64,000 nucleotides of DNA from Pirellula sp. (GTDB lineage: Bacteria; Planctomycetota; Planctomycetia; Pirellulales; Pirellulaceae). The DNA lies in contig JAIPFP010000001.1 in NCBI GenBank assembly GCA_021736575.1, forward strand, positions 1 to 64,000, given 5' to 3'. This document shows positions 1-64,000 of this stretch, one piece after another; the first letter of the stretch is position 1, and each line of letters begins with the position of its first letter. Under the pieces are notes generated by a model that was given only the letters and a program-made list of their open reading frames with translations, made no database searches and was not told the DNA's origin. The position numbers and the translations under genes were made by a program.

Positions 1-895
1 GCCCGTCGTCTCCAACAGCGTGGCCATCGATGCGACCTCAAACGGATCCATCGACAGATCGACCAAGGTCAAGCGTCCGATCCATGATTTGGAAGTGATT
101 CAAACCATCGACACACGCCCCGCCAAGTCCGCCAAAGACAAAGGCGTCACGTTGGAAATTACGGCGACCGGCCGAGGCGTGCTTCCGGAACTCGAGCAAT
201 TGCTCAAAGGATTCGGAAGTGCCGTCGACGGTTACACATGGAATCGGGACAAGACCGTCTCCGAGCCGATTCAAGTCCTCGGAGTTGCCGCAGGTGGCCG
301 TGGCGGAATATTCGGTCCTCAAGCGACGGAGTCGTCCGACACCTACGTCGAGGCTGATTCCGATGGGTTGTTTCGATTGCCAACGACTCGCAAATGGATT
401 GCCAAATTCGAGCCAAGTTCTGTCACCAACAACAACAAGATTCTCGTTCCTACGCTAAACGACGGGCTAGAGGGTTCCCTCAAATCCGAACAGTTCGTCG
501 ACATGGATCTCGTAGCAATCGACTCAAACACAATCCCAATCCAAGCGGTGGCAGAGTCTCCCGCCGCTCTCATCTGGGGTTTGATTTTCGGCTGTCTCGC
601 TTTGATTGCGGTAGCCTGGTTAATCATCCGAAACAAGAGCAAGAAAACCCATCAAGAAGACGATGGATTGCGGCTGCCGAAGGAGATCACACCTTTCTCG
701 GCGGTGATTACCTTGCAACGCTTTGCCAAGAACTACTCGGCCAAGCTGACGCAAGAAGATCGAGGCCGATTGTTGGCAGAGATATCCGATCTTGAGAAGA
801 GTTACTTTGCAGCGGACACCAAAGCCGACCCTCAGACAGCCAAGGATACACTGCATCGCTGGCACACGAGGCTCGGAGGTGTGAACCCGCTATAG
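1..895 (+). CDS. Conserved hypothetical protein with one C-terminal TM segment, 5'-truncated by window edge
   Basis: Frame is open to base 2 upstream of the listed start; hydrophobic segment ALIWGLIFGCLALIAVAWLII followed by a charged cytoplasmic tail. Confidence 0.6.
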   Translation, partial: PVVSNSVAIDATSNGSIDRSTKVKRPIHDLEVIQTIDTRPAKSAKDKGVTLEITATGRGVLPELEQLLKGFGSAVDGYTWNRDKTVSEPIQVLGVAAGGRGGIFGPQATESSDTYVEADSDGLFRLPTTRKWIAKFEPSSVTNNNKILVPTLNDGLEGSLKSEQFVDMDLVAIDSNTIPIQAVAESPAALIWGLIFGCLALIAVAWLIIRNKSKKTHQEDDGLRLPKEITPFSAVITLQRFAKNYSAKLTQEDRGRLLAEISDLEKSYFAADTKADPQTAKDTLHRWHTRLGGVNPL

Positions 896-945
896 GTTTC
901 TTAGTTTGAACGAAGAACACGCCCGAATCGCCAAAGGACCAGCAC

Positions 946-1503
946 TTGGACACTCAACAAGCAAGAGACTTAATGCACGAGTATGTTGCGAGCGAATCAC
1001 TTCGCAAGCATATGTACGCAGTGGAAAATGCGATGCGATGGTACGCGAGAGAGTTCGGCGAAGATGAGAACAAGTGGGGGATTGTCGGGTTACTGCATGA
1101 CTTTGACTACGAAAGATGGCCCGACGCACCCGCACATCCCGTCGAAGGGAGCAAGATTCTTCGAACGTTAGGCTACCCAGAAGACGTCGTGTACGCCATC
1201 CTATCGCATGCCGACTACATGCTGGAATGCCCTCGAGTATCACGGTTGGACAAGGCTCTTTATGCATGCGACGAGCTGTGTGGTTTTCTTGTGGCATGCG
1301 CGCATGTTCGCCCGACGAGACTAGCGGGTCTTGAGCCAAAAAGTGTTCGAAAGAAATTGAAGAACCCAAGCTTTGCAGCCGCGGTAAGTCGAGATGACAT
1401 CGACAGAGGCGCGCGAGAGTTAGGCGTCGAAATGGACACTCATATCGGCTTTTGCATTCAAGCATTGCGAGAGATAGGCGAAACTCTTTTCCCGCCAACT
1501 TAG
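946..1503 (+). CDS. HD-domain (HDIG-type) hydrolase
   Basis: Motif H...GLLHDFDYERWPDAPAHP...ILSHADY typical of HD phosphohydrolases; TTG start. Confidence 0.8.
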   Translation: MDTQQARDLMHEYVASESLRKHMYAVENAMRWYAREFGEDENKWGIVGLLHDFDYERWPDAPAHPVEGSKILRTLGYPEDVVYAILSHADYMLECPRVSRLDKALYACDELCGFLVACAHVRPTRLAGLEPKSVRKKLKNPSFAAAVSRDDIDRGARELGVEMDTHIGFCIQALREIGETLFPPT

Positions 1504-1526
1504 CGGTACCGACCTTGATCGCCGGT

Positions 1527-2510
1527 TTACCCTAGTCCATAGAGGGCTCTTGCATTATCGTGGAACAGTTTCTTTTGATCAGCCATGGGTCGGCCATCGA
1601 CGATTTCTTTGAGCGCATTGACCCATTGAGCGAAGCTGGCACCGAGTTTGCAAACAGGCCAGTCACCTCCGAACATGACGCGGTTAGGTCCAAATTGATC
1701 CAGGCAAAAATTGATAGCCGGTGCAAGATCCGACGAGTTCCAACCCGCAGGCGCGCGCGCCACAATGCCCGATATCTTGCAAACTACGTTGGGACGCTTG
1801 GCCATCGTTTCAAGGTCTTTCTTCCATTGATCTACCGAATGAATCGGCTCGGACGATTGCTTGGTTTTAGATTGCCAAGCTTTTGGGTCCGCATTTCCAC
1901 AGTGATCCAAAATGAAGCGAGTATCTGGGCACTTCTCAGCCAGAGTGGCACCATCGGCTAACTCAGTTGGCCGCATGCATAGATCGAAACTCTTACCCAT
2001 CTCGCCGAGAAACTGTACCGACTTGACGAATTGGGGCTCCAAACATAGTCCTTTCTCCGCCGTTGGAGCGTGCAAGACTTGCCGAACTCCTTTGATCAAA
2101 GGATTGTTCCGATACCGACTCATGACTTCCGGAAAATTAGCAGAATTGGGGCGTCCCGAGATTACCGCTGCCACGGTCGGTGTTTTGCCACTTTGAATCA
2201 AACCTAGCACATAGTCGGCCTCCAAAATCTGGTGCTCGGGTGCAACGTCTACTTCCATGTAGACGGCCTTGACCAAATTCAACCCTGCCGTCTCCGCGAG
2301 GTAGTCCGCCATGTCATGTTTGGCTGCAATGCGAGGATCGGCATCACTCAACCAGGGTGGCTTGAATTCAATTAAATCCCAAAGATGCTGATGCGTATCG
2401 ATGATCGGAATCGGTGCCATCTCGGCACCGATCGATTTCAAAGACGCCACCGGTAATGCCAAGCAAGCGCCAATCGAAGCACTTACAAATTCGCGTCGGT
2501 TTGTAAACAT
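1527..2510 (-). CDS. Amidohydrolase family protein, exported (TAT-like signal)
   Basis: MFTNRREFVSASIGACLALPVA signal, IIDTHQHLWD motif, C-terminal NRVMFGGDWPV; start moved to internal Met. Confidence 0.8.
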   Translation of the reverse strand: MFTNRREFVSASIGACLALPVASLKSIGAEMAPIPIIDTHQHLWDLIEFKPPWLSDADPRIAAKHDMADYLAETAGLNLVKAVYMEVDVAPEHQILEADYVLGLIQSGKTPTVAAVISGRPNSANFPEVMSRYRNNPLIKGVRQVLHAPTAEKGLCLEPQFVKSVQFLGEMGKSFDLCMRPTELADGATLAEKCPDTRFILDHCGNADPKAWQSKTKQSSEPIHSVDQWKKDLETMAKRPNVVCKISGIVARAPAGWNSSDLAPAINFCLDQFGPNRVMFGGDWPVCKLGASFAQWVNALKEIVDGRPMADQKKLFHDNARALYGLG

Positions 2511-2576
2511 CTTCTCGCGTTTCCTATTGATGGAAGAAATATGGACGGGAAAGCCAAATGCAAGCGTCCATTGTAG

Positions 2577-2889
2577 AACAGTTGTCCTCAACTGTTCCCA
2601 CACTGAGTCGCCAACTCAATCCACGGCCGCATCGTTCAAAAAAAGTCGAATCGCACCAAATACGGCAGCGAATCTGTCTTATTTTAGCAGACATAGATCA
2701 ATTTCAAACAAGGCAACGATTTTTTATAGTTCCAAGCAGTTGAGGACAACTGCTCTACATAGTTAACGCTCGGGGGGCAGATCACGTTAGATTCAGAATT
2801 TTAAAATGGGATGGACGCATTGTATTCTAGTTTTCCGTCGTCGCGGTGGAGCGAATGGTTGGCAGTTCCAAGCAGTTGAGGACAACTGC
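2577..2889. repeat. Three copies of palindrome (G/A)CAGTTGAGGACAACTG(C/T), one inverted
   Basis: aacagttgtcctcaactgtt 2577-2596; gcagttgaggacaactgc 2736-2753 and 2872-2889; flanks gttccaa...tctaca also shared. Confidence 0.9.
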
Positions 2890-3091
2890 TCTACAATTGA
2901 ATGCTGACTGAGCCCCGCTGCCATGGAACAGAACTTGCAATTGTCAGTAGAATTCGAATGCCAATCGCAAATTTCTCTTTTTCGACTTCTCGTTTGGACG
3001 TTTCAAGGGACGGATGTGCGAAAGGTGCGCGACTGGGACGGCACGTGTAACAATTTGACACATCACATTAACCAAGGGGAAACGATTCGCG

Positions 3092-4693
3092 ATGGCTATC
3101 TGCAAGATTCTAGTTCCGTATGATTTCAGCGAATACAGCGATAGGGCTCTTCAAACCGCATACAAGCTCGGACGTCCCTCCGAAATAGAACTGCATTTGG
3201 TTCATGTTTTGGATGACATGGATTCCGATTCCGATCGCAATACATTGCAGAGACTGCAGGCGGTCGTGCTCCCCTCCATCGAGTTGCAATCGGTTGTTCA
3301 TCGGCACGTACTTCGCGGGATCGTCCATGAAGAGATCCTCGACTGCGCTACTAAAAACGATATTGAGTTTATTGTGATCGGCACGCGTGGCAGATCGGGA
3401 ATCCTGCGGTTTGCGATTGGAAGCGTTGCCCAAGCCGTAATGAAAAGCGCAACTTGCCCGGTGGTCGTCGTGAACCGCGACGAGACAGAGAAAAAAGTGG
3501 ACGTGGATCCATCGGACGCTAGCTACCTTAAAAAAAGAACCGGAGACTCGGCCGCGCTCGACATGATCACACGAGCGATGAGCTTGCGAGCCACCGATAT
3601 TCACATCGATCCAGCGGACGATCAGGAATATCAAGTTCGATTGAGAATTGACGGCGTGGTCAAGCCTTATTGCAAACTAGATTCGCGAGTCGCCGAGCAA
3701 CTCTTGCATCAATTCATGACGTTGGCCCGAGTCGACCAGGCGGATCCCTTTCACCCAAAAGAAGGACGAATTGAACTACCCGCCGTGCTGAACGATGTTG
3801 AGGTCCGTCTCACCACAGCTCCAGTCGCAGGTGGGCAAGCGATGGCGATGAGGTTGTTCGCAAAACAGAACGTCTATTTCCCCATGGAGCAACTGGGATT
3901 TCCATCGCAGGGCCTATCCACGGTGAAGCAAATCCTACAAGGACAGGAAGGGCTGGTTTTGGTCACTGGCCCGACGGGATCGGGCAAGTCGACGACCGTC
4001 TATTCAATGCTTGAGTCGTTTGGCAAGCAAAACCGCAATATCGTTTCGATCGAAGATCCGGTTGAATTCGCGGTGCCGTTCGTGAGGCAAATGAGCGTCG
4101 ACGAGAAACACGGCATTACCATGACAAGTGGTCTTCGAACATTGCTGCGAATGGATCCCGACGTTATTTTCATCGGAGAGATTCGCGATACGGAAGCAGC
4201 GGCCATCGCCCTGAGAGCGGCGAATTCCGGCGCCTTTGTGTTTAGCTCGTTGCATGCTCGGGATGTGGCTAGTAGTATCGCACTTCTTCGCGATTTCGGT
4301 GCAACACCAAAAGCAGTTTCCAATGGATTGGCAGGCATCATCAATCAACGACTCGTACGAAGATTGTGTCTAAACTGCCGAAGGGTGATTGGACCTGATG
4401 AGAAACAACGTCACGCGTTCGCCGAATATGGCTTACCCGAGCCAAGTCAAATCTATGAACCCGTTGGTTGCAGTGAGTGCAGAGGTACGGGCTTTTATGG
4501 GCGATGCGGAATCTTTGAGATCGTCGCGTGCAACGGAGCCTTGTCCGAGGCCATCGCATCCGGGGCAAACGAATCCGCCATCCGGCTTTTGGTTCGCCAG
4601 CAGGGTGTCATGAGCTTGACCGGAGATGCACTGACCAAGGTAATCGACGGCACCACCAGCATGGAGGAAGCTCTTTCGGCAAGATGGAACTAA
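3092..4693 (+). CDS. Universal stress protein domain fused to GspE/PilB-type secretion ATPase
   Basis: N-term USP fold with G-2x-G-9x-GS motif (GTRGRSGILRFAIGS); C-term Walker A GPTGSGKST, FIGEIRDTEAA, HAR(D) box and tetracysteine CLNC...CSEC. Confidence 0.9.
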   Translation: MAICKILVPYDFSEYSDRALQTAYKLGRPSEIELHLVHVLDDMDSDSDRNTLQRLQAVVLPSIELQSVVHRHVLRGIVHEEILDCATKNDIEFIVIGTRGRSGILRFAIGSVAQAVMKSATCPVVVVNRDETEKKVDVDPSDASYLKKRTGDSAALDMITRAMSLRATDIHIDPADDQEYQVRLRIDGVVKPYCKLDSRVAEQLLHQFMTLARVDQADPFHPKEGRIELPAVLNDVEVRLTTAPVAGGQAMAMRLFAKQNVYFPMEQLGFPSQGLSTVKQILQGQEGLVLVTGPTGSGKSTTVYSMLESFGKQNRNIVSIEDPVEFAVPFVRQMSVDEKHGITMTSGLRTLLRMDPDVIFIGEIRDTEAAAIALRAANSGAFVFSSLHARDVASSIALLRDFGATPKAVSNGLAGIINQRLVRRLCLNCRRVIGPDEKQRHAFAEYGLPEPSQIYEPVGCSECRGTGFYGRCGIFEIVACNGALSEAIASGANESAIRLLVRQQGVMSLTGDALTKVIDGTTSMEEALSARWN

Positions 4694-4760
4694 CCACTGT
4701 TCACAGCTAAGGCGAGCGGCAGTTTGAACTATTGGAGTGCAAAGTCCCATGAACTCTGTC

Positions 4761-4789
4761 CCCCCCTTCTCCTCGCGAGGAGAAGGGGC
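4761..4789. repeat. Intergenic palindrome (CCCCTTCTCCTCGCGAGGAGAAGGGG)
   Basis: Near-perfect inverted repeat just 3' of the USP-GspE gene. Confidence 0.7.
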
Positions 4790-4990
4790 AGGGGGATGAG
4801 GAGCCGGAAGATTCTCATCTAGTACATCCCTCGCCTTGCCAAACATAGACGAAAATACGGACGCAAAAAACACTCGCACCTCCAAGTCAAAAGCGCCTGC
4901 TAGCCAGGACTCCGCCTGTAATAAGTGGGTACGACTTGTCAGAGATTATTAGTTATCACTGAAACCGATCCACTGCGACTGCCAAAACTG

Positions 4991-5085
4991 AAACCGGGAT
5001 AATTGGCCTGAATCAGGGATAATTAAGTTGACAAATCAGGGATAACTCCGATAGCTTCAGGGATAACTACCCCAAACCGGGATAA
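4991..5085 (+). repeat. Five phased direct repeats with core GGGATAA
   Basis: Cores begin at 4996, 5016, 5039, 5060, 5079 (spacing 20, 23, 21, 19 bp), directly upstream of ORF 5107. Confidence 0.85.
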
Positions 5086-5106
5086 AAACAAGTTCGCCCA
5101 TAAAAC

Positions 5107-5604
5107 ATGCGATTCCTAGTCAAACGCAAGATTCAACAAGCATTTCCCATCTGCGGTATTCCCGCAGCATCTACGGCCATTCAACTGACTCACAGCGTTG
5201 AACGTCTGTACGAGATACTTGGCGACCGCTGCTGGAAGGATCTCACACCAACTCAATACCGACATTGCGCTGATGGGTTTTCACTTCTCACTGTGGTCGG
5301 TCTGCACTACTACCTGCCAGGTTACATGACTGCCGAACTTGACGATCACGTAGAAGCTGATGTGGTTGCCGAATACTGGACGTATAGTCTCGGCGGAACC
5401 TCGGAGTTTGACAGGCTGCGAATGACTTCGCTGGGCGAACTGATTACGCTCGACCAGATTGATGCCATAGCCCTGTGGATCGGTTACTACGTAAACAGGT
5501 ATGACAAGAACGAGTATACTGAGCGATCATACGCAACGCTTGAGCATTGGGCGAACCAAGCGATGCACGCCAAACCCTCAATCAGCGATTTTGATTCGCG
5601 TTGA
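5107..5604 (+). CDS. DUF6714-like hypothetical protein (cassette-like gene)
   Basis: Pattern ...CWKDLTPTQ...LHYYLPGYM...LDQIDAIALWIGYY; 3' end lies inside an attC-like site. Confidence 0.55.
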   Translation: MRFLVKRKIQQAFPICGIPAASTAIQLTHSVERLYEILGDRCWKDLTPTQYRHCADGFSLLTVVGLHYYLPGYMTAELDDHVEADVVAEYWTYSLGGTSEFDRLRMTSLGELITLDQIDAIALWIGYYVNRYDKNEYTERSYATLEHWANQAMHAKPSISDFDSR

Positions 5605-5642
5605 GTCTACTCCTCGGCCTCGCTGATCGCGGCCGTTCGTCG
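5551..5642 (+). mobile_element. attC-like integron recombination site 1
   Basis: CGAAC-CAA-GCGAT(G)CA ... TGATCGC-GGCC-GTTCG imperfect palindrome with extrahelical G in left arm; same architecture as site 2. Confidence 0.65.
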
Positions 5643-5657
5643 CGATAGAATGGTCAC

Positions 5658-6140
5658 ATGGAAACGATTTACATCGAGACGACGATTGTTGGGCACTTGA
5701 CTGGCAGCCTGATGTCAGACCCGATAGTGTCCGCACGCCAGCAACTTACCCGAGAATGGTGGCAGAATCACTCGCCACTTTACCAACTGTTCATCTCGCA
5801 GCTTGTGCTCGATGAATGTGGCGCCGGGAACGCAAAACTCGCAATGGAGCGATTAGATGCCGTAAAAACCCTGGATTTGCTTGATGGAACGGATGAGGCG
5901 GATGCGCTCGCCGCTGCGTTGATCGCTGAAAATGCCGTTCCCGCAACAGAACCACGCGACGCCTATCACATTGCAATTGCGGCCACGAACGGAGTAAAAT
6001 ACTTGTTGACATGGAACTTCAAGCATATTGCCAACGCTTCACGCAGAACGAGAATCGAGACGGTTTGTCGTGATTCGGGATTCGAGCCTCCAATCATCTG
6101 TACGCCGGACGAACTTTTAGGAAATGCAAATGACACCTAA
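5658..6140 (+). CDS. PIN-domain (VapC-like) toxin
   Basis: METIYIETTIVGHL start, acidic residues, DAYHIAIAATNGVKYLLTWNFKHI motif of PIN-type toxins. Confidence 0.85.
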   Translation: METIYIETTIVGHLTGSLMSDPIVSARQQLTREWWQNHSPLYQLFISQLVLDECGAGNAKLAMERLDAVKTLDLLDGTDEADALAAALIAENAVPATEPRDAYHIAIAATNGVKYLLTWNFKHIANASRRTRIETVCRDSGFEPPIICTPDELLGNANDT

Positions 6141-6369
6141 TCCAATCACTGAAGAGATCCGCTCGATACGCCACCAACTTGCGGCCGAGCAGGGAAACGA
6201 TGTCTCTCGGATCGGTGCTGAGTTGCGACGTCGGCAGGCTATTTCGGGGCGTAGAGTCGTAAGACTAGCACCACGCACCCCAGACCGAAGAGCGACGAAC
6301 AATCCGATGCACCCAAGCAGCGGATCGGCCGTCTCTGGGATGGATACATCTACCCCCGCCGCTGGGTGA
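6124..6369 (+). CDS. Putative antitoxin partner of PIN toxin (likely start ATG 6130)
   Basis: MTPNPITEEIRSIRHQLAAEQGNDVSRIGAELRRRQAISGRRVVRLAPR resembles the short partner usually paired with this PIN family; overlaps toxin 3' end. Confidence 0.65.
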   Translation: MQMTPNPITEEIRSIRHQLAAEQGNDVSRIGAELRRRQAISGRRVVRLAPRTPDRRATNNPMHPSSGSAVSGMDTSTPAAG

Positions 6370-6385
6370 TCGGTGCCGTTCCCTC
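6294..6385 (+). mobile_element. attC-like integron recombination site 2
   Basis: CGAAC-AAT-CCGAT(G)CACCC..AGC..GG ... CCGCCGCTGGGTGATCGG-TGCC-GTTCC; AAC-to-GTT span 83 bp vs 84 bp in site 1. Confidence 0.7.
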
Positions 6386-6669
6386 ACTCCCGCAGCGCGT
6401 CGGATGTGACTGATGCGTCGAGTGCGTGCAAAGGGAGATAACAACAGGACGTTGGGTTGGCACTTCAATTGCTGTGACTCACGACTCACAGCGCTCATGA
6501 CTTTGCGACTTGGCGTCTTTGCGTGATACGATTGACACTCATGTTCGAGAACAAAAACCATGGGGCCGAGTACTCCATGATCCGAGATGGTCCAGCTACC
6601 CCAAAATTTGACCTGGACAGAGCAATCACCCGGATCTGGTGCGTTTCGATCTGCTGCTCACTCAAGAAT

Positions 6670-6688
6670 CACGACGCGGAGCGTCGTG
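6670..6688. repeat. Palindrome CACGACGC-GGA-GCGTCGTG just 3' of atpC
   Basis: Perfect 8-bp stem with GGA loop; related copies at 39577-39597 and 39646-39666. Confidence 0.8.
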
Positions 6689-6692
6689 CAAC

Positions 6693-7091
6693 TTACTTGG
6701 CCAACCGGATTTTCGCTTGGGCTTGCGTTACGGAGCGTTCTTTCAATGCAAGGGATTCCGGCGAACTGGCCTTGATCAACATCGCTCGGTTGAGATCCTC
6801 TTCCGCTTCCTTGCGGTCGATCTGCTCGGCCTTAAGCAAACGATCTGTCAAAACATTGACGCCCTGCCGCGTAACTTGAACAAAACCGCCGTCGACAAAC
6901 CACTCCGTCACGGTACTCCCGTCCCGCACCCGCATCATACCGAACCCAAGCCGACCCACCATTGGGGCGCGACCTGGTTGAATAGCCAACTCGCCGTCAA
7001 ACAACGGCAACACCAGCATATCGCAAGTTGTATCTAGCTCCGTTTTTTCCGGAGTGACTACTACACAGTGAACTTTGTCGTTGGTGCTCAT
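6693..7091 (-). CDS. atpC: F1Fo ATP synthase subunit epsilon
   Basis: CVVVTPEKTELDTTCDMLVLPLFDGELAIQPGRAPMVGRLGFG; last gene of atp operon. Confidence 0.95.
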   Translation of the reverse strand: MSTNDKVHCVVVTPEKTELDTTCDMLVLPLFDGELAIQPGRAPMVGRLGFGMMRVRDGSTVTEWFVDGGFVQVTRQGVNVLTDRLLKAEQIDRKEAEEDLNRAMLIKASSPESLALKERSVTQAQAKIRLAK

Positions 7092-7130
7092 GTTAACTAC
7101 TTGCTAAATGCTTCTGGCTCTTGCTCTTAA

Positions 7131-8588
<1,458 letters not shown>

Positions 8589-8718
8589 TCACTCGTTCGA
8601 AAAAACAGGTTAGATTGTGGTTAACAGGATAAGCATGGGTGCTTATCCAGGATGGGAATTTGCAAATTTCAATTGGAAGCGATTTCTGTGCTTCATCTTT
8701 GCGACCTTTAAGGCAAAA

Positions 8719-9642
8719 CTAGCCGAGAGCCTCGACTCCGCCGATGATTTCCATGATCTCTTGTGTAATCTTGCTTTGTCGCGCCCGGTTGTAGCGTCGC
8801 GATAGCGATTTGATGATATCGCCGGCGTTCTCGGTGGCACTCTTCATCGCCACCATCCGTGCAATCTGCTCGCTGACGGCCGCGTCCAGGAAGCACTTGA
8901 ACAACCTAGCCCGGAAGCTCGCAGGCACAACTTCTTCAAGGATTGCACTTGCCGAAGGCAGGAACTCGTAATCCTCTTTGTTTCCAGAAGCTCCATCGGA
9001 CGAGGCCTCAACGGATCCCGGCGTCGAGGCTGTTGGCGTCGAGGCTGTTGGCAGCTCGAGACTTGAGAACGGAAGAAGTGTTTCGACAATCGCAACTTGT
9101 TTGGAGCTGCTCACGAATCGCGTGTAAGCCACATCGACCCGATCCACTTTGCCTGTGATATACCGCTCGATAAGATCATCTGCGATTCGAGCAACAGCGC
9201 TAAACGAAGGCTTGTCATCAAACTCGGTGTAGGACTTCTCGATCGGGATGCCCGCGTAACGCATGGCCGAGATTCCTCGCTTGCCGCTGACGCTGATTTC
9301 GCCCGACTCAATCTGTTGCTTGATCTCTGCGCGGCGAGCGATTGCAGCCCGAACAACAGACCCGTTGTAACCACCGCACAGGCCGCGGTTTGCGGTCAAC
9401 ACCAGCATGTCGATGGAGTCGATTTTGTCGTGCTGCACCAACAATGGATGCGAAACCTCGGTGCCACTCTTGGCCAAGTCTTGAACGATCGCCGTGATTC
9501 GCTTGGTGTAATCCGTCGCAGCCGATGCTCGATCCATCGCCTTCTTAAAACGACCGGTCGAGATCAACTCCATGGTTCGAGTGATCTTGCGAATGTTTTT
9601 GACAGACTTGCGTCTTTTGTCGAGCTGACGAATATTTGCCAT
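8719..9642 (-). CDS. atpG: F1Fo ATP synthase subunit gamma
   Basis: MANIRQLDKRRKSVKNIRKITRTMELIS...C-term ITQEIMEIIGGVEAL; contains TASTPTASTP insertion. Confidence 0.97.
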   Translation of the reverse strand: MANIRQLDKRRKSVKNIRKITRTMELISTGRFKKAMDRASAATDYTKRITAIVQDLAKSGTEVSHPLLVQHDKIDSIDMLVLTANRGLCGGYNGSVVRAAIARRAEIKQQIESGEISVSGKRGISAMRYAGIPIEKSYTEFDDKPSFSAVARIADDLIERYITGKVDRVDVAYTRFVSSSKQVAIVETLLPFSSLELPTASTPTASTPGSVEASSDGASGNKEDYEFLPSASAILEEVVPASFRARLFKCFLDAAVSEQIARMVAMKSATENAGDIIKSLSRRYNRARQSKITQEIMEIIGGVEALG

Positions 9643-9668
9643 AGCTTGACGAACCCTTGATCAATCGC

Positions 9669-11174
9669 TTAGCGGAACGAAGCCTTGTAAGTTGTGATAG
9701 CCGACTTAATCGATTCCTCGATGTCGCTCGTCAAATCCGCCACTTCGCGAATCTTGGTAAGCAATTCTGGCTTTCGATCCCGAACGAAATTCAGCAGTCC
9801 AACTTCGAATTCGCGAACGCGATCCACCGGCACTTCATCCAAGTGGCCTCGTGTACCAGCATAAATACTGATGATTTGCTCGGCGACTTCCATCGGTTGG
9901 TACTGTGCTTGCTTCAGCAGCTCGACCATTCGATAACCCCGATCCAATTTGGATTGTGTTGCTGGATCCAGTTCCGTACCGAGTTGAGCGAACGCTTCCA
10001 ATTCTCGAAAGGATGCCAAGTCCAATCGCAAACCGCCAGCCACTTTCTTCATGGCTTTGATTTGAGCGTTTCCACCCACGCGAGAAACCGAAATACCGAC
10101 GTTCATGGCAGGACGAATACCGGCGAAGAACAAGTCCGGTTGCAAATAAATCTGCCCGTCCGTGATCGAGATCACGTTGGTAGGAATATATGCCGAAACT
10201 TCGCCTTCGAGCGTTTCGATAATTGGAAGACTTGTGATCGATCCTCCCCCTAGTTCTTTCGAAAGCTTGGAAGATCGTTCAAGCAACCGACTGTGGCAAT
10301 AGAACACGTCACCTGGGAAAGCTTCACGTCCTGGCGGTCGCCGCATCAACAAGCTCAATTGTCGGTAAGCAACTGCTTGTTTGCTCAAGTCATCGTAGAC
10401 GATCAAAGCGTGACCACCGTTGAACATAAAGTGCTCTGCCATCGCGGTACCAGCGTACGGAGCAACGTATTGCAACGGTGCCGGAGAACTAGCACCCGAA
10501 ACGATAACCGTCGTGTAGTCCATTGCACCACTCTTTTCGAGGGCATCGATCACCAAAGCAACCGACGAGTCCTTCTGGCCGATCGCTACGTAGAAGCATT
10601 TTACGTTCTTGCCTTTTTGATTGACGATCGCATCCACTGCAATTGCGGTTTTTCCCGTCTTGCGGTCACCGATGATGAGCTCTCGCTGACCTCGCCCGAT
10701 TGGGGTCATCGCATCGATGGCTTTGATTCCGGTCTGCATTGGCTCGTGCACAGGCTGCCGTTCGGCAACGCCCGTCGCGATGAACTCAACCGGTCGCGTA
10801 ACGGTCGCGTTGACGGGTCCCTTGCCGTCGAGTGGATTTCCGAGCGGATCAAGAACGCGTCCGATGACTGCATCACCGGCAGGTACCGAGAGCAACTTGC
10901 CGAGAGCTCGGACCTCGTCACCTTCTTTGATGCTCAAGTAATCACCGAGAATGATGATCCCGACGCTTTTCTCTTCGAGATTGAAAGCCAAGCCAGTCAC
11001 GCCGCTTGGGAATTCCACCATTTCACCCGACATCACGTTCGAGAGACCGTACACGCGAGCGATACCGTCCCCAACTTCGAGAACCGTACCAACTTCACGT
11101 ACGTCGACGGAGCTGCCGAACTGTTGAATTTCGGCCTGAATGACCGACGCGATTTCGTCCGAATTGAATTTCAT
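9669..11174 (-). CDS. atpA: F1Fo ATP synthase subunit alpha
   Basis: [18 protein letters not shown], full-length match to alpha pattern. Confidence 0.98.
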
Positions 11175-11237
11175 GGTTTACTAATCAACAACTAACAATG
11201 GATCTAAGGATTTAGTGTAATACAGCCGAATAATCGA

Positions 11238-11858
11238 TTAACTAGCCAAGCTGTTCAGTTTGTCTCGAATGACTTGCTCCGCTTTGGCGAGCGTTGCTTT
11301 TCGAAGTTGTTTCAGTTGCCCGTCGACGCTGCCGTCGAAAACAACGTCCCCAACGCGTATCAGCAAACCACCCAAAACAGAAGCATCAACCTTGGTCGTA
11401 ATCACGACCTCAGCTTTGAAGATGTCCTGAAGTTTCACTTTCAACGATTCGACTGCCGTCGCGTCAAGCGGTTGGGCCGTCGTGACTATGATTCGCAATC
11501 TACCAACCGCTTCGTCGCGAAGACGAACGACGGCCTGATATATGCTCCGAATAGCTCCAAAACGTCGCCTTGTAGCGAGCACTTTGAGAAACGTCAAAAA
11601 CGTTCCGTCCATCTGCTTGCCGAACACTTTGTCGAGCATCCGAAGCTTTTCCTCAGCGGAAATCTTTGGGTTCGCCAAAGCGGATTCAAAGGCAGGTTGC
11701 TTGTCCAACACGTCAACAATAAGGGACTGGAATTCATCAACCATTCCATCCACTTTGAGGGACGACTCCGCAGCACCAAGCAGCGCCTTCGCGTAAACTT
11801 GACCTACGTGCATCGACTCGTCATCGAAGACTGTATCGCTCTTAGTTGATTCCGACAT
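11238..11858 (-). CDS. atpH: F1Fo ATP synthase subunit delta
   Basis: YAKALLGAA...LLIRVGDVVFDGSVDGQLKQLRKA. Confidence 0.92.
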   Translation of the reverse strand: MSESTKSDTVFDDESMHVGQVYAKALLGAAESSLKVDGMVDEFQSLIVDVLDKQPAFESALANPKISAEEKLRMLDKVFGKQMDGTFLTFLKVLATRRRFGAIRSIYQAVVRLRDEAVGRLRIIVTTAQPLDATAVESLKVKLQDIFKAEVVITTKVDASVLGGLLIRVGDVVFDGSVDGQLKQLRKATLAKAEQVIRDKLNSLAS

Positions 11859-11879
11859 CTTAGTACTTCGAGTAGTGGA

Positions 11880-12841
<962 letters not shown>

Positions 12842-12926
12842 CTAGCAAACCTAACACTGAAAAATACGCCGGAAAGCGAAACACTGAGCAAGGAAGCCAA
12901 TATTGGCTCTCCGCCCGACAAAACTC

Positions 12927-14249
12927 CTAGTGATGATGCATCGAACTACCGATAAACATCGCAGCCAGGAAGGTGAATAAATATGCCTGCAGGCAGGCAA
13001 CAAAAAGTTCAAGAAAGCTAAGTAAAGTCGTGCCAAGCACGGATATGACAGCAACACTGCCCCACATTGGCAAACTCATCGCAGCCGCAGAAACACTGAT
13101 TCCGATCCCCATGATACCTAGCAGCACCAGGTGACCTGCACCCATATTCATCACCAACCGAACCGACAACACGATATGCTTGACGATGAGGGAAAACGCT
13201 TCGATGAGCCAAAGAAGTGGAACAATCCAAAACGCCAAGTACCAGGGCAAACCCAGGTCAGGACATATGTTCTTCAAAAATCCTACCGGACCAAAGGTTC
13301 GTAAACCCATCGTCAAACCGATCACAAAAACGATCGCCGCCAAGGCAAGGGTCGTCCCCCAAGCCGCCGTTGGCGAACCAAGCCAAGGGATCATACCCGT
13401 CAAGTTGCATCCGAGAAGAAAGAAGAACAGTGTCCAAAGAAATGGCATGAACTTCTTAGCGTCTTCCTCACCCATGGTCGGTACAACCACGCCATCTCTA
13501 ACCCACTGAACCAACCCTTCGAGCATGTTCCAACGCTTGCCTTTGGGTGCGGACCCTGACGCGATTCGCTTGGCTAACCAGCCGAAAATTGCGATCGCTA
13601 ACAATGCGACCACCAATTCGATAATCATGTATCTTGAAATGCAGAATCCGGACTCCGGCTCGTAGGCATTACGAGGTGTTCCGAACGGCTGCGGAATAAG
13701 CATTTTGCCATGAAGGGTGCTATTGTACTGGGCGATCTTGGCCTCACTCCAGTTCGCGGAGTCGGTAAGATGGGCCTGCAGAAACTCCTCACCGTTTATT
13801 TTCGCCGTCAGCTTGTTCCAGCCAGCCCGTTTTTCCGGCGACTTCAGAACTTGAACGAACCAGTCGTAGGTTGGGGCTGGATTTTCTGCGAGATATGCCT
13901 GGTAGGCATCCGTCGCGGCGGGTTCGTTTTCGCCAGACCATTTGGATGCAACCGCCTTTAAATCGGCCCCTTGCTTTTCGAGGTAGGCATCCAGAGGCCA
14001 ACCAGTATTTCTGTGGTCGGCACGCTGCCACTCTTGCCAACGTTCCTTAAGCCCAGTCAGTTCGGCGGGGTTCACCCCAAGTTCAGTTAGCCCGGTGATA
14101 ATCGTATCCGCTTCGGCCGATTGAAACTCAGGATCGAGCCGCACAAACCAAGACGGAAAATCAGAAGCTGTTTTGCGAGTACTTCTCCAGAGCATCCGTG
14201 GGACCTCGAAGAAATATCCGTCTTTAATATGGAGAATGTCTGACGCCAT
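12927..14249 (-). CDS. atpB: F1Fo ATP synthase subunit a with ~200-aa N-terminal extension
   Basis: C-terminal half has TM helices and essential Arg motif VRLVMNMGAGHL; 440 aa total. Confidence 0.93.
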   Translation of the reverse strand: MASDILHIKDGYFFEVPRMLWRSTRKTASDFPSWFVRLDPEFQSAEADTIITGLTELGVNPAELTGLKERWQEWQRADHRNTGWPLDAYLEKQGADLKAVASKWSGENEPAATDAYQAYLAENPAPTYDWFVQVLKSPEKRAGWNKLTAKINGEEFLQAHLTDSANWSEAKIAQYNSTLHGKMLIPQPFGTPRNAYEPESGFCISRYMIIELVVALLAIAIFGWLAKRIASGSAPKGKRWNMLEGLVQWVRDGVVVPTMGEEDAKKFMPFLWTLFFFLLGCNLTGMIPWLGSPTAAWGTTLALAAIVFVIGLTMGLRTFGPVGFLKNICPDLGLPWYLAFWIVPLLWLIEAFSLIVKHIVLSVRLVMNMGAGHLVLLGIMGIGISVSAAAMSLPMWGSVAVISVLGTTLLSFLELFVACLQAYLFTFLAAMFIGSSMHHH

Positions 14250-14423
14250 TGCTCAGGCTATCGTTGGGAGAGGTGTCAAATGGATTGATTTCAGCCATGA
14301 ATGTGCGAATTGTAATTGGAAGAAGAGAATTGGATAGCCCACCAAGCGTCCGACAAAAGAAATGTGGGAGAGCCATTTTGTCGCACCCGGGGTTTGGCAC
14401 GAGCGGGACGCTGGTACCACGCG

Positions 14424-14487
14424 ATGGTAACCCGACGCTTAAGCGAGGCTTTGACTGCAATTCCTCGCTAACGCTTCGGGTTACCAT
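14424..14487. repeat. Inverted repeat ATGGTAACCCGACGCTTAAGCGAGG / CCTCGCTAACGCTTCGGGTTACCAT
   Basis: ~25-bp arms separated by 14 bp between atpB and hydrolase. Confidence 0.85.
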
Positions 14488-14531
14488 TAAATCAACAAGC
14501 CCTAAACCCAGGGGTTCGTCGCCTAATCGGC

Positions 14532-16568
14532 CTAATTGCCGGCTTCCACCAACCCTTGTTCTTCGGCCCAGCGAAGGATCGAGCTCAGTGCCGTCGGCGA
14601 AATATCTTCCTCAATCTGATCGTACTCGCTGGGCAGACCTGTCTCGCTCGTCTGCAACAAATGATTCAATCCAGGCAAGACTTCCAGTGTTGCTGTCAGG
14701 TCAACATTTCGAGCTGCCGAGCGGAAAATTTCGGCTCGATTGATTTCTGGGAGCACTTGCACATCATTGCTTCCCCAAATGGCGAGTGTTGGGCATCGGA
14801 TCAACATCCAATTCGTTGACGGGTCGTAATTCAAATAAAATCGATACCAAGGCATTTGCAGTTGTTGAAACTGCTGCTCGATAGTGCTATTGAGTTGTTG
14901 TTTTACTTGACTTAGATCCGCCAGGGGATCTTGCGACAGGGCAAGATTCTTGAGGCCTTCCCAATTTTTGTTGACAGCCGCCCGTATTGCATTTCGCGTT
15001 GCGGTCTCGCTCACAAAGTATCCGCCCGCGATATCTTGAAGCTCTTGCTGCAGACTCATCGTGGCGATGCGATCTTCTTCGCTCATACCTTGCAATTCCG
15101 ACATGCGATCGATTTGCGTGCTCAGAACATCTGCACCCGTCAGGCCCGGCGGGGCCAACAATATCAGGAACGCGACGCCAGGCTCCCAGGCCGCCGCCAT
15201 CGGGCCGATCAATCCACCTTCGCTATGACCCAGTATCCCGATCCTCTCCGGGTCGATCTCGGAAAGTGTGGCCGCATGTTTCCAGACTGCCAGTGCATCC
15301 CGAGCGAAGTCTTCGGATGTTGCCGTTAGGTGCTCACCTGTGCTTGCTCCAACCCCTCGATCATCGTAGCGCAGCGATGCTATTCCGTTCTTTGCCAAAA
15401 AGTGCGCAATGGTTTCGAAGGGTTTGTGCCTGCCGATCGTTTCGTTTCGGTCCTGAGGTCCACTCCCAGTAACCATGATGACGGCTGGGTAACGCTTGGG
15501 CTCGCTCCCCGCCCTGGCTCGCGGAACCGTCAAAGTGCCTGCCAAAGTGATTCCCGATTTTTGTGCTGACTCCCCTGTCGCTTTGTCCTTGGGTTTGGAC
15601 TTCTGCTTTACGATGCTGTGAGTGACCTGGAATTCGGTCTCAACGAAAAATGGCGAACTCGCAATCTTCGGCTTTTTCGGAGTGTCCGACTCATTTCCCT
15701 TTCTCGTTTTCGCAGATCTTTGTTCCTGGCTAATCGGATCTGCCGTTTTGATCTGAGGATTGGCATTTGCTGATTTCTCGATGGTCTCTTCCGCCTGCAA
15801 CTTCATCGTTAAAGGGATTGGAACTGGCCCTTGCACAAAGCGTCCTGTCATTTCATCGCCCGCTTCGTTTAACTTGGCAGTGTATTTTGCCTTGATCAGT
15901 TCTATTTCGAACAAAACGTTAGGGCCATCTTCCTTTTTGCCGACCGCCGGTATCCCAACAATTTTTTCGCTCAATGAATCAAAGAGTATTCTAGGTTCCT
16001 CCGGAGTTGCGAACGGGGCCTGATTGTAAACGCGGAACCTCACATCCATTTTCTTCACGACGAGATTGAGCGTTCCCAACCAAACCGAATCCGCACCGAG
16101 AGAAGTGCGGGTTTCAACTGGAATCGCTTCGATTTTGTCCAGCTTTAAAGGCAGTTTTTCCCCCGATTGCGTCAAGTCCCCAACGACTTGATCGTTCGAA
16201 GTCTGTTTCCCCTCAAAGGTTGCAGAGAGGTCCGGATTGATTGGATTATTTAGCTTGAACTGCCAAGTTCCAGTCGAATTGATGACGAAGTCCACCAGCG
16301 GCAGTTCGTCAGGTGATTGGTCAGGGCTGACAATCGTGGCGGACATGGGTTGGCGGTCGCTGCCTCGCTTGAGATGGATAATCGTTCGAAGTTGCTGCTT
16401 GGGAGTTATCAGCCATCCGAACCAGTGCTCGGCTTCGGATGAGTTTGCAAGTGCCGTAGTTGGCTCCGAGGATTGCGAATACCCTTTTTCAGAAGAAAAC
16501 GCCGATAGGAACCCATTTAAAGAAACAACAATCAACAACACTCGAAACCGAAAAGAAACCGTAGTCAT
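14532..16568 (-). CDS. Exported alpha/beta hydrolase (serine aminopeptidase-like)
   Basis: VMVTGSGPQDRNETI, GHSEGG nucleophile elbow; signal MTTVSFRFRVLLIVVSLNGFLSAFS. Confidence 0.85.
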   Translation of the reverse strand: MTTVSFRFRVLLIVVSLNGFLSAFSSEKGYSQSSEPTTALANSSEAEHWFGWLITPKQQLRTIIHLKRGSDRQPMSATIVSPDQSPDELPLVDFVINSTGTWQFKLNNPINPDLSATFEGKQTSNDQVVGDLTQSGEKLPLKLDKIEAIPVETRTSLGADSVWLGTLNLVVKKMDVRFRVYNQAPFATPEEPRILFDSLSEKIVGIPAVGKKEDGPNVLFEIELIKAKYTAKLNEAGDEMTGRFVQGPVPIPLTMKLQAEETIEKSANANPQIKTADPISQEQRSAKTRKGNESDTPKKPKIASSPFFVETEFQVTHSIVKQKSKPKDKATGESAQKSGITLAGTLTVPRARAGSEPKRYPAVIMVTGSGPQDRNETIGRHKPFETIAHFLAKNGIASLRYDDRGVGASTGEHLTATSEDFARDALAVWKHAATLSEIDPERIGILGHSEGGLIGPMAAAWEPGVAFLILLAPPGLTGADVLSTQIDRMSELQGMSEEDRIATMSLQQELQDIAGGYFVSETATRNAIRAAVNKNWEGLKNLALSQDPLADLSQVKQQLNSTIEQQFQQLQMPWYRFYLNYDPSTNWMLIRCPTLAIWGSNDVQVLPEINRAEIFRSAARNVDLTATLEVLPGLNHLLQTSETGLPSEYDQIEEDISPTALSSILRWAEEQGLVEAGN

Positions 16569-16823
16569 TGTTTGGACACGCAATTGAAGTTTACAGGACA
16601 CGAAAGAGCGACTTGTTAAGTATAACTCCTCCGATTGCTCACTCGTCATTTCGTCAAACAAATGGACTCTTTTTGGACACCTCTCGCTGATCTCTAACAA
16701 AACGAGTCCATTTTTCCAATTCGCAAGTCTGCCGAAAAGAACGAAAAGCGTTCAACATGGGCAAGAAAAGTCTCCTGTTGGCGATGATCTCCGTCCGGAA
16801 GTACCATGCCTGGTCGCATTGGA

Positions 16824-17735
16824 TTATGCTTTGGCCGCATCGTTTGCCAGCTCGGATAGTTCTTTCCAAAAGGTCACGTACTTATCCCTATCCTTGACGT
16901 AGCTCTCATCGAAAACGGCTTTGCGAAGTTCATCGCGTTGTTTCACGAATTTCGAAAAGTCGCGAGGATCTTCCGGTGAAAAGACGGGACACGGTCGATC
17001 GTACACAATGGCAGCCCCCCGATCGCCCTCACTGTAGAATCGCGAAAGGCCAATAACTCTGTCCGCGACGTAAATCGCTTCATTCAATTCGTGCGTAACC
17101 ATGAGAATTGTGTACTCTGGACGTCGGCCTTCTTTTTTGGCGATTAAGTTCTCTTGGTAGAAGCGCAGGAGCATCATTTGCAGTTCCTCTCGCATGGCTT
17201 CATCCAACGCTCCAAAGGGCTCGTCGAGCAGCACAATTTTCGGCCGCATGATGAAGGCTTGCGCGACAGCCACTCGCTGTTTCATGCCACCGGACATTTC
17301 GCGAGGAAATTTCCCGCATGCGTTGCCTAACCCAACGCGATGAAGAAACTCTTGAGCCTTGGCATTTTGTTCTCTGCGTTTGGCAAAGTACTTTCGCGTC
17401 ATGAGAAACCGCATCCATATCGTGGTTTCGTCGAGCTTGAGTCCAAAACTGACGTTTTGTTCCGCCGTCAAAAAATCGTAGAGGGAATAGTGTTGGTATA
17501 CGATGCCAACGTGTCGGTTTGGTCCACGAACAGGCACGCCATCGGTGAGTATTTCGCCGGAGGTGGGTGCATCGGTCCCCAAAATCGCCTTGAGCAAGGT
17601 GCTTTTGCCGCACCCGCTAGGCCCGACCATGGCAACTATCTGGCCCGGCAACACTTGCAGATTAATGTTGTTAAGCACACGATAGGAACCGAAAACATGA
17701 CTGAGCGATTTAATTTCTAATGCGTATTGGCTCAC
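16824..17735 (-). CDS. ABC transporter ATP-binding protein (nitrate/sulfonate/taurine type)
   Basis: GPSGCGKSTLLKAILG, EMSGGMKQRVAVAQA, LLDEPFGALD; likely GTG start near 17735. Confidence 0.88.
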   Translation of the reverse strand: MSQYALEIKSLSHVFGSYRVLNNINLQVLPGQIVAMVGPSGCGKSTLLKAILGTDAPTSGEILTDGVPVRGPNRHVGIVYQHYSLYDFLTAEQNVSFGLKLDETTIWMRFLMTRKYFAKRREQNAKAQEFLHRVGLGNACGKFPREMSGGMKQRVAVAQAFIMRPKIVLLDEPFGALDEAMREELQMMLLRFYQENLIAKKEGRRPEYTILMVTHELNEAIYVADRVIGLSRFYSEGDRGAAIVYDRPCPVFSPEDPRDFSKFVKQRDELRKAVFDESYVKDRDKYVTFWKELSELANDAAKA

Positions 17736-17758
17736 AGATTGGACCTTGAAGGGGATGG

Positions 17759-18568
17759 TTACTCGACAAACCAAGGGCAAAGCGTGCGTCTCAGCGTTGC
17801 AAGACTCCATTCGGCCGCCAATCCGATGATCGCAAGAATCGCCAAGTACACGTAGACGACACTCATATTCAAAATGCGAGATTGCATGCGAATTTGATAG
17901 CCCAAGCCCGCATTGCCGACCACCATCTCGGCAGCTAGCAAGAAGACCATGGCAGGCCCAATCTGCAAGCGGATACTATCGATGACTTTTGGCAAGATCT
18001 GTTTCCAGATCACGTCGTAAATTATTTCAAACTCCGAGGCGCCAAGCGTATACGCCTTGTTGATCCCTTCGTCCGTCACGTCTTGCCGAACTGCTTGGTA
18101 GATCGACTGCGTCATGGAAAAGAAGATACCTAACGCAACCATGGAAGCAAACATTTTTTGATCGGTCCCGACAACCGCAAAGTAAATCGGCATCATGGCG
18201 GTAGGCGGAATCTTCGACAGAAACATAAAGACGGGTCTTAACGGAGCTTCGATCCAACGGTAGGCACCCATCAAGACTCCCACGACGATAGAGAGCCCGA
18301 CCCCCGCACCCATACCAAGCACCAGTCGCCAAAGCGTGGCACGTATATCGACCCAAAACATGGGGGGCTTTGGATTCTCAGGCAAGCCCTGAGGACGAAA
18401 GATCTGCCTGAGCCCCTCACTTAGTTTCTCGAAGGACGGGATCGTTGTTTGCAACGGATTGATGCGAGTCTGGCGAGCCGAAACAAGTTCGTAACATGTC
18501 AACAGCACGGCTATCCCGCCGATGGAGAGCAGCCAAAAAAGCCAATTAGGTATACTCCGTCTTATCAT
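17759..18568 (-). CDS. ABC transporter permease (SsuC/TauC type)
   Basis: Multiple TMs, EAA-like motif ASEFEIIYDVIWKQILPKVIDSIRLQIG. Confidence 0.88.
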   Translation of the reverse strand: MIRRSIPNWLFWLLSIGGIAVLLTCYELVSARQTRINPLQTTIPSFEKLSEGLRQIFRPQGLPENPKPPMFWVDIRATLWRLVLGMGAGVGLSIVVGVLMGAYRWIEAPLRPVFMFLSKIPPTAMMPIYFAVVGTDQKMFASMVALGIFFSMTQSIYQAVRQDVTDEGINKAYTLGASEFEIIYDVIWKQILPKVIDSIRLQIGPAMVFLLAAEMVVGNAGLGYQIRMQSRILNMSVVYVYLAILAIIGLAAEWSLATLRRTLCPWFVE

Positions 18569-19068
18569 GCGTGGTCGCTCGTTGGCACAGGGGCAGAACT
18601 GCTGGCGGTTTCAAGTTGCCGGCGTTTCTTGCCGATGAAAACCAAGTGATGCCGCAAGTGTTCAATGTATTTTTCCAACATATGCTCAAGCGTCGTCTTC
18701 CCGCTTTCGGTATGAATGCCGGTTCGCAGGAAAGCAGAATCGGGCAAGGCTCGCAGTATCGTAGCAGTCATCATCCGGTTTTTTTGAAACATTTCGCAGG
18801 CAACAAAGGCGTTGAGTTGATCGGTACCCGGCAACAAGCAAAATGCAGTTTCGTCGTAGCCGCACAGGAGCGGGTTTTCCATACAAGCGATTCGCTTTAG
18901 TCTATCGGATCCAATCAAGTCGCTGTCCATCATGTGGATGGCAATTTGATGCAGCGTCCACGAACCATCTGCTGGCCTGGCATGCAGGTGCGCATGGCTC
19001 AAACCCGAGTAGGCGTTGACCAACTCGCTACCGCCAGTTGTGTAAGACTCAATTTTGCTACGATCCAT
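18565..19068 (-). CDS. DinB-family protein
   Basis: PADGSWTLHQIAIHMMDSDL...EHMLEKYIEHLRHHLVFI. Confidence 0.85.
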   Translation of the reverse strand: MDRSKIESYTTGGSELVNAYSGLSHAHLHARPADGSWTLHQIAIHMMDSDLIGSDRLKRIACMENPLLCGYDETAFCLLPGTDQLNAFVACEMFQKNRMMTATILRALPDSAFLRTGIHTESGKTTLEHMLEKYIEHLRHHLVFIGKKRRQLETASSSAPVPTSDHA

Positions 19069-19334
19069 ATCCTGGTTCCTAAGGTTTTTTGAAATGTCGA
19101 GACTATCTTAGCACATCATCGATACCCGAATTGCGGAGACTGAGTCCGTTTCCCATCTGTTGCAGGTTTAAGTACGCGATGGGAGCAATTTTGGTAGCAT
19201 ATGTATCCATATTTGCCTAAGAACTTTCCGATTTGCAAAGACTCAGAATGGCTAAGATCCCATGGTTTTCGAGCCGTACAAGGCTAGCGTCCTGGTTTAA
19301 ATCACTCCGACAGATTCGCACTCAGGAACACCCC

Positions 19335-20582
19335 ATGAAACGAGCCAGTGCACTCTGCCCTGCCAATGCAAAACGATTCGGATCGCTCGCAGGCACTCTC
19401 CTTTATTTTTGTCTCGTCGCAGGATGCGAACAAGCCCTTCATGTCGAATCAGACTCATCCCAATTTCCATCGATCGAGCAACAAACGGACACAGTACCGA
19501 ACGAAGGAGCGGTCCACTCGCAACTGGTCGTCCAATCAACGAGCGTCTTGCGCGCATCGTCTCCCGTCGTTGACGTCCATACCCATTTTTTCGTCAAGGG
19601 TAAGCACGATCCCGAGTTGCTCAAGCGATACGTGGAAATGATGGATCGAAACAACATAGCCGTTTCTGTTTCGCTGGATGGAACACTTTTCGCTCGACTC
19701 GACGAGCATTGCAAATTTTTGTGGAGCGAATATCGCGACCGATTTGTGGTTTTTGCCAACATTGACTTCCGAGAAACGGGAGATGTTGAAAAGCCTGAAA
19801 CCTGGGCTTGCAATCAACCGGGATTCGTTCGCCGAATCGTAGAAAAACTCAAGGAATCCGCAGGCCAGGAACAGATATCCGGCGTAAAGTTCTTCAAGGA
19901 TTTTGGACTTCGATATCGCAACGCGGATGGCACTCTCATCGCAATTGACGATCCAAGATGGGACCCAATTTGGGAAGCCTGTGGCGAACTAGGTTTGCCG
20001 GTCATCATGCACAGTGCAGACCCTGGCGCGTTCTTCGAAGCCGTTACGCCAAAAAATGAACGGTTCGGAGAACTAAACGTCCACCCCGATTGGTCGTTTG
20101 CGGGTTCGCAATTCCCGTCTCGAAAAGAACTTCATGATGCCAGGAATCGGGTCATTTCGAAACATGCGACGACGACGTTTATCGCGGCTCACTTTGGCAA
20201 CGATGCTGAGAATCTGGTTGAACTTGCAGAATGGTTAGAGCTTTATCCAAATTTGGTCGTCGAATTTGCCTCGCGGATCAATGAATTGGGAAGACAACCC
20301 TATACTTCCAAGCGATTCTTCCAAAAATACCAAGATCGAATCTTGTTTGGCACGGACGGGCCATGGCCAGAAGCACGACTGCGGCTTTATTGGCGATTCC
20401 TTGAGACTTTCGACGAATACTTCCCGTATTCGGAAAAGACGCCTCCCCCTCAAGGAGATTGGCGCATTTATGGGATCGCATTGGACGAGGCCATTTTGGA
20501 AAAGATTTATCACACCAACGCGGCCCGAATTATCCCCGGTATTCGAGAACGTTTGGCAAGATATAAAAGCGTTTCGCACTAG
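19335..20582 (+). CDS. Amidohydrolase/TIM-barrel metal-dependent hydrolase, lipoprotein
   Basis: Lipobox LVAGC; VDVHTHFF; FGTDGPWPEAR. Confidence 0.8.
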   Translation: MKRASALCPANAKRFGSLAGTLLYFCLVAGCEQALHVESDSSQFPSIEQQTDTVPNEGAVHSQLVVQSTSVLRASSPVVDVHTHFFVKGKHDPELLKRYVEMMDRNNIAVSVSLDGTLFARLDEHCKFLWSEYRDRFVVFANIDFRETGDVEKPETWACNQPGFVRRIVEKLKESAGQEQISGVKFFKDFGLRYRNADGTLIAIDDPRWDPIWEACGELGLPVIMHSADPGAFFEAVTPKNERFGELNVHPDWSFAGSQFPSRKELHDARNRVISKHATTTFIAAHFGNDAENLVELAEWLELYPNLVVEFASRINELGRQPYTSKRFFQKYQDRILFGTDGPWPEARLRLYWRFLETFDEYFPYSEKTPPPQGDWRIYGIALDEAILEKIYHTNAARIIPGIRERLARYKSVSH

Positions 20583-20675
20583 ATCGTTTTCACGTAGCCC
20601 TCAGGCGATCGGTGGTATGATGTATCGAGTCAATTGCGTCCGGCCGCGGATTGAAGACGAAACAGAGGATTTACC

Positions 20676-21335
20676 GTGTCATCCATTCCAAAACACTTTC
20701 TAAACGCCGAAGAATACTTGGCATTCGAACGCCGTTCGCAATTTCGAAGTGAATTCTACCAAGGTGAAATGTTTGCGATGACCGGCGCTAGCCGGAAACA
20801 CAATTTGATCACACTCAACATTGCTCGCCGAATCAGTGAGGCTCTCGACAATCGTCCTTGCGAAACATACTCGAACGACATGCGGGTCAAGGTTAGCTTA
20901 AGCGGCCTGCATACTTATCCAGATGTTGTTGCAACTTGCGAATCGCCACAGTTTGAAGACGACTTCGTAGATACTTTGCTAAACCCACAAGCGATCGTCG
21001 AAGTCCTAAGCGAATCGTCCGAAAGCTACGACCGAGGGAAGAAATTCGCGCACTATCGTCGAATCCCGTCGTTGAAGGACTATCTGTTAGTGTCGCAAGA
21101 CCGTGTGATGGTTGAACATTACATACGAGAACCAAACAATCGCTGGCTGCTCACCGAGATATCACAACTCGAGGAAAGCGTCAACTTGCTGTCGATTGAC
21201 TGCCGGCTGCGACTCGCGGATATCTATGCCAAAGTCGATTTGTCGTTACCCAAAACAGAGGACACAAAGGAATTGAATCAGGGTGTGTCCAAATCGGACC
21301 CCGGTGCGTTGGATTCGCCTCATAGAGAAGCGTGA
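20676..21335 (+). CDS. Uma2 family endonuclease
   Basis: AEEYLAFERRSQFRSEFYQGEMFAMTGAS...TYPDVVATC...VEVLSESSESYDRGKKFAHYRRIPSLKDYLLVSQ. Confidence 0.92.
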   Translation: MSSIPKHFLNAEEYLAFERRSQFRSEFYQGEMFAMTGASRKHNLITLNIARRISEALDNRPCETYSNDMRVKVSLSGLHTYPDVVATCESPQFEDDFVDTLLNPQAIVEVLSESSESYDRGKKFAHYRRIPSLKDYLLVSQDRVMVEHYIREPNNRWLLTEISQLEESVNLLSIDCRLRLADIYAKVDLSLPKTEDTKELNQGVSKSDPGALDSPHREA

Positions 21336-21374
21336 ACAATTCGCGGTTTTGATTGAACCTCCCATCACAATGGG

Positions 21375-22232
21375 TTGGTCTCTGCTTATACTGGGTTGGA
21401 GGTAATGAACGGTACTTGTTTCCCTCGGTTCCCTCGAAATGATCTTGGAATGATTTCGGCTACGAATTTGACAAAGCAATTTAACGTGCGGGGTACGCCG
21501 CTGATTGCTGTCAATAACCTTTCCTTCCAGGTTTCGGACGGGGAAGTCTATGGACTTCTTGGGCCCAACGGAGCTGGCAAAACAACCACGTTGCGGATGG
21601 TGATGGGTTTGCTTGAGCCCGACAGCGGACACGTCGAAATCTGCGGCATGCGATCGGATGGGCAAACCACGGAGATGCGCAAGCACATCGGATTGATTTC
21701 GACCAACGACGGAGTCTACCCGTGGCTCACTGTCCGCGAAATGTTATTGTACTTCGCCGATCTCTACGCAGTCGACCTCCAGGTGGCCCGAGAGCGACTT
21801 GAGGAATTGGCGAGACTGCTCGATATCGGTCGATTTCTCGATCAACGTTGCAGTACGCTCAGCACGGGTCAAAAGCAGCGAGTTACGCTAGCTCGGGGCC
21901 TGATGCATGATCCGCCCGTAATGTTGCTTGACGAACCTACCCGAGGTCTAGATGTTGTCGGTAGTCAAACCGTTTTTCGATTTATCGATCTGCTCAAGGA
22001 ACGCGGCAAGTCGGTATTGCTATCAACACACAGACTTGATGAAGCCGAACGCGTTTGCGATCGATTTGGCTTACTGCACCGAGGTAACTTGCAGTTCGAA
22101 GGAACACTGGAAGAGTTGCAAAAGCTGACAGGCAAACAACATTTGGTTGACATCTTCATTGGGCTCATCAGCGGACCAGTCGATGGTGAACCAGTCGACC
22201 CGGCACGGATGCTCATTACTACTAACGAATAG
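21375..22232 (+). CDS. ABC transporter ATP-binding protein (NatA-like)
   Basis: GPNGAGKTTTLRMVMGLL, STGQKQRVTLARGLMHDP. Confidence 0.92.
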   Translation: MVSAYTGLEVMNGTCFPRFPRNDLGMISATNLTKQFNVRGTPLIAVNNLSFQVSDGEVYGLLGPNGAGKTTTLRMVMGLLEPDSGHVEICGMRSDGQTTEMRKHIGLISTNDGVYPWLTVREMLLYFADLYAVDLQVARERLEELARLLDIGRFLDQRCSTLSTGQKQRVTLARGLMHDPPVMLLDEPTRGLDVVGSQTVFRFIDLLKERGKSVLLSTHRLDEAERVCDRFGLLHRGNLQFEGTLEELQKLTGKQHLVDIFIGLISGPVDGEPVDPARMLITTNE

Positions 22233-22243
22233 TCGCAAGCTGC

Positions 22244-24472
22244 ATGAAAGAATATTTGAACAACGGTCGATTATGGCGCCTCTGTCTGAAGGAATTGAGA
22301 GAAAGTCTTCGCGATCGACGTACGATTATCACGTTGGTGTTGATGCCGATTCTCGTTTATCCACTCTTGAGCATGGCGCTGCAACGTTTGATCGTAGGTG
22401 GCATCTCAAAAGCGGAGCCGGAATACGCTTTTCTCCTGGGAACGCAAGACGAAGAGACAGCGCAAAAAATTCAAAACCTGCTGATGGAAGCAAGACGCGT
22501 CAACAAGATTGGAATCAGTTCACCCATTAAGATCACTCGGAGCGATGAATCGACTAATAAATCAACGGTTCCTTCCGAAGACAACAAAAATGCGATTGCA
22601 GTTTCAGCCGACCACGTTGGATTCAGCATCGTAATCGTCGAAAAAGTAAGCCTAGCTTCTGCGTTGGGGGACGCTCAAATTGACTTAGCCATCTCGAAAT
22701 TAGACGTAGAGTCGGTGGCATTCGAGCGGGAAACGTTTCCATCCTATCAGGTCCAGGTGGAGTTTCGACAAGGGGACCTGAGAAGCGAATCGGCTATGTC
22801 CGAGTTGCGACGAGCCTTGCAACTGTTAAACGATAATCAGTTTGAGTCCGTCCGCCAACGGATCAACGCTCGCTTGCCCGCAGTCGTTCAAATGAAAGCG
22901 AATGGGATTGGTCAACGACTTGACCCAGCCGCATCGATCGCAGGCGTTATCCCGTTGGTCTTGATTCTCATGACAATCACGGGTGCTGTTTATCCCGCCA
23001 TCGACCTGACCGCAGGTGAACGCGAACGCGGAACAATGGAGGCACTCATTGCGACACCTGCGCCGCGCTTTGCATTGCTTTTAAGCAAGTATGTTGCGGT
23101 CGTAGTCGTTGCAATTTTGACAGCCCTTGCGAATCTCTTTGCTACCTGGATAACGCTTTCGTTTGGTGGGCTCGGGCAAGCCATATTCGGCAAGCAAGGA
23201 TTCTCGCTTTGGATCCTGATTCAGATATTGCCGCTCTTGGTTATCTTTGCGGCATTTTTTAGCGCAATTCTGTTGGCATTGTGCTCCTTTGCGCGCAGCT
23301 TCAAAGAAGCGCAAGCGTATCTGATTCCCGTGATGCTCTTGTCTTTGGGCCCGGGATTGGTGACTTTGATGCCAAATGTGCAGTTTACCACCTTGCTTGG
23401 GATCGTTCCCTTGGTAAACATATTATTGCTCTCCCGCGATATCATGACGGGGCAATCCGAATTGGCTCCTGCCTTTGCGGCTGTCTTTTCCACCATTATT
23501 TATGCTGGTGCAACCTTGGTGGTTGCGTCGCGATTGTTTGGAGCTGAGGCAGCCACATCTGGATCGCAAGAGACATGGGCAGAATTACTTGGTCGTCCAA
23601 AGAAGACTCGATTGCTACCAACCATCGGTGAGCTGGCGATCTTTTTGGCGATTCTATTTCCAGTGTTCTTTATTGCCTCCAACCTAGGTGGGATGCTGGA
23701 TTTGCGAGCCGACTCAGCCATGTCCTTCCAAGCCGTTCTTTTAGTCATCCTGTTTATGTTGCTACCATTGGCGTTTGCTTGGTATCGTCGACTAGACTTG
23801 GCAACGACCTTTCGATTAAAGCCATTTGCAGATCCACTCGATTCAACAGGAATGCAGGTTGCGCGATCGCTCGGTTTTTTTGTTTCGGTCCTCTTATTGA
23901 GCTCAGGATTATGGATGGTCGCCTTTGAATCGTATTTGTTGTTTGAAAACTGGAGTTTAGCTTCGCATTTGAGCGAAGAAGAGCGGACAAAGCTCAAGGA
24001 TACATTTCTATTGATTCCGTTTTGGCTGGTGCTGCTAACCGGGGCAGTGGCACCCGCAGTTGCGGAAGAGTTTTTTTTCCGAGGATTCGCGCTTTCAGCC
24101 TTTCGATCTAAAGAGGCACCCTTTCGGAGTGTCCTGTACACCTCCATTCTTTTCGGCCTATTCCATGTGATCGCGGGAAACATTCTTTCCGTAGAGAAAC
24201 TTCTGCCAACGCTTATCCTAGGGTTTGCGCTCGGATGGGTTGCCATCAAAACGAATTCTCTCTGGCCTTGCATTTTGTTGCACGCTCTTCACAACGGGCT
24301 TGTTTTCGGGATGTCTAGAATCGGAGAAACAGAGCTGACGAAGTGGTTTGGGGCGGATACAAAGCATTTGCCCATGCTGTGGCTCGTTGGCGGGGGGCTT
24401 TCCATCATGGCCGGTATCACTTTATTACTTGTCGCAAGTCGACAAACAAGAACTTATGAAAACATTGCTTAA
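22244..24472 (+). CDS. ABC-2 permease (NatB-like) fused to CPBP-family intramembrane protease
   Basis: N-term ABC-2 permease; C-term EEFFFRGFALSAFR...FGLFHVIAGN...HALHNGLVFG CPBP motifs. Confidence 0.88.
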   Translation: MKEYLNNGRLWRLCLKELRESLRDRRTIITLVLMPILVYPLLSMALQRLIVGGISKAEPEYAFLLGTQDEETAQKIQNLLMEARRVNKIGISSPIKITRSDESTNKSTVPSEDNKNAIAVSADHVGFSIVIVEKVSLASALGDAQIDLAISKLDVESVAFERETFPSYQVQVEFRQGDLRSESAMSELRRALQLLNDNQFESVRQRINARLPAVVQMKANGIGQRLDPAASIAGVIPLVLILMTITGAVYPAIDLTAGERERGTMEALIATPAPRFALLLSKYVAVVVVAILTALANLFATWITLSFGGLGQAIFGKQGFSLWILIQILPLLVIFAAFFSAILLALCSFARSFKEAQAYLIPVMLLSLGPGLVTLMPNVQFTTLLGIVPLVNILLLSRDIMTGQSELAPAFAAVFSTIIYAGATLVVASRLFGAEAATSGSQETWAELLGRPKKTRLLPTIGELAIFLAILFPVFFIASNLGGMLDLRADSAMSFQAVLLVILFMLLPLAFAWYRRLDLATTFRLKPFADPLDSTGMQVARSLGFFVSVLLLSSGLWMVAFESYLLFENWSLASHLSEEERTKLKDTFLLIPFWLVLLTGAVAPAVAEEFFFRGFALSAFRSKEAPFRSVLYTSILFGLFHVIAGNILSVEKLLPTLILGFALGWVAIKTNSLWPCILLHALHNGLVFGMSRIGETELTKWFGADTKHLPMLWLVGGGLSIMAGITLLLVASRQTRTYENIA

Positions 24473-25715
24473 GGTGTTAGCGGTAGTGGGAGTCTTGGGG
24501 GCGATTGGCTTCGCATCGTATGGACCCGCAAAAGCGTATTTGGATGAACGCAACAAAATTAAATGGCGAACCCAAAGTGTCGTCAAAGGGAGCATCGTTC
24601 AATCGGTCAACTCCACTGGAAAAGTAGAACCCGTCCGACGAGTAAGTGTTGGCGCTTCGGTTAGCGGGCCGATTCTAGAATTGAACGTAGACTACAATAG
24701 CCCTGTCAAGGAAGGGCAATTGATGGCTCGCATTGACGCTCGAGTTTACAACTCAACTGTGGCACGAGACCAAGCCGTGTTCAAAACGCGTGAGGCCGAA
24801 GTGGCAAGAGCCGACGCCATGTTGCAGCAGGCACTGAATGACGAACGGCGAGGCGGGGAACTCAAGAAGGTTACACGTGAGTTTATTTCGGACGCTGAAA
24901 TGGATCAGTTCCGATTTATGCGAATGACCCGCGATGCGGAATTGTCGGTTACCAATGCCAACGTGGAGCAAGCCAAAGCCCAACTGGAAAACTCCCTAGC
25001 CAACCTGGCATACACCGAAATTCTAGCGCCATGCGATGGGATCGTTATCGAGAAAAAGATCGATATTGGGCAAACGCTTGCTTCGCAATTTCAAACACCT
25101 GAGATGTTTGTCATCGCCCCAGAGATGGAAAAGCGGATGCACATCTACGCCTCGGTCGACGAAGCGGACATCGGAATGATTCAAAAAGCCAAAGCCGAGA
25201 ACGAAGTCGTGCGATTCACCGTCGACGCCTATCCGGACGAACTCTTTGACCAAGGCAAGATCGTTCAAGTTCGAATGAGCAGTACCGAACAGCAAAATGT
25301 CATTACGTATCCTGTGATTGTCGAAACACCGAACGCCGATATGAAACTGATGCCGGGCATGACAGCCAACCTGTCGTTTCAAATCAACAAACGCGAAGAC
25401 ATCCTCAAAATCCCGAATTCGGCACTGCGCTTTTATCCACCCCGATTGCAAGTCCATCCGGACGACCGCAAGATTCTCGATGGTGTCGAGGATCAGAAAC
25501 AAGCGGTTACCGACACGGCCAAACAGATGTCGGCCGACGAAAAGGCGGACGCGAGCAAGGCCAAGAACACACGTTATGTCTGGATCGCCGAAGGAAATTT
25601 TTTGCGAGCCAAACAAGTCCGAACAGGCATTTCGGACAATCGCTACACGGAACTTGTCGAGGGCGAACTTGCCGAAGGGGAAGAACTCATCATCGGAGAG
25701 AAACCCAAACAATAG
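24456..25715 (+). CDS. HlyD/MacA-like efflux periplasmic adaptor
   Basis: N-term TM, STGKVEPVRRVSVGASVSGPILELNVDYNSPVKEGQLMARID; start moved to internal Met. Confidence 0.9.
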   Translation: MKTLLKVLAVVGVLGAIGFASYGPAKAYLDERNKIKWRTQSVVKGSIVQSVNSTGKVEPVRRVSVGASVSGPILELNVDYNSPVKEGQLMARIDARVYNSTVARDQAVFKTREAEVARADAMLQQALNDERRGGELKKVTREFISDAEMDQFRFMRMTRDAELSVTNANVEQAKAQLENSLANLAYTEILAPCDGIVIEKKIDIGQTLASQFQTPEMFVIAPEMEKRMHIYASVDEADIGMIQKAKAENEVVRFTVDAYPDELFDQGKIVQVRMSSTEQQNVITYPVIVETPNADMKLMPGMTANLSFQINKREDILKIPNSALRFYPPRLQVHPDDRKILDGVEDQKQAVTDTAKQMSADEKADASKAKNTRYVWIAEGNFLRAKQVRTGISDNRYTELVEGELAEGEELIIGEKPKQ

Positions 25716-25752
25716 CAGGGCCCAAGGTAGCCCCTCATCCCCAGCCCTATTT

Positions 25753-26196
25753 CTATGCACTCTTTTCAATGATCAGCGTTACAGGTCCGTCATTGACGAG
25801 CGAGACTCGCATGTCCGCTTGAAATACACCCTGTTGAGTCGGCACCCCTTTTGACCGGATAGACGCACAAAAAAACTCATAGAGATCCTTGGCGATTTCG
25901 GAAGACGCAGCTCCATCAAAACTTGGGCGTCTCCCCCGTATGCAATCGCCGTAGAGTGTGAATTGGCTAACGACCAGCATCGATCCACCAACGTCGCCGA
26001 CACTCAAATTCATCTTGCCCATCGAGTCCGAGAATGCGCGTACTTTCACACACCGATCGGCGACGTACTCGGCGATCTCGCGAGTATCGCCCCGTCCAAC
26101 ACCGAGTAGTACCAACCATCCTTGTTTGATCTCGCCGACGATTTGGCCATCCACTTCGACGTTACTTGACAGGACTCTTTGCAAAACGGCTCTCAA
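25753..26196 (-). CDS. dtd: D-aminoacyl-tRNA deacylase
   Basis: MRAVLQRV...GSMLVVSQFTLYGD...RRPSFDGAA, VSLVNDGPVT. Confidence 0.95.
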   Translation of the reverse strand: MRAVLQRVLSSNVEVDGQIVGEIKQGWLVLLGVGRGDTREIAEYVADRCVKVRAFSDSMGKMNLSVGDVGGSMLVVSQFTLYGDCIRGRRPSFDGAASSEIAKDLYEFFCASIRSKGVPTQQGVFQADMRVSLVNDGPVTLIIEKSA

Positions 26197-26215
26197 GAAA
26201 AGCTCTCCTCATACG

Positions 26216-26248
26216 AAAAAAGTCCTCTCGTTACCAAGAGGACTTTTC
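26216..26248 (-). terminator. Rho-independent terminator 3' of rpsG
   Basis: AAAAGTCCTCT-cgttacca-AGAGGACTTTT with flanking A/T tracts. Confidence 0.85.
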
Positions 26249-26278
26249 TGAGTTTTCGAATTCAAGAAACTTGAAAAA

Positions 26279-26749
26279 CTACCAAGCAAAGTGTGCGAAG
26301 GCTTTATTCGCATCCGCCATTCGGTGAGTATTTTCTCGCTTGGTGATCGCGGTACCTTCTTTGCGGTAAGCTGCCATTAGTTCGTCTGCAAGCTTCTGGT
26401 GTGTCGCGCGGCCTTTTTTGTCCCGAACGGCGGTCAATACCCATCGGAATGCCAAACTTTGTTGACGATTCTTATTAACTTGCATTGGCACTTGGTACGA
26501 AGCACCGCCCACTCGTTTCGATCGCACTTCGATGTATGGTTTTACGTTCTCGATGGCTTGCTCGAAAACTTCAATAGCGGGTCTATCTTTGATCTTTTCG
26601 GAGATCTCTTCGAGCGCACCGTAGAAGACGCCTTGAGCGGTGGTCTTCTTGCCATCGTACATTAGGCAATTGATGAACTTGGATGCCAGCAATGAGTTGT
26701 GGCGTGGGTCAGGTCGCAGGCTAGTGCGGGATGCAGTGATTTTGCCCAT
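26279..26749 (-). CDS. rpsG: 30S ribosomal protein S7
   Basis: [22 protein letters not shown]...[12 protein letters not shown]. Confidence 0.98.
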
Positions 26750-26798
26750 AGTTTAGAAACGGTCGTTGAAATCGGTTGGAATGAGGAAAGAAACTAAA

Positions 26799-27167
26799 CT
26801 AAGCCTTCTTCGCGCCATACCGGCTGCGTGACTGCTTACGGCCAACGACACCCAGTGTGTCGCGACTACCGCGAACCACTTGGTAGCGAACACCTGGCAG
26901 ATCGCGAACTCGGCCACCGCGGACCAGAACGATCGAGTGCTCCTGCAGGTTGTGACCTTCACCTGGGATATAGACCGTCACTTCCTTGCCATTGCTCAAG
27001 CGAACACGCGTAATCTTACGCAACGCTGAATTGGGCTTCTTAGGCGTCATGGTTCGAACTAACAAACAAACACCCTGCTTTTGTGGGCACTGTTCGAGAA
27101 CAGGACTTTTTGTCCCCTTACGCTGAACAACGCGATTCTTTCGAACCAATTGATTGATGGTTGGCAT
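26799..27167 (-). CDS. rpsL: 30S ribosomal protein S12
   Basis: [12 protein letters not shown]...[38 protein letters not shown]. Confidence 0.98.
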
Positions 27168-27233
27168 ACGTGATAAATATCTAGCGATCAAAGATAGAAG
27201 CAAAAACCCCCGCATTTATCGACAAGCTGGCAA

Positions 27234-27318
27234 TACCAAAGGTGGGAATCGAACCCACACGTCTGTTAAGGACACTGGATTTTGAGTCCAGCGCGTCTGC
27301 CGATTCCGCCACTTTGGC
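27234..27318 (-). tRNA. tRNA-Leu(CAA)
   Basis: GCCAAAG acceptor, CTGGA-CTCAAAA-TCCAG anticodon arm, variable arm, GGTTCGATTCC T-arm. Confidence 0.93.
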
Positions 27319-27620
27319 GAGTGGGATCAGCCGTCGATAAATTTCGGAACGTAAGTTTACCGGTGTGAACGCCAATTGGACAAGTCCAATGAATGTTTTT
27401 AAGTCAAATTCCTTCAACATCCCCATCATTTTTTCGACACATTGCCTGATCTTTTGTGAGAATTTGTTCCAAATTGGGGGTGATGGACGCATCCACAAAT
27501 TATTTGCTACCGTGAGCAAGCTGAGCCTCGCGGGCTCAAACAACGGTATTTTGGAATCCCGCCGGCTTGACCGGCGGATCGTTCAGGTTTCTCGGCTAAA
27601 CAATGAAGTAGATTCAATGC

Positions 27621-30227
27621 TTACTTCTTTTTCGTTCGCTTGGCTTTTCGTTGTGTCGCACTGGCTTGTGAACGCTTGCTGTTTTCGCTTGGCTGAGTCA
27701 CCGCTTCAGGCTTCTTGCCAAACAAGTTTTCCCATAATTCGGTCAGCGATTCGGGTGGCTTCGGCGCCTTTGGTTTTGGCCTGTCTTCTGTCGAACCGGC
27801 GTTGTTCGTCCGCAGTTGTTGCGGCGCAGTACCCTTGGCAAGCGCATTAAGGATGTCATTCGCGGTGTTTTCCGGCAAATCCACCATCGATGTCTTGGGC
27901 GTAAAGCGTTTGATCAAGAAACGCTCAACCAAGGACCATGTCGACGAGGTGATGAAGTAGATACAAAGGCCAGCCGGCACCTTAAAGAACAAGACTCCCA
28001 TCATGACAGTCATGACCATCATCATCTGCTGTGCCATCCGCGTTTGCTCATCCGTTGCCTTGGGCATAAGGACTTTTTGCTGAATGATGAACAACGTAAT
28101 GGTTACGATCGGAAGTATGTTCAAATACGGACCGAACCAACCTGAACCTCGACCCGCAATAAACTCAGGCATCCACGACTGCCAATCCATGAACATGTCT
28201 GGTCCAGCGAGATTGGAGCACCAATCCCAACCAGGTATCAACGGTTGCTGCCGAAGCCCAACGTCAACCGACACGCACCGATAAAGCCCAATCACGATGG
28301 GAAGCTGAATGAACGCTGGCAGGCAGCCTGCAAATTGATTGATGCCCGCTTTCTTCATCAACATCTGTTGAGCGGCCATCATCTTGCGAGGATCTTCTTT
28401 TAAGCCCTCTTTGAGTTTTGCCAAGTGAGGCTGAACCGATTGCATCTTTTGCGCATTGAGAGCCATTTTGCGACTCACAGGAAACATGCATGATCTCACC
28501 AGTACCGTCAGCATGATGATCGCGATACCGAAGTTTCCTGTTAGCCAATAGAAAGCATGCAATATCCAACCAAGTCGCTTTGCAAAGAAACCGAAAATAT
28601 GCCAACCATACTCAATGGCTTCGTCCAAATTGTATGCAGATAGAAGTTCTGGATGCTTTGGACCTGCAAAGATCTGATAATCGAGCTTCCATTCCCCTTT
28701 CGCTGGAATGGTGTTGACATCGGTTTCAAACCAGAAGCCCACGTTGGTCGCTTGTTGCTTGGACGATGGCAATTTGATTGGATCGGTAAACACAGAGTTG
28801 TGCACCGTCGCTTTGCCTCGCATCAGGTTGCTCATCGAACTCGCTTCACGCGTTCCGGGCAGCATGGCCGCCGTGAAGGATTGCGTATCCAATCCCATGT
28901 AGTTCACACTGCGTTTTGCCAGATTGTCCGCACGACCGAACAAAGGCATCTCCGGATCCGACGGAAAACTGATAGCATGCGACACAATGCTTCGGGTTGT
29001 AAAGAGCGAATGGCTTTTGAATCCATCGCCAACAATGATATCTCGGGCCCCCGCAGCATTGAAGAAAAACGGCGAGATCTTGGTAGGGTACCACCAGCCC
29101 TCCAGCGAAATGCCGTTCAATCCCTCTTGCCGAATCGAAATGCTGTGCGGTTGGTCGTCCAGGTTTCGGACAATCGTTGTGAGCTCGATGTGATGTTCGC
29201 GAACTTTGGGATCCCTGCTGTTACCCGAGGATGTCGTCGGTAGAAGTCGATATTGTTTCACTAACTCCAGGTTGGCTTTCACCCCTGAGAGTTTCAAATA
29301 CTCTTGCAAAGCGATGGTGTACTCCACGCCCATCCCTTGCTCCATGTCAAGTCGCTTTACGTTCCAATTTCCTTTAAGAGTCTTTTCGAGTCCAGTTATC
29401 GAGCGTTCCCCCTCCTCTATCGATACTTTGTCGACAGAGGCCAGCGTCGTAGCGCACGACGCGACCGGATCGTTTCCATTGACCTGCTCCCATTTAAAAT
29501 CGTCTTCGGCTCGGAGCACATCGAGCGGTCGTTCCGTCAGCGTACAGACAAAGGTGAGCAGTTTCCCGGGTGCATTGGTTTGCTCGGAATCCGCTTCCGC
29601 AGCGGATGAATCTCGCTGAATCTTGAGCTCAATAGTGCGACCCGGACCTTGGCTTCGCAAATGTCTTTCGAGCTTGAATAGCAATGGTGCACCCGACAAA
29701 TCATCCCAGCCGACAATTTTGTCCCCCACTTGGAGTCCAACCAAGGTGGCATCCTCAGTGCAAACGGCATTTGCGGCCGCCGACCCCTTGGGAACCGATT
29801 TGACATTCAACGAAACCGCAGTTTCCTCTAACGCCAAAAAACCAAGGTATCCCTCACGCTCTCGGGTTCGAAGCGATCGGTAGTCGAATCTATCTGGAAC
29901 TCTTTGCGCAACGAGTTCCATGCGTTCGATGGCCGCACCGCGATTGTCCAGCGTTACCAAAAACGGATACTTGTCGATTGCGTCCATGCTGCCCAAGGTA
30001 GACCGCTCGCGAGGCGGCTCCAACGGCAAGACGAAATTTGGATCCTCTTTGACCAGTCGTTCGGCTGTCTCTTTGGTCTCTTTGAGCTTCTTTGACTTGA
30101 CTTCTTCCGCAAGCTGGGTTTGCTTTTCTTGTTCCAAGCGTGCAAGTTCTTTGTTTCGTTGCATACTGTTGAACAGCAGAAACATCGAAACGCAGATAAG
30201 TAACCACGCAATTAATTTTCTGTCCAC
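27621..30227 (-). CDS. yidC: Membrane protein insertase YidC (long periplasmic domain)
   Basis: WILHAFYWLTGNFGIAIIMLTVLVRSCMFPVSRK; GCLPAFIQLPIVIGLY. Confidence 0.95.
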   Translation of the reverse strand: MDRKLIAWLLICVSMFLLFNSMQRNKELARLEQEKQTQLAEEVKSKKLKETKETAERLVKEDPNFVLPLEPPRERSTLGSMDAIDKYPFLVTLDNRGAAIERMELVAQRVPDRFDYRSLRTREREGYLGFLALEETAVSLNVKSVPKGSAAANAVCTEDATLVGLQVGDKIVGWDDLSGAPLLFKLERHLRSQGPGRTIELKIQRDSSAAEADSEQTNAPGKLLTFVCTLTERPLDVLRAEDDFKWEQVNGNDPVASCATTLASVDKVSIEEGERSITGLEKTLKGNWNVKRLDMEQGMGVEYTIALQEYLKLSGVKANLELVKQYRLLPTTSSGNSRDPKVREHHIELTTIVRNLDDQPHSISIRQEGLNGISLEGWWYPTKISPFFFNAAGARDIIVGDGFKSHSLFTTRSIVSHAISFPSDPEMPLFGRADNLAKRSVNYMGLDTQSFTAAMLPGTREASSMSNLMRGKATVHNSVFTDPIKLPSSKQQATNVGFWFETDVNTIPAKGEWKLDYQIFAGPKHPELLSAYNLDEAIEYGWHIFGFFAKRLGWILHAFYWLTGNFGIAIIMLTVLVRSCMFPVSRKMALNAQKMQSVQPHLAKLKEGLKEDPRKMMAAQQMLMKKAGINQFAGCLPAFIQLPIVIGLYRCVSVDVGLRQQPLIPGWDWCSNLAGPDMFMDWQSWMPEFIAGRGSGWFGPYLNILPIVTITLFIIQQKVLMPKATDEQTRMAQQMMMVMTVMMGVLFFKVPAGLCIYFITSSTWSLVERFLIKRFTPKTSMVDLPENTANDILNALAKGTAPQQLRTNNAGSTEDRPKPKAPKPPESLTELWENLFGKKPEAVTQPSENSKRSQASATQRKAKRTKKK

Positions 30228-30369
30228 TAATCGGTCGCTCGCCTAAGAGGGCATCAGTTCCGGAATTAACATTAAGTCCAGAATTGTCAGCAACTTAGGG
30301 CGTTTTGGCTAGTGCAATTGACAGGCCAAGAATTCGGATGAAATTCGTATCATCATGCTGCGAATAGAC

Positions 30370-31746
30370 TTAGAACAGTTCTTTGATCTCGCGGTATCCG
30401 AAGTCCACCAGCGGAAATGGCCTGCCAGCAGGGCCTGGTAAGTGGCTTTCTAGATTCAGACCCAAGGAATGAAAGATGGTTGCGACTACCTCGGGCGGCT
30501 CAGTCGGTCGATCTACCGGTACAGCCCCGATTGGATCGCTAGCGCCTACAATGCGTCCTCCCTGCACACCGCCGCCTGCAAAATACACGGAAAAACACTG
30601 TGGCCAATGATCTCGGCCACCCGCTGGGTTGACCTTGGGTGTGCGTCCAAACTCTGCCAAATTGCAAACCATGGTATCGTCCAGCATTCCTCGCTGGTGC
30701 AAATCCTCGATCAATGCCGAATAGCCTTGGTCATACATCGGAGCCACCACATTCTTCATGCCTTCGATCGAGGTGAAGGGTTTGCTGCCGTGAATATCCC
30801 AACTGATCTCATCGAAAACGGTCAGAAACGTGTTGATCGTTACGAACCGCACGCCCGCTTCCACCAGTCGTCGCGCAAGCAAACAACATTGGCCGAATCG
30901 GTGCATTCCATATCGTTCGCGGACCGACTGGGGCTCTTTGCTCAAGTCAAAAGCGTTCCGAGCTTCAGGACTGGTCATGAGACGATAGGCCGATTGGAAG
31001 TTATCGTCCATCATCTTTGCGGATTCGCTCGCTTCGAAATTTTTAACCGTGGAGTCGACCACATCACGCATGCGGCGTCGACGATCGATACGGGCCGTGC
31101 CTATGGAGTCTGGAGGCAAAAGGTCCGGTACCTTAAAGTCCTTTTTGGATGGGTCCGCCATGAGCGCAAACGGATCCTGCGCCTTGCCCAAAAAGCCTCC
31201 AGCTTGACCGTTCGGTAAGTTGCCACCACCACGCCCCATTGTCTCCGGCAACACCACATGCGGAGGCAGATCCGATCGGCGCCCAAGCATATAGCTGGCA
31301 ACCGATCCAACGTGCGGCGTATTGACACCACCAGCAAATTGCCTACCCGTTTGCATAATCTGCCAGCCAGCGTCGTGAACCGCTGCACCTCGATGGAAAC
31401 ACGAACGCACAATCGAAAACTTGTCCGCAACTTTCGCATGCAGAGGAAGTATCTCGGAAATCTGAACCCCGCTCGCATTAGTCGGAATTGGCTGAAACGG
31501 GCCGCGAATTTCCGATGGTGCATCCGGCTTCATGTCGAACGTGTCGAGCTGGCTCGGTGCGCCAAGATTGAAGATCATAATGGCGGACCGTTTGCTCTTG
31601 CTTGGGTCGACCTTGCCTGCCTCCATCGCAGCAAGATACTGTGGCAATCCAAGTCCAATTGCCCCAAGCGTACCGGCTTGAAGGAAATCGCGACGGTGGA
31701 TTCCATTACAAGTTTGAGCCGACCCTTTTCCAACAAACGTTAACAT
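30370..31746 (-). CDS. DUF1501 domain-containing protein
   Basis: HRRDFLQAGTLGAIGLGL TAT-like; FNLGAPSQLDTFDMKPDAPSEIRG; GRDHWPQCFS. Confidence 0.92.
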   Translation of the reverse strand: MLTFVGKGSAQTCNGIHRRDFLQAGTLGAIGLGLPQYLAAMEAGKVDPSKSKRSAIMIFNLGAPSQLDTFDMKPDAPSEIRGPFQPIPTNASGVQISEILPLHAKVADKFSIVRSCFHRGAAVHDAGWQIMQTGRQFAGGVNTPHVGSVASYMLGRRSDLPPHVVLPETMGRGGGNLPNGQAGGFLGKAQDPFALMADPSKKDFKVPDLLPPDSIGTARIDRRRRMRDVVDSTVKNFEASESAKMMDDNFQSAYRLMTSPEARNAFDLSKEPQSVRERYGMHRFGQCCLLARRLVEAGVRFVTINTFLTVFDEISWDIHGSKPFTSIEGMKNVVAPMYDQGYSALIEDLHQRGMLDDTMVCNLAEFGRTPKVNPAGGRDHWPQCFSVYFAGGGVQGGRIVGASDPIGAVPVDRPTEPPEVVATIFHSLGLNLESHLPGPAGRPFPLVDFGYREIKELF

Positions 31747-31844
31747 GGCGACAACCGCTCCATTGATCCATTGATCCAGTTTAAAAAATTTATGCAGGCA
31801 CAAACGATTATAACACAGAACAGACCTTAGGCGTAAAGTCGCAA

Positions 31845-31973
31845 GACACAGCCGACAAACGGTACAACAGGCACGCTCTGCCGTGCCGTTCGCAGTCCAG
31901 CTTTTGCCAGGATTCTAGGTGGACGGCACATGCAATGTGCCGACCTACTACTTTGACTTTTGCCGGCTGTGTC
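31845..31973. mobile_element. MITE-like element copy A (TIR GACACAGCCGaCAAA)
   Basis: Terminal inverted repeats GACACAGCCGACAAA / TTTTGCCGGCTGTGTC, two internal hairpins; inverted second copy at 50690-50807. Confidence 0.75.
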
Positions 31974-31976
31974 TAG

Positions 31977-34121
31977 CTAGGGTTCGATCAGGACCTCCAA
32001 CGGAAGGCTTTGGATCTCTCTCCCGTCGGCCCCAGTTCGCATCGCTTGTAGACGCACTGGGCCCAAACCCAGTTGGTACGTCGACAACTCCAACGTCGAA
32101 CTCCCGGGTGCAATCGTCCCAACAACCTCTGCATCATGCAAAATGCGAACTTCACTGGTGGATTCGTTGTTTTCAACGGCTAGCGATAATGACTTTCTCT
32201 CGGTAAACCGCCATTTCGCCGGTCCCTTGAGCACCAACTGGTCTTTCGCCTCTCCGCAAGAAACCCAAAATGATTTTTCGAATCGATTCTCAAGAGGTTT
32301 GCCAGCCAAGGCTACCAACCTGACTTCGTGAGCACCGGCCTCCGATGGATTAAATAGGATTTGAAGCTGTGAGTCGAATGGTGTTTGTCTCCTGAGCACG
32401 CCATCCATGATCCATTGTAACAACTCGGGCTCCGTGGATTGCTCGGATGTATCGACGTCCAGTGACACTCGCAGGGGTTGCTTATCCGATACGAAAGGGC
32501 TGGATGCCGTAGCCGCAAATCGAGGCGGCTTGCAGTACGGTTGGCACAACGGGTCGCCAACGATGAGCAATTGATACGGACAAGTTACCGAGCTATAGAA
32601 CGCTTCCGCGGCCGTAAGCCCATCGACGTAATGGACATGTATCATTGGGTGCGGAAACTTGTTTTGAATGGAGTATGGCTCGGTGACCGCTCCACTGCTG
32701 GCTGCGGCTCCGAATCGCAAAAATTCGGTCGCTTTGGTCTGGGAGTTGGTCGTCATGGCACCTCCCAAGCTGGTGAGGTTGTCTGCAATGGCACCAGGAA
32801 GGAATGCGCAGCCACTTTTGGACCAAGAAAAATCCGGTGTACCGATCATCAGCCCTGAACACTTCTCGCCTTTTGGGGGCAATACTCCGTCGACAACGCG
32901 AGCCTTCATGCCGCGAGCGTTTAGATTGCGTATCGCCAGTTCAAAGTTACCTTGACGCGACGTAGTCCGTACGTCAGCCGTCTTGGTGTAAATGAAGGAA
33001 CCCTGCGGGTAAGTATAGTCTGCACCAATAGACGTCTGAAGATTTCGAAGCGATTCGGGCCTCGTGTTTCCCAGATCGCGAGTGACGGCAAGTACCATGG
33101 ACATTAAATACGAAACACCATATTTGGGATCTTTAACTCCTAGCGTATTGGCCGTGTAGTAAGTTCGTGAGTCGAATCCACGGCTTGGAAGATATTCGAA
33201 CGGTTGGTCTATGCAACGTTTGATGATCCGCTGAAAGTCTTTGTTCTCCTTGAGAGACGCGAAGGAAGGATCGTTCATGATTTGATCGCGGTAGGACCAG
33301 CCAGCTCGAATCGCTTGCTCGATCCGTTTGATCGCGACCGCTTCATTGCCTGCGAGTGCCCACTGCTGAGCGGACAAAACCAGCATCGGATAAGTCAGCT
33401 CTTTGTCGATGGGCAGCATGAGAGATTCGATGAATTTGGCCGCCTCCTCGTGTTGTGACGCTTTGATAAGTTCTGCCAGTTCTTTTGCTTGTTCCTCCGA
33501 ACCGATGAGCGGTGACAGGAGTCTCGCAGCGGGTCGGGCAGCGAAAAGATTGCTTTCGAATCCTATGTACCCTGGGTTTTTGGCCAGCACCATTCGAAAG
33601 AGATAGGTAAGGCCGTTGATGGAGCCAACGGGAGTCAAGTAAGGGGACTTGTTTTCAACGGCTGCGATATCGGACTGGATATCGATTGCGGTCGGAAAGT
33701 CGGCCGAGTAGGCGATTCCTTGAATATGCTTGGCAAGGCCTCTCGATTCGATTTCTTTGAGAATCGGTATCAATATCAGTTCGCGAAACTGGTCGACGGT
33801 GATTTGATCCGAGTTTGGGACATTCGACAAAACGATGACATTGCGGCTTGGGATGTTTCGCTCGACAGAATAATGATTGGCGACCGTACGGGAATTAAGG
33901 GAATCCGCGTTTACGACGACTACCCAGTTGCTGGCGGACGCCCCTGCCCAACATTTTTCTGAGGGGATGCAGGCGAGAGCCACAAGAATTGGCAAAAAAA
34001 GAAAGTGGACGAAACGGGGGCTATTAACCGAACAATGGAGCAATCCCTTATGGTTTGGGAGTTTGTTTAGGCCGAAAAGCGAATCGCGAGAAAAAAGAAC
34101 CATTCGACCGAACCCCTTCAA
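31977..34121 (-). CDS. TIGR03790 family protein
   Basis: NWVVVVNADSLNSRTVANHYSVERNIPSRNVIVLSNVP; C-term Ig-like/LamG-like region. Confidence 0.88.
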   Translation of the reverse strand: MKGFGRMVLFSRDSLFGLNKLPNHKGLLHCSVNSPRFVHFLFLPILVALACIPSEKCWAGASASNWVVVVNADSLNSRTVANHYSVERNIPSRNVIVLSNVPNSDQITVDQFRELILIPILKEIESRGLAKHIQGIAYSADFPTAIDIQSDIAAVENKSPYLTPVGSINGLTYLFRMVLAKNPGYIGFESNLFAARPAARLLSPLIGSEEQAKELAELIKASQHEEAAKFIESLMLPIDKELTYPMLVLSAQQWALAGNEAVAIKRIEQAIRAGWSYRDQIMNDPSFASLKENKDFQRIIKRCIDQPFEYLPSRGFDSRTYYTANTLGVKDPKYGVSYLMSMVLAVTRDLGNTRPESLRNLQTSIGADYTYPQGSFIYTKTADVRTTSRQGNFELAIRNLNARGMKARVVDGVLPPKGEKCSGLMIGTPDFSWSKSGCAFLPGAIADNLTSLGGAMTTNSQTKATEFLRFGAAASSGAVTEPYSIQNKFPHPMIHVHYVDGLTAAEAFYSSVTCPYQLLIVGDPLCQPYCKPPRFAATASSPFVSDKQPLRVSLDVDTSEQSTEPELLQWIMDGVLRRQTPFDSQLQILFNPSEAGAHEVRLVALAGKPLENRFEKSFWVSCGEAKDQLVLKGPAKWRFTERKSLSLAVENNESTSEVRILHDAEVVGTIAPGSSTLELSTYQLGLGPVRLQAMRTGADGREIQSLPLEVLIEP

Positions 34122-34213
34122 AAATTTGGTGACCTTGATACCATCATGTTAAGCACAGCAGTGGAATTTCGGTATCGCCCAAGGGTGAGTCGTTTGGAAA
34201 CTTGTGAAAAATT

Positions 34214-34286
34214 GAGAGCGTAGCTCAGTCGGTAGAGCAAAGGACTTTTAATCCTTGGGTCGAGAGTTCAAGTCTCTCCGCTCTCA
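34214..34286 (+). tRNA. tRNA-Lys(TTT)
   Basis: GAGAGCG...AAGGACTTTTAATCCTT...GAGAGTTCAAGTCTCTC CGCTCTC A. Confidence 0.95.
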
Positions 34287-34293
34287 TTTCGCC

Positions 34294-34341
34294 AAAACCC
34301 TGGTTTTTCAAGGTTTTTCCTTGAGAATCCAGGGTTTTTTT
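34294..34341 (+). terminator. Terminator 3' of tRNA-Lys
   Basis: AAACCCTGG...CCAGGGTTTTTTT with internal TCAAGG/CCTTGA stem. Confidence 0.8.
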
Positions 34342-34541
34342 ATGCCCAAATCGAGCGATTCGAATTGTCTCACTATAGCGTCCTCTCGCACCTTGTTGCG
34401 TGCCTTCGTTCAAACCAACGTCGATACGCAGTACTTCATTGAATAATCCAATCCTGTTGCGTAATTCTCTTCCAGACACATCCGAGCTTGATTTCCGAAG
34501 TCGACTGTTGCCAGTACAACGTGGAAATCCGAAGCTGGATG

Positions 34542-34790
34542 TTTATCGCTGTTCGCGCAGCGACTCATATGGATTCACGAATGGGACTGCAAACTGTTTG
34601 CAAACATCAGGAAGCTTGATGTTGTTTTTTGACTCTGGAGACGATACTTCGTAACTGCAAACTGAATAGCCGTTCACCTTTGCGTAGGCGACCAACCATC
34701 CATCTGCGCTTGAAGCGAAATGGGATTGTGCTGCCGATGAGCACGAATAAAAGTATCTGCATCCAAGAGGTACTTGAGCTTATCAGTCAT
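34542..34790 (-). pseudogene. DUF4411 (PIN-like) toxin remnant with internal deletion and frameshift
   Basis: Frame 1 MTDKLKYLLDADTFIRAHRQHNPISLQA; then another frame DGWLVAYAKVNGYSVCSYEVSSPESKNNIKLPDVCKQFAVPFVNPYESLREQR*; start overlaps upstream stop (ATGA). Confidence 0.75.
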
Positions 34791-35935
34791 TGGCTATCCT
34801 GAGTCTTCAGGAATGCGACGTACTTGTCGAATGTACTACCGTACAATCTCGTTAGGTCATAGGCTTGCTGATAGGACATTCGCCCCATTTCCGCTGCAGC
34901 AATGACAGCCTTTCCGAATCGACGACCAAGCCTTGCATTTTGAGTCAAGTAGAAATTCCCACCCGATTTTTTGTGTTTGCCAATTCGATTTAGTTCGTCC
35001 ATGTAGGATTGGTAGAACCGGAAGAATGCGTCGGCATTGATAAGTCTCAAATCTTTGGCGCGCCGAGCAACAACGATTGGACTCACTTTAAATCGGCTGG
35101 CAAGCGACTGAAATGGCTTTGGTTTACTTTCAACGGTCGTCCAAATGGCTCGCAACTTAGCTTCTGGCACAAGAAATTCAGCGGCAACGCGATTGCAAAA
35201 CTTTTCGACAACTTCTGGACCTGGTTGAAGCAAAGGTAGATTGACCAGTGCATCTTCGCCGATCCAAATGTGAGCTAGTTCATGAACTAGCGTGAACATT
35301 TGGGCTGCTTTGCTATCGGCACCGTTTACAAAAATCAAGGGAACGATCGGGTCGCTCAAAACAAAACCACGAAATTCTTCGGGATTCAGTGCACAATTAG
35401 TGCTGTTTCCAACGACTCCATTGACAAAAACCAGTATGCCGGCAGCTTCGATTTTCTTGATCAGAAACCGCAACGCCTCTTCCCAGGTTGTAGTTCTGGA
35501 TGCCCAGTCAGATTCGAGGTTTAGCCATCGGGAAATACTTTCAACCGTCTCCTCTAAGGAACTGTTTATGCTCTCCGAATTCACAAACGGTAATGCGACA
35601 TGTCCTTCGTCAATCAAAAATTCTCGCATCCAAGATTGCCGGCGCATCATGTCTTGAACTGTTTCAATCAGGTTCGGACTTGGTCGTCTGACGCCCTTGT
35701 CTTGCATCGTGCGATAGTCATGGATTGGTAGCTTCTCAACGGGAGGTGCGTCGAGGAATAGGTAACCAAAGGGAACCATGGCTTTCTTCGCAAATGCTTC
35801 AAGCTTAACGAAGGTTGGCTGTTTCTCATCCTTTATCCATTCGGAGACTGCGGCTGGAAAATCCGACAACGACATTCCAGACCGGTCAACAGCCCAGCGT
35901 ATCATTTCGGGTTTTATTGGAACAACGTTTGCCAT
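34787..35935 (-). CDS. ImmA/IrrE family metallo-endopeptidase with N-terminal HTH-like region
   Basis: FTLVHELAHIWIGE zinc motif; MIRWAVDRSGMSLSDFPAAVSEWIKDEKQPT HTH-like N-term. Confidence 0.92.
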   Translation of the reverse strand: MANVVPIKPEMIRWAVDRSGMSLSDFPAAVSEWIKDEKQPTFVKLEAFAKKAMVPFGYLFLDAPPVEKLPIHDYRTMQDKGVRRPSPNLIETVQDMMRRQSWMREFLIDEGHVALPFVNSESINSSLEETVESISRWLNLESDWASRTTTWEEALRFLIKKIEAAGILVFVNGVVGNSTNCALNPEEFRGFVLSDPIVPLIFVNGADSKAAQMFTLVHELAHIWIGEDALVNLPLLQPGPEVVEKFCNRVAAEFLVPEAKLRAIWTTVESKPKPFQSLASRFKVSPIVVARRAKDLRLINADAFFRFYQSYMDELNRIGKHKKSGGNFYLTQNARLGRRFGKAVIAAAEMGRMSYQQAYDLTRLYGSTFDKYVAFLKTQDSQ

Positions 35936-36045
35936 GGATCTGGAAATCGATTTTTCGGCGCAAAAAGACTATAGCCTTATGATCAGGAATCTATTCTAAC
36001 ATCCGTCTTTCGCTGGGCCGACCTCAGTTTTTCCTGGTTTCTGAG

Positions 36046-36264
36046 TTACGTCTGAAATTGATTTGGAAAGTCGGGGAGCGAGCCAAAGAATTCGACTGCC
36101 GTTCGGTTGTTGTTGTCTATTGGACTTTCGGATTCCGCCGGCGCGGACGTCAGTGGCACACTGTCCATTGCCAAGAAGATAACTTCGGTTTTTCGATTGC
36201 GCAATTCTGGCGGGACTTCAATCACGTCGGCAAGATGCTCATGAATTTGTCGAATAGCGATCAT
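36046..36264 (-). CDS. Small antitoxin-like protein (orphan)
   Basis: IEVPPELRNRKTEVIFLAMD...FFGSLPDFP pattern of VapB-like antitoxins; no toxin ORF downstream. Confidence 0.45.
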   Translation of the reverse strand: MIAIRQIHEHLADVIEVPPELRNRKTEVIFLAMDSVPLTSAPAESESPIDNNNRTAVEFFGSLPDFPNQFQT

Positions 36265-36316
36265 AGGAAATCTCTCCGTGGACTCGTTATTGTTGCGTTA
36301 GAACGTTTGTGGAGTG

Positions 36317-36766
36317 TCATTCCTCATCATCTTCTTCATCTTCGTCTTCCGCGTCAAAGGATGGATACTGGTCAGGCTTTATTCCCGATTCGCTTTCCAC
36401 CCGGGGATAGGTAACTCCGGGCGAGGCTTGCTGGAGGCTTTTTCGCGTCTTCGATATTTTGAAAACCCACTCGTCTCCCCAATCAAACAGGTAGTACAAT
36501 GATTGTTTGTCAGGCAGTGGAAAGATGTTCTTCAAGGTTTTCGAATCGATGGACTCGTCGTCATCGTGAAAATACTGACGAGTCCGGCTTCGGTCGGTAC
36601 GTGACAAGAAGAAGCTGAAATAATGATCGTTCTCGAAGCCAACAGCCATTTGAATTGCATCGTGAAGCTGTGCTAGCGTCGAAGCTTCGTCCAACTCGAT
36701 GTTGGCGGTCCAGTCATCTTCGCAATACAAGCCACGCACGAGAGTTACTTTCACTGTCGCAATCAT
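36317..36766 (-). CDS. Plasmid pRiA4b ORF-3 family protein
   Basis: LDEASTLAQLHDAIQMAVGFENDHYFSF...YLFDWGDEWVFKI. Confidence 0.85.
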   Translation of the reverse strand: MIATVKVTLVRGLYCEDDWTANIELDEASTLAQLHDAIQMAVGFENDHYFSFFLSRTDRSRTRQYFHDDDESIDSKTLKNIFPLPDKQSLYYLFDWGDEWVFKISKTRKSLQQASPGVTYPRVESESGIKPDQYPSFDAEDEDEEDDEE

Positions 36767-37026
36767 AGTAGGTCAAGTGTCCCCAGTTGTTTGATCGAGT
36801 CCCGCAATCGACTAACAATCACTTCACCAGCGTTCACGCCATGGCTTTTGGTTGCAGCCTCCCAAGCGTCCGGTTGCGATTCCTGGAGCCAGTCAATTAC
36901 TTCGTCAGGAAACAGCGCCCGAGCTCGATCGTATCGGCTAGCATCGCCATCGGCATAGAGCCAACCGTGGTTCACAAGGTGCTCGCAGATGGCGTTTTCG
37001 AAGTTGATTTCGGTGTGGATGGTCAT
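36763..37026 (-). pseudogene. HsdR N-terminal fragment (type I restriction endonuclease), truncated to 87 aa
   Basis: HTEINFENAICEHLVNHGWLYADGDASRYDRARALFPDEVIDWLQESQPDAWEA...RLRDSIKQLGTLDLL matches HsdR N-terminus, then stops. Confidence 0.85.
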
Positions 37027-37915
37027 TGAGATTTGGAAGGCTTTTTGTATCGATATTTTTGGTTAGGGTCTGTTGGTTTATCTGGGATAGTAAGCTGGAC
37101 TAAGTCTCCTCGAAGTAGGTCTGCCATGTAGTTTGACCGAACATACTCTTGGTTCCGACCAACAAACCCCGCAACCTCACTAATGCTTAAATCCTTCCAT
37201 TTCAGCGGGGCGACAATTGCATCTAAGATAGCCCCCGGTTTAGATTTTCCACCCAAAGCATTGAGAATTTTCGATAACTCTGGAGGAACCAGGTCCCCAG
37301 GTTTGCCCCCAAGCTCCCCTGATTGACGCTCGTCGAGCTCCCTAGGTTTGCCGTCGAGCTCCCTAGGTTTGCTGTCGAGCTCCCTAGGTTTGCTGTCGAG
37401 CTCCCTAGGTTTGCTGTCGAGCTCCCTAGGTTTGGAAGTGGAAACGTCTGCCGTGGGGGCGATCGGCCAGTTCTCTAGGGCTTGAGAAGTAATGACATAG
37501 TAGGTAGCAGAACCTCTCCCCTTTTTGTCAAGAAGCCCACAATCGCATAGTTTTTTAAGTTGCTTACTTGCCGTGAGCGTATCCACATGTCGGTTGATAT
37601 CGCGATAAGTTGAATTGTTTATCGCGCCCACTTCCCGAGCCGAGATCATCGCTTTCATTTCTTCTTCATTGAGATTGTGGGACTCGAATGATTTGAGCCA
37701 TGTAAGATCTTCGGGACTGAGAAAATGGTGGAAAAGCAATCATCGGTTGGTTCGACACCGAGGATAAGATATCCGCCGCCAAGGCATGGCTCGTTTGCAA
37801 ATGCAAAAACCGTTTCCAGTGCGGAAGTACCGAATGAGCTTCCGGCCTTAGCCTCGATGGATACATTTTCGTCGAGTGCGTTTAGCTCCTCGATCAATTG
37901 ATCCGCAGTTTTCAT
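37023..37915 (-). pseudogene. AlbA_2/Schlafen-like DNA-binding ATPase-type protein of a type I RM operon, split by deletion/frameshift
   Basis: N-term fragment 37655-37915 (IEAKAGSSFGTSALETVFAFANEPCLGGGYLILGVEPTDD) and C-term fragment 37023-37739 in another frame (SPEDLTWLKSFESHNLNEEEMKAMISAREVGAINNSTYRDI); middle missing. Confidence 0.7.
37331..37434. repeat. 21-bp tandem repeat x5, encodes heptapeptide KPRELDS
   Basis: gtcgagctccctaggtttgc(t/c) units in frame; protein ELDSKPRELDSKPRELDSKPRELDGKPRELDE. Confidence 0.95.
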
Positions 37916-39219
37916 GCTGACTCCTTTTCAACAAATTCACGAACGTCGATCTTGCCGGTGACGGCTGCGGAGATCAGGGCGGTCCGGCGTTCTTGCAGCA
38001 GCTCGATCCCACGCTCAGCTTCAGAAGTTAGGGCGTCCAACGCGGCGGTAGCTTCGTCGAGATAGTTAGTGCCTGCTACTTTCTTTGAACTCAGTGTGCC
38101 ATTGAGGACGATGCCGAAGCGGCTGCCGCCGTCTTTTGCGGGACGCATCTTCGATATGAGATGCATGAGGAACAATAGCGAACCGTCGCTGACTCGGGGC
38201 AGACCGGGACCAAAGCGACCGTTGAAACCTTGCTGCTCGTACTCCTTGCGAATGAAGGCTTCGATCTTCTTCCATTCCACGCCGAACGGTGGATTGGACA
38301 GCATGTAGTCGAAGAATTTTCCGATGAACCCATCGTTCGACAAGGTGTTGCCCAGAATAATGTTGCCGATGTCATGCCCTTTGATCAGCATGTCCGCTTT
38401 ACAGATCGCGTACGATTCCGGGTTGAGCTCCTGTCCGAACATCACGAGCCGAGCACCCGGGTTCATTTCTCCAAGATGCTCTTCCGCGACGGACAACATG
38501 CCGGCGGTCGCGACGGTTGGATCGTAAAGGGATCGGACAACTCCCGGCTTGCTCAGAATGTCGCTATCCTCCACGAACAGCAAATCCACCATGAGGCGGA
38601 TGACTTCGCGCGGCGACATGTGCTCGCCGGCTGTTTCGTTGGATAGTTCAGCAAACTTGCGAATGAGTTCCTCGAAGACGGTACCCATCTGAGTATTGCT
38701 GACGACTTTGGGTTGCAGGTCGATATTGGCGAACTTTTCCGATACCAAGTACAGCAAACCCGCCTTGGAAAGTCGGTCGACTTGAGTGTAGAAGTCGAAG
38801 CATTCAAAAATATCTTTTACGGATGGGGAAAAGCCTTGGACATAGGCGAACAGGTTTTCCTTGATGTGATCTTGGTCCCCCATTAGTTTCTTCATGTCTA
38901 GGGGCGAGGTGTTATAGAACAGAAGCCCGGATTTCCTGAGCAGGAACGGTTCTGGGGTAACGCCGGCAGCGGACCGCTTCTCGAGTTCCTTCAATACCGC
39001 TTCTTTGGTCCCATCGAGCACGCAATCCAAACGCCTTAGGACCGTGAATGGCAGAATGACCTTGCCGTACTCGGATTGCTTGTAGTCACCACGCAGGAGA
39101 TCGGCAACGGACCAAATGAAGGACGAAAGGTTGGGTTGATTCATCGAGATTCCAGGCAAGTGGCAAGTGAAGAATGCGTAGTATACTTGATTCCTGAAAC
39201 TTGCAGACGTGTCTGGCAA
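37912..39219 (-). pseudogene. Chimeric HsdM N-terminal / HsdS C-terminal fusion (collapsed type I RM)
   Basis: HsdM through NPPFGVEW...RFGIVLNG, then HsdS tail [44 protein letters not shown]. Confidence 0.82.
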
Positions 39220-39576
39220 ATCAATCGTGGGAGTCGTGTTCAGCGCAACGAAGAGGTTTGCGAGGGAAGCGTCCCTACTGCCATCCAGAACTGCTGCCGG
39301 GGCTTCTCGAACAAGGGATTAATTCCGGCTAACTTCTTAAGCCCCAAAACAGAGATCGGGCAAGCGCTCAAAGGCGAGCCCACGTACGGCCCAAGTACGA
39401 GGCTTTTCGATTGCCGGCCGGCTCTTGCGAACGGAATCAATCGCGACCTTTAAAAACGTGGTTTTTCATGCCCAGACGGCCCGCCTCCGCACCTGGGAAC
39501 GAATGCCCGTGTCTGCCGAGAGTCAGCTTGATGTCAAAATGCCGCATAACAGATTGAACCGACTTCGTTCTTCGTT

Positions 39577-39666
39577 GGACGACGCTCCGCGTCGTCCTCA
39601 TCCAGTTATCGATTCATCATCATTCGGTTTACAGTGATTATCTCCGTACGACGCGGAGCGTCGTAC
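39577..39666. repeat. Inverted pair of GACGACGC-GGA-GCGTCGTC palindromes
   Basis: 39577-39597 and 39646-39666; flanks ttcgttg / caacgaa also inverted. Confidence 0.9.
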
Positions 39667-39683
39667 AACGAAAGTGCGCGTTG

Positions 39684-40124
39684 TTACAACGGTTCGCAAG
39701 TCATGCAATGTCCCTTGACTAATATCTCGCTAATGCGAGCGATGTTAAGAGTCTTTTTCTGATTCGCGTCCGGCAGTTCAAGTCCCTCCATGCACGAGAC
39801 CACTCCGCAATCGACACAAACGAAATGCGGGTGACTGCTCCGGTCGTGCGATGGGTCTCTAATTTCAAACCGCCACACGTGATCGCCTAACTCCGTACGG
39901 CTTACCAATTCGGCGTCGGTTAAGTCCGTTAAATTCCGAAACACGGTCGCCTTATCAAAACCTAGCGGAACCAGTCGATCCGAAAGCTCTGCGTGCGTCT
40001 GCGGCTTGCTCCCTTTTTGAAGAGCGATCAAAACAGATATACGGGCTGGCGTGCTTCGCAGTCCAGCACCACGCAGAATTTCGCGTGCTTTTTCGATCTC
40101 ACCCGTGTCCGATTTCTTACTCAT
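39684..40124 (-). CDS. Fur-family transcriptional regulator
   Basis: LRSTPARISVLIAL...ELSDRLVPLGFDKATVFRNLTDL; HPHFVCVDCG. Confidence 0.88.
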   Translation of the reverse strand: MSKKSDTGEIEKAREILRGAGLRSTPARISVLIALQKGSKPQTHAELSDRLVPLGFDKATVFRNLTDLTDAELVSRTELGDHVWRFEIRDPSHDRSSHPHFVCVDCGVVSCMEGLELPDANQKKTLNIARISEILVKGHCMTCEPL

Positions 40125-40506
40125 TTGAAGATCTCTTCTCCAGAAAACGCGACAGTCGCTCATCCGTTAACGGTTTCGAATACTCTAACTTCCCGAATCC
40201 GTATTCGGCTCCCTCGGCCATCGCCGCCTGCTGTTGCTCTGGATAGTTCGTGATAATCATTACCGGTATCTGCTTGTACTCGTCGCTGCGCTTTAGGTGC
40301 CTAAGGATTTCCACACCATCCGTGTAGTCGATGTCGAGCTTGCGGTTGATTAGGATCAAATCAACCGGCTCTTGACCGAGTAATTCCATTGTATCCTTTA
40401 ATTCGTGCGCTCTTAAGACAGACACGTCATAACCACGAGTCAGCATCCTTTTGAGAGCGCTGTGGTCTGGATCACAATTTCCTACGTCCAATACTGTTTT
40501 TGTCAT
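40117..40506 (-). CDS. Receiver-domain protein with Asn at phospho-acceptor position
   Basis: VDLILINRKLDIDYTDGVEILRHLKRS...IPVMIITNYPEQQQ. Confidence 0.8.
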   Translation of the reverse strand: MTKTVLDVGNCDPDHSALKRMLTRGYDVSVLRAHELKDTMELLGQEPVDLILINRKLDIDYTDGVEILRHLKRSDEYKQIPVMIITNYPEQQQAAMAEGAEYGFGKLEYSKPLTDERLSRFLEKRSSNE

Positions 40507-42737
40507 TTTGCTTGGTTGAGTTGGATTTCTAAGTCACGTACCAACGTGTCTTGTAGATACTTCTGCATCATCTGACGTGTGGTATCGACCATCTTGTCGA
40601 TGCGTTTTACCACTCCTGACGGGACCACTCCCTGGTCCGTCGAAAGTGCTCGTCGTTGAATGCCTTCGATTTGCTCCGACATCTTGTCATACGATTTTAC
40701 CCGTTTCAATTCGTCGAGCAAACGTTCCGCCACGTCCAGTTGATTGGCCTTGATTTTCTGTTTGATCCGAGACTCAAGGATTCTACGGCGAACAACTAAG
40801 TCGAGCACTTCTCCTTGCAGTCCCTTCAAAAACGCTTCCGTCTCCAACCTGCGTCGATCGTCCGGAAGATCGGCTTGGTCAACCGACTTGAGACCAGTCA
40901 CGATCGGCAACCTGGCTAAGAGCGTGTCGCCGTTCTTGATGTAATAAAGATACAGCGGAACATTCAACTGGATCGATCCTCGTAGCTTGGGTGGAGTCAC
41001 ATCCGGCTTTGGTTCGGCGGGCACTGCGTCTGGAGCAGCATTTTCACCCTCCTCAGATTTTTTCTTTTCCTCCGTTGCGGTTGGGGTGCTTGCAGAACTT
41101 TGCGGTTTTACTAAGTCCGCTTTTTCAATCCGTTTATACGCGGGCGGGTCAACCGGTGACGCTGCAAACTTACGCGCATTCGCGATTGCGATCGTCTTAC
41201 TGTCGCTGGGTGGGTCGTAAAGAATGGTCGGCAGATCTTGCGTCAAGAGCGGCAACACACCGCGCCAATCGGTCCGCCCCTCCATCTTGAGATCTTCCGT
41301 TCCCGGCGTTCGAAGATAAATCTCGGCACCTGGAACAGCGCTACCAGGGCTTCGCTGAATACCCAGCTTCAAATCGGACGACACATGGCTTGGTTTGACT
41401 TTCAGGCCGATTCGTTGAGTGCGACGGTTTTTCGCCGCCGCGAGCGCACCCCGACTGGCTGTGAAAATGGCGCCATACAATCGCGAGATATCGTCAATTT
41501 TTTCGGTGACCGCGATAAAAGTGTAGGGAATGGTCTGGAGCAATGTTGGATTCCCATTCGAATCGTCACGTCGCACAACAGGTAAAATAACGTCTCCCAG
41601 GCCGATGCGAATGGGATGATCCTCTTTGGTCAAAAGTCCCGCAGCTCTTACTCGCAACACCGCAGTTTTGAAATCGGTCTCTTCGATTCGAACGACCGGC
41701 GAAAACGTGTCGCGAGCAAGCTGAGCGATCGCACGCGGGATCTCACTGGAATAGATGACGTCCATTGAGGCAATCTCCCCCATTCGTCTCACAAAGGAAT
41801 CAAGCTCTTTCACTTGGATGCGAATCGACTCCCCCACCTTTTCCACCGAAGCCATAAATATTTTGTCATTGTTTCGCAGCAACGATTCCGGTTGCCACGG
41901 AAGTCGCGTTGGAATTTGCCTCGCAACCTTTTTGAATTTATCCAGATCCATTTTTTGGACGATAGCGGCAACGGTTTCGCCTGAGTCCAGTTCCGCTTGC
42001 AATTTTTCGTTGCTACCGTCAAAAATGTTGACAATGGATTTGAAATCCGACCACTGCTTCTTGTCCAGGTAAGGGACGATGTCGCGTTGCAATGCCGAGT
42101 ACTGCAATGGCTGAATCGCAATACTCTTCATCCGCTGAATCGCCGACTCCAACGTTCGGACGCTTTGCAGGCTTGCCGCCCGAGCTTCCAAATCGGCGAT
42201 TTCTTCCAGCTCTTGTTTGCTTGGCTTTTTCTTTGGGTCCTTTGCAACTTCCTCGCGTTTTGGCGGTGGCGGATTCATCTTGAGAAAGGCCTGTTTGGCT
42301 TCTTCCGATTTGCCTACAACCAGAATCAACTCGCGGGATAGAAGTTGTTCGACAGTCAACTCATCAAGACGATACAGCACCGAACCAAACAAGGCGTCCG
42401 GCGTCGACTCAACGTTGATCGTCCAAGTGGCTCCAAAATGAATCTCGGCAAGCTCCTCAATTTTTCGGTGCATTTCATTTTGCGACTCTTCACTGAGCGA
42501 CAAACTGGGTGAAATGCTGAGCCAGACTTTGACTTTGTAAGGCGAGTACTCCCAAATCTCTTGCCCGACCGACATCGAGCAGAATGGAGCAAACAGAACT
42601 GCGACAACGAGTAACACAACGATGCAACATGAACGCAAAGCAATTTTTCCACCGATTGCAATCGCATGTAGAGCTTGGAAACGAGGGGACGCAACGGTAT
42701 TGTCATTTCGCGATAATGAGTGAAGGAATGAAATCAT
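40503..42737 (-). CDS. Large exported hypothetical protein with coiled-coil C-terminus
   Basis: N-term hydrophobic LRSCCIVVLLVVAVLFAPFCSM; overlaps neighbours by 4 bp. Confidence 0.6.
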   Translation of the reverse strand: MISFLHSLSRNDNTVASPRFQALHAIAIGGKIALRSCCIVVLLVVAVLFAPFCSMSVGQEIWEYSPYKVKVWLSISPSLSLSEESQNEMHRKIEELAEIHFGATWTINVESTPDALFGSVLYRLDELTVEQLLSRELILVVGKSEEAKQAFLKMNPPPPKREEVAKDPKKKPSKQELEEIADLEARAASLQSVRTLESAIQRMKSIAIQPLQYSALQRDIVPYLDKKQWSDFKSIVNIFDGSNEKLQAELDSGETVAAIVQKMDLDKFKKVARQIPTRLPWQPESLLRNNDKIFMASVEKVGESIRIQVKELDSFVRRMGEIASMDVIYSSEIPRAIAQLARDTFSPVVRIEETDFKTAVLRVRAAGLLTKEDHPIRIGLGDVILPVVRRDDSNGNPTLLQTIPYTFIAVTEKIDDISRLYGAIFTASRGALAAAKNRRTQRIGLKVKPSHVSSDLKLGIQRSPGSAVPGAEIYLRTPGTEDLKMEGRTDWRGVLPLLTQDLPTILYDPPSDSKTIAIANARKFAASPVDPPAYKRIEKADLVKPQSSASTPTATEEKKKSEEGENAAPDAVPAEPKPDVTPPKLRGSIQLNVPLYLYYIKNGDTLLARLPIVTGLKSVDQADLPDDRRRLETEAFLKGLQGEVLDLVVRRRILESRIKQKIKANQLDVAERLLDELKRVKSYDKMSEQIEGIQRRALSTDQGVVPSGVVKRIDKMVDTTRQMMQKYLQDTLVRDLEIQLNQAK

Positions 42738-45100
42738 TTAAATTGATACCTCCACTTTTGAACATCCTGGTACAAGCCGTTTGGTTTCTTCGAGACACCG
42801 GACACGTCGGTTCGATATGCGAACGTTTCGCCGACTTGCCAAAGGGGCAGGATCGGAAGATGAGCCGCCACCAGAGCGTGCAGGTCTTGGCATCCTTGAC
42901 GAACTTCACGCCAGTTTCTGGCGACGCTAAGTTTCCCAAGTTCTTGAACGATAAACTGACTGTTGGACTCGGCAGGCCCGCCTTTTCCAAAAAGCCGTTC
43001 CGCATCGGTTGCAGGCTCCCACATGGCGGCTGAGATGTAGATGAGATCAGCGGGCGATTCGTCTTTAGGTCCAGGCATTTTTTCGAGAACGACTAGCTCC
43101 GCCGGAACGTTGACCAGCTTCCACGCTTGCACGATCGCTTCACCCGCTACGCGAGCTGATTCGTAATCGGGCACACCCAATTTGAGAGTAGGAATCGGAG
43201 CTAGCTTCTCACCTTTTTTTTCCGCAATGGCCCTGAGCTTGGCTTGGGTCAGCAAGATCAGTATCTGAGCGGAACGCGGATCGTAAGCCACATTCTCGAT
43301 GCTATTATTGTAAGCATACGCGATGGGGTCAGAATCATTGGCGCCGGATGGAAACGGGCCACTGACAACTTTGCTCAGGCTCGTTGGTTTCCCTCCTAAT
43401 ATTTCACCGTTCAAGATGCCATCTCGGTTGATGGCGTAGAGCAGTGCCCGCCGAAACTCAGGCGCATCCAAATAAATGTTCGGTCGTTTTGGAACAAGCA
43501 TGTGGACCATTGGCAACGCGTACTCTTCGGTTGCAACCGTGCGAACGTTGCGAAGCTTTCTCACGTCAGCCGGAAACAACCGATCGATCATCTCGATTTC
43601 ACCTCGCACCAAATCCGCCATCGCTTTCTGCGGATCAGAATACAAGATTTCTTGTATTTCTCTTGGTTGATAGTCTACAGGTGGCTTGGTGTCAGCCCAC
43701 TCGAATCGCACAAGATTGGGTTCCATGCTTTTTATTTTGTAATATGCCGCAGCGGGTTGGGTGCTGGCTACCGAAGGAAGTTGCCATTGCAAGAAGGCCT
43801 GTGGCAACACGTGTGGTCTTCTCATCTTGAGCTTCAAACGCTCAGGACCGAATACCGAAACGGAATCGACGATCGCGGCCCAACCTGGCACATAACTGCT
43901 GTGTCCAACATAGGCTCGATTCAAGATGGCTTGCGAAATCGCGAGACTGTCGGGAACACCATCCTTGCCCGGATTTTGCACCATCAAATCCAACTCCGTT
44001 CGGTCGTCGCTGTGCTGAAACGATCCGAAACTGAATCGATACAATCCACCTTCGGGCCCTGTACTTCTAAGTTCGAACATCGGCCGCGATACCAATTGAC
44101 CCGTTCGAAACGAGGGCCAATCCGCTAGCGATGACGGGTCAGGCGTTTTGGATTGCTGAAAAACACCGACTCGAATCATGGGATAAGCACGAATGAGGTC
44201 GTTCAGGAACTGCTTGCCACCTTCAATCTCCGGTTCGATGTCGAGCATCTTGACCGCGAATTGCCTTGCTTTTGAAAAATCACCTTCCTCTTTGGCTTCC
44301 TCCGCCTTGGCTCGCAAGCCCGTGGCCATTTCAAGAAATTTACCCTTCCACTTTTCGACGACAGGCAAGGGATCCTTTTTGTAGTCTTTTTCCAACCGCA
44401 AAATCATGGCTTTGGCGGTCGATAAATCATTGGCGGTGAAGTACGATTCGACCAATTGACTTGAGACGTTGGATATCGCGTTGCGAATCTTGTCCTTGTC
44501 CTTGTCTTCCGGAAAAGACCTTTGGAATTCTTCGAGTACTGCCAACGCATGCGGCAATCGACGTTGGCCAGCCATGTCGATCGCACTCTGATACAAGAAG
44601 TCGCGACGCAGTTTTTGCAATCCGGGGGTCGATGGATAGTTGACCAACAAAAAGTTCAAATGCTCAAACGCTTCACCGAATTGCTTCTTTTCCAGCAGTT
44701 TGTTGGCTTGCTGAGCAATCAGTTGCTCATAAAGATAGATTGTTTCGATGTCCCTCCAGGCGATTTCGTAGATCCGATCCGGAAATACCGGAAAGGTGAC
44801 TTTGAATCGATCCGTTTCTTTGGGGGCGACAGGAATTTTTCGATCTGGGAAATCGATGGTATTGACTCGTACGCTTCGTCCCCCTGCCGCTTGTTTCAGC
44901 GTGATAATGTCGAACGGAATCTGTTCGTCGAGGATGGATCCAACAATACCAGCTTCCGCTAAAAGCTTGTCTTGTTGTGCACTGGCCGTTCGGCTGACCA
45001 ACAGCAAAATGAGGTTGCACAGAAGCCAAAACTGCATGCCTCGAATCTTGGAAATTCGAGCGGCCTGCGGAAATTTGAAATGATCACAACCCATCATCAT
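42734..45100 (-). CDS. SBP_bac_5-type extracellular solute-binding protein with N-terminal TPR-like region
   Basis: APEFRRALLYAINRDGILNGEILGG...PLWQVGETFAYRTDVSGV typical of family-5 SBPs; exported N-term. Confidence 0.82.
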   Translation of the reverse strand: MMMGCDHFKFPQAARISKIRGMQFWLLCNLILLLVSRTASAQQDKLLAEAGIVGSILDEQIPFDIITLKQAAGGRSVRVNTIDFPDRKIPVAPKETDRFKVTFPVFPDRIYEIAWRDIETIYLYEQLIAQQANKLLEKKQFGEAFEHLNFLLVNYPSTPGLQKLRRDFLYQSAIDMAGQRRLPHALAVLEEFQRSFPEDKDKDKIRNAISNVSSQLVESYFTANDLSTAKAMILRLEKDYKKDPLPVVEKWKGKFLEMATGLRAKAEEAKEEGDFSKARQFAVKMLDIEPEIEGGKQFLNDLIRAYPMIRVGVFQQSKTPDPSSLADWPSFRTGQLVSRPMFELRSTGPEGGLYRFSFGSFQHSDDRTELDLMVQNPGKDGVPDSLAISQAILNRAYVGHSSYVPGWAAIVDSVSVFGPERLKLKMRRPHVLPQAFLQWQLPSVASTQPAAAYYKIKSMEPNLVRFEWADTKPPVDYQPREIQEILYSDPQKAMADLVRGEIEMIDRLFPADVRKLRNVRTVATEEYALPMVHMLVPKRPNIYLDAPEFRRALLYAINRDGILNGEILGGKPTSLSKVVSGPFPSGANDSDPIAYAYNNSIENVAYDPRSAQILILLTQAKLRAIAEKKGEKLAPIPTLKLGVPDYESARVAGEAIVQAWKLVNVPAELVVLEKMPGPKDESPADLIYISAAMWEPATDAERLFGKGGPAESNSQFIVQELGKLSVARNWREVRQGCQDLHALVAAHLPILPLWQVGETFAYRTDVSGVSKKPNGLYQDVQKWRYQFK

Positions 45101-48100
45101 TGGCTTGCACCTGGCTTGTCGGATTGCGTAGACAGTGCGGTTGGGACTGGCACTGTGAGAATCAGGCCCTCGTCACATGGAACCAAAAGCCCTTTGGGAA
45201 GGATCAACGGTGGCCCACTGATGGGTTCGCCGACTTGGACACGAGCAACGATGGAACCATCGGTCATCGATAGGCGGATCAATTCCCCGTTGGTCGTTGC
45301 TAGAAGACAATCGTTTTCGACAAGGCTAGGGTTGCCAACCAACACCACTTTCTCTAAAGGTAGTGTCCAGAGTTTTTTGCCGGCGTCATTGCACCCGATT
45401 AAGCCGTCGATATCGCTCAAGGCCAACACAACGTTTCCATTGGGACTTTCCAAAACATAAGGCCCCCACGAAAACCGACCTTCGACAGGGACATTCGCGA
45501 TTCGCTTGAGTTCATTCGAATCATAGAAATCGAGTTGGTCACCCGATGCATTTGCTGACACTCCGACGACGACATCGTTGATGATAGACAAGCGTCCCTT
45601 GAGTGGCTTTTCCAACGATTGCGAAGTGATAATACGCAGTTGTTTTCCCGTTGAAAGCTTGTACATGTAGCGTTGTTGATCCGCCACGATGACCGTTTGC
45701 TTGTCCGCCATCAAAACCGGATTCAGCCATTTGGGGCGTTCCCCCGCCTGAATCGACGGTTGAAATGGAGTACCGATCATCTTGCCCTTTTCCGGATCGA
45801 TCATCGCAATTTGTGCGCTGTCGAGCGGTACGAGAATAGCACCCGAGCTGACAGCAACTGCTTCACCACTGGGAAAAGCCTCACCCAAATCCATTGCCAA
45901 AATCTTCGATGGAGAAGTCGTTCGTTTCGACGGATCGATGATCAGCAACTGATTCCCCTTCGCTTGATTCAGCAGTCCAATCCTGGAATCTTTCAACGCA
46001 AAAGGTGTCAGAAACATCGTGGATCGTTGATTTCGGCCTAGGTTTTCAACCGGGTCAAGAGGTTGTTTGTCCGAAAACGACTTGTCGTCTACCAAATAAA
46101 CGGCCCCCTGGGCGGTCACGGCAACGAAGCCCTTTTCGTCCGTCGAAAGGGAAGTAACCGGTACACCGACGTCTGATTCCCAGACAGGATCTCCGGTGCC
46201 GGGCTTCATGGCTGTCACACGTACTCCGAGATTGCCGCGAACAACTCGAGAATGAATCACATAATCATCGGCTTTGATTGGTCTATTGGTGAACTGGTCT
46301 CCGTCCTCTCGCAACCATTGCCGATTCAGCTTCTGCGAAGTAACTTGAACTTGGTAGTAAATCAATCGAGTCGAAGCAAGCCAAAGATCGTTCCCGACCA
46401 TCAGTGGCCAAGTTGTTTTCGGGCTCGTTTCGTTTTCAATCAAGCTGACAAGCTTAAAGACTTTGTTTTTTGGGTTTGTAGGTTCGACATCGAGGATCGC
46501 TATTTCACCCAGATTCGTTGCGACCGCCAATCTACGGCCATCCATTTGCGGCTCAGTCACAACATGCCCGCGAAGTGTGATCGGGTTTTGAGCTGGCTTG
46601 ATGTCGAGTCCATCATCATTCGTGCCGAAGACTCGCATCGTGCAATAGTCGGAACCATCATTCTCAAAAATGATAAGCTGGTTGAGGATCCATATAGGCG
46701 GAACAGCGATCGTCGATGGTGCGTGTCCGACATACACGACTTCTTCACATTGTCCGCTTGCGCGTGAGATCGCGTAGAGGTTGGAGTGATTGCCCAGTAC
46801 ATAACGTTTCTGTTTCGAAGTCGAACCGCCGATTCCCACATCGATCGCTTGTGGGAATTTCTTTCCCCATCTGGATTGGCCAGTGGCCGCGTCAAGGCAG
46901 AACACTTCGCCGCTGACAGTCGGAACAAAGATGACGTCCGAGTCGATCGTTGGCGAAATGAGTCGCCCGTTCATCTTCGCTTCCCAAACCAAGGAACCGT
47001 CTGCGGCTGCCAATCGTCGTAAAACACCTTGTTCGGGAACGGAGACGAGTACATCGCTATCTCCGACCGCTAACAATCGCTTGGGTTCGCCTGTCCAGTC
47101 CGTGCCGATATGTTTTCGCCAAATCACTTTTCCATTGCCGGCGTTCATCGCAACCACTGAGCCTTCGACTCTCAGATAAATCGTCGAGCCGTTTTCGCCA
47201 TCTAGCCCCGGGGCTTTTCGACCGACAAGCAGAACGCTATTGGCAGAGTCCGATGTCGCCGTCTCGTTGTTCATTTGAGGAGACTTTGGAGCCGCAACGA
47301 CTAAACTCTGTTGCAAACCTGTGGCTTGCGCAAGCAGTTCGTTGAGTTTGGCATCCGATTGAAGTTGCGGATACTTCCTAAGCAATGCTCGGCGTGATTC
47401 GTAGGTCTTTGAAACATCTTTCGCTTCGACAGCGGTCGTCATAGCCACGAGAGTCGACGCCAGATCTTCGCCGCGCAATATGTCCCGGAGCAGACGGCTC
47501 TGGTCCTCTTCGATCTTTTTGATGCGAAGTTCATTTTGGGTTCTTTCCTGCGTTCCGACGTATCGCGGGTCGCGAACCAATTCCAACTGTTGATTCATTT
47601 TTTCGATCAACGTTTTTCGATCTGCGATAGACGATGTGCTTTCGATCTTCATCACAAATTTTTCGGAAATTCGTAATAAGGTATCGGTTACATCGCCGCG
47701 TAGCTCATTCAAAGCGGATTCGCTCGCGATCGTCGGAAGTATTTCTTGGCATGCCTTGAGCGCGACCATCGGGTCGGCTGCTTTTTCGGCGTCTTGCCGG
47801 ATCTTAGCTAACCCGACCATCACTTTGGATTGGCTTACACGCGAGTCGGATGCATTGTTCTTTCCAAAATCGCCGAACGACTTCGCGGCCTTCTCATAAT
47901 CTCGTGCTTTGTAGGCATCTTCCGCTTTCGTCCAGGCTTCATCAGCGGATCCTTTGAAAAGCCATCCTAGCAGAGGAATTAAAAGGATCAGCAAAAGCGC
48001 AACGACGAACCCGTAACCAAGGATTCGATACGATTCCCATGCGCTCTTTTTCTTAACATTCGTATCGCGTACCACGCGTCGTGGCAATTCCTCCAACTCG

Positions 48101-48522
48101 CTGAACGCTTCGACTTTTCGTTTGCGACGCGATTTGCGTTTGCTTCCCACGTCGATTGCCTCGATGACCTCGACCGGCTCATCGATCACTTCTACCTCGG
48201 CAACCTCGTCCACTTGAACCATGTCATTAGGCAGTAGATCCTCAACAGAATCGTGATCGTCGGGTATTGGCTCAATCGGTCTGCCGCCGCGCAACGCAAG
48301 CGATGGGTCGGGTCTAGTCCCGGCAGTAGCCTCATTGAGTTCCGTCACAAGCTTGGTTGCTTGAAAGCGAGTCAGCTGTCCATTTTCGACCAAGAGCTTG
48401 GCAATGGCTTCAGGTGTGACACGGCCCTTCGACTGCTCCACCTGGCGATGAAGCTCTTCAATGATTTCTGGGTCGAGTAATCCTCGGCTCTCCAGAAGAG
48501 CTATAAACTGCGACGCTGCCAT
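45097..48522 (-). CDS. Membrane-anchored PQQ-like beta-propeller protein
   Basis: TM SYRILGYGFVVALLLILLIPLLGWLF; repeats NAGNGKVIWRKHIG, AADGSLVWEAKMNG, DAATGQSRWGKKF. Confidence 0.85.
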   Translation of the reverse strand: MAASQFIALLESRGLLDPEIIEELHRQVEQSKGRVTPEAIAKLLVENGQLTRFQATKLVTELNEATAGTRPDPSLALRGGRPIEPIPDDHDSVEDLLPNDMVQVDEVAEVEVIDEPVEVIEAIDVGSKRKSRRKRKVEAFSELEELPRRVVRDTNVKKKSAWESYRILGYGFVVALLLILLIPLLGWLFKGSADEAWTKAEDAYKARDYEKAAKSFGDFGKNNASDSRVSQSKVMVGLAKIRQDAEKAADPMVALKACQEILPTIASESALNELRGDVTDTLLRISEKFVMKIESTSSIADRKTLIEKMNQQLELVRDPRYVGTQERTQNELRIKKIEEDQSRLLRDILRGEDLASTLVAMTTAVEAKDVSKTYESRRALLRKYPQLQSDAKLNELLAQATGLQQSLVVAAPKSPQMNNETATSDSANSVLLVGRKAPGLDGENGSTIYLRVEGSVVAMNAGNGKVIWRKHIGTDWTGEPKRLLAVGDSDVLVSVPEQGVLRRLAAADGSLVWEAKMNGRLISPTIDSDVIFVPTVSGEVFCLDAATGQSRWGKKFPQAIDVGIGGSTSKQKRYVLGNHSNLYAISRASGQCEEVVYVGHAPSTIAVPPIWILNQLIIFENDGSDYCTMRVFGTNDDGLDIKPAQNPITLRGHVVTEPQMDGRRLAVATNLGEIAILDVEPTNPKNKVFKLVSLIENETSPKTTWPLMVGNDLWLASTRLIYYQVQVTSQKLNRQWLREDGDQFTNRPIKADDYVIHSRVVRGNLGVRVTAMKPGTGDPVWESDVGVPVTSLSTDEKGFVAVTAQGAVYLVDDKSFSDKQPLDPVENLGRNQRSTMFLTPFALKDSRIGLLNQAKGNQLLIIDPSKRTTSPSKILAMDLGEAFPSGEAVAVSSGAILVPLDSAQIAMIDPEKGKMIGTPFQPSIQAGERPKWLNPVLMADKQTVIVADQQRYMYKLSTGKQLRIITSQSLEKPLKGRLSIINDVVVGVSANASGDQLDFYDSNELKRIANVPVEGRFSWGPYVLESPNGNVVLALSDIDGLIGCNDAGKKLWTLPLEKVVLVGNPSLVENDCLLATTNGELIRLSMTDGSIVARVQVGEPISGPPLILPKGLLVPCDEGLILTVPVPTALSTQSDKPGASQ

Positions 48523-48525
48523 CGT

Positions 48526-49317
48526 TTAATCAAACTCCTCAACCACGGTCACTTGAAAACTACTAAAACCTTTGTCTCGGCCTGCATCCAATGCAGCCAC
48601 AACGGCAGCATGGATTGAATCGACGTGCGCTTCCACCGCCATCTTAAGAGCATTGTCATTTGCACCAGTGACCATCTCCTTGCGAGCGTCGTCGAGCGCG
48701 ATCAACAAATCCTGCTTGCTGCTCGCTTGCCGATCTTCGCCACCAGGCAGAATGATCGTATAAGCATTGAACTCATCGACTTGGACTCGAACGGTATCGA
48801 GAAGTTTCTCCGGTTCTTCTCGCTGAAGGGAAGATGGCTTGTCGGACAATGCAGGTGGCTCTTCAAGCACTTTTTCTTTTGAAAACGAAGCCGTAATCAT
48901 AAAAAAGATCAACAACAGAAACGTGACGTCCACCATCGGCGTCATATCCATGTCGTCCTTGGGAAGCTCCCGTTTCTGGAACGAGATCTCTTCGACGTCG
49001 TCTTCGTCCTCCTCATCCTTTTCGCCGTCATTTTCGTCTTCATTGACATTCTTGCCAACGCCGCCACGATTCAGACTATCGAGCGCGACATCCTCATTAC
49101 GCATCGGCTCATAAATTGGATCAATTATTTCGACAACCTCGACCATTTCATCCGATACGATTTCGTTTGGATCGAGCTTGGATTCTGAATCCACCGTGTT
49201 GCGAAGAGGTACTTGAATCGCTCCATCGCACGAAGGGCAGCGAATCTCACGCCCCAGCAATCTTTCGTTGACGGAATGAGTCGCAGAGCATTTCGAGCAA
49301 TGAACACGAACGGACAT
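48526..49317 (-). CDS. ExbD/TolR-family protein with N-terminal zinc ribbon
   Basis: VHCSKC...IRCPSCDGAIQV; MDMTPMVDVTFLLLIFFMITASF. Confidence 0.88.
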   Translation of the reverse strand: MSVRVHCSKCSATHSVNERLLGREIRCPSCDGAIQVPLRNTVDSESKLDPNEIVSDEMVEVVEIIDPIYEPMRNEDVALDSLNRGGVGKNVNEDENDGEKDEEDEDDVEEISFQKRELPKDDMDMTPMVDVTFLLLIFFMITASFSKEKVLEEPPALSDKPSSLQREEPEKLLDTVRVQVDEFNAYTIILPGGEDRQASSKQDLLIALDDARKEMVTGANDNALKMAVEAHVDSIHAAVVAALDAGRDKGFSSFQVTVVEEFD

Positions 49318-49823
49318 CAGTTGGACTCCGAAACGGCAATATTGATCATCTTGCCCTCTTCTAGAATCTCGGAAATCGCGATTTTCACTTTCTGCATTTG
49401 GCCGGAAGTTACATTCCCCTCGGCTCGAACAAGCACTTCCGTCTTGCGCCCCGATTCCAGTTCAAGCTGCAGATACTCAGCAATTTCCGCAGCTTGCTGT
49501 TCAGGGTCATCGGAGAAAAGGGCACCATCCCCTTTGGCAACAATCGGCGTATCTCCCGAGCCTCTCATCACCAAAATGGAAACACAGTTTTTGGTCGCAA
49601 CCGAACTGCCGTTCTTGGCAGGAGGAATATCGTAGGATTTTTCGCCGGTCATCTTCGAGGTGAGGATAAAGAAGATCAACAACAAAAAAGTCATATCGAT
49701 CATTGGCGTGATGTCCATTTCGTCGTCCATAGGGGGACGATCGGGCATCTTGAGGATCTCCGGTTCACTTTCTTCGACACTACCAGTCATCGCGCTCGCA
49801 TCTCCCGAAGTCGCATTGCTCAT
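49317..49823 (-). CDS. ExbD/TolR-family protein
   Basis: MDITPMIDMTFLLLIFFILTSKM. Confidence 0.92.
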   Translation of the reverse strand: MSNATSGDASAMTGSVEESEPEILKMPDRPPMDDEMDITPMIDMTFLLLIFFILTSKMTGEKSYDIPPAKNGSSVATKNCVSILVMRGSGDTPIVAKGDGALFSDDPEQQAAEIAEYLQLELESGRKTEVLVRAEGNVTSGQMQKVKIAISEILEEGKMINIAVSESN

Positions 49824-49853
49824 TACGAACCTGCTTGCATGTGAGGAGGAAGC

Positions 49854-50519
49854 TTAAGCGCTCTGACGCTTGTTTCGTTGTTCAATGAGAGCAAGGCCGA
49901 TTTTGTAGGACTCCAAGAATCTGGCTAATCCAGAACCGACCAGATCTTGCATATGACGAATTCGATTGTGGATGCTCGCCATCGCCATAACCAAGGGGAT
50001 CGCGATCATCAGTCCAATCGCGGTGGTTTCCAGGGCCAATCGAATGTCGCCTGCTAGCTCCGCAGGCGCCACGTTGGCAGCCGAACTGAGCTTTCCGAAC
50101 GCGGCCATCATCCCGACCACTGTTCCGAACAACCCAAGCATCGGAGCTGTCTTAATAACCGTCACAATCCAGGCGATACTGTAGTCAAGATCCGCAATGA
50201 CATCCCGCTGAAAGCGATCGAGTGTCATCTGTCGCACCTTGTTAAATCCGAAAATTTTATTCTTGCATGCGAAACTTACCATCATGGGTAATGCCCGCGT
50301 TTCGCCCTCGCAAACCTGCAAAACGGCTTCGAAATCGCCCCGTTTTAAGTCCGCTTCGATCGATTCGACAAACGCATCTTGGGCTTCTTCCGTCTTGAAG
50401 CGTTTGCGATTCACCCGCGTCATCACCAAAACAACGAAGTAAGCCCCCCAAAGGGCCACTGCCGCAAGTGCCACATACGAGCCTTTTCCAACAATATCGA
50501 ATATAGCGGTAGGGTCCAT
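49854..50519 (-). CDS. ExbB/TolQ/MotA proton-channel family protein
   Basis: IVTVIKTAPMLGLFGTVVGMMAAFGKL...AGDIRLALETTAIGLMIAIPLVMA. Confidence 0.95.
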   Translation of the reverse strand: MDPTAIFDIVGKGSYVALAAVALWGAYFVVLVMTRVNRKRFKTEEAQDAFVESIEADLKRGDFEAVLQVCEGETRALPMMVSFACKNKIFGFNKVRQMTLDRFQRDVIADLDYSIAWIVTVIKTAPMLGLFGTVVGMMAAFGKLSSAANVAPAELAGDIRLALETTAIGLMIAIPLVMAMASIHNRIRHMQDLVGSGLARFLESYKIGLALIEQRNKRQSA

Positions 50520-50689
50520 AGTCGAACGAATCCGGTGATGAGAATTTAGTTTTAGAAGTAGCTACGAGCGCCGCCACTTGCGGCCATTCATGCAGAAGAG
50601 GCGGTATCCTTAAGCATAGCTGCGACTCATCACTTTGAGGATTGGCCATCCTGAGATTTCCAACAGATTTGAACCTTTTGCCCTCCAAT

Positions 50690-50807
50690 CAGTCGACAAA
50701 AGTCAAAGTAGTAGGCACATTCCATGTGCCGTCCACCTAGAATCATGGCAAAAACTTGACTGCGAACGGCACGGCGGAGCGTGCCTGCACCTTTTGTCGG
50801 CTGTGTC
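50690..50807. mobile_element. MITE-like element copy B (inverted relative to copy A)
   Basis: Reverse complement shares GCACGCTC.GCCGTGCCGTTCGCAGTC.AG.TTTTGCCA.GATTCTAGGTGGACGGCACATG.AATGTGCC with 31845-31973. Confidence 0.75.
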
Positions 50808-50868
50808 GTACTTCAATGCGACAAAATGTCGTACGTAGTGCCCCGATAAAAAGTGCCCCGATAAAAAA

Positions 50869-53316
50869 CTAGTCGATGAGCGAGGTTGCAATCCCTTGAG
50901 CGTCGATCTGCCAAGGGACCCATACAAGTGCGAGGAGCTTAATCTTGGTATCCCCCTTTCGAATCGGGATATCGATTGCTTCTAATGTCAAGTTCTCGAC
51001 CGAGAATTGGCCGGTGACCGCATCGATCTCCTCTTGACACTGACGCTCGATTTCATCTTTTGCGGCTTGTAGTTCCCCGAGCGTTTCTTGAGCCCTCATG
51101 ACGTCCCCTTGCTGAGCGGTCGCTCGGCCAAAACCGCGAACGGCCGTCGCAGCTTTGGTTACGTTTCCTTTTGTTGCGAGCTTGTTTCCGAGCAACGCGC
51201 CGAGAATACTTGTGCCAATGTTGAATATCCCTTCCATTTGCTTGGATTTCGCAGCCTCTGTTTGTTTGTCGAGCCTCTGCTGGGCGGCCAACAATCGCGT
51301 TTGAAACGTTCTTATTTTTTCGGCGTATTTTGCCTTGAGCTTGTCGATTGCGGCATCTCGAGCCTCTTTGGCGGAATGCGACAAATCGATGCGAGCATCC
51401 GTTTCGCTCATTCCCGGTGGGGTTGTCTTTTTGATCGCTTTGCAAGAATAAACGGTGCATTGGATATGTCGAAAAAAATAGTCCTTGAGCGATTTTTCCC
51501 AATTACTAAAATTCTTGGAGGAGGACAACTCCACTGGCATGTCGGCATACGTATAAGCGTCTTCAGGCTGATTGCTCAACTGCAAAACATCGGGCTCAAT
51601 GCGAGCGGATTCATCCCAAAGTGGATCGGGTACATCACCTTGGATGTTGACCATCAGTCGCACATCCTCCCAATAGTCGACGTTGGCTGGCGCTTTCACG
51701 AAATGGATACTCGCTTGCCCTAGTATCGCTGGCCGATAGATCACACGGTTCTTGGAACCGGGAATCTTGGTTGGAATCAAGAATCTCTCGGTCACATCTG
51801 CAGGCACAATCGGACGCGAACCGGACTCGGCTGATGAAGCACTACCAGACGATGTTGCAGGCAAATTCGGCGAACCCTTGTTCGATGCCAGATTCTTTTT
51901 TTCTGCCATCAACGTCGATATCTGTTCGCGGGACAATGGCCCTCGCAAAAACGACAAGGCCCATCTCGTTTGGAAAATGGTTGGCCCGTCATCATGCACG
52001 TTGTTCATTAGAAAAACGCGATTGCCGAGCGACGAAAGGGATCGCTCCATCTCCGCCCGATCGAACGCGCTTCCCTGTTGCAACGATGCCCCCTCGAGTC
52101 CGTCGAGCACCCGATCCTTGTCCCGCTGCGTTTGCAGGCGACCAAGAAACCAAGTTCCCATGTTGGACAATCCTTTGTAGTCCAAGTCGACCGGATTTTG
52201 TGTCGCAAGCACAATACCAAGACCGAAGGCTCTTGCTTGCTTGAGCAACGTCAGCATCGGCGGCTTGGATGGCGGTTTGGCGGACGGCGGGAAGTACCCG
52301 TACACTTCGTCCATGTAAAACAAAGCTCGAAGCGATCCCGTCCCCGGCTGGGCTCGCATCCACGCTAATAACTCGCCTAAAAAGATGGTCACAAAAAACA
52401 TGCGTTCCGAATCGTTTAAGTGAGCGATCGAAATGATCGACAATCGCGGCTTGCCATCGGCCGTGTACAGAAGGCTCTTGATGTCGAGCGTTTGGCCATC
52501 AAGCCAACCGGCAAAGGCGGGCGATGCGAGCAAGTTGTTTAAGCTCATCGCCAACTTGACTCGCTCCGCCGCTGGATAAAACGAGTCGAGATCAAGAATC
52601 CCAATCTTCTTCAGAGGCGGCGATTGAATCTGCCGAATGAGCTCTTCCAAACTAAGGTTGCTGCCGTTGCGCCACGCTTGGTCGAAAATATTCGAGAGCA
52701 AGATATGTTCGCGGCTTGTGAGTGGATCGGCGTCGATACCCAGTAACGTCAGCAAACCCGATGAGGCTGCTGATACTTTTTCTCGCATCGTTTCCGCGTC
52801 TTGTTGCACCGTTGGAGGTGGAGCATCGAAGCTTTTGAGAACCGTCATCGGTACGCCGATTCTACTCCCTGGCGTGAAGATGGTCATATCGACTGAATCG
52901 CGATACCGTTGGATGCGATCAGCGTTTTGATGCCAATCGTTCAGCCCTTTGCGCCAACGGTTAGCCGTTTCTTCTGCAAGCTCGTCAATCGATTTACCTT
53001 GCCGAGGCGCTTCCGAAGGCTCAATCCATTCTTTAAAGTCCGATGGTGCCAAATTTGGGAAGGCAAGCAAAAGGTTGCCTAAGTCACCTTTTGGGTCGAT
53101 GCAGATCGCAGGGATGCCGTCGATAGCCGCTTCTTCCAGCAAGCTTAAGCACAATCCAGTCTTTCCGCTTCCCGTCATCCCCACGCACAGCGCGTGCGTC
53201 ACGAGATCCTTGGAGTCGTAATTGACCAGTTCGTCGAGAAGTTTTCGGGCACCAAGATCATACTTCTTTCCGAGATAGAAACTGCCAAGCTTTTCATAGT
53301 CTTGTACGGATATCAT
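50869..53316 (-). CDS. HerA/DUF87-like ATP-binding protein
   Basis: VGMTGSGKTGLCLSLLEEA, IDPKGDLGNLLL, FYMDEVYGYFPP, LATQNPVDLDYKGLSN. Confidence 0.85.
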   Translation of the reverse strand: MISVQDYEKLGSFYLGKKYDLGARKLLDELVNYDSKDLVTHALCVGMTGSGKTGLCLSLLEEAAIDGIPAICIDPKGDLGNLLLAFPNLAPSDFKEWIEPSEAPRQGKSIDELAEETANRWRKGLNDWHQNADRIQRYRDSVDMTIFTPGSRIGVPMTVLKSFDAPPPTVQQDAETMREKVSAASSGLLTLLGIDADPLTSREHILLSNIFDQAWRNGSNLSLEELIRQIQSPPLKKIGILDLDSFYPAAERVKLAMSLNNLLASPAFAGWLDGQTLDIKSLLYTADGKPRLSIISIAHLNDSERMFFVTIFLGELLAWMRAQPGTGSLRALFYMDEVYGYFPPSAKPPSKPPMLTLLKQARAFGLGIVLATQNPVDLDYKGLSNMGTWFLGRLQTQRDKDRVLDGLEGASLQQGSAFDRAEMERSLSSLGNRVFLMNNVHDDGPTIFQTRWALSFLRGPLSREQISTLMAEKKNLASNKGSPNLPATSSGSASSAESGSRPIVPADVTERFLIPTKIPGSKNRVIYRPAILGQASIHFVKAPANVDYWEDVRLMVNIQGDVPDPLWDESARIEPDVLQLSNQPEDAYTYADMPVELSSSKNFSNWEKSLKDYFFRHIQCTVYSCKAIKKTTPPGMSETDARIDLSHSAKEARDAAIDKLKAKYAEKIRTFQTRLLAAQQRLDKQTEAAKSKQMEGIFNIGTSILGALLGNKLATKGNVTKAATAVRGFGRATAQQGDVMRAQETLGELQAAKDEIERQCQEEIDAVTGQFSVENLTLEAIDIPIRKGDTKIKLLALVWVPWQIDAQGIATSLID

Positions 53317-53422
53317 CAACGAGCGTCTTTCGAAATCAAGGTTAGTCTGAAACTTCTCGGCGAACGCCACCATGATCTGATGGCAACGAGCACCATTTCA
53401 TTGAGCACAAGGAACTGAAGAT

Positions 53423-54526
53423 CTATTCGTTGGCTACGTTTACGTAAACTTTCAATGCGGAGTTGTCTTCAACCAATAGCCGCATCATTTCTTTGTAACC
53501 CCCCAAACCGTCCACCGGGCTGGTCAAAATTTTTGACAAGACGTTTGGAAACATCACTTCACCCAACGCCAAATCTCGAATGCCAGATTCAAAGTGCTCT
53601 CGGTTTGCATTGACGCTACCAACCAGTAGCTTGTTGCCGAGCACCCATTCGATATTGATCTTATCCGAAGGAACGGTTGTGGTGACTTTGCCACCCGTGA
53701 TGCTTGTCCAAACCAACACTCCGTTGTGACCCAAGGATTCCATCGCGCTGAATGCAATCGCCGAAGAACCGGTTGCATCGACAATCAAATCAGCCTTGCC
53801 GACTCGCTTGGCAAGTTCCGACAGGGAGGTTTGCGATGTTGGAATATAGGTTGCTTCCATTCCCTCGACGATCGAACTCTTGAGGTGTGGGCCTGCAGCT
53901 CTCGCGAGCGTAAACACTTCGATTCCCCGAAGTCGCAGGATGAGCGTTGACAACAAACCAATTTGTCCAGCACCGAGCACAAACGCTCGTTTTGGACTCC
54001 AAACCTTCATGCGACGTTGTGCCTCGAATGCTTGTTGGATCGCTTTGGCCGCACAGCTCATCGGCTCCATGAGCACGTGTAGATTTTTGAGCCCTTTGGG
54101 GACTCTCACAACGTAGTCTTCGTGATCCACAAAGTACTCCGTCAAATAGCCGTGCAGCAAATTGATGCCGCGTTCGTAGTAAGTCTCCTCACTGGTCATG
54201 TCGTAGGTGCCGATCTTATCGTAGATCGAACCACCAGGGCGACGTACGGTTGCCGTCACGTAATCGCCCACTTTGATATTCCGAACGTTGGCCCCAACCT
54301 CTTTGACGATTCCAAACGACTCATGCCCCAAAATGAGATAGTCATCGCCCGGGGGTGGATTGCCGTAAAGTGCATCGTTGATCTCGCGGTCCGTTGCATC
54401 GACGCCGACCTTGAGAACCTTGACCAGAATTCCTTTTCCGTCCGGGATCTTACCGATCGAAGGCATAGGAATATCGCGTTCATGTACGCTGTTGGGTGTG
54501 CCAGGCCGGACTGCAATCGCTTTCAT
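53423..54526 (-). CDS. Glucose 1-dehydrogenase-like zinc alcohol dehydrogenase
   Basis: [35 protein letters not shown], glucose dehydrogenase-type C-term. Confidence 0.82.
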
Positions 54527-54633
54527 AACGTTCTGCTATCGGTTTATTGAGAATGGGGTGGGTGGAGGAAAAGACGGCTAATGGCCGAAAATTATAACGA
54601 CCCGACGACGCTTGGCCACAGACGATTGCTCAG

Positions 54634-54703
54634 TGCAACAGTTTATTCAGGGCAGCAGTTTATTCAGGGCAGCAGTTTATTCAGGGCAGCACTTCATTCA
54701 GGG
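54634..54703. repeat. 17-bp tandem repeat x4 overlapping the 3' end of zinc-ribbon gene
   Basis: gcaacagtttattcagg/gcagcagtttattcagg (x2)/gcagcacttcattcagg. Confidence 0.95.
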
Positions 54704-55437
54704 CGATAGAGCAGTCGACTGCAACTAGGGCAAATGAAAGGATTTCCCATTCTGAGTTTGTCGAGAATGCGTGGCGTAAGGCCGGTATTGCAACCACCAC
54801 ACGAAACGTCTTCGAGTTGCGCCATAGCATCTGCGCCTCGACTCGATACCAACCGCTTGTAGTCGACCTTGAATTCTGGCGTTAATTGCGTTTCCACTGT
54901 GGCAAGGTTTCCCTCGACGCGGATCAGCTCTTGTTGGAGTGTGACAATCCGAGCGGCAACGTTGCTATCGGTTTTCACTTTTTCCGCTTCGGTGAGTTTT
55001 AGCTTTTCCTCGTATTCCTTGGACGAGGCTTGAAAGCTATCAATTTCCTCGAGGGTTTCCAGAATTTCGTCTGACAGTACGTTATTGGCTTGGGTGTCCG
55101 CCGCGATTTGCTCTTTGATGGCCTGGAATTCGCGATTATTGGTGGCGGAGTTCATTTTCCCTTCCCAATCGTGGATTTTGGCTTCGCGTTCACGAAGTTG
55201 CAGTTGCTTTCGGTCGGTCTCCATCTTTTTCTGTTTGATGGTGTCCTTGCATTTTTGCAACGCGTCTTTTGCCGTGTCAACCTGGGTCTGAGCAGCTTTG
55301 ATTTGCTTGGGGCCACGCTCAATTTGCGACTTTATTTCGGCAATTTGAACCAAGAGTTGATGCAGATTTCGGACTATGGAGTCGCTAACGTTCATTCGAT
55401 TTCCACTGATAGATAGTTCGGCGAAGCGGTTTCCCAA
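54694..55437 (-). CDS. C4-type zinc ribbon / coiled-coil protein (DUF164/CT398-like)
   Basis: Long coiled coil, SCGGCNTGLTPRILDKLRMGNPFICPSCSRLLY. Confidence 0.9.
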   Translation of the reverse strand: MGNRFAELSISGNRMNVSDSIVRNLHQLLVQIAEIKSQIERGPKQIKAAQTQVDTAKDALQKCKDTIKQKKMETDRKQLQLREREAKIHDWEGKMNSATNNREFQAIKEQIAADTQANNVLSDEILETLEEIDSFQASSKEYEEKLKLTEAEKVKTDSNVAARIVTLQQELIRVEGNLATVETQLTPEFKVDYKRLVSSRGADAMAQLEDVSCGGCNTGLTPRILDKLRMGNPFICPSCSRLLYRPE

Positions 55438-55558
55438 GATTAAACCACAAATGACGACAGAAACTAGCCTGATATCTCTATTGCGATCTGAATTGCAAGT
55501 AACGACAATTGCTAACGCGGATTGGACGGACAGTACCTATTAATTTAATGGAAATGCA

Positions 55559-56689
55559 ATGATATCCTCTGCCTTTAAGCGCTGCCTCTGGAGCGGTTCT
55601 GCAGTCGTTTTTCTTTTTTGCGAAATGTCTCCGCGACTCGTTTTTTCACAAGAAGCCGCGAATTCCAATCGCAATAGCGACCGAATGGCAGTTTCCGCCG
55701 ATCTGGAAACGATCTACCTCAAAACCGAAAGTGCGTCTACGGTTGCCGACTACACGTCCATTCTTGATTTTTGCCGAAACGTAGCTGGAGACAGGACCCG
55801 TTCACGTGAGGACCGCGAATACGCTCGCATTTTGATGAGTTGGGCGGCGAACCGCCGAGGCGAAGCTCGCAGCGATCAAGCGGGAATCATGGTTCGAACT
55901 CAGCAGTTGACCGAAGCCGAGCAACTCGACGCTTTGGCCCGCAAGGATTTTGAAAATGCAATCCAACTGGACAACACACGCTGGCGAGCTCATCACAATC
56001 TCGCGATCACCCAAGCCGTGCAGGGGGAAACGCAGGCTGCACTGGATAGTTTTGCCCAAGTGATCCGGCTCAACCCCGAATATCCAAACGCCTACTTCAA
56101 TCGGGGCGAAATTCTCTTTCGTGCCAATCAATATGAAGCCGCGTTGCTGGACTACGAAAAAGGAATCCAACTGGCGCCGGACGATTCATCCGCTTTCAGC
56201 GGCAGAGCCCATACGCTCTACGCTTTGGGGAAAACAAAAGAAGCGCTTGCCGATTATGCCAAAGCGATGGAGCTCGCACCGCAATCGGTGGATGCAGCCA
56301 CGGAGTACGCAGATACTTGCCAAGCACTCGGCAATTGGAAAGACGCGGCCACCGCGTATCAAAAAGCGATGCAACTCGACGGCAAAAATGCGAGACTGCT
56401 ACAAAATGCAGCTTGGATGATGGCGACTTGCCCTGATGATTTTTATCGAAATGGTTCGTCCGCCTTGGAGACCGCTCAACTGGCCGTGCGAGTAGCCTCC
56501 GCACCTGCATCCGCACAAGTGCTCGACGTCTTGGCTGCGGCACAAGCAACCGCTGGAGATTTCGCCTCTGCTCAGAGCACGGTGGCAGAAGCACTTCGTT
56601 CGACCACGGATCCAGTGCTTCGAAGCGAACTGCAAATGCGAGGAAAGCTCTATCAACGAAAAAAAGTTTACGTGCAACCAAAACGCTGA
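55559..56689 (+). CDS. Exported tetratricopeptide repeat protein
   Basis: Tandem TPRs: NPEYPNAYFNRGEILFRANQYEAALLDYEKGIQLAPDDSSAFSGRAHTLYALG. Confidence 0.9.
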   Translation: MISSAFKRCLWSGSAVVFLFCEMSPRLVFSQEAANSNRNSDRMAVSADLETIYLKTESASTVADYTSILDFCRNVAGDRTRSREDREYARILMSWAANRRGEARSDQAGIMVRTQQLTEAEQLDALARKDFENAIQLDNTRWRAHHNLAITQAVQGETQAALDSFAQVIRLNPEYPNAYFNRGEILFRANQYEAALLDYEKGIQLAPDDSSAFSGRAHTLYALGKTKEALADYAKAMELAPQSVDAATEYADTCQALGNWKDAATAYQKAMQLDGKNARLLQNAAWMMATCPDDFYRNGSSALETAQLAVRVASAPASAQVLDVLAAAQATAGDFASAQSTVAEALRSTTDPVLRSELQMRGKLYQRKKVYVQPKR

Positions 56690-57101
56690 AATAGTGGTTG
56701 TGGTGAAATTTGGAACGATCAAACCTCTGTAGGATCGAAGATATGGCTACGACTGCGATCTCACAACCAGTTCATGAGCGGTTTCAGAAACTCAGAGACA
56801 ACTGGAAGGCCAAAACACGTCATTTGTCGAACGTCGGCCAAATTTCTCTCGCTTTTTCTTATCAAAACATCATTGGCATGGGGCCTGAAGCTCATCTTTA
56901 CCCTCATCTTTTGATCTTGCTCCCCTCGCCTCGTACTCGGGGAGAGGGGCAGGGGGTGAGGGGTTTTGCACTGTGTTTTGATTGGTTTTTTGATCGTGAA
57001 TTCAACGTCTAGCTGCGTTTCAGAGGCGTAAACAAATAACTGAACCGGAGGCTACCATGTCAGGGCTCTACCCCTCACCCCCCGACCCCCTCTCCCCGAA
57101 G

Positions 57102-57229
57102 GAGACTGCTGATTTAATCCGCATTAATCCCAACCCAACGCGTTAGCGAGGGACGGTCTGCCCCTCGCTAACGCGTCGGGTTGTGATAGAACCTTTCCCT
57201 GCAGCAAATCCACTAAATCAGCAGTCTCC
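57102..57229. mobile_element. MITE-like element with 16-bp TIRs GGAGACTGCTGATTTA and apparent GAA(G) target duplication
   Basis: cccc-GAAG...TAAATCAGCAGTCTCC-GAAG-cgggg; internal CAACCCAACGCGTTAGCGAGGG/CCCCTCGCTAACGCGTCGGGTTG inverted repeat. Confidence 0.8.
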
Positions 57230-57391
57230 GAAGCGGGGCGAGGGGGAGAAAACGCACGGAGATCACGCAAATCTAGTAGGATTTCGAGTCTAGCGTGTTT
57301 TGAAATGTGGGGGTAAAGATGAGGGCCTGAAGTCGTGTACTCCCGGATGGACCCAAAGCTATCGTTCCAGGTAAGTGTCCGCCGCCATTGA

Positions 57392-58237
57392 TCAATTGTT
57401 GCGCATTCGCTCCTGTCGCTCCTGCTCTTCTTCGTAAGCAACGTCGATCAAATGCAGTACCGCATCGACATCAGCAGCCTCCGTCGGGAACTCGAAATTA
57501 CCCGTTAGCTTCAAGTCAGGACGGAGCTCACGCTTTTCATACAATTCCCAGATTTCTTCCGCGTAGTGAGTATCCGCCAACTCAGGCGCAAATCTAGAGT
57601 AATATTGAGTTATGTTTTCAACATCGCGTATGAGCATGCTCTTGGCGCTATTGTTGGCTGCTGCATTAACGACTTGCGGTAAGTCAATGATAACGGGTCC
57701 TTCCGAGTCTTGAAGAACATTGAATTCCGACAGATCACCGTGCACCAGCCCGATACACATCATACGCAATACATAATTCATCACGGTCGCGTGATCCCTG
57801 ACTGCTTGCTCCGCAGACAACGCGATGTCGTTGAGTCGAGGCGCTACGTCACCATCCGCTCCGGTTATCAGCTCCATCAACAACACTCCTCCGAACAAAC
57901 CATAAGCTTTGGGGACTCGCACTCCCGCTGCCGCGAGACTCAACAATGCATCCACTTCGGCCCGTTGCCAGACAACCTCCTGTTGATCTCTTCCGAATTT
58001 GGATCGTTTTTCCATTGCTCTCTGCCGGCGGCTGTTTCGAATTTTTCGTCCTTCCTGATACTGAACCGCTTTCTTGAAACTGCGGTCGGCAACATCCTTG
58101 TAAACCTTAGCGCAGCAGATCTCCTGGCCACACCGCACAAGAAAAACTTGGGCTTCTTTCCCGCTCATCAACGAACGAATCACTTCGTCAACTAAGCCGT
58201 CGTCGATCAGCGGTTGAATACTCTTGGGTACTTTCAA
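57392..58237 (-). CDS. RIO1-like serine protein kinase
   Basis: SGKEAQVFLV, CAKVYKD, LVHGDLSEFNVL, VIIDLPQ. Confidence 0.92.
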   Translation of the reverse strand: MKVPKSIQPLIDDGLVDEVIRSLMSGKEAQVFLVRCGQEICCAKVYKDVADRSFKKAVQYQEGRKIRNSRRQRAMEKRSKFGRDQQEVVWQRAEVDALLSLAAAGVRVPKAYGLFGGVLLMELITGADGDVAPRLNDIALSAEQAVRDHATVMNYVLRMMCIGLVHGDLSEFNVLQDSEGPVIIDLPQVVNAAANNSAKSMLIRDVENITQYYSRFAPELADTHYAEEIWELYEKRELRPDLKLTGNFEFPTEAADVDAVLHLIDVAYEEEQERQERMRNN

Positions 58238-58646
58238 AACGTTACTTCTTCTGGAAGATGGAAAATTTGACCGAAGTGAACCAAACTATTCTCGAGTCAA
58301 AGTTGAACCAGCATACCTGTCCGGTGCCAATGTTGCAGTATTGGCGTTTGCCAAACCTTGTAGGAATCAATAGAAATCGTAACGAAAATGGGTTGGGATT
58401 CTCGGTATGGGCTCCATTTTGGGGGCTTCTCGGACCTATCTCTACCCACATTTCACGGCACCCAAGTACCGCTGGCGCGAGAGTTAGCCAGCTTTTGCTG
58501 ACCAGCTTTAAGGCGAGCGGCAGCATGAGATATAGCCTTAGCACAGGCTGCTAGCCTGTGCTTTTTGGACATTACAGCCCTGGCAGCGTTGGCAGCCTGT
58601 GCCACAATGCGTTGGTCCGCTCTGTTCGGGATGAGATCCAGTGGAA

Positions 58647-61055
58647 CTATTCCGGTTGACCAAGTTCAACGACTACTTTTTCGATCTTGCCGGTAAACGC
58701 GAATGGCAGCTTGTAAGAGAAGTCGACGGCTGAGCCAGAGTCCATGCCCACGTCGACCCCTTCACCGAGCGAAAACTGAAGCGGTACCGTTTTGGGAATT
58801 TTCCCCTCGCCTACTTTCTTGCCGTTGGCCGTGATCACCACCGACGCAGGTTTACCTCGCTCTCCTGGTTTGCCTTGGTATGCAAAGTTAATCGACAACC
58901 TGACTTTCCCCTTGGAAAGAGGCTCGCTGGTGATCGTATTGCGGTCAATCGCCAAGTAGTTGTAGACGAAGTTCGCTTTGCCATCGCGAAGATAGATCCC
59001 TAATCCGCCAGTCAGTCCGCCATGGGTATAGATCATCCCTTCTGCACCGGAATCAGGAATCTCGATATCGGCAGTGATTGAAAACGATTTGTTCAGCACT
59101 GGTGGCGAAGCGCCATCTGGCAGCGCAATTTGACCTGGATAGTACGTGAATTTGTTCCGCTTACCCGCAAGACTTGGCCGCCCCTGTAGTTCGGCGTTGA
59201 GTCGCTCGACCGCCCGCCAGTCCAACGGTAGCACATGATACTTCTCTGCTTCTTTCCAGAACAACGCTTCGAGCTCTTTGACCTTTTCCGGATTTTGGCT
59301 GGCGACGTTATCCGCTTGCGTGAAGTCTTTGTTGATATTGTAGAGTTCCCATTTGGCATTGATCGGATCGAAGTCACCGCGGACGGGCGCCCACGGAACA
59401 AAACTGCGGCTCGAAGCCATCCAGCCCTCATGATAGATGCCTCGATTGACAAGCAATTCGAAGTATTGAGTTGGTCGCGTTTCCTTGGCATTGGCCTCGG
59501 TGAAGCTCTTTAGAAAGCTCACTCCCTCGATTGGTTTTTGCACGATTCCGTTCAGTGTTTCTGGGGGCGAAACGCCAATCGCTTCGTACAGAGTCGGTAC
59601 AAGATCGATCACATGGAGGAACTGACTGCGAACGCCTCCCTTGTCCTTGATCTTGGCAGGCCACGAGACAACCATCGGATTGCGAGTCCCCCCGAAATGG
59701 CTCGCGACCTGCTTGGTCCATTGAAATGGCGTATTCATGGCGTGAGCCCACGCGCTCGGGAAGTGATTAAACCATTTTGGACCACCGATTTCATCGATAT
59801 GTTTCAGGTTGTCTTCCCAGTCTTCGGGAAATCCATTGAAGAAGAGATTCTCGTTGAGGCTACCTTCCAACCCACCTTCGGCGCTCGATCCGTTATCACC
59901 GACGATGTAAATAAAGATCGTGTTTTCCGCATTCGGCATCGCTTTGACAGCATCGACGACACGTCCCATGTGATGGTCAACGTGGGCGGAGAATCCCGCA
60001 AATGTTTCCATCATGCGAGCGTAGACTTTCTTTTGCCCCGCATTGAGCGAATTCCAAGCTGGCAGACCTTCGCTGCGGGCGGTCAATTTAGCATCCTTTG
60101 GCACGACGCCGATTGCTTGCTGTCGCTTGAAAGTCTCTTCGCGATACACGTCCCATCCAGAATCGAACTTGCCCGTGAATTTGTCAATCCATTCCTTGGG
60201 TGCGTGATGCGGGGAATGGTTGGCGCCGGGCGCCACATACAAGAAGAATGGTTTGTCGGGAGCGATGCTCGTCACTTGTCTCGTCCAGGCTATCGCCTTG
60301 TCGGCAAGGTCCTCGGTTACGTGGTAGTTTGGATTTTCGCTCTTGGGAACAAGATTGCGGTTTTCAAAAAGAATGGGGTCCCACTGATTCATGTCCCCGG
60401 CATTGAAACCATAGAAGTAGTCGAAACCAAGTCCATTGGCCCAACGATCAAATGGACCCGCCGCGCTCGTCTCCCAAGCTGGAGTGTTATGATTCTTGCC
60501 GATCCAGGCCGTTCCATAACCGTTCTGACGTAAAACTTCTCCAATCGTACCGCAACTCTTAGGCAAAACACAGGTATAGCCCTCATACCCGGTGGCCGCT
60601 TCCGTAATCACGCCTGTTGCCGCGGAATGATGATTGCGGCCAGTGATTAGGGCCGCCCGAGTAGGACTGCACAGTGCCGTCGTATGAAAGCGGTTGTACT
60701 TCAGGCCTTCGGCAGCGAGTTTATCAAGAGTCGGTGAGGGAATGCCGCCTCCAAACGCTGAGTATTGACCAAACCCCGAATCGTCCAACAAAATCAATAC
60801 GACATTCGGAGCATTTGCAGGTGCTTTTATCGGTTGTGGAAATTGCGGCGGGTCGGAGTCCTTGTAGGTTTTTCCGACTTTGCCCTTGAACTCAAAATCG
60901 GCTCTGGGCAAGCTCTTCGATGTGGCTTTCTCGCGAGCCGGATCGGCCGTCGGCTGCTGGGCAGTGACCCCAGACATTGAAACAAACAGTGCGATGCCAA
61001 TGAACAGCCCACAACAGACCGTTCTTGCGAATGCACATGCCATCGAATTCATCAT
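58647..61055 (-). CDS. Arylsulfatase
   Basis: NVVLILLDDSGFG, FGly motif CSPTRAALITGRNHH. Confidence 0.95.
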   Translation of the reverse strand: MMNSMACAFARTVCCGLFIGIALFVSMSGVTAQQPTADPAREKATSKSLPRADFEFKGKVGKTYKDSDPPQFPQPIKAPANAPNVVLILLDDSGFGQYSAFGGGIPSPTLDKLAAEGLKYNRFHTTALCSPTRAALITGRNHHSAATGVITEAATGYEGYTCVLPKSCGTIGEVLRQNGYGTAWIGKNHNTPAWETSAAGPFDRWANGLGFDYFYGFNAGDMNQWDPILFENRNLVPKSENPNYHVTEDLADKAIAWTRQVTSIAPDKPFFLYVAPGANHSPHHAPKEWIDKFTGKFDSGWDVYREETFKRQQAIGVVPKDAKLTARSEGLPAWNSLNAGQKKVYARMMETFAGFSAHVDHHMGRVVDAVKAMPNAENTIFIYIVGDNGSSAEGGLEGSLNENLFFNGFPEDWEDNLKHIDEIGGPKWFNHFPSAWAHAMNTPFQWTKQVASHFGGTRNPMVVSWPAKIKDKGGVRSQFLHVIDLVPTLYEAIGVSPPETLNGIVQKPIEGVSFLKSFTEANAKETRPTQYFELLVNRGIYHEGWMASSRSFVPWAPVRGDFDPINAKWELYNINKDFTQADNVASQNPEKVKELEALFWKEAEKYHVLPLDWRAVERLNAELQGRPSLAGKRNKFTYYPGQIALPDGASPPVLNKSFSITADIEIPDSGAEGMIYTHGGLTGGLGIYLRDGKANFVYNYLAIDRNTITSEPLSKGKVRLSINFAYQGKPGERGKPASVVITANGKKVGEGKIPKTVPLQFSLGEGVDVGMDSGSAVDFSYKLPFAFTGKIEKVVVELGQPE

Positions 61056-61119
61056 TTCGGTTTCTCTACTTTAGAGTGAATCTTGCCGTCATTGCTGGTT
61101 GATTGCGCGTTTGAAAAAG

Positions 61120-63510
61120 CTATTTGATCTGAAACACAACTTTCTCGATATTCCCGGTAAACGGGAAGGATCCCTTGCCCTTGTAGGCTGGATCGATTGG
61201 CGTAATGGAATCACGACCAACCTCAAAGGGTTCAAGACCATGCCGGAAGGCTGAGCGTTCTACCTTGCCTTCACCCGCTGGCTGACCGTTAACAAACAAC
61301 TTCAATGTACCCGAGCCTTGTGGTGATCCATCCGGTGTAAAGTCGGTACTCAACGTTACCTTTCCCTCAGGCAACGTCTTGGTCCCTTGAATGGTCACAT
61401 CCGCAACATCAAAAAAGGTATAGCGAAAGACCGGCTTGTTCTCGGTGACATACAATGACCAACCTGCGGAAAAGGCTCCAGCACAGGTGACAACTCCCTC
61501 GGCTCCACCTTTTGGGACGACAAGCTCCGCCGTCATCGTCAGTGGACGTGGAAAGAGTTTTGGTCCAATCGGTTCGGGAAGCGAAACACTATTGCCATAG
61601 TAGGTCCAACTTGTCTTCGGCTTTCCAGCGATTCGCAAACTAGGATCCATCCGCTCGGAGAACCGTGGATCAAGAGGTAGGACATCGTATTTCCTCGCCT
61701 CAGCAATGAACTTCGCTTTGAGCTCCTCGAGCTTGGCAGGCATCTTCGCCGCTAAGTCATCTGCCTCGCTAAAATCCTGATCGACGTTGTACAATTCCCA
61801 GGGAGCGGTCAGGAACCCATCGCCACGTCCCAGCGTCTCCCATGGCAAACCATACTTGCTGCAAGCGACCCAACCGTCATGATAGATGGCTCGATTCGTT
61901 GCTAGTTCAAAGTACTGTGTCGTTCGTCGATCTTTTGCTTTCGCGTCGTCGAATGAATAGACCATCGAAACACCTTCGATTGGTTTCTGAGCGATTCCGT
62001 TAACAACCTTCGGTTCCGCAATCTTGGCCGCTTCCAAAATGGTCGGGACCACATCGATCACGTGATGAAACTGATTGCGCAGCTCACCTTTGGCTTTGAT
62101 TCCCTTGGGCCAATGAACCACCATCGGATTGCGTGTTCCACCGAAGTGGCTAGCAACTTGTTTGGTCCATTGTAAGGGAGCATTCATGGCCCAGGCCCAT
62201 CCCACAGGCACGTGTGGCTCGCTGGTCGGCCCACCGATTTCGTCGATCCTCTTGATGGAGCTTTCCAGTCCCAATTGCACACCCAGCAAACTGGCTATCT
62301 CACTGAACGTGCCTTCCAGGCCACCTTCGGCGCTCGCACCATTGTCACCCACAACATACATGACGAGGGTGTTGTCGAGCTCACCGGAGGCTTGCAAACT
62401 GTCGATCAATCGACCGACTTCGAAATCTGTGTAAGCCATGTACGCAGCGTAGTTTTCCATGAGTCGCAAGTAGACCTTTTTCGCATCAGCCGACTGAGTG
62501 TCCCACGCTGGCACCTCCTTGGGTCGTGGAGTGAGTTTGGTTCCTTTGGGGATGATTCCTAGCTCGATCTGCTTGGCATGAGTCAGTTCGCGTTGCTTGT
62601 CCCAACCATGGTCAAACTTGCCAATGAATTTTTGGAGCCAATCTTTTGGGGCATGGTGCGGTGCATGAACGCCCGATGTGCTGAAGTAGTTGAACCAAGG
62701 CTTATCCGGCGATGCAGCACGAATGTTGCGAGTCCAAGCGATCGCTTCGTCGGTCATGTCAGCGGTGAAGTGATAGCCTTGTTCAGGCAACTTGGGCTGT
62801 GGCACTGCGGACGTGTTTCGGTAAAGAACGGGATAGTATTGGTGCGTCTCGCCTTGGTTGAATCCGTAAAAGTAATCGAAGCCAAGTCCTGTCGGCCAGC
62901 GGTCGAACGGACCAGCAGGGCTAATATCTGGCTCAGGGGTATTGTGCCATTTGCCGAACATTGCGGTGGCGTAACCATTGTCACGCAAAACTTGCGAAAC
63001 CAAGGCCGTGCTCTTCGGAATAACACCGGTGTAGCCAGGATACCCGGTTCCCATTTCGATGATGACGCCGGTAGCGATCGAGTGATGGTTCCTGCCTGCT
63101 AGCAGCGCACCGCGCGTCGGACTGCACAAAGCCGTGGTGTGGAAGCGATTGTACTTGAGCCCATTGTTCGCCAGCTTGTCCATTTGCGGTGTCGGCACCG
63201 GACCGCCAAACGTCGAACACATTCCAAAGCCGACGTCGTCAAGCAAAATCAACAAAACATTAGGACTTCCTTTTGACGCCTGAACAGACTCCGGAAAATC
63301 CGGCTTCGAATCTTTGTAGGATTCTCCGATCTTCCCCTTAAAAACCGGATCCGGTTTTGGCAACTGCAAACCACCATCTTGTGTTGCAGTGAGTTTGCTA
63401 TCTTGAGCCATCAATGTGTTTGGACCGTCCATCGTTGTTACGACAAACACAAACAGCATGACCTGAAAACAACACAACCAATTCAAACCACTTCGGCTAA
63501 ACATCTTCAC
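61120..63510 (-). CDS. Arylsulfatase (paralog of 58647-61055)
   Basis: NVLLILLDDVGFG, CSPTRGALLAGRNHHS. Confidence 0.95.
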   Translation of the reverse strand: MKMFSRSGLNWLCCFQVMLFVFVVTTMDGPNTLMAQDSKLTATQDGGLQLPKPDPVFKGKIGESYKDSKPDFPESVQASKGSPNVLLILLDDVGFGMCSTFGGPVPTPQMDKLANNGLKYNRFHTTALCSPTRGALLAGRNHHSIATGVIIEMGTGYPGYTGVIPKSTALVSQVLRDNGYATAMFGKWHNTPEPDISPAGPFDRWPTGLGFDYFYGFNQGETHQYYPVLYRNTSAVPQPKLPEQGYHFTADMTDEAIAWTRNIRAASPDKPWFNYFSTSGVHAPHHAPKDWLQKFIGKFDHGWDKQRELTHAKQIELGIIPKGTKLTPRPKEVPAWDTQSADAKKVYLRLMENYAAYMAYTDFEVGRLIDSLQASGELDNTLVMYVVGDNGASAEGGLEGTFSEIASLLGVQLGLESSIKRIDEIGGPTSEPHVPVGWAWAMNAPLQWTKQVASHFGGTRNPMVVHWPKGIKAKGELRNQFHHVIDVVPTILEAAKIAEPKVVNGIAQKPIEGVSMVYSFDDAKAKDRRTTQYFELATNRAIYHDGWVACSKYGLPWETLGRGDGFLTAPWELYNVDQDFSEADDLAAKMPAKLEELKAKFIAEARKYDVLPLDPRFSERMDPSLRIAGKPKTSWTYYGNSVSLPEPIGPKLFPRPLTMTAELVVPKGGAEGVVTCAGAFSAGWSLYVTENKPVFRYTFFDVADVTIQGTKTLPEGKVTLSTDFTPDGSPQGSGTLKLFVNGQPAGEGKVERSAFRHGLEPFEVGRDSITPIDPAYKGKGSFPFTGNIEKVVFQIK

Positions 63511-63674
63511 AAAAACTTTCAGCGGAGAGTCGCGGACAATTTTTTGACACAGTGCGGTTTCATCCTGATCCTCTCAGGTTTTCGTCCCGCACTATAGGTT
63601 TAGCACAGCCCCAATGATGTTTCAACTAGTACTAGTGGCTCGGATTGGAATTAACGTCGCACAGGAGACTACTC

Positions 63675-63816
63675 GTTCCCAGGCTCTGCGGTTCTGCCTG
63701 GGAAAGCATTGGTGTGGAGGCTCCCGCCGCCTAAGTTCACAAACTAAGGATGCATTTCGGCGAGGCGGAGCCTCGCTTGCCTTGAGTTACCAGGCAGAGC
63801 CGCAGAGCCTGGTAAC
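63675..63816. repeat. Long inverted-repeat element with 30-bp arms
   Basis: GTTCCCAGGCTCTGCGGTTCTGCCTGGGAA vs reverse complement of TTACCAGGCAGAGCCGCAGAGCCTGGTAAC (28/30); internal GCGAGGC-GGA-GCCTCGC hairpin. Confidence 0.85.
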
Positions 63817-64000
63817 TAGACTAGATTGCACAGGCGACAAAACTTGCAATCAGTGGCAATAGGATCGCAAGGGGTGCGATTTGGAATCACACCTTCGGGT
63901 GCATTTGTATTGGTAACAAAAGCTACTTAAGCTACTACTTAAACACGGACAGGATTTCGATTGCTTTGTCTAAGCCACCGGCTGCATCGACAAAATTTTT

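Follow-up and report, generated by a model that had tools for sequence, protein, structure and literature searches.

The left part of the window, by which we mean the whole 64-kb stretch of DNA analyzed here, very probably holds a decayed chromosomal integron platform, that is, a relic integron, of a Pirellula-like lake planctomycete. Read along the forward strand, the platform would consist of a relic of the integrase gene intI (on the minus strand), the site attI, a first cassette with a DUF6714 gene, attC1, a second cassette with a PIN pair, and attC2. The body of intI was lost at this platform by internal deletion, while the attI landing site survived. An earlier note on this DNA had left open whether the locus is a dispersed cassette or part of a relic array; the presence of two cassettes together with an attI-like site and an intI with an internal deletion settles the choice in favor of a relic platform. 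The account was incomplete in that it overlooked the intI remnant, attI and the first cassette.

An intI relic, attI and a first cassette

The reference for the relic is the complete intI on contig C8 of the same genome (L039 828–2453, G000:C8), which scores 428 bits against a curated cut-off of 265, covers the whole of TIGR02249 and encodes a 541-aa protein that extends beyond the ordinary integron integrase domain by ~125 residues at its N terminus and ~100 at its C terminus. In the window, a 3′-end remnant of intI (4802–4879, minus strand) corresponds to residues ~501–526 of the C8 IntI with 81% identity in tblastn; at the DNA level it is 89% identical to C8:2329–2434, and the homology reaches into the 3′ flank as far as ~4732. 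Fused to it lies the leader from just upstream of the intI start (4882–4919, minus strand; 97.5% identity to C8:797–836). Since the reverse complement of the sequence upstream of the C8 intI is found at 4882–5094 and the 3′ end of that gene at 4732–4879, the window has both ends of intI with ~1.5 kb deleted between them (relative to C8:837–2328), followed by the attI-like site. The earlier note saw no integrase in the window, and there is none beyond the intI relic, which together with the attI-like site occupies ~4802–5094. A GC-rich short repeat (CTTCTCCTCG.GAGGAGAAGGGG) at 4763–4803, within the intI-tail flank, has many dispersed copies across the genomes of the genus, and the window genome is rich in interspersed repeats.

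The attI-like site (4986–5094, forward strand; nhmmer E 2.5e-34) carries repeated GGGATAA units and ends in AACAAG^TT. No sigma-70 promoter was matched in the attI region. Cassette 1 (5095–5637, forward strand) extends from the GTT of attI to the GTT of attC1 and contains a 165-aa DUF6714 gene (5107–5604, forward strand; Pfam PF20461, 38.5 bits, cut-off 27). Its insertion point is at AAG|TT of attI, so that a first cassette sits in attI at G^TT as in an integron, with only a relic of intI in cis. In about 20 aligned copies of attI from this and related genomes of the genus, conservation runs as far as AAG|TT and the sequences beyond are unrelated, as would be expected if each attI had received a first cassette of its own.

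Two attC sites in the window

The two sites recognized in the earlier note, at 5551–5642 and 6294–6385, do share the architecture described there (GAAC, spacer, CGAT, unpaired G, CA…TG, ATCG, spacer, GTTC), and remeasurement gave the same AAC-to-GTT lengths of 84 nt (5554–5637) and 83 nt (6298–6380). A custom covariance model (R2), proposed in the note as a check and built with both window sites left out, returned two matches in all on the 64-kb window: attC1 (5550–5641, forward strand), whose inner stem is degenerate, with 39.7 bits (E 8.4e-8), and the well-formed attC2 (6294–6384, forward strand) with 80.2 bits (E 2.8e-18), both E-values being rough. Such a pair is far beyond chance. Folding of the bottom strand, another check proposed, succeeded for one of the two: single-sequence DNA folding gave an attC hairpin for site 2, with the bottom strand scoring better (z −1.96), and none for site 1 (z −0.3 and −0.4), for which this method is not decisive. 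A structural scan scored site 2 well and site 1 weakly, the latter needing the covariance model; applied to both strands of 1.31 Mb of related loci, the scan identified 33 distinct attC-like sites, whereas the same sequences reversed yielded none.

In an alignment of 30 attC sites that includes both window sites, standard pairs fill 92.4% of paired cells (69.0% in shuffles), two-sided changes occur in 17 of 22 pairs, and covariation reaches 0.571 (0.155 shuffled), figures that are biased upward because most members of the alignment were chosen by pairing. Pairing collapses when the structure is slid along the alignment. The sites are imperfect palindromes with AAC/GTT core ends in which the L″/L′ and inner stem pairing is kept. 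Their extrahelical bases read G-N6-A on the top strand and therefore T-N6-C on the bottom strand, a signature that attC2 shares with most members of the family. IntI1 excises sites of the T-N6-G or T-N6-C type efficiently, G being the second position in most attC sites (PMC3053210), and the T-N6-C of this family is of a type used by IntI enzymes (PMC3053210). attC1 has an inserted extra base and several inner-stem mismatches and, being degenerate, may be inactive.

The outer boxes, GGCGAAC/GTTCGTC and GACGAAC/GTTCCCT, depart from the RYYYAAC/GTTRRRY consensus, as had been remarked; across the family AAC/GTT is invariant and the remaining positions vary. The mismatch is not decisive, because planctomycete attC have their own model (Ghaly et al., 2021; PMC8352920). 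The held-out covariance model and the base-pair covariation support the attC folded-site logic proposed for the two sites and, on this sequence evidence, both are genuine integron recombination sites. A strict two-arm pattern with a 20–50 nt gap, which was too short, had no match in 60 relatives and the window genome, and most of the 37 matches to the loose core CGATGCA..TGATCG in the window genome were not attC.

Cassette 2 and its mobility

Cassette 2 (5638–6380, forward strand; 743 bp) contains two ORFs, in line with the single gene pair that the earlier note described for the GTT-to-GTT interval. The 160-aa PIN-domain toxin-like gene (5658–6140, forward strand) matches PF01850 with 20.1 bits, below the cut-off of 23.6, and its product had no match among the sequences of solved structures. 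The second ORF (6124–6369, forward strand; 81 aa), the 3′ end of which is coded by attC2, has no match in Pfam, NCBIfam or PADLOC; it is presumed to be the antitoxin solely because it and the PIN gene are conserved as a pair, its relatives lying beside PIN relatives at eight other loci (L205, L217, L218, L216, L111, L118, L103 and L106) and, as a weaker case, at L264. The two genes would probably form a toxin–antitoxin pair that stabilizes the array.

A copy of cassette 2 in another species, G024:C141, is 94% identical at the DNA level over exactly 743 bp, from after one GTT to the next, with a different attC upstream and other sequence downstream. G024 and the window genome are otherwise distant; their atpC proteins are 68% identical. 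As the copy starts and stops exactly at GTT between different neighbors, cassette 2 is mobile as a cassette, and the comparison indicates that it has moved horizontally and was recently exchanged with another species. The earlier proposal that the PIN pair is an integron cassette is borne out by this GTT-to-GTT block. Relatives of the PIN gene, mostly accompanied by relatives of the second ORF, are also found on contigs C218, C213, C310 (PIN only) and C16 of the window genome, as well as in G015, G018, G019 and G021; several adjoin attC or attI, and none was found in viral contigs. The 6.4-kb contig C16 (L118, G000:C16) has four attC matches and several PIN/partner cassettes, and attI was not found on it.

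Many attI copies and proposed integrase action in trans

The window genome contains about nine copies of attI, on C109 (the window), C8, C218, C310, C299, C18, C154, C304 and, in part, C271, and a complete intI adjoins only the one on C8. Contig C19 terminates within a second intI, 86% identical, so another intact copy is possible. The genome-wide search for further attC copies and an integrase that the earlier note had called for thus yielded both, R2 finding 29 attC matches (the weakest marginal, hence at least 28) on about 16 contigs. As lower bounds, the same model found 2–72 attC matches in every one of the genus's 27 genomes; in other genera the counts ranged from none to many. The named records with the attI DNA pattern are all lake MAGs labelled Pirellula or a single MAG of Planctomycetaceae, apart from two short, weak matches in the unrelated genomes L257 and L260 that are probably due to chance, and no attI homologue was found in the plasmids searched. 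The attI on C304 (L117 ~530–730, minus strand) looks empty, because its GTT leads directly into sequence that in C218 lies behind the last attC.

The best natural example here of cassettes swapped where no integrase lies in cis is a pair of orthologous loci in two sister genomes, G009_C48 (L095) and G015_C77 (L104). Their upstream flanks are 90% identical over 4.6 kb and their attI 96%; homology ends at attI and returns after attC, enclosing a 1051-bp cassette (288-aa gene) in the former and a 456-bp cassette (104-aa gene) in the latter, each with its own attC, and no intI is detectable at either locus. Different cassettes at orthologous attI sites without intI point to an integrase acting in trans, and the simplest reading would be cassette exchange after intI loss by an integrase encoded elsewhere. 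Exchange earlier than independent losses of intI, or homologous recombination through the shared flanks, could also have produced the difference. The orthologous loci G000_C8 and G009_C83, which have intI, differ in their cassettes from +3. At the window locus itself, G015 has the same gspE neighbor (95%), an intI remnant deleted differently and the last part of attI, after which another gene follows, thioredoxin-like by eye. On the atpC side, neither G009 nor G015 conserves the flank of the window to the left of ~6627, which precludes an empty-site comparison there. On the other side, a single 533-aa ORF (3092–4693) combines Usp and T2SSE domains (universal stress protein and type II/IV secretion ATPase), an unusual fusion that flanks the relic integron both in the window genome and in G015.

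We consider it reasonably likely, from these comparisons, that an IntI encoded elsewhere (on contig C8) acts in trans on attI sites that lack intI. The C8-encoded enzyme would still insert and excise cassettes there, presumably through recombination of attI, at G^TT, with the bottom strand of attC in its folded form. Counting against this is that no complete intI was found in G015, an assembly that is 92% complete. The broader proposal of a distributed integron, in which some nine attI spread over the chromosome, most of them without intI, would all be used in trans by a single IntI or a small number of them, we hold evenly in the balance; if true, the genome would keep and express its cassettes at many places on the chromosome.

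It is also possible, though we regard it as somewhat improbable, that recombination ceased when intI was deleted and that both cassettes are fossils captured earlier. The missing intI body at the window locus and the degenerate attC1 would suit such a dead relic, as would the equal divergence of attI and the intI relic from C8: at ~89% each, the window attI is kept no better than the adjacent relic, which gives no sign of selection for this copy. The sequences of attC2 and attI are intact, however, cassette 2 was recently exchanged with another species, and cassettes differ at orthologous sites without intI elsewhere in the genus. Far less probable is an off-target (attG-like) insertion, in which IntI placed the cassettes at a secondary chromosomal site devoid of an integron platform: off-target insertion by a distant IntI has been proposed as one origin of integrase-less attC clusters (PMC8618304), and several attC clusters of the window genome have no recognizable attI nearby, but the cassettes in the window are directly preceded by an attI-like site and an intI relic. 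Such insertion may nevertheless hold for the clusters on C16, C187 and C298. Practically no weight attaches to the reading of the window sites as generic inverted repeats (REP-like or terminators) and not attC, which the many interspersed repeats of the genome and the poor folding of site 1 on its own would fit, but which covariation, exact cassette boundaries, attI junctions and the intI in the genome contradict and the copy in G024, bounded exactly by the cassette ends and set among other neighbors, refutes.

Relation to known integrons

The decayed platform resembles the sedentary chromosomal integrons, whose attC are taxon-specific and have been modelled for planctomycetes (PMC8352920), in its intI–attI–cassette order with divergent intI, its attC folded-site logic, and cassette genes that are mostly of unknown function and include toxin–antitoxin-like pairs. 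Unlike those, the arrays here are small, with one to few cassettes at many chromosomal copies of attI, and intI is deleted at most copies examined. With two attC and no intact integrase nearby, only the intI relic, the locus is also like a CALIN (cluster of attC sites lacking integrase), and it would score as one by the two-attC rule of IntegronFinder 2 (PMC9024848) if that program's own model finds both sites. In contrast to a CALIN, its origin by intI deletion is visible, because attI and the intI relic persist. Routes to CALIN, among them intI loss and off-target insertion, have been described along with toxin–antitoxin cassettes (PMC8618304).

Integrons with an intI pseudogene (“pseudo-integrons”) and genomes with multiple intI are known (PMC2426708), and the former share with the window a decayed intI and an intact related intI in the same genome; here, however, nearly the whole of intI is deleted internally while attI is kept, and there are many such platforms per genome. 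Cassettes of the delta-attI type (PMC12901181) likewise have attI sequence away from a cis integrase, but in those the attI fragment lies downstream as the cassette's own site, whereas the copies described here precede the first cassette and are often accompanied by remnants of intI.

Planctomycete attC, intI pseudogenes, integrase-less attC clusters and toxin–antitoxin cassettes are therefore already known. What surprises is the number of integrase-less attI platforms together with a sign of continuing cassette exchange; a limited literature search returned no description of a genome in which many attI platforms are used by an integrase in trans (“one integrase, many attI”). Outside class 1 integrons attI is poorly described (PMC9024848), and here it is defined by ~20 natural copies whose conservation ends exactly at the recombination point. 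Platforms without intI that hold differing cassettes in sister genomes make integrase action in trans on several attI directly testable, and bear on how integrase-less attC clusters arise and stay active.

Other repeats in the window

Elsewhere in the window, a long inverted repeat pair (31868–31969 and 50690–50787), 18.7 kb apart, is 92% complementary over 77 nt plus 26 nt, and short tandem repeats with 21-nt and 17-nt units occupy 37287–37436 and 54619–54703, respectively.
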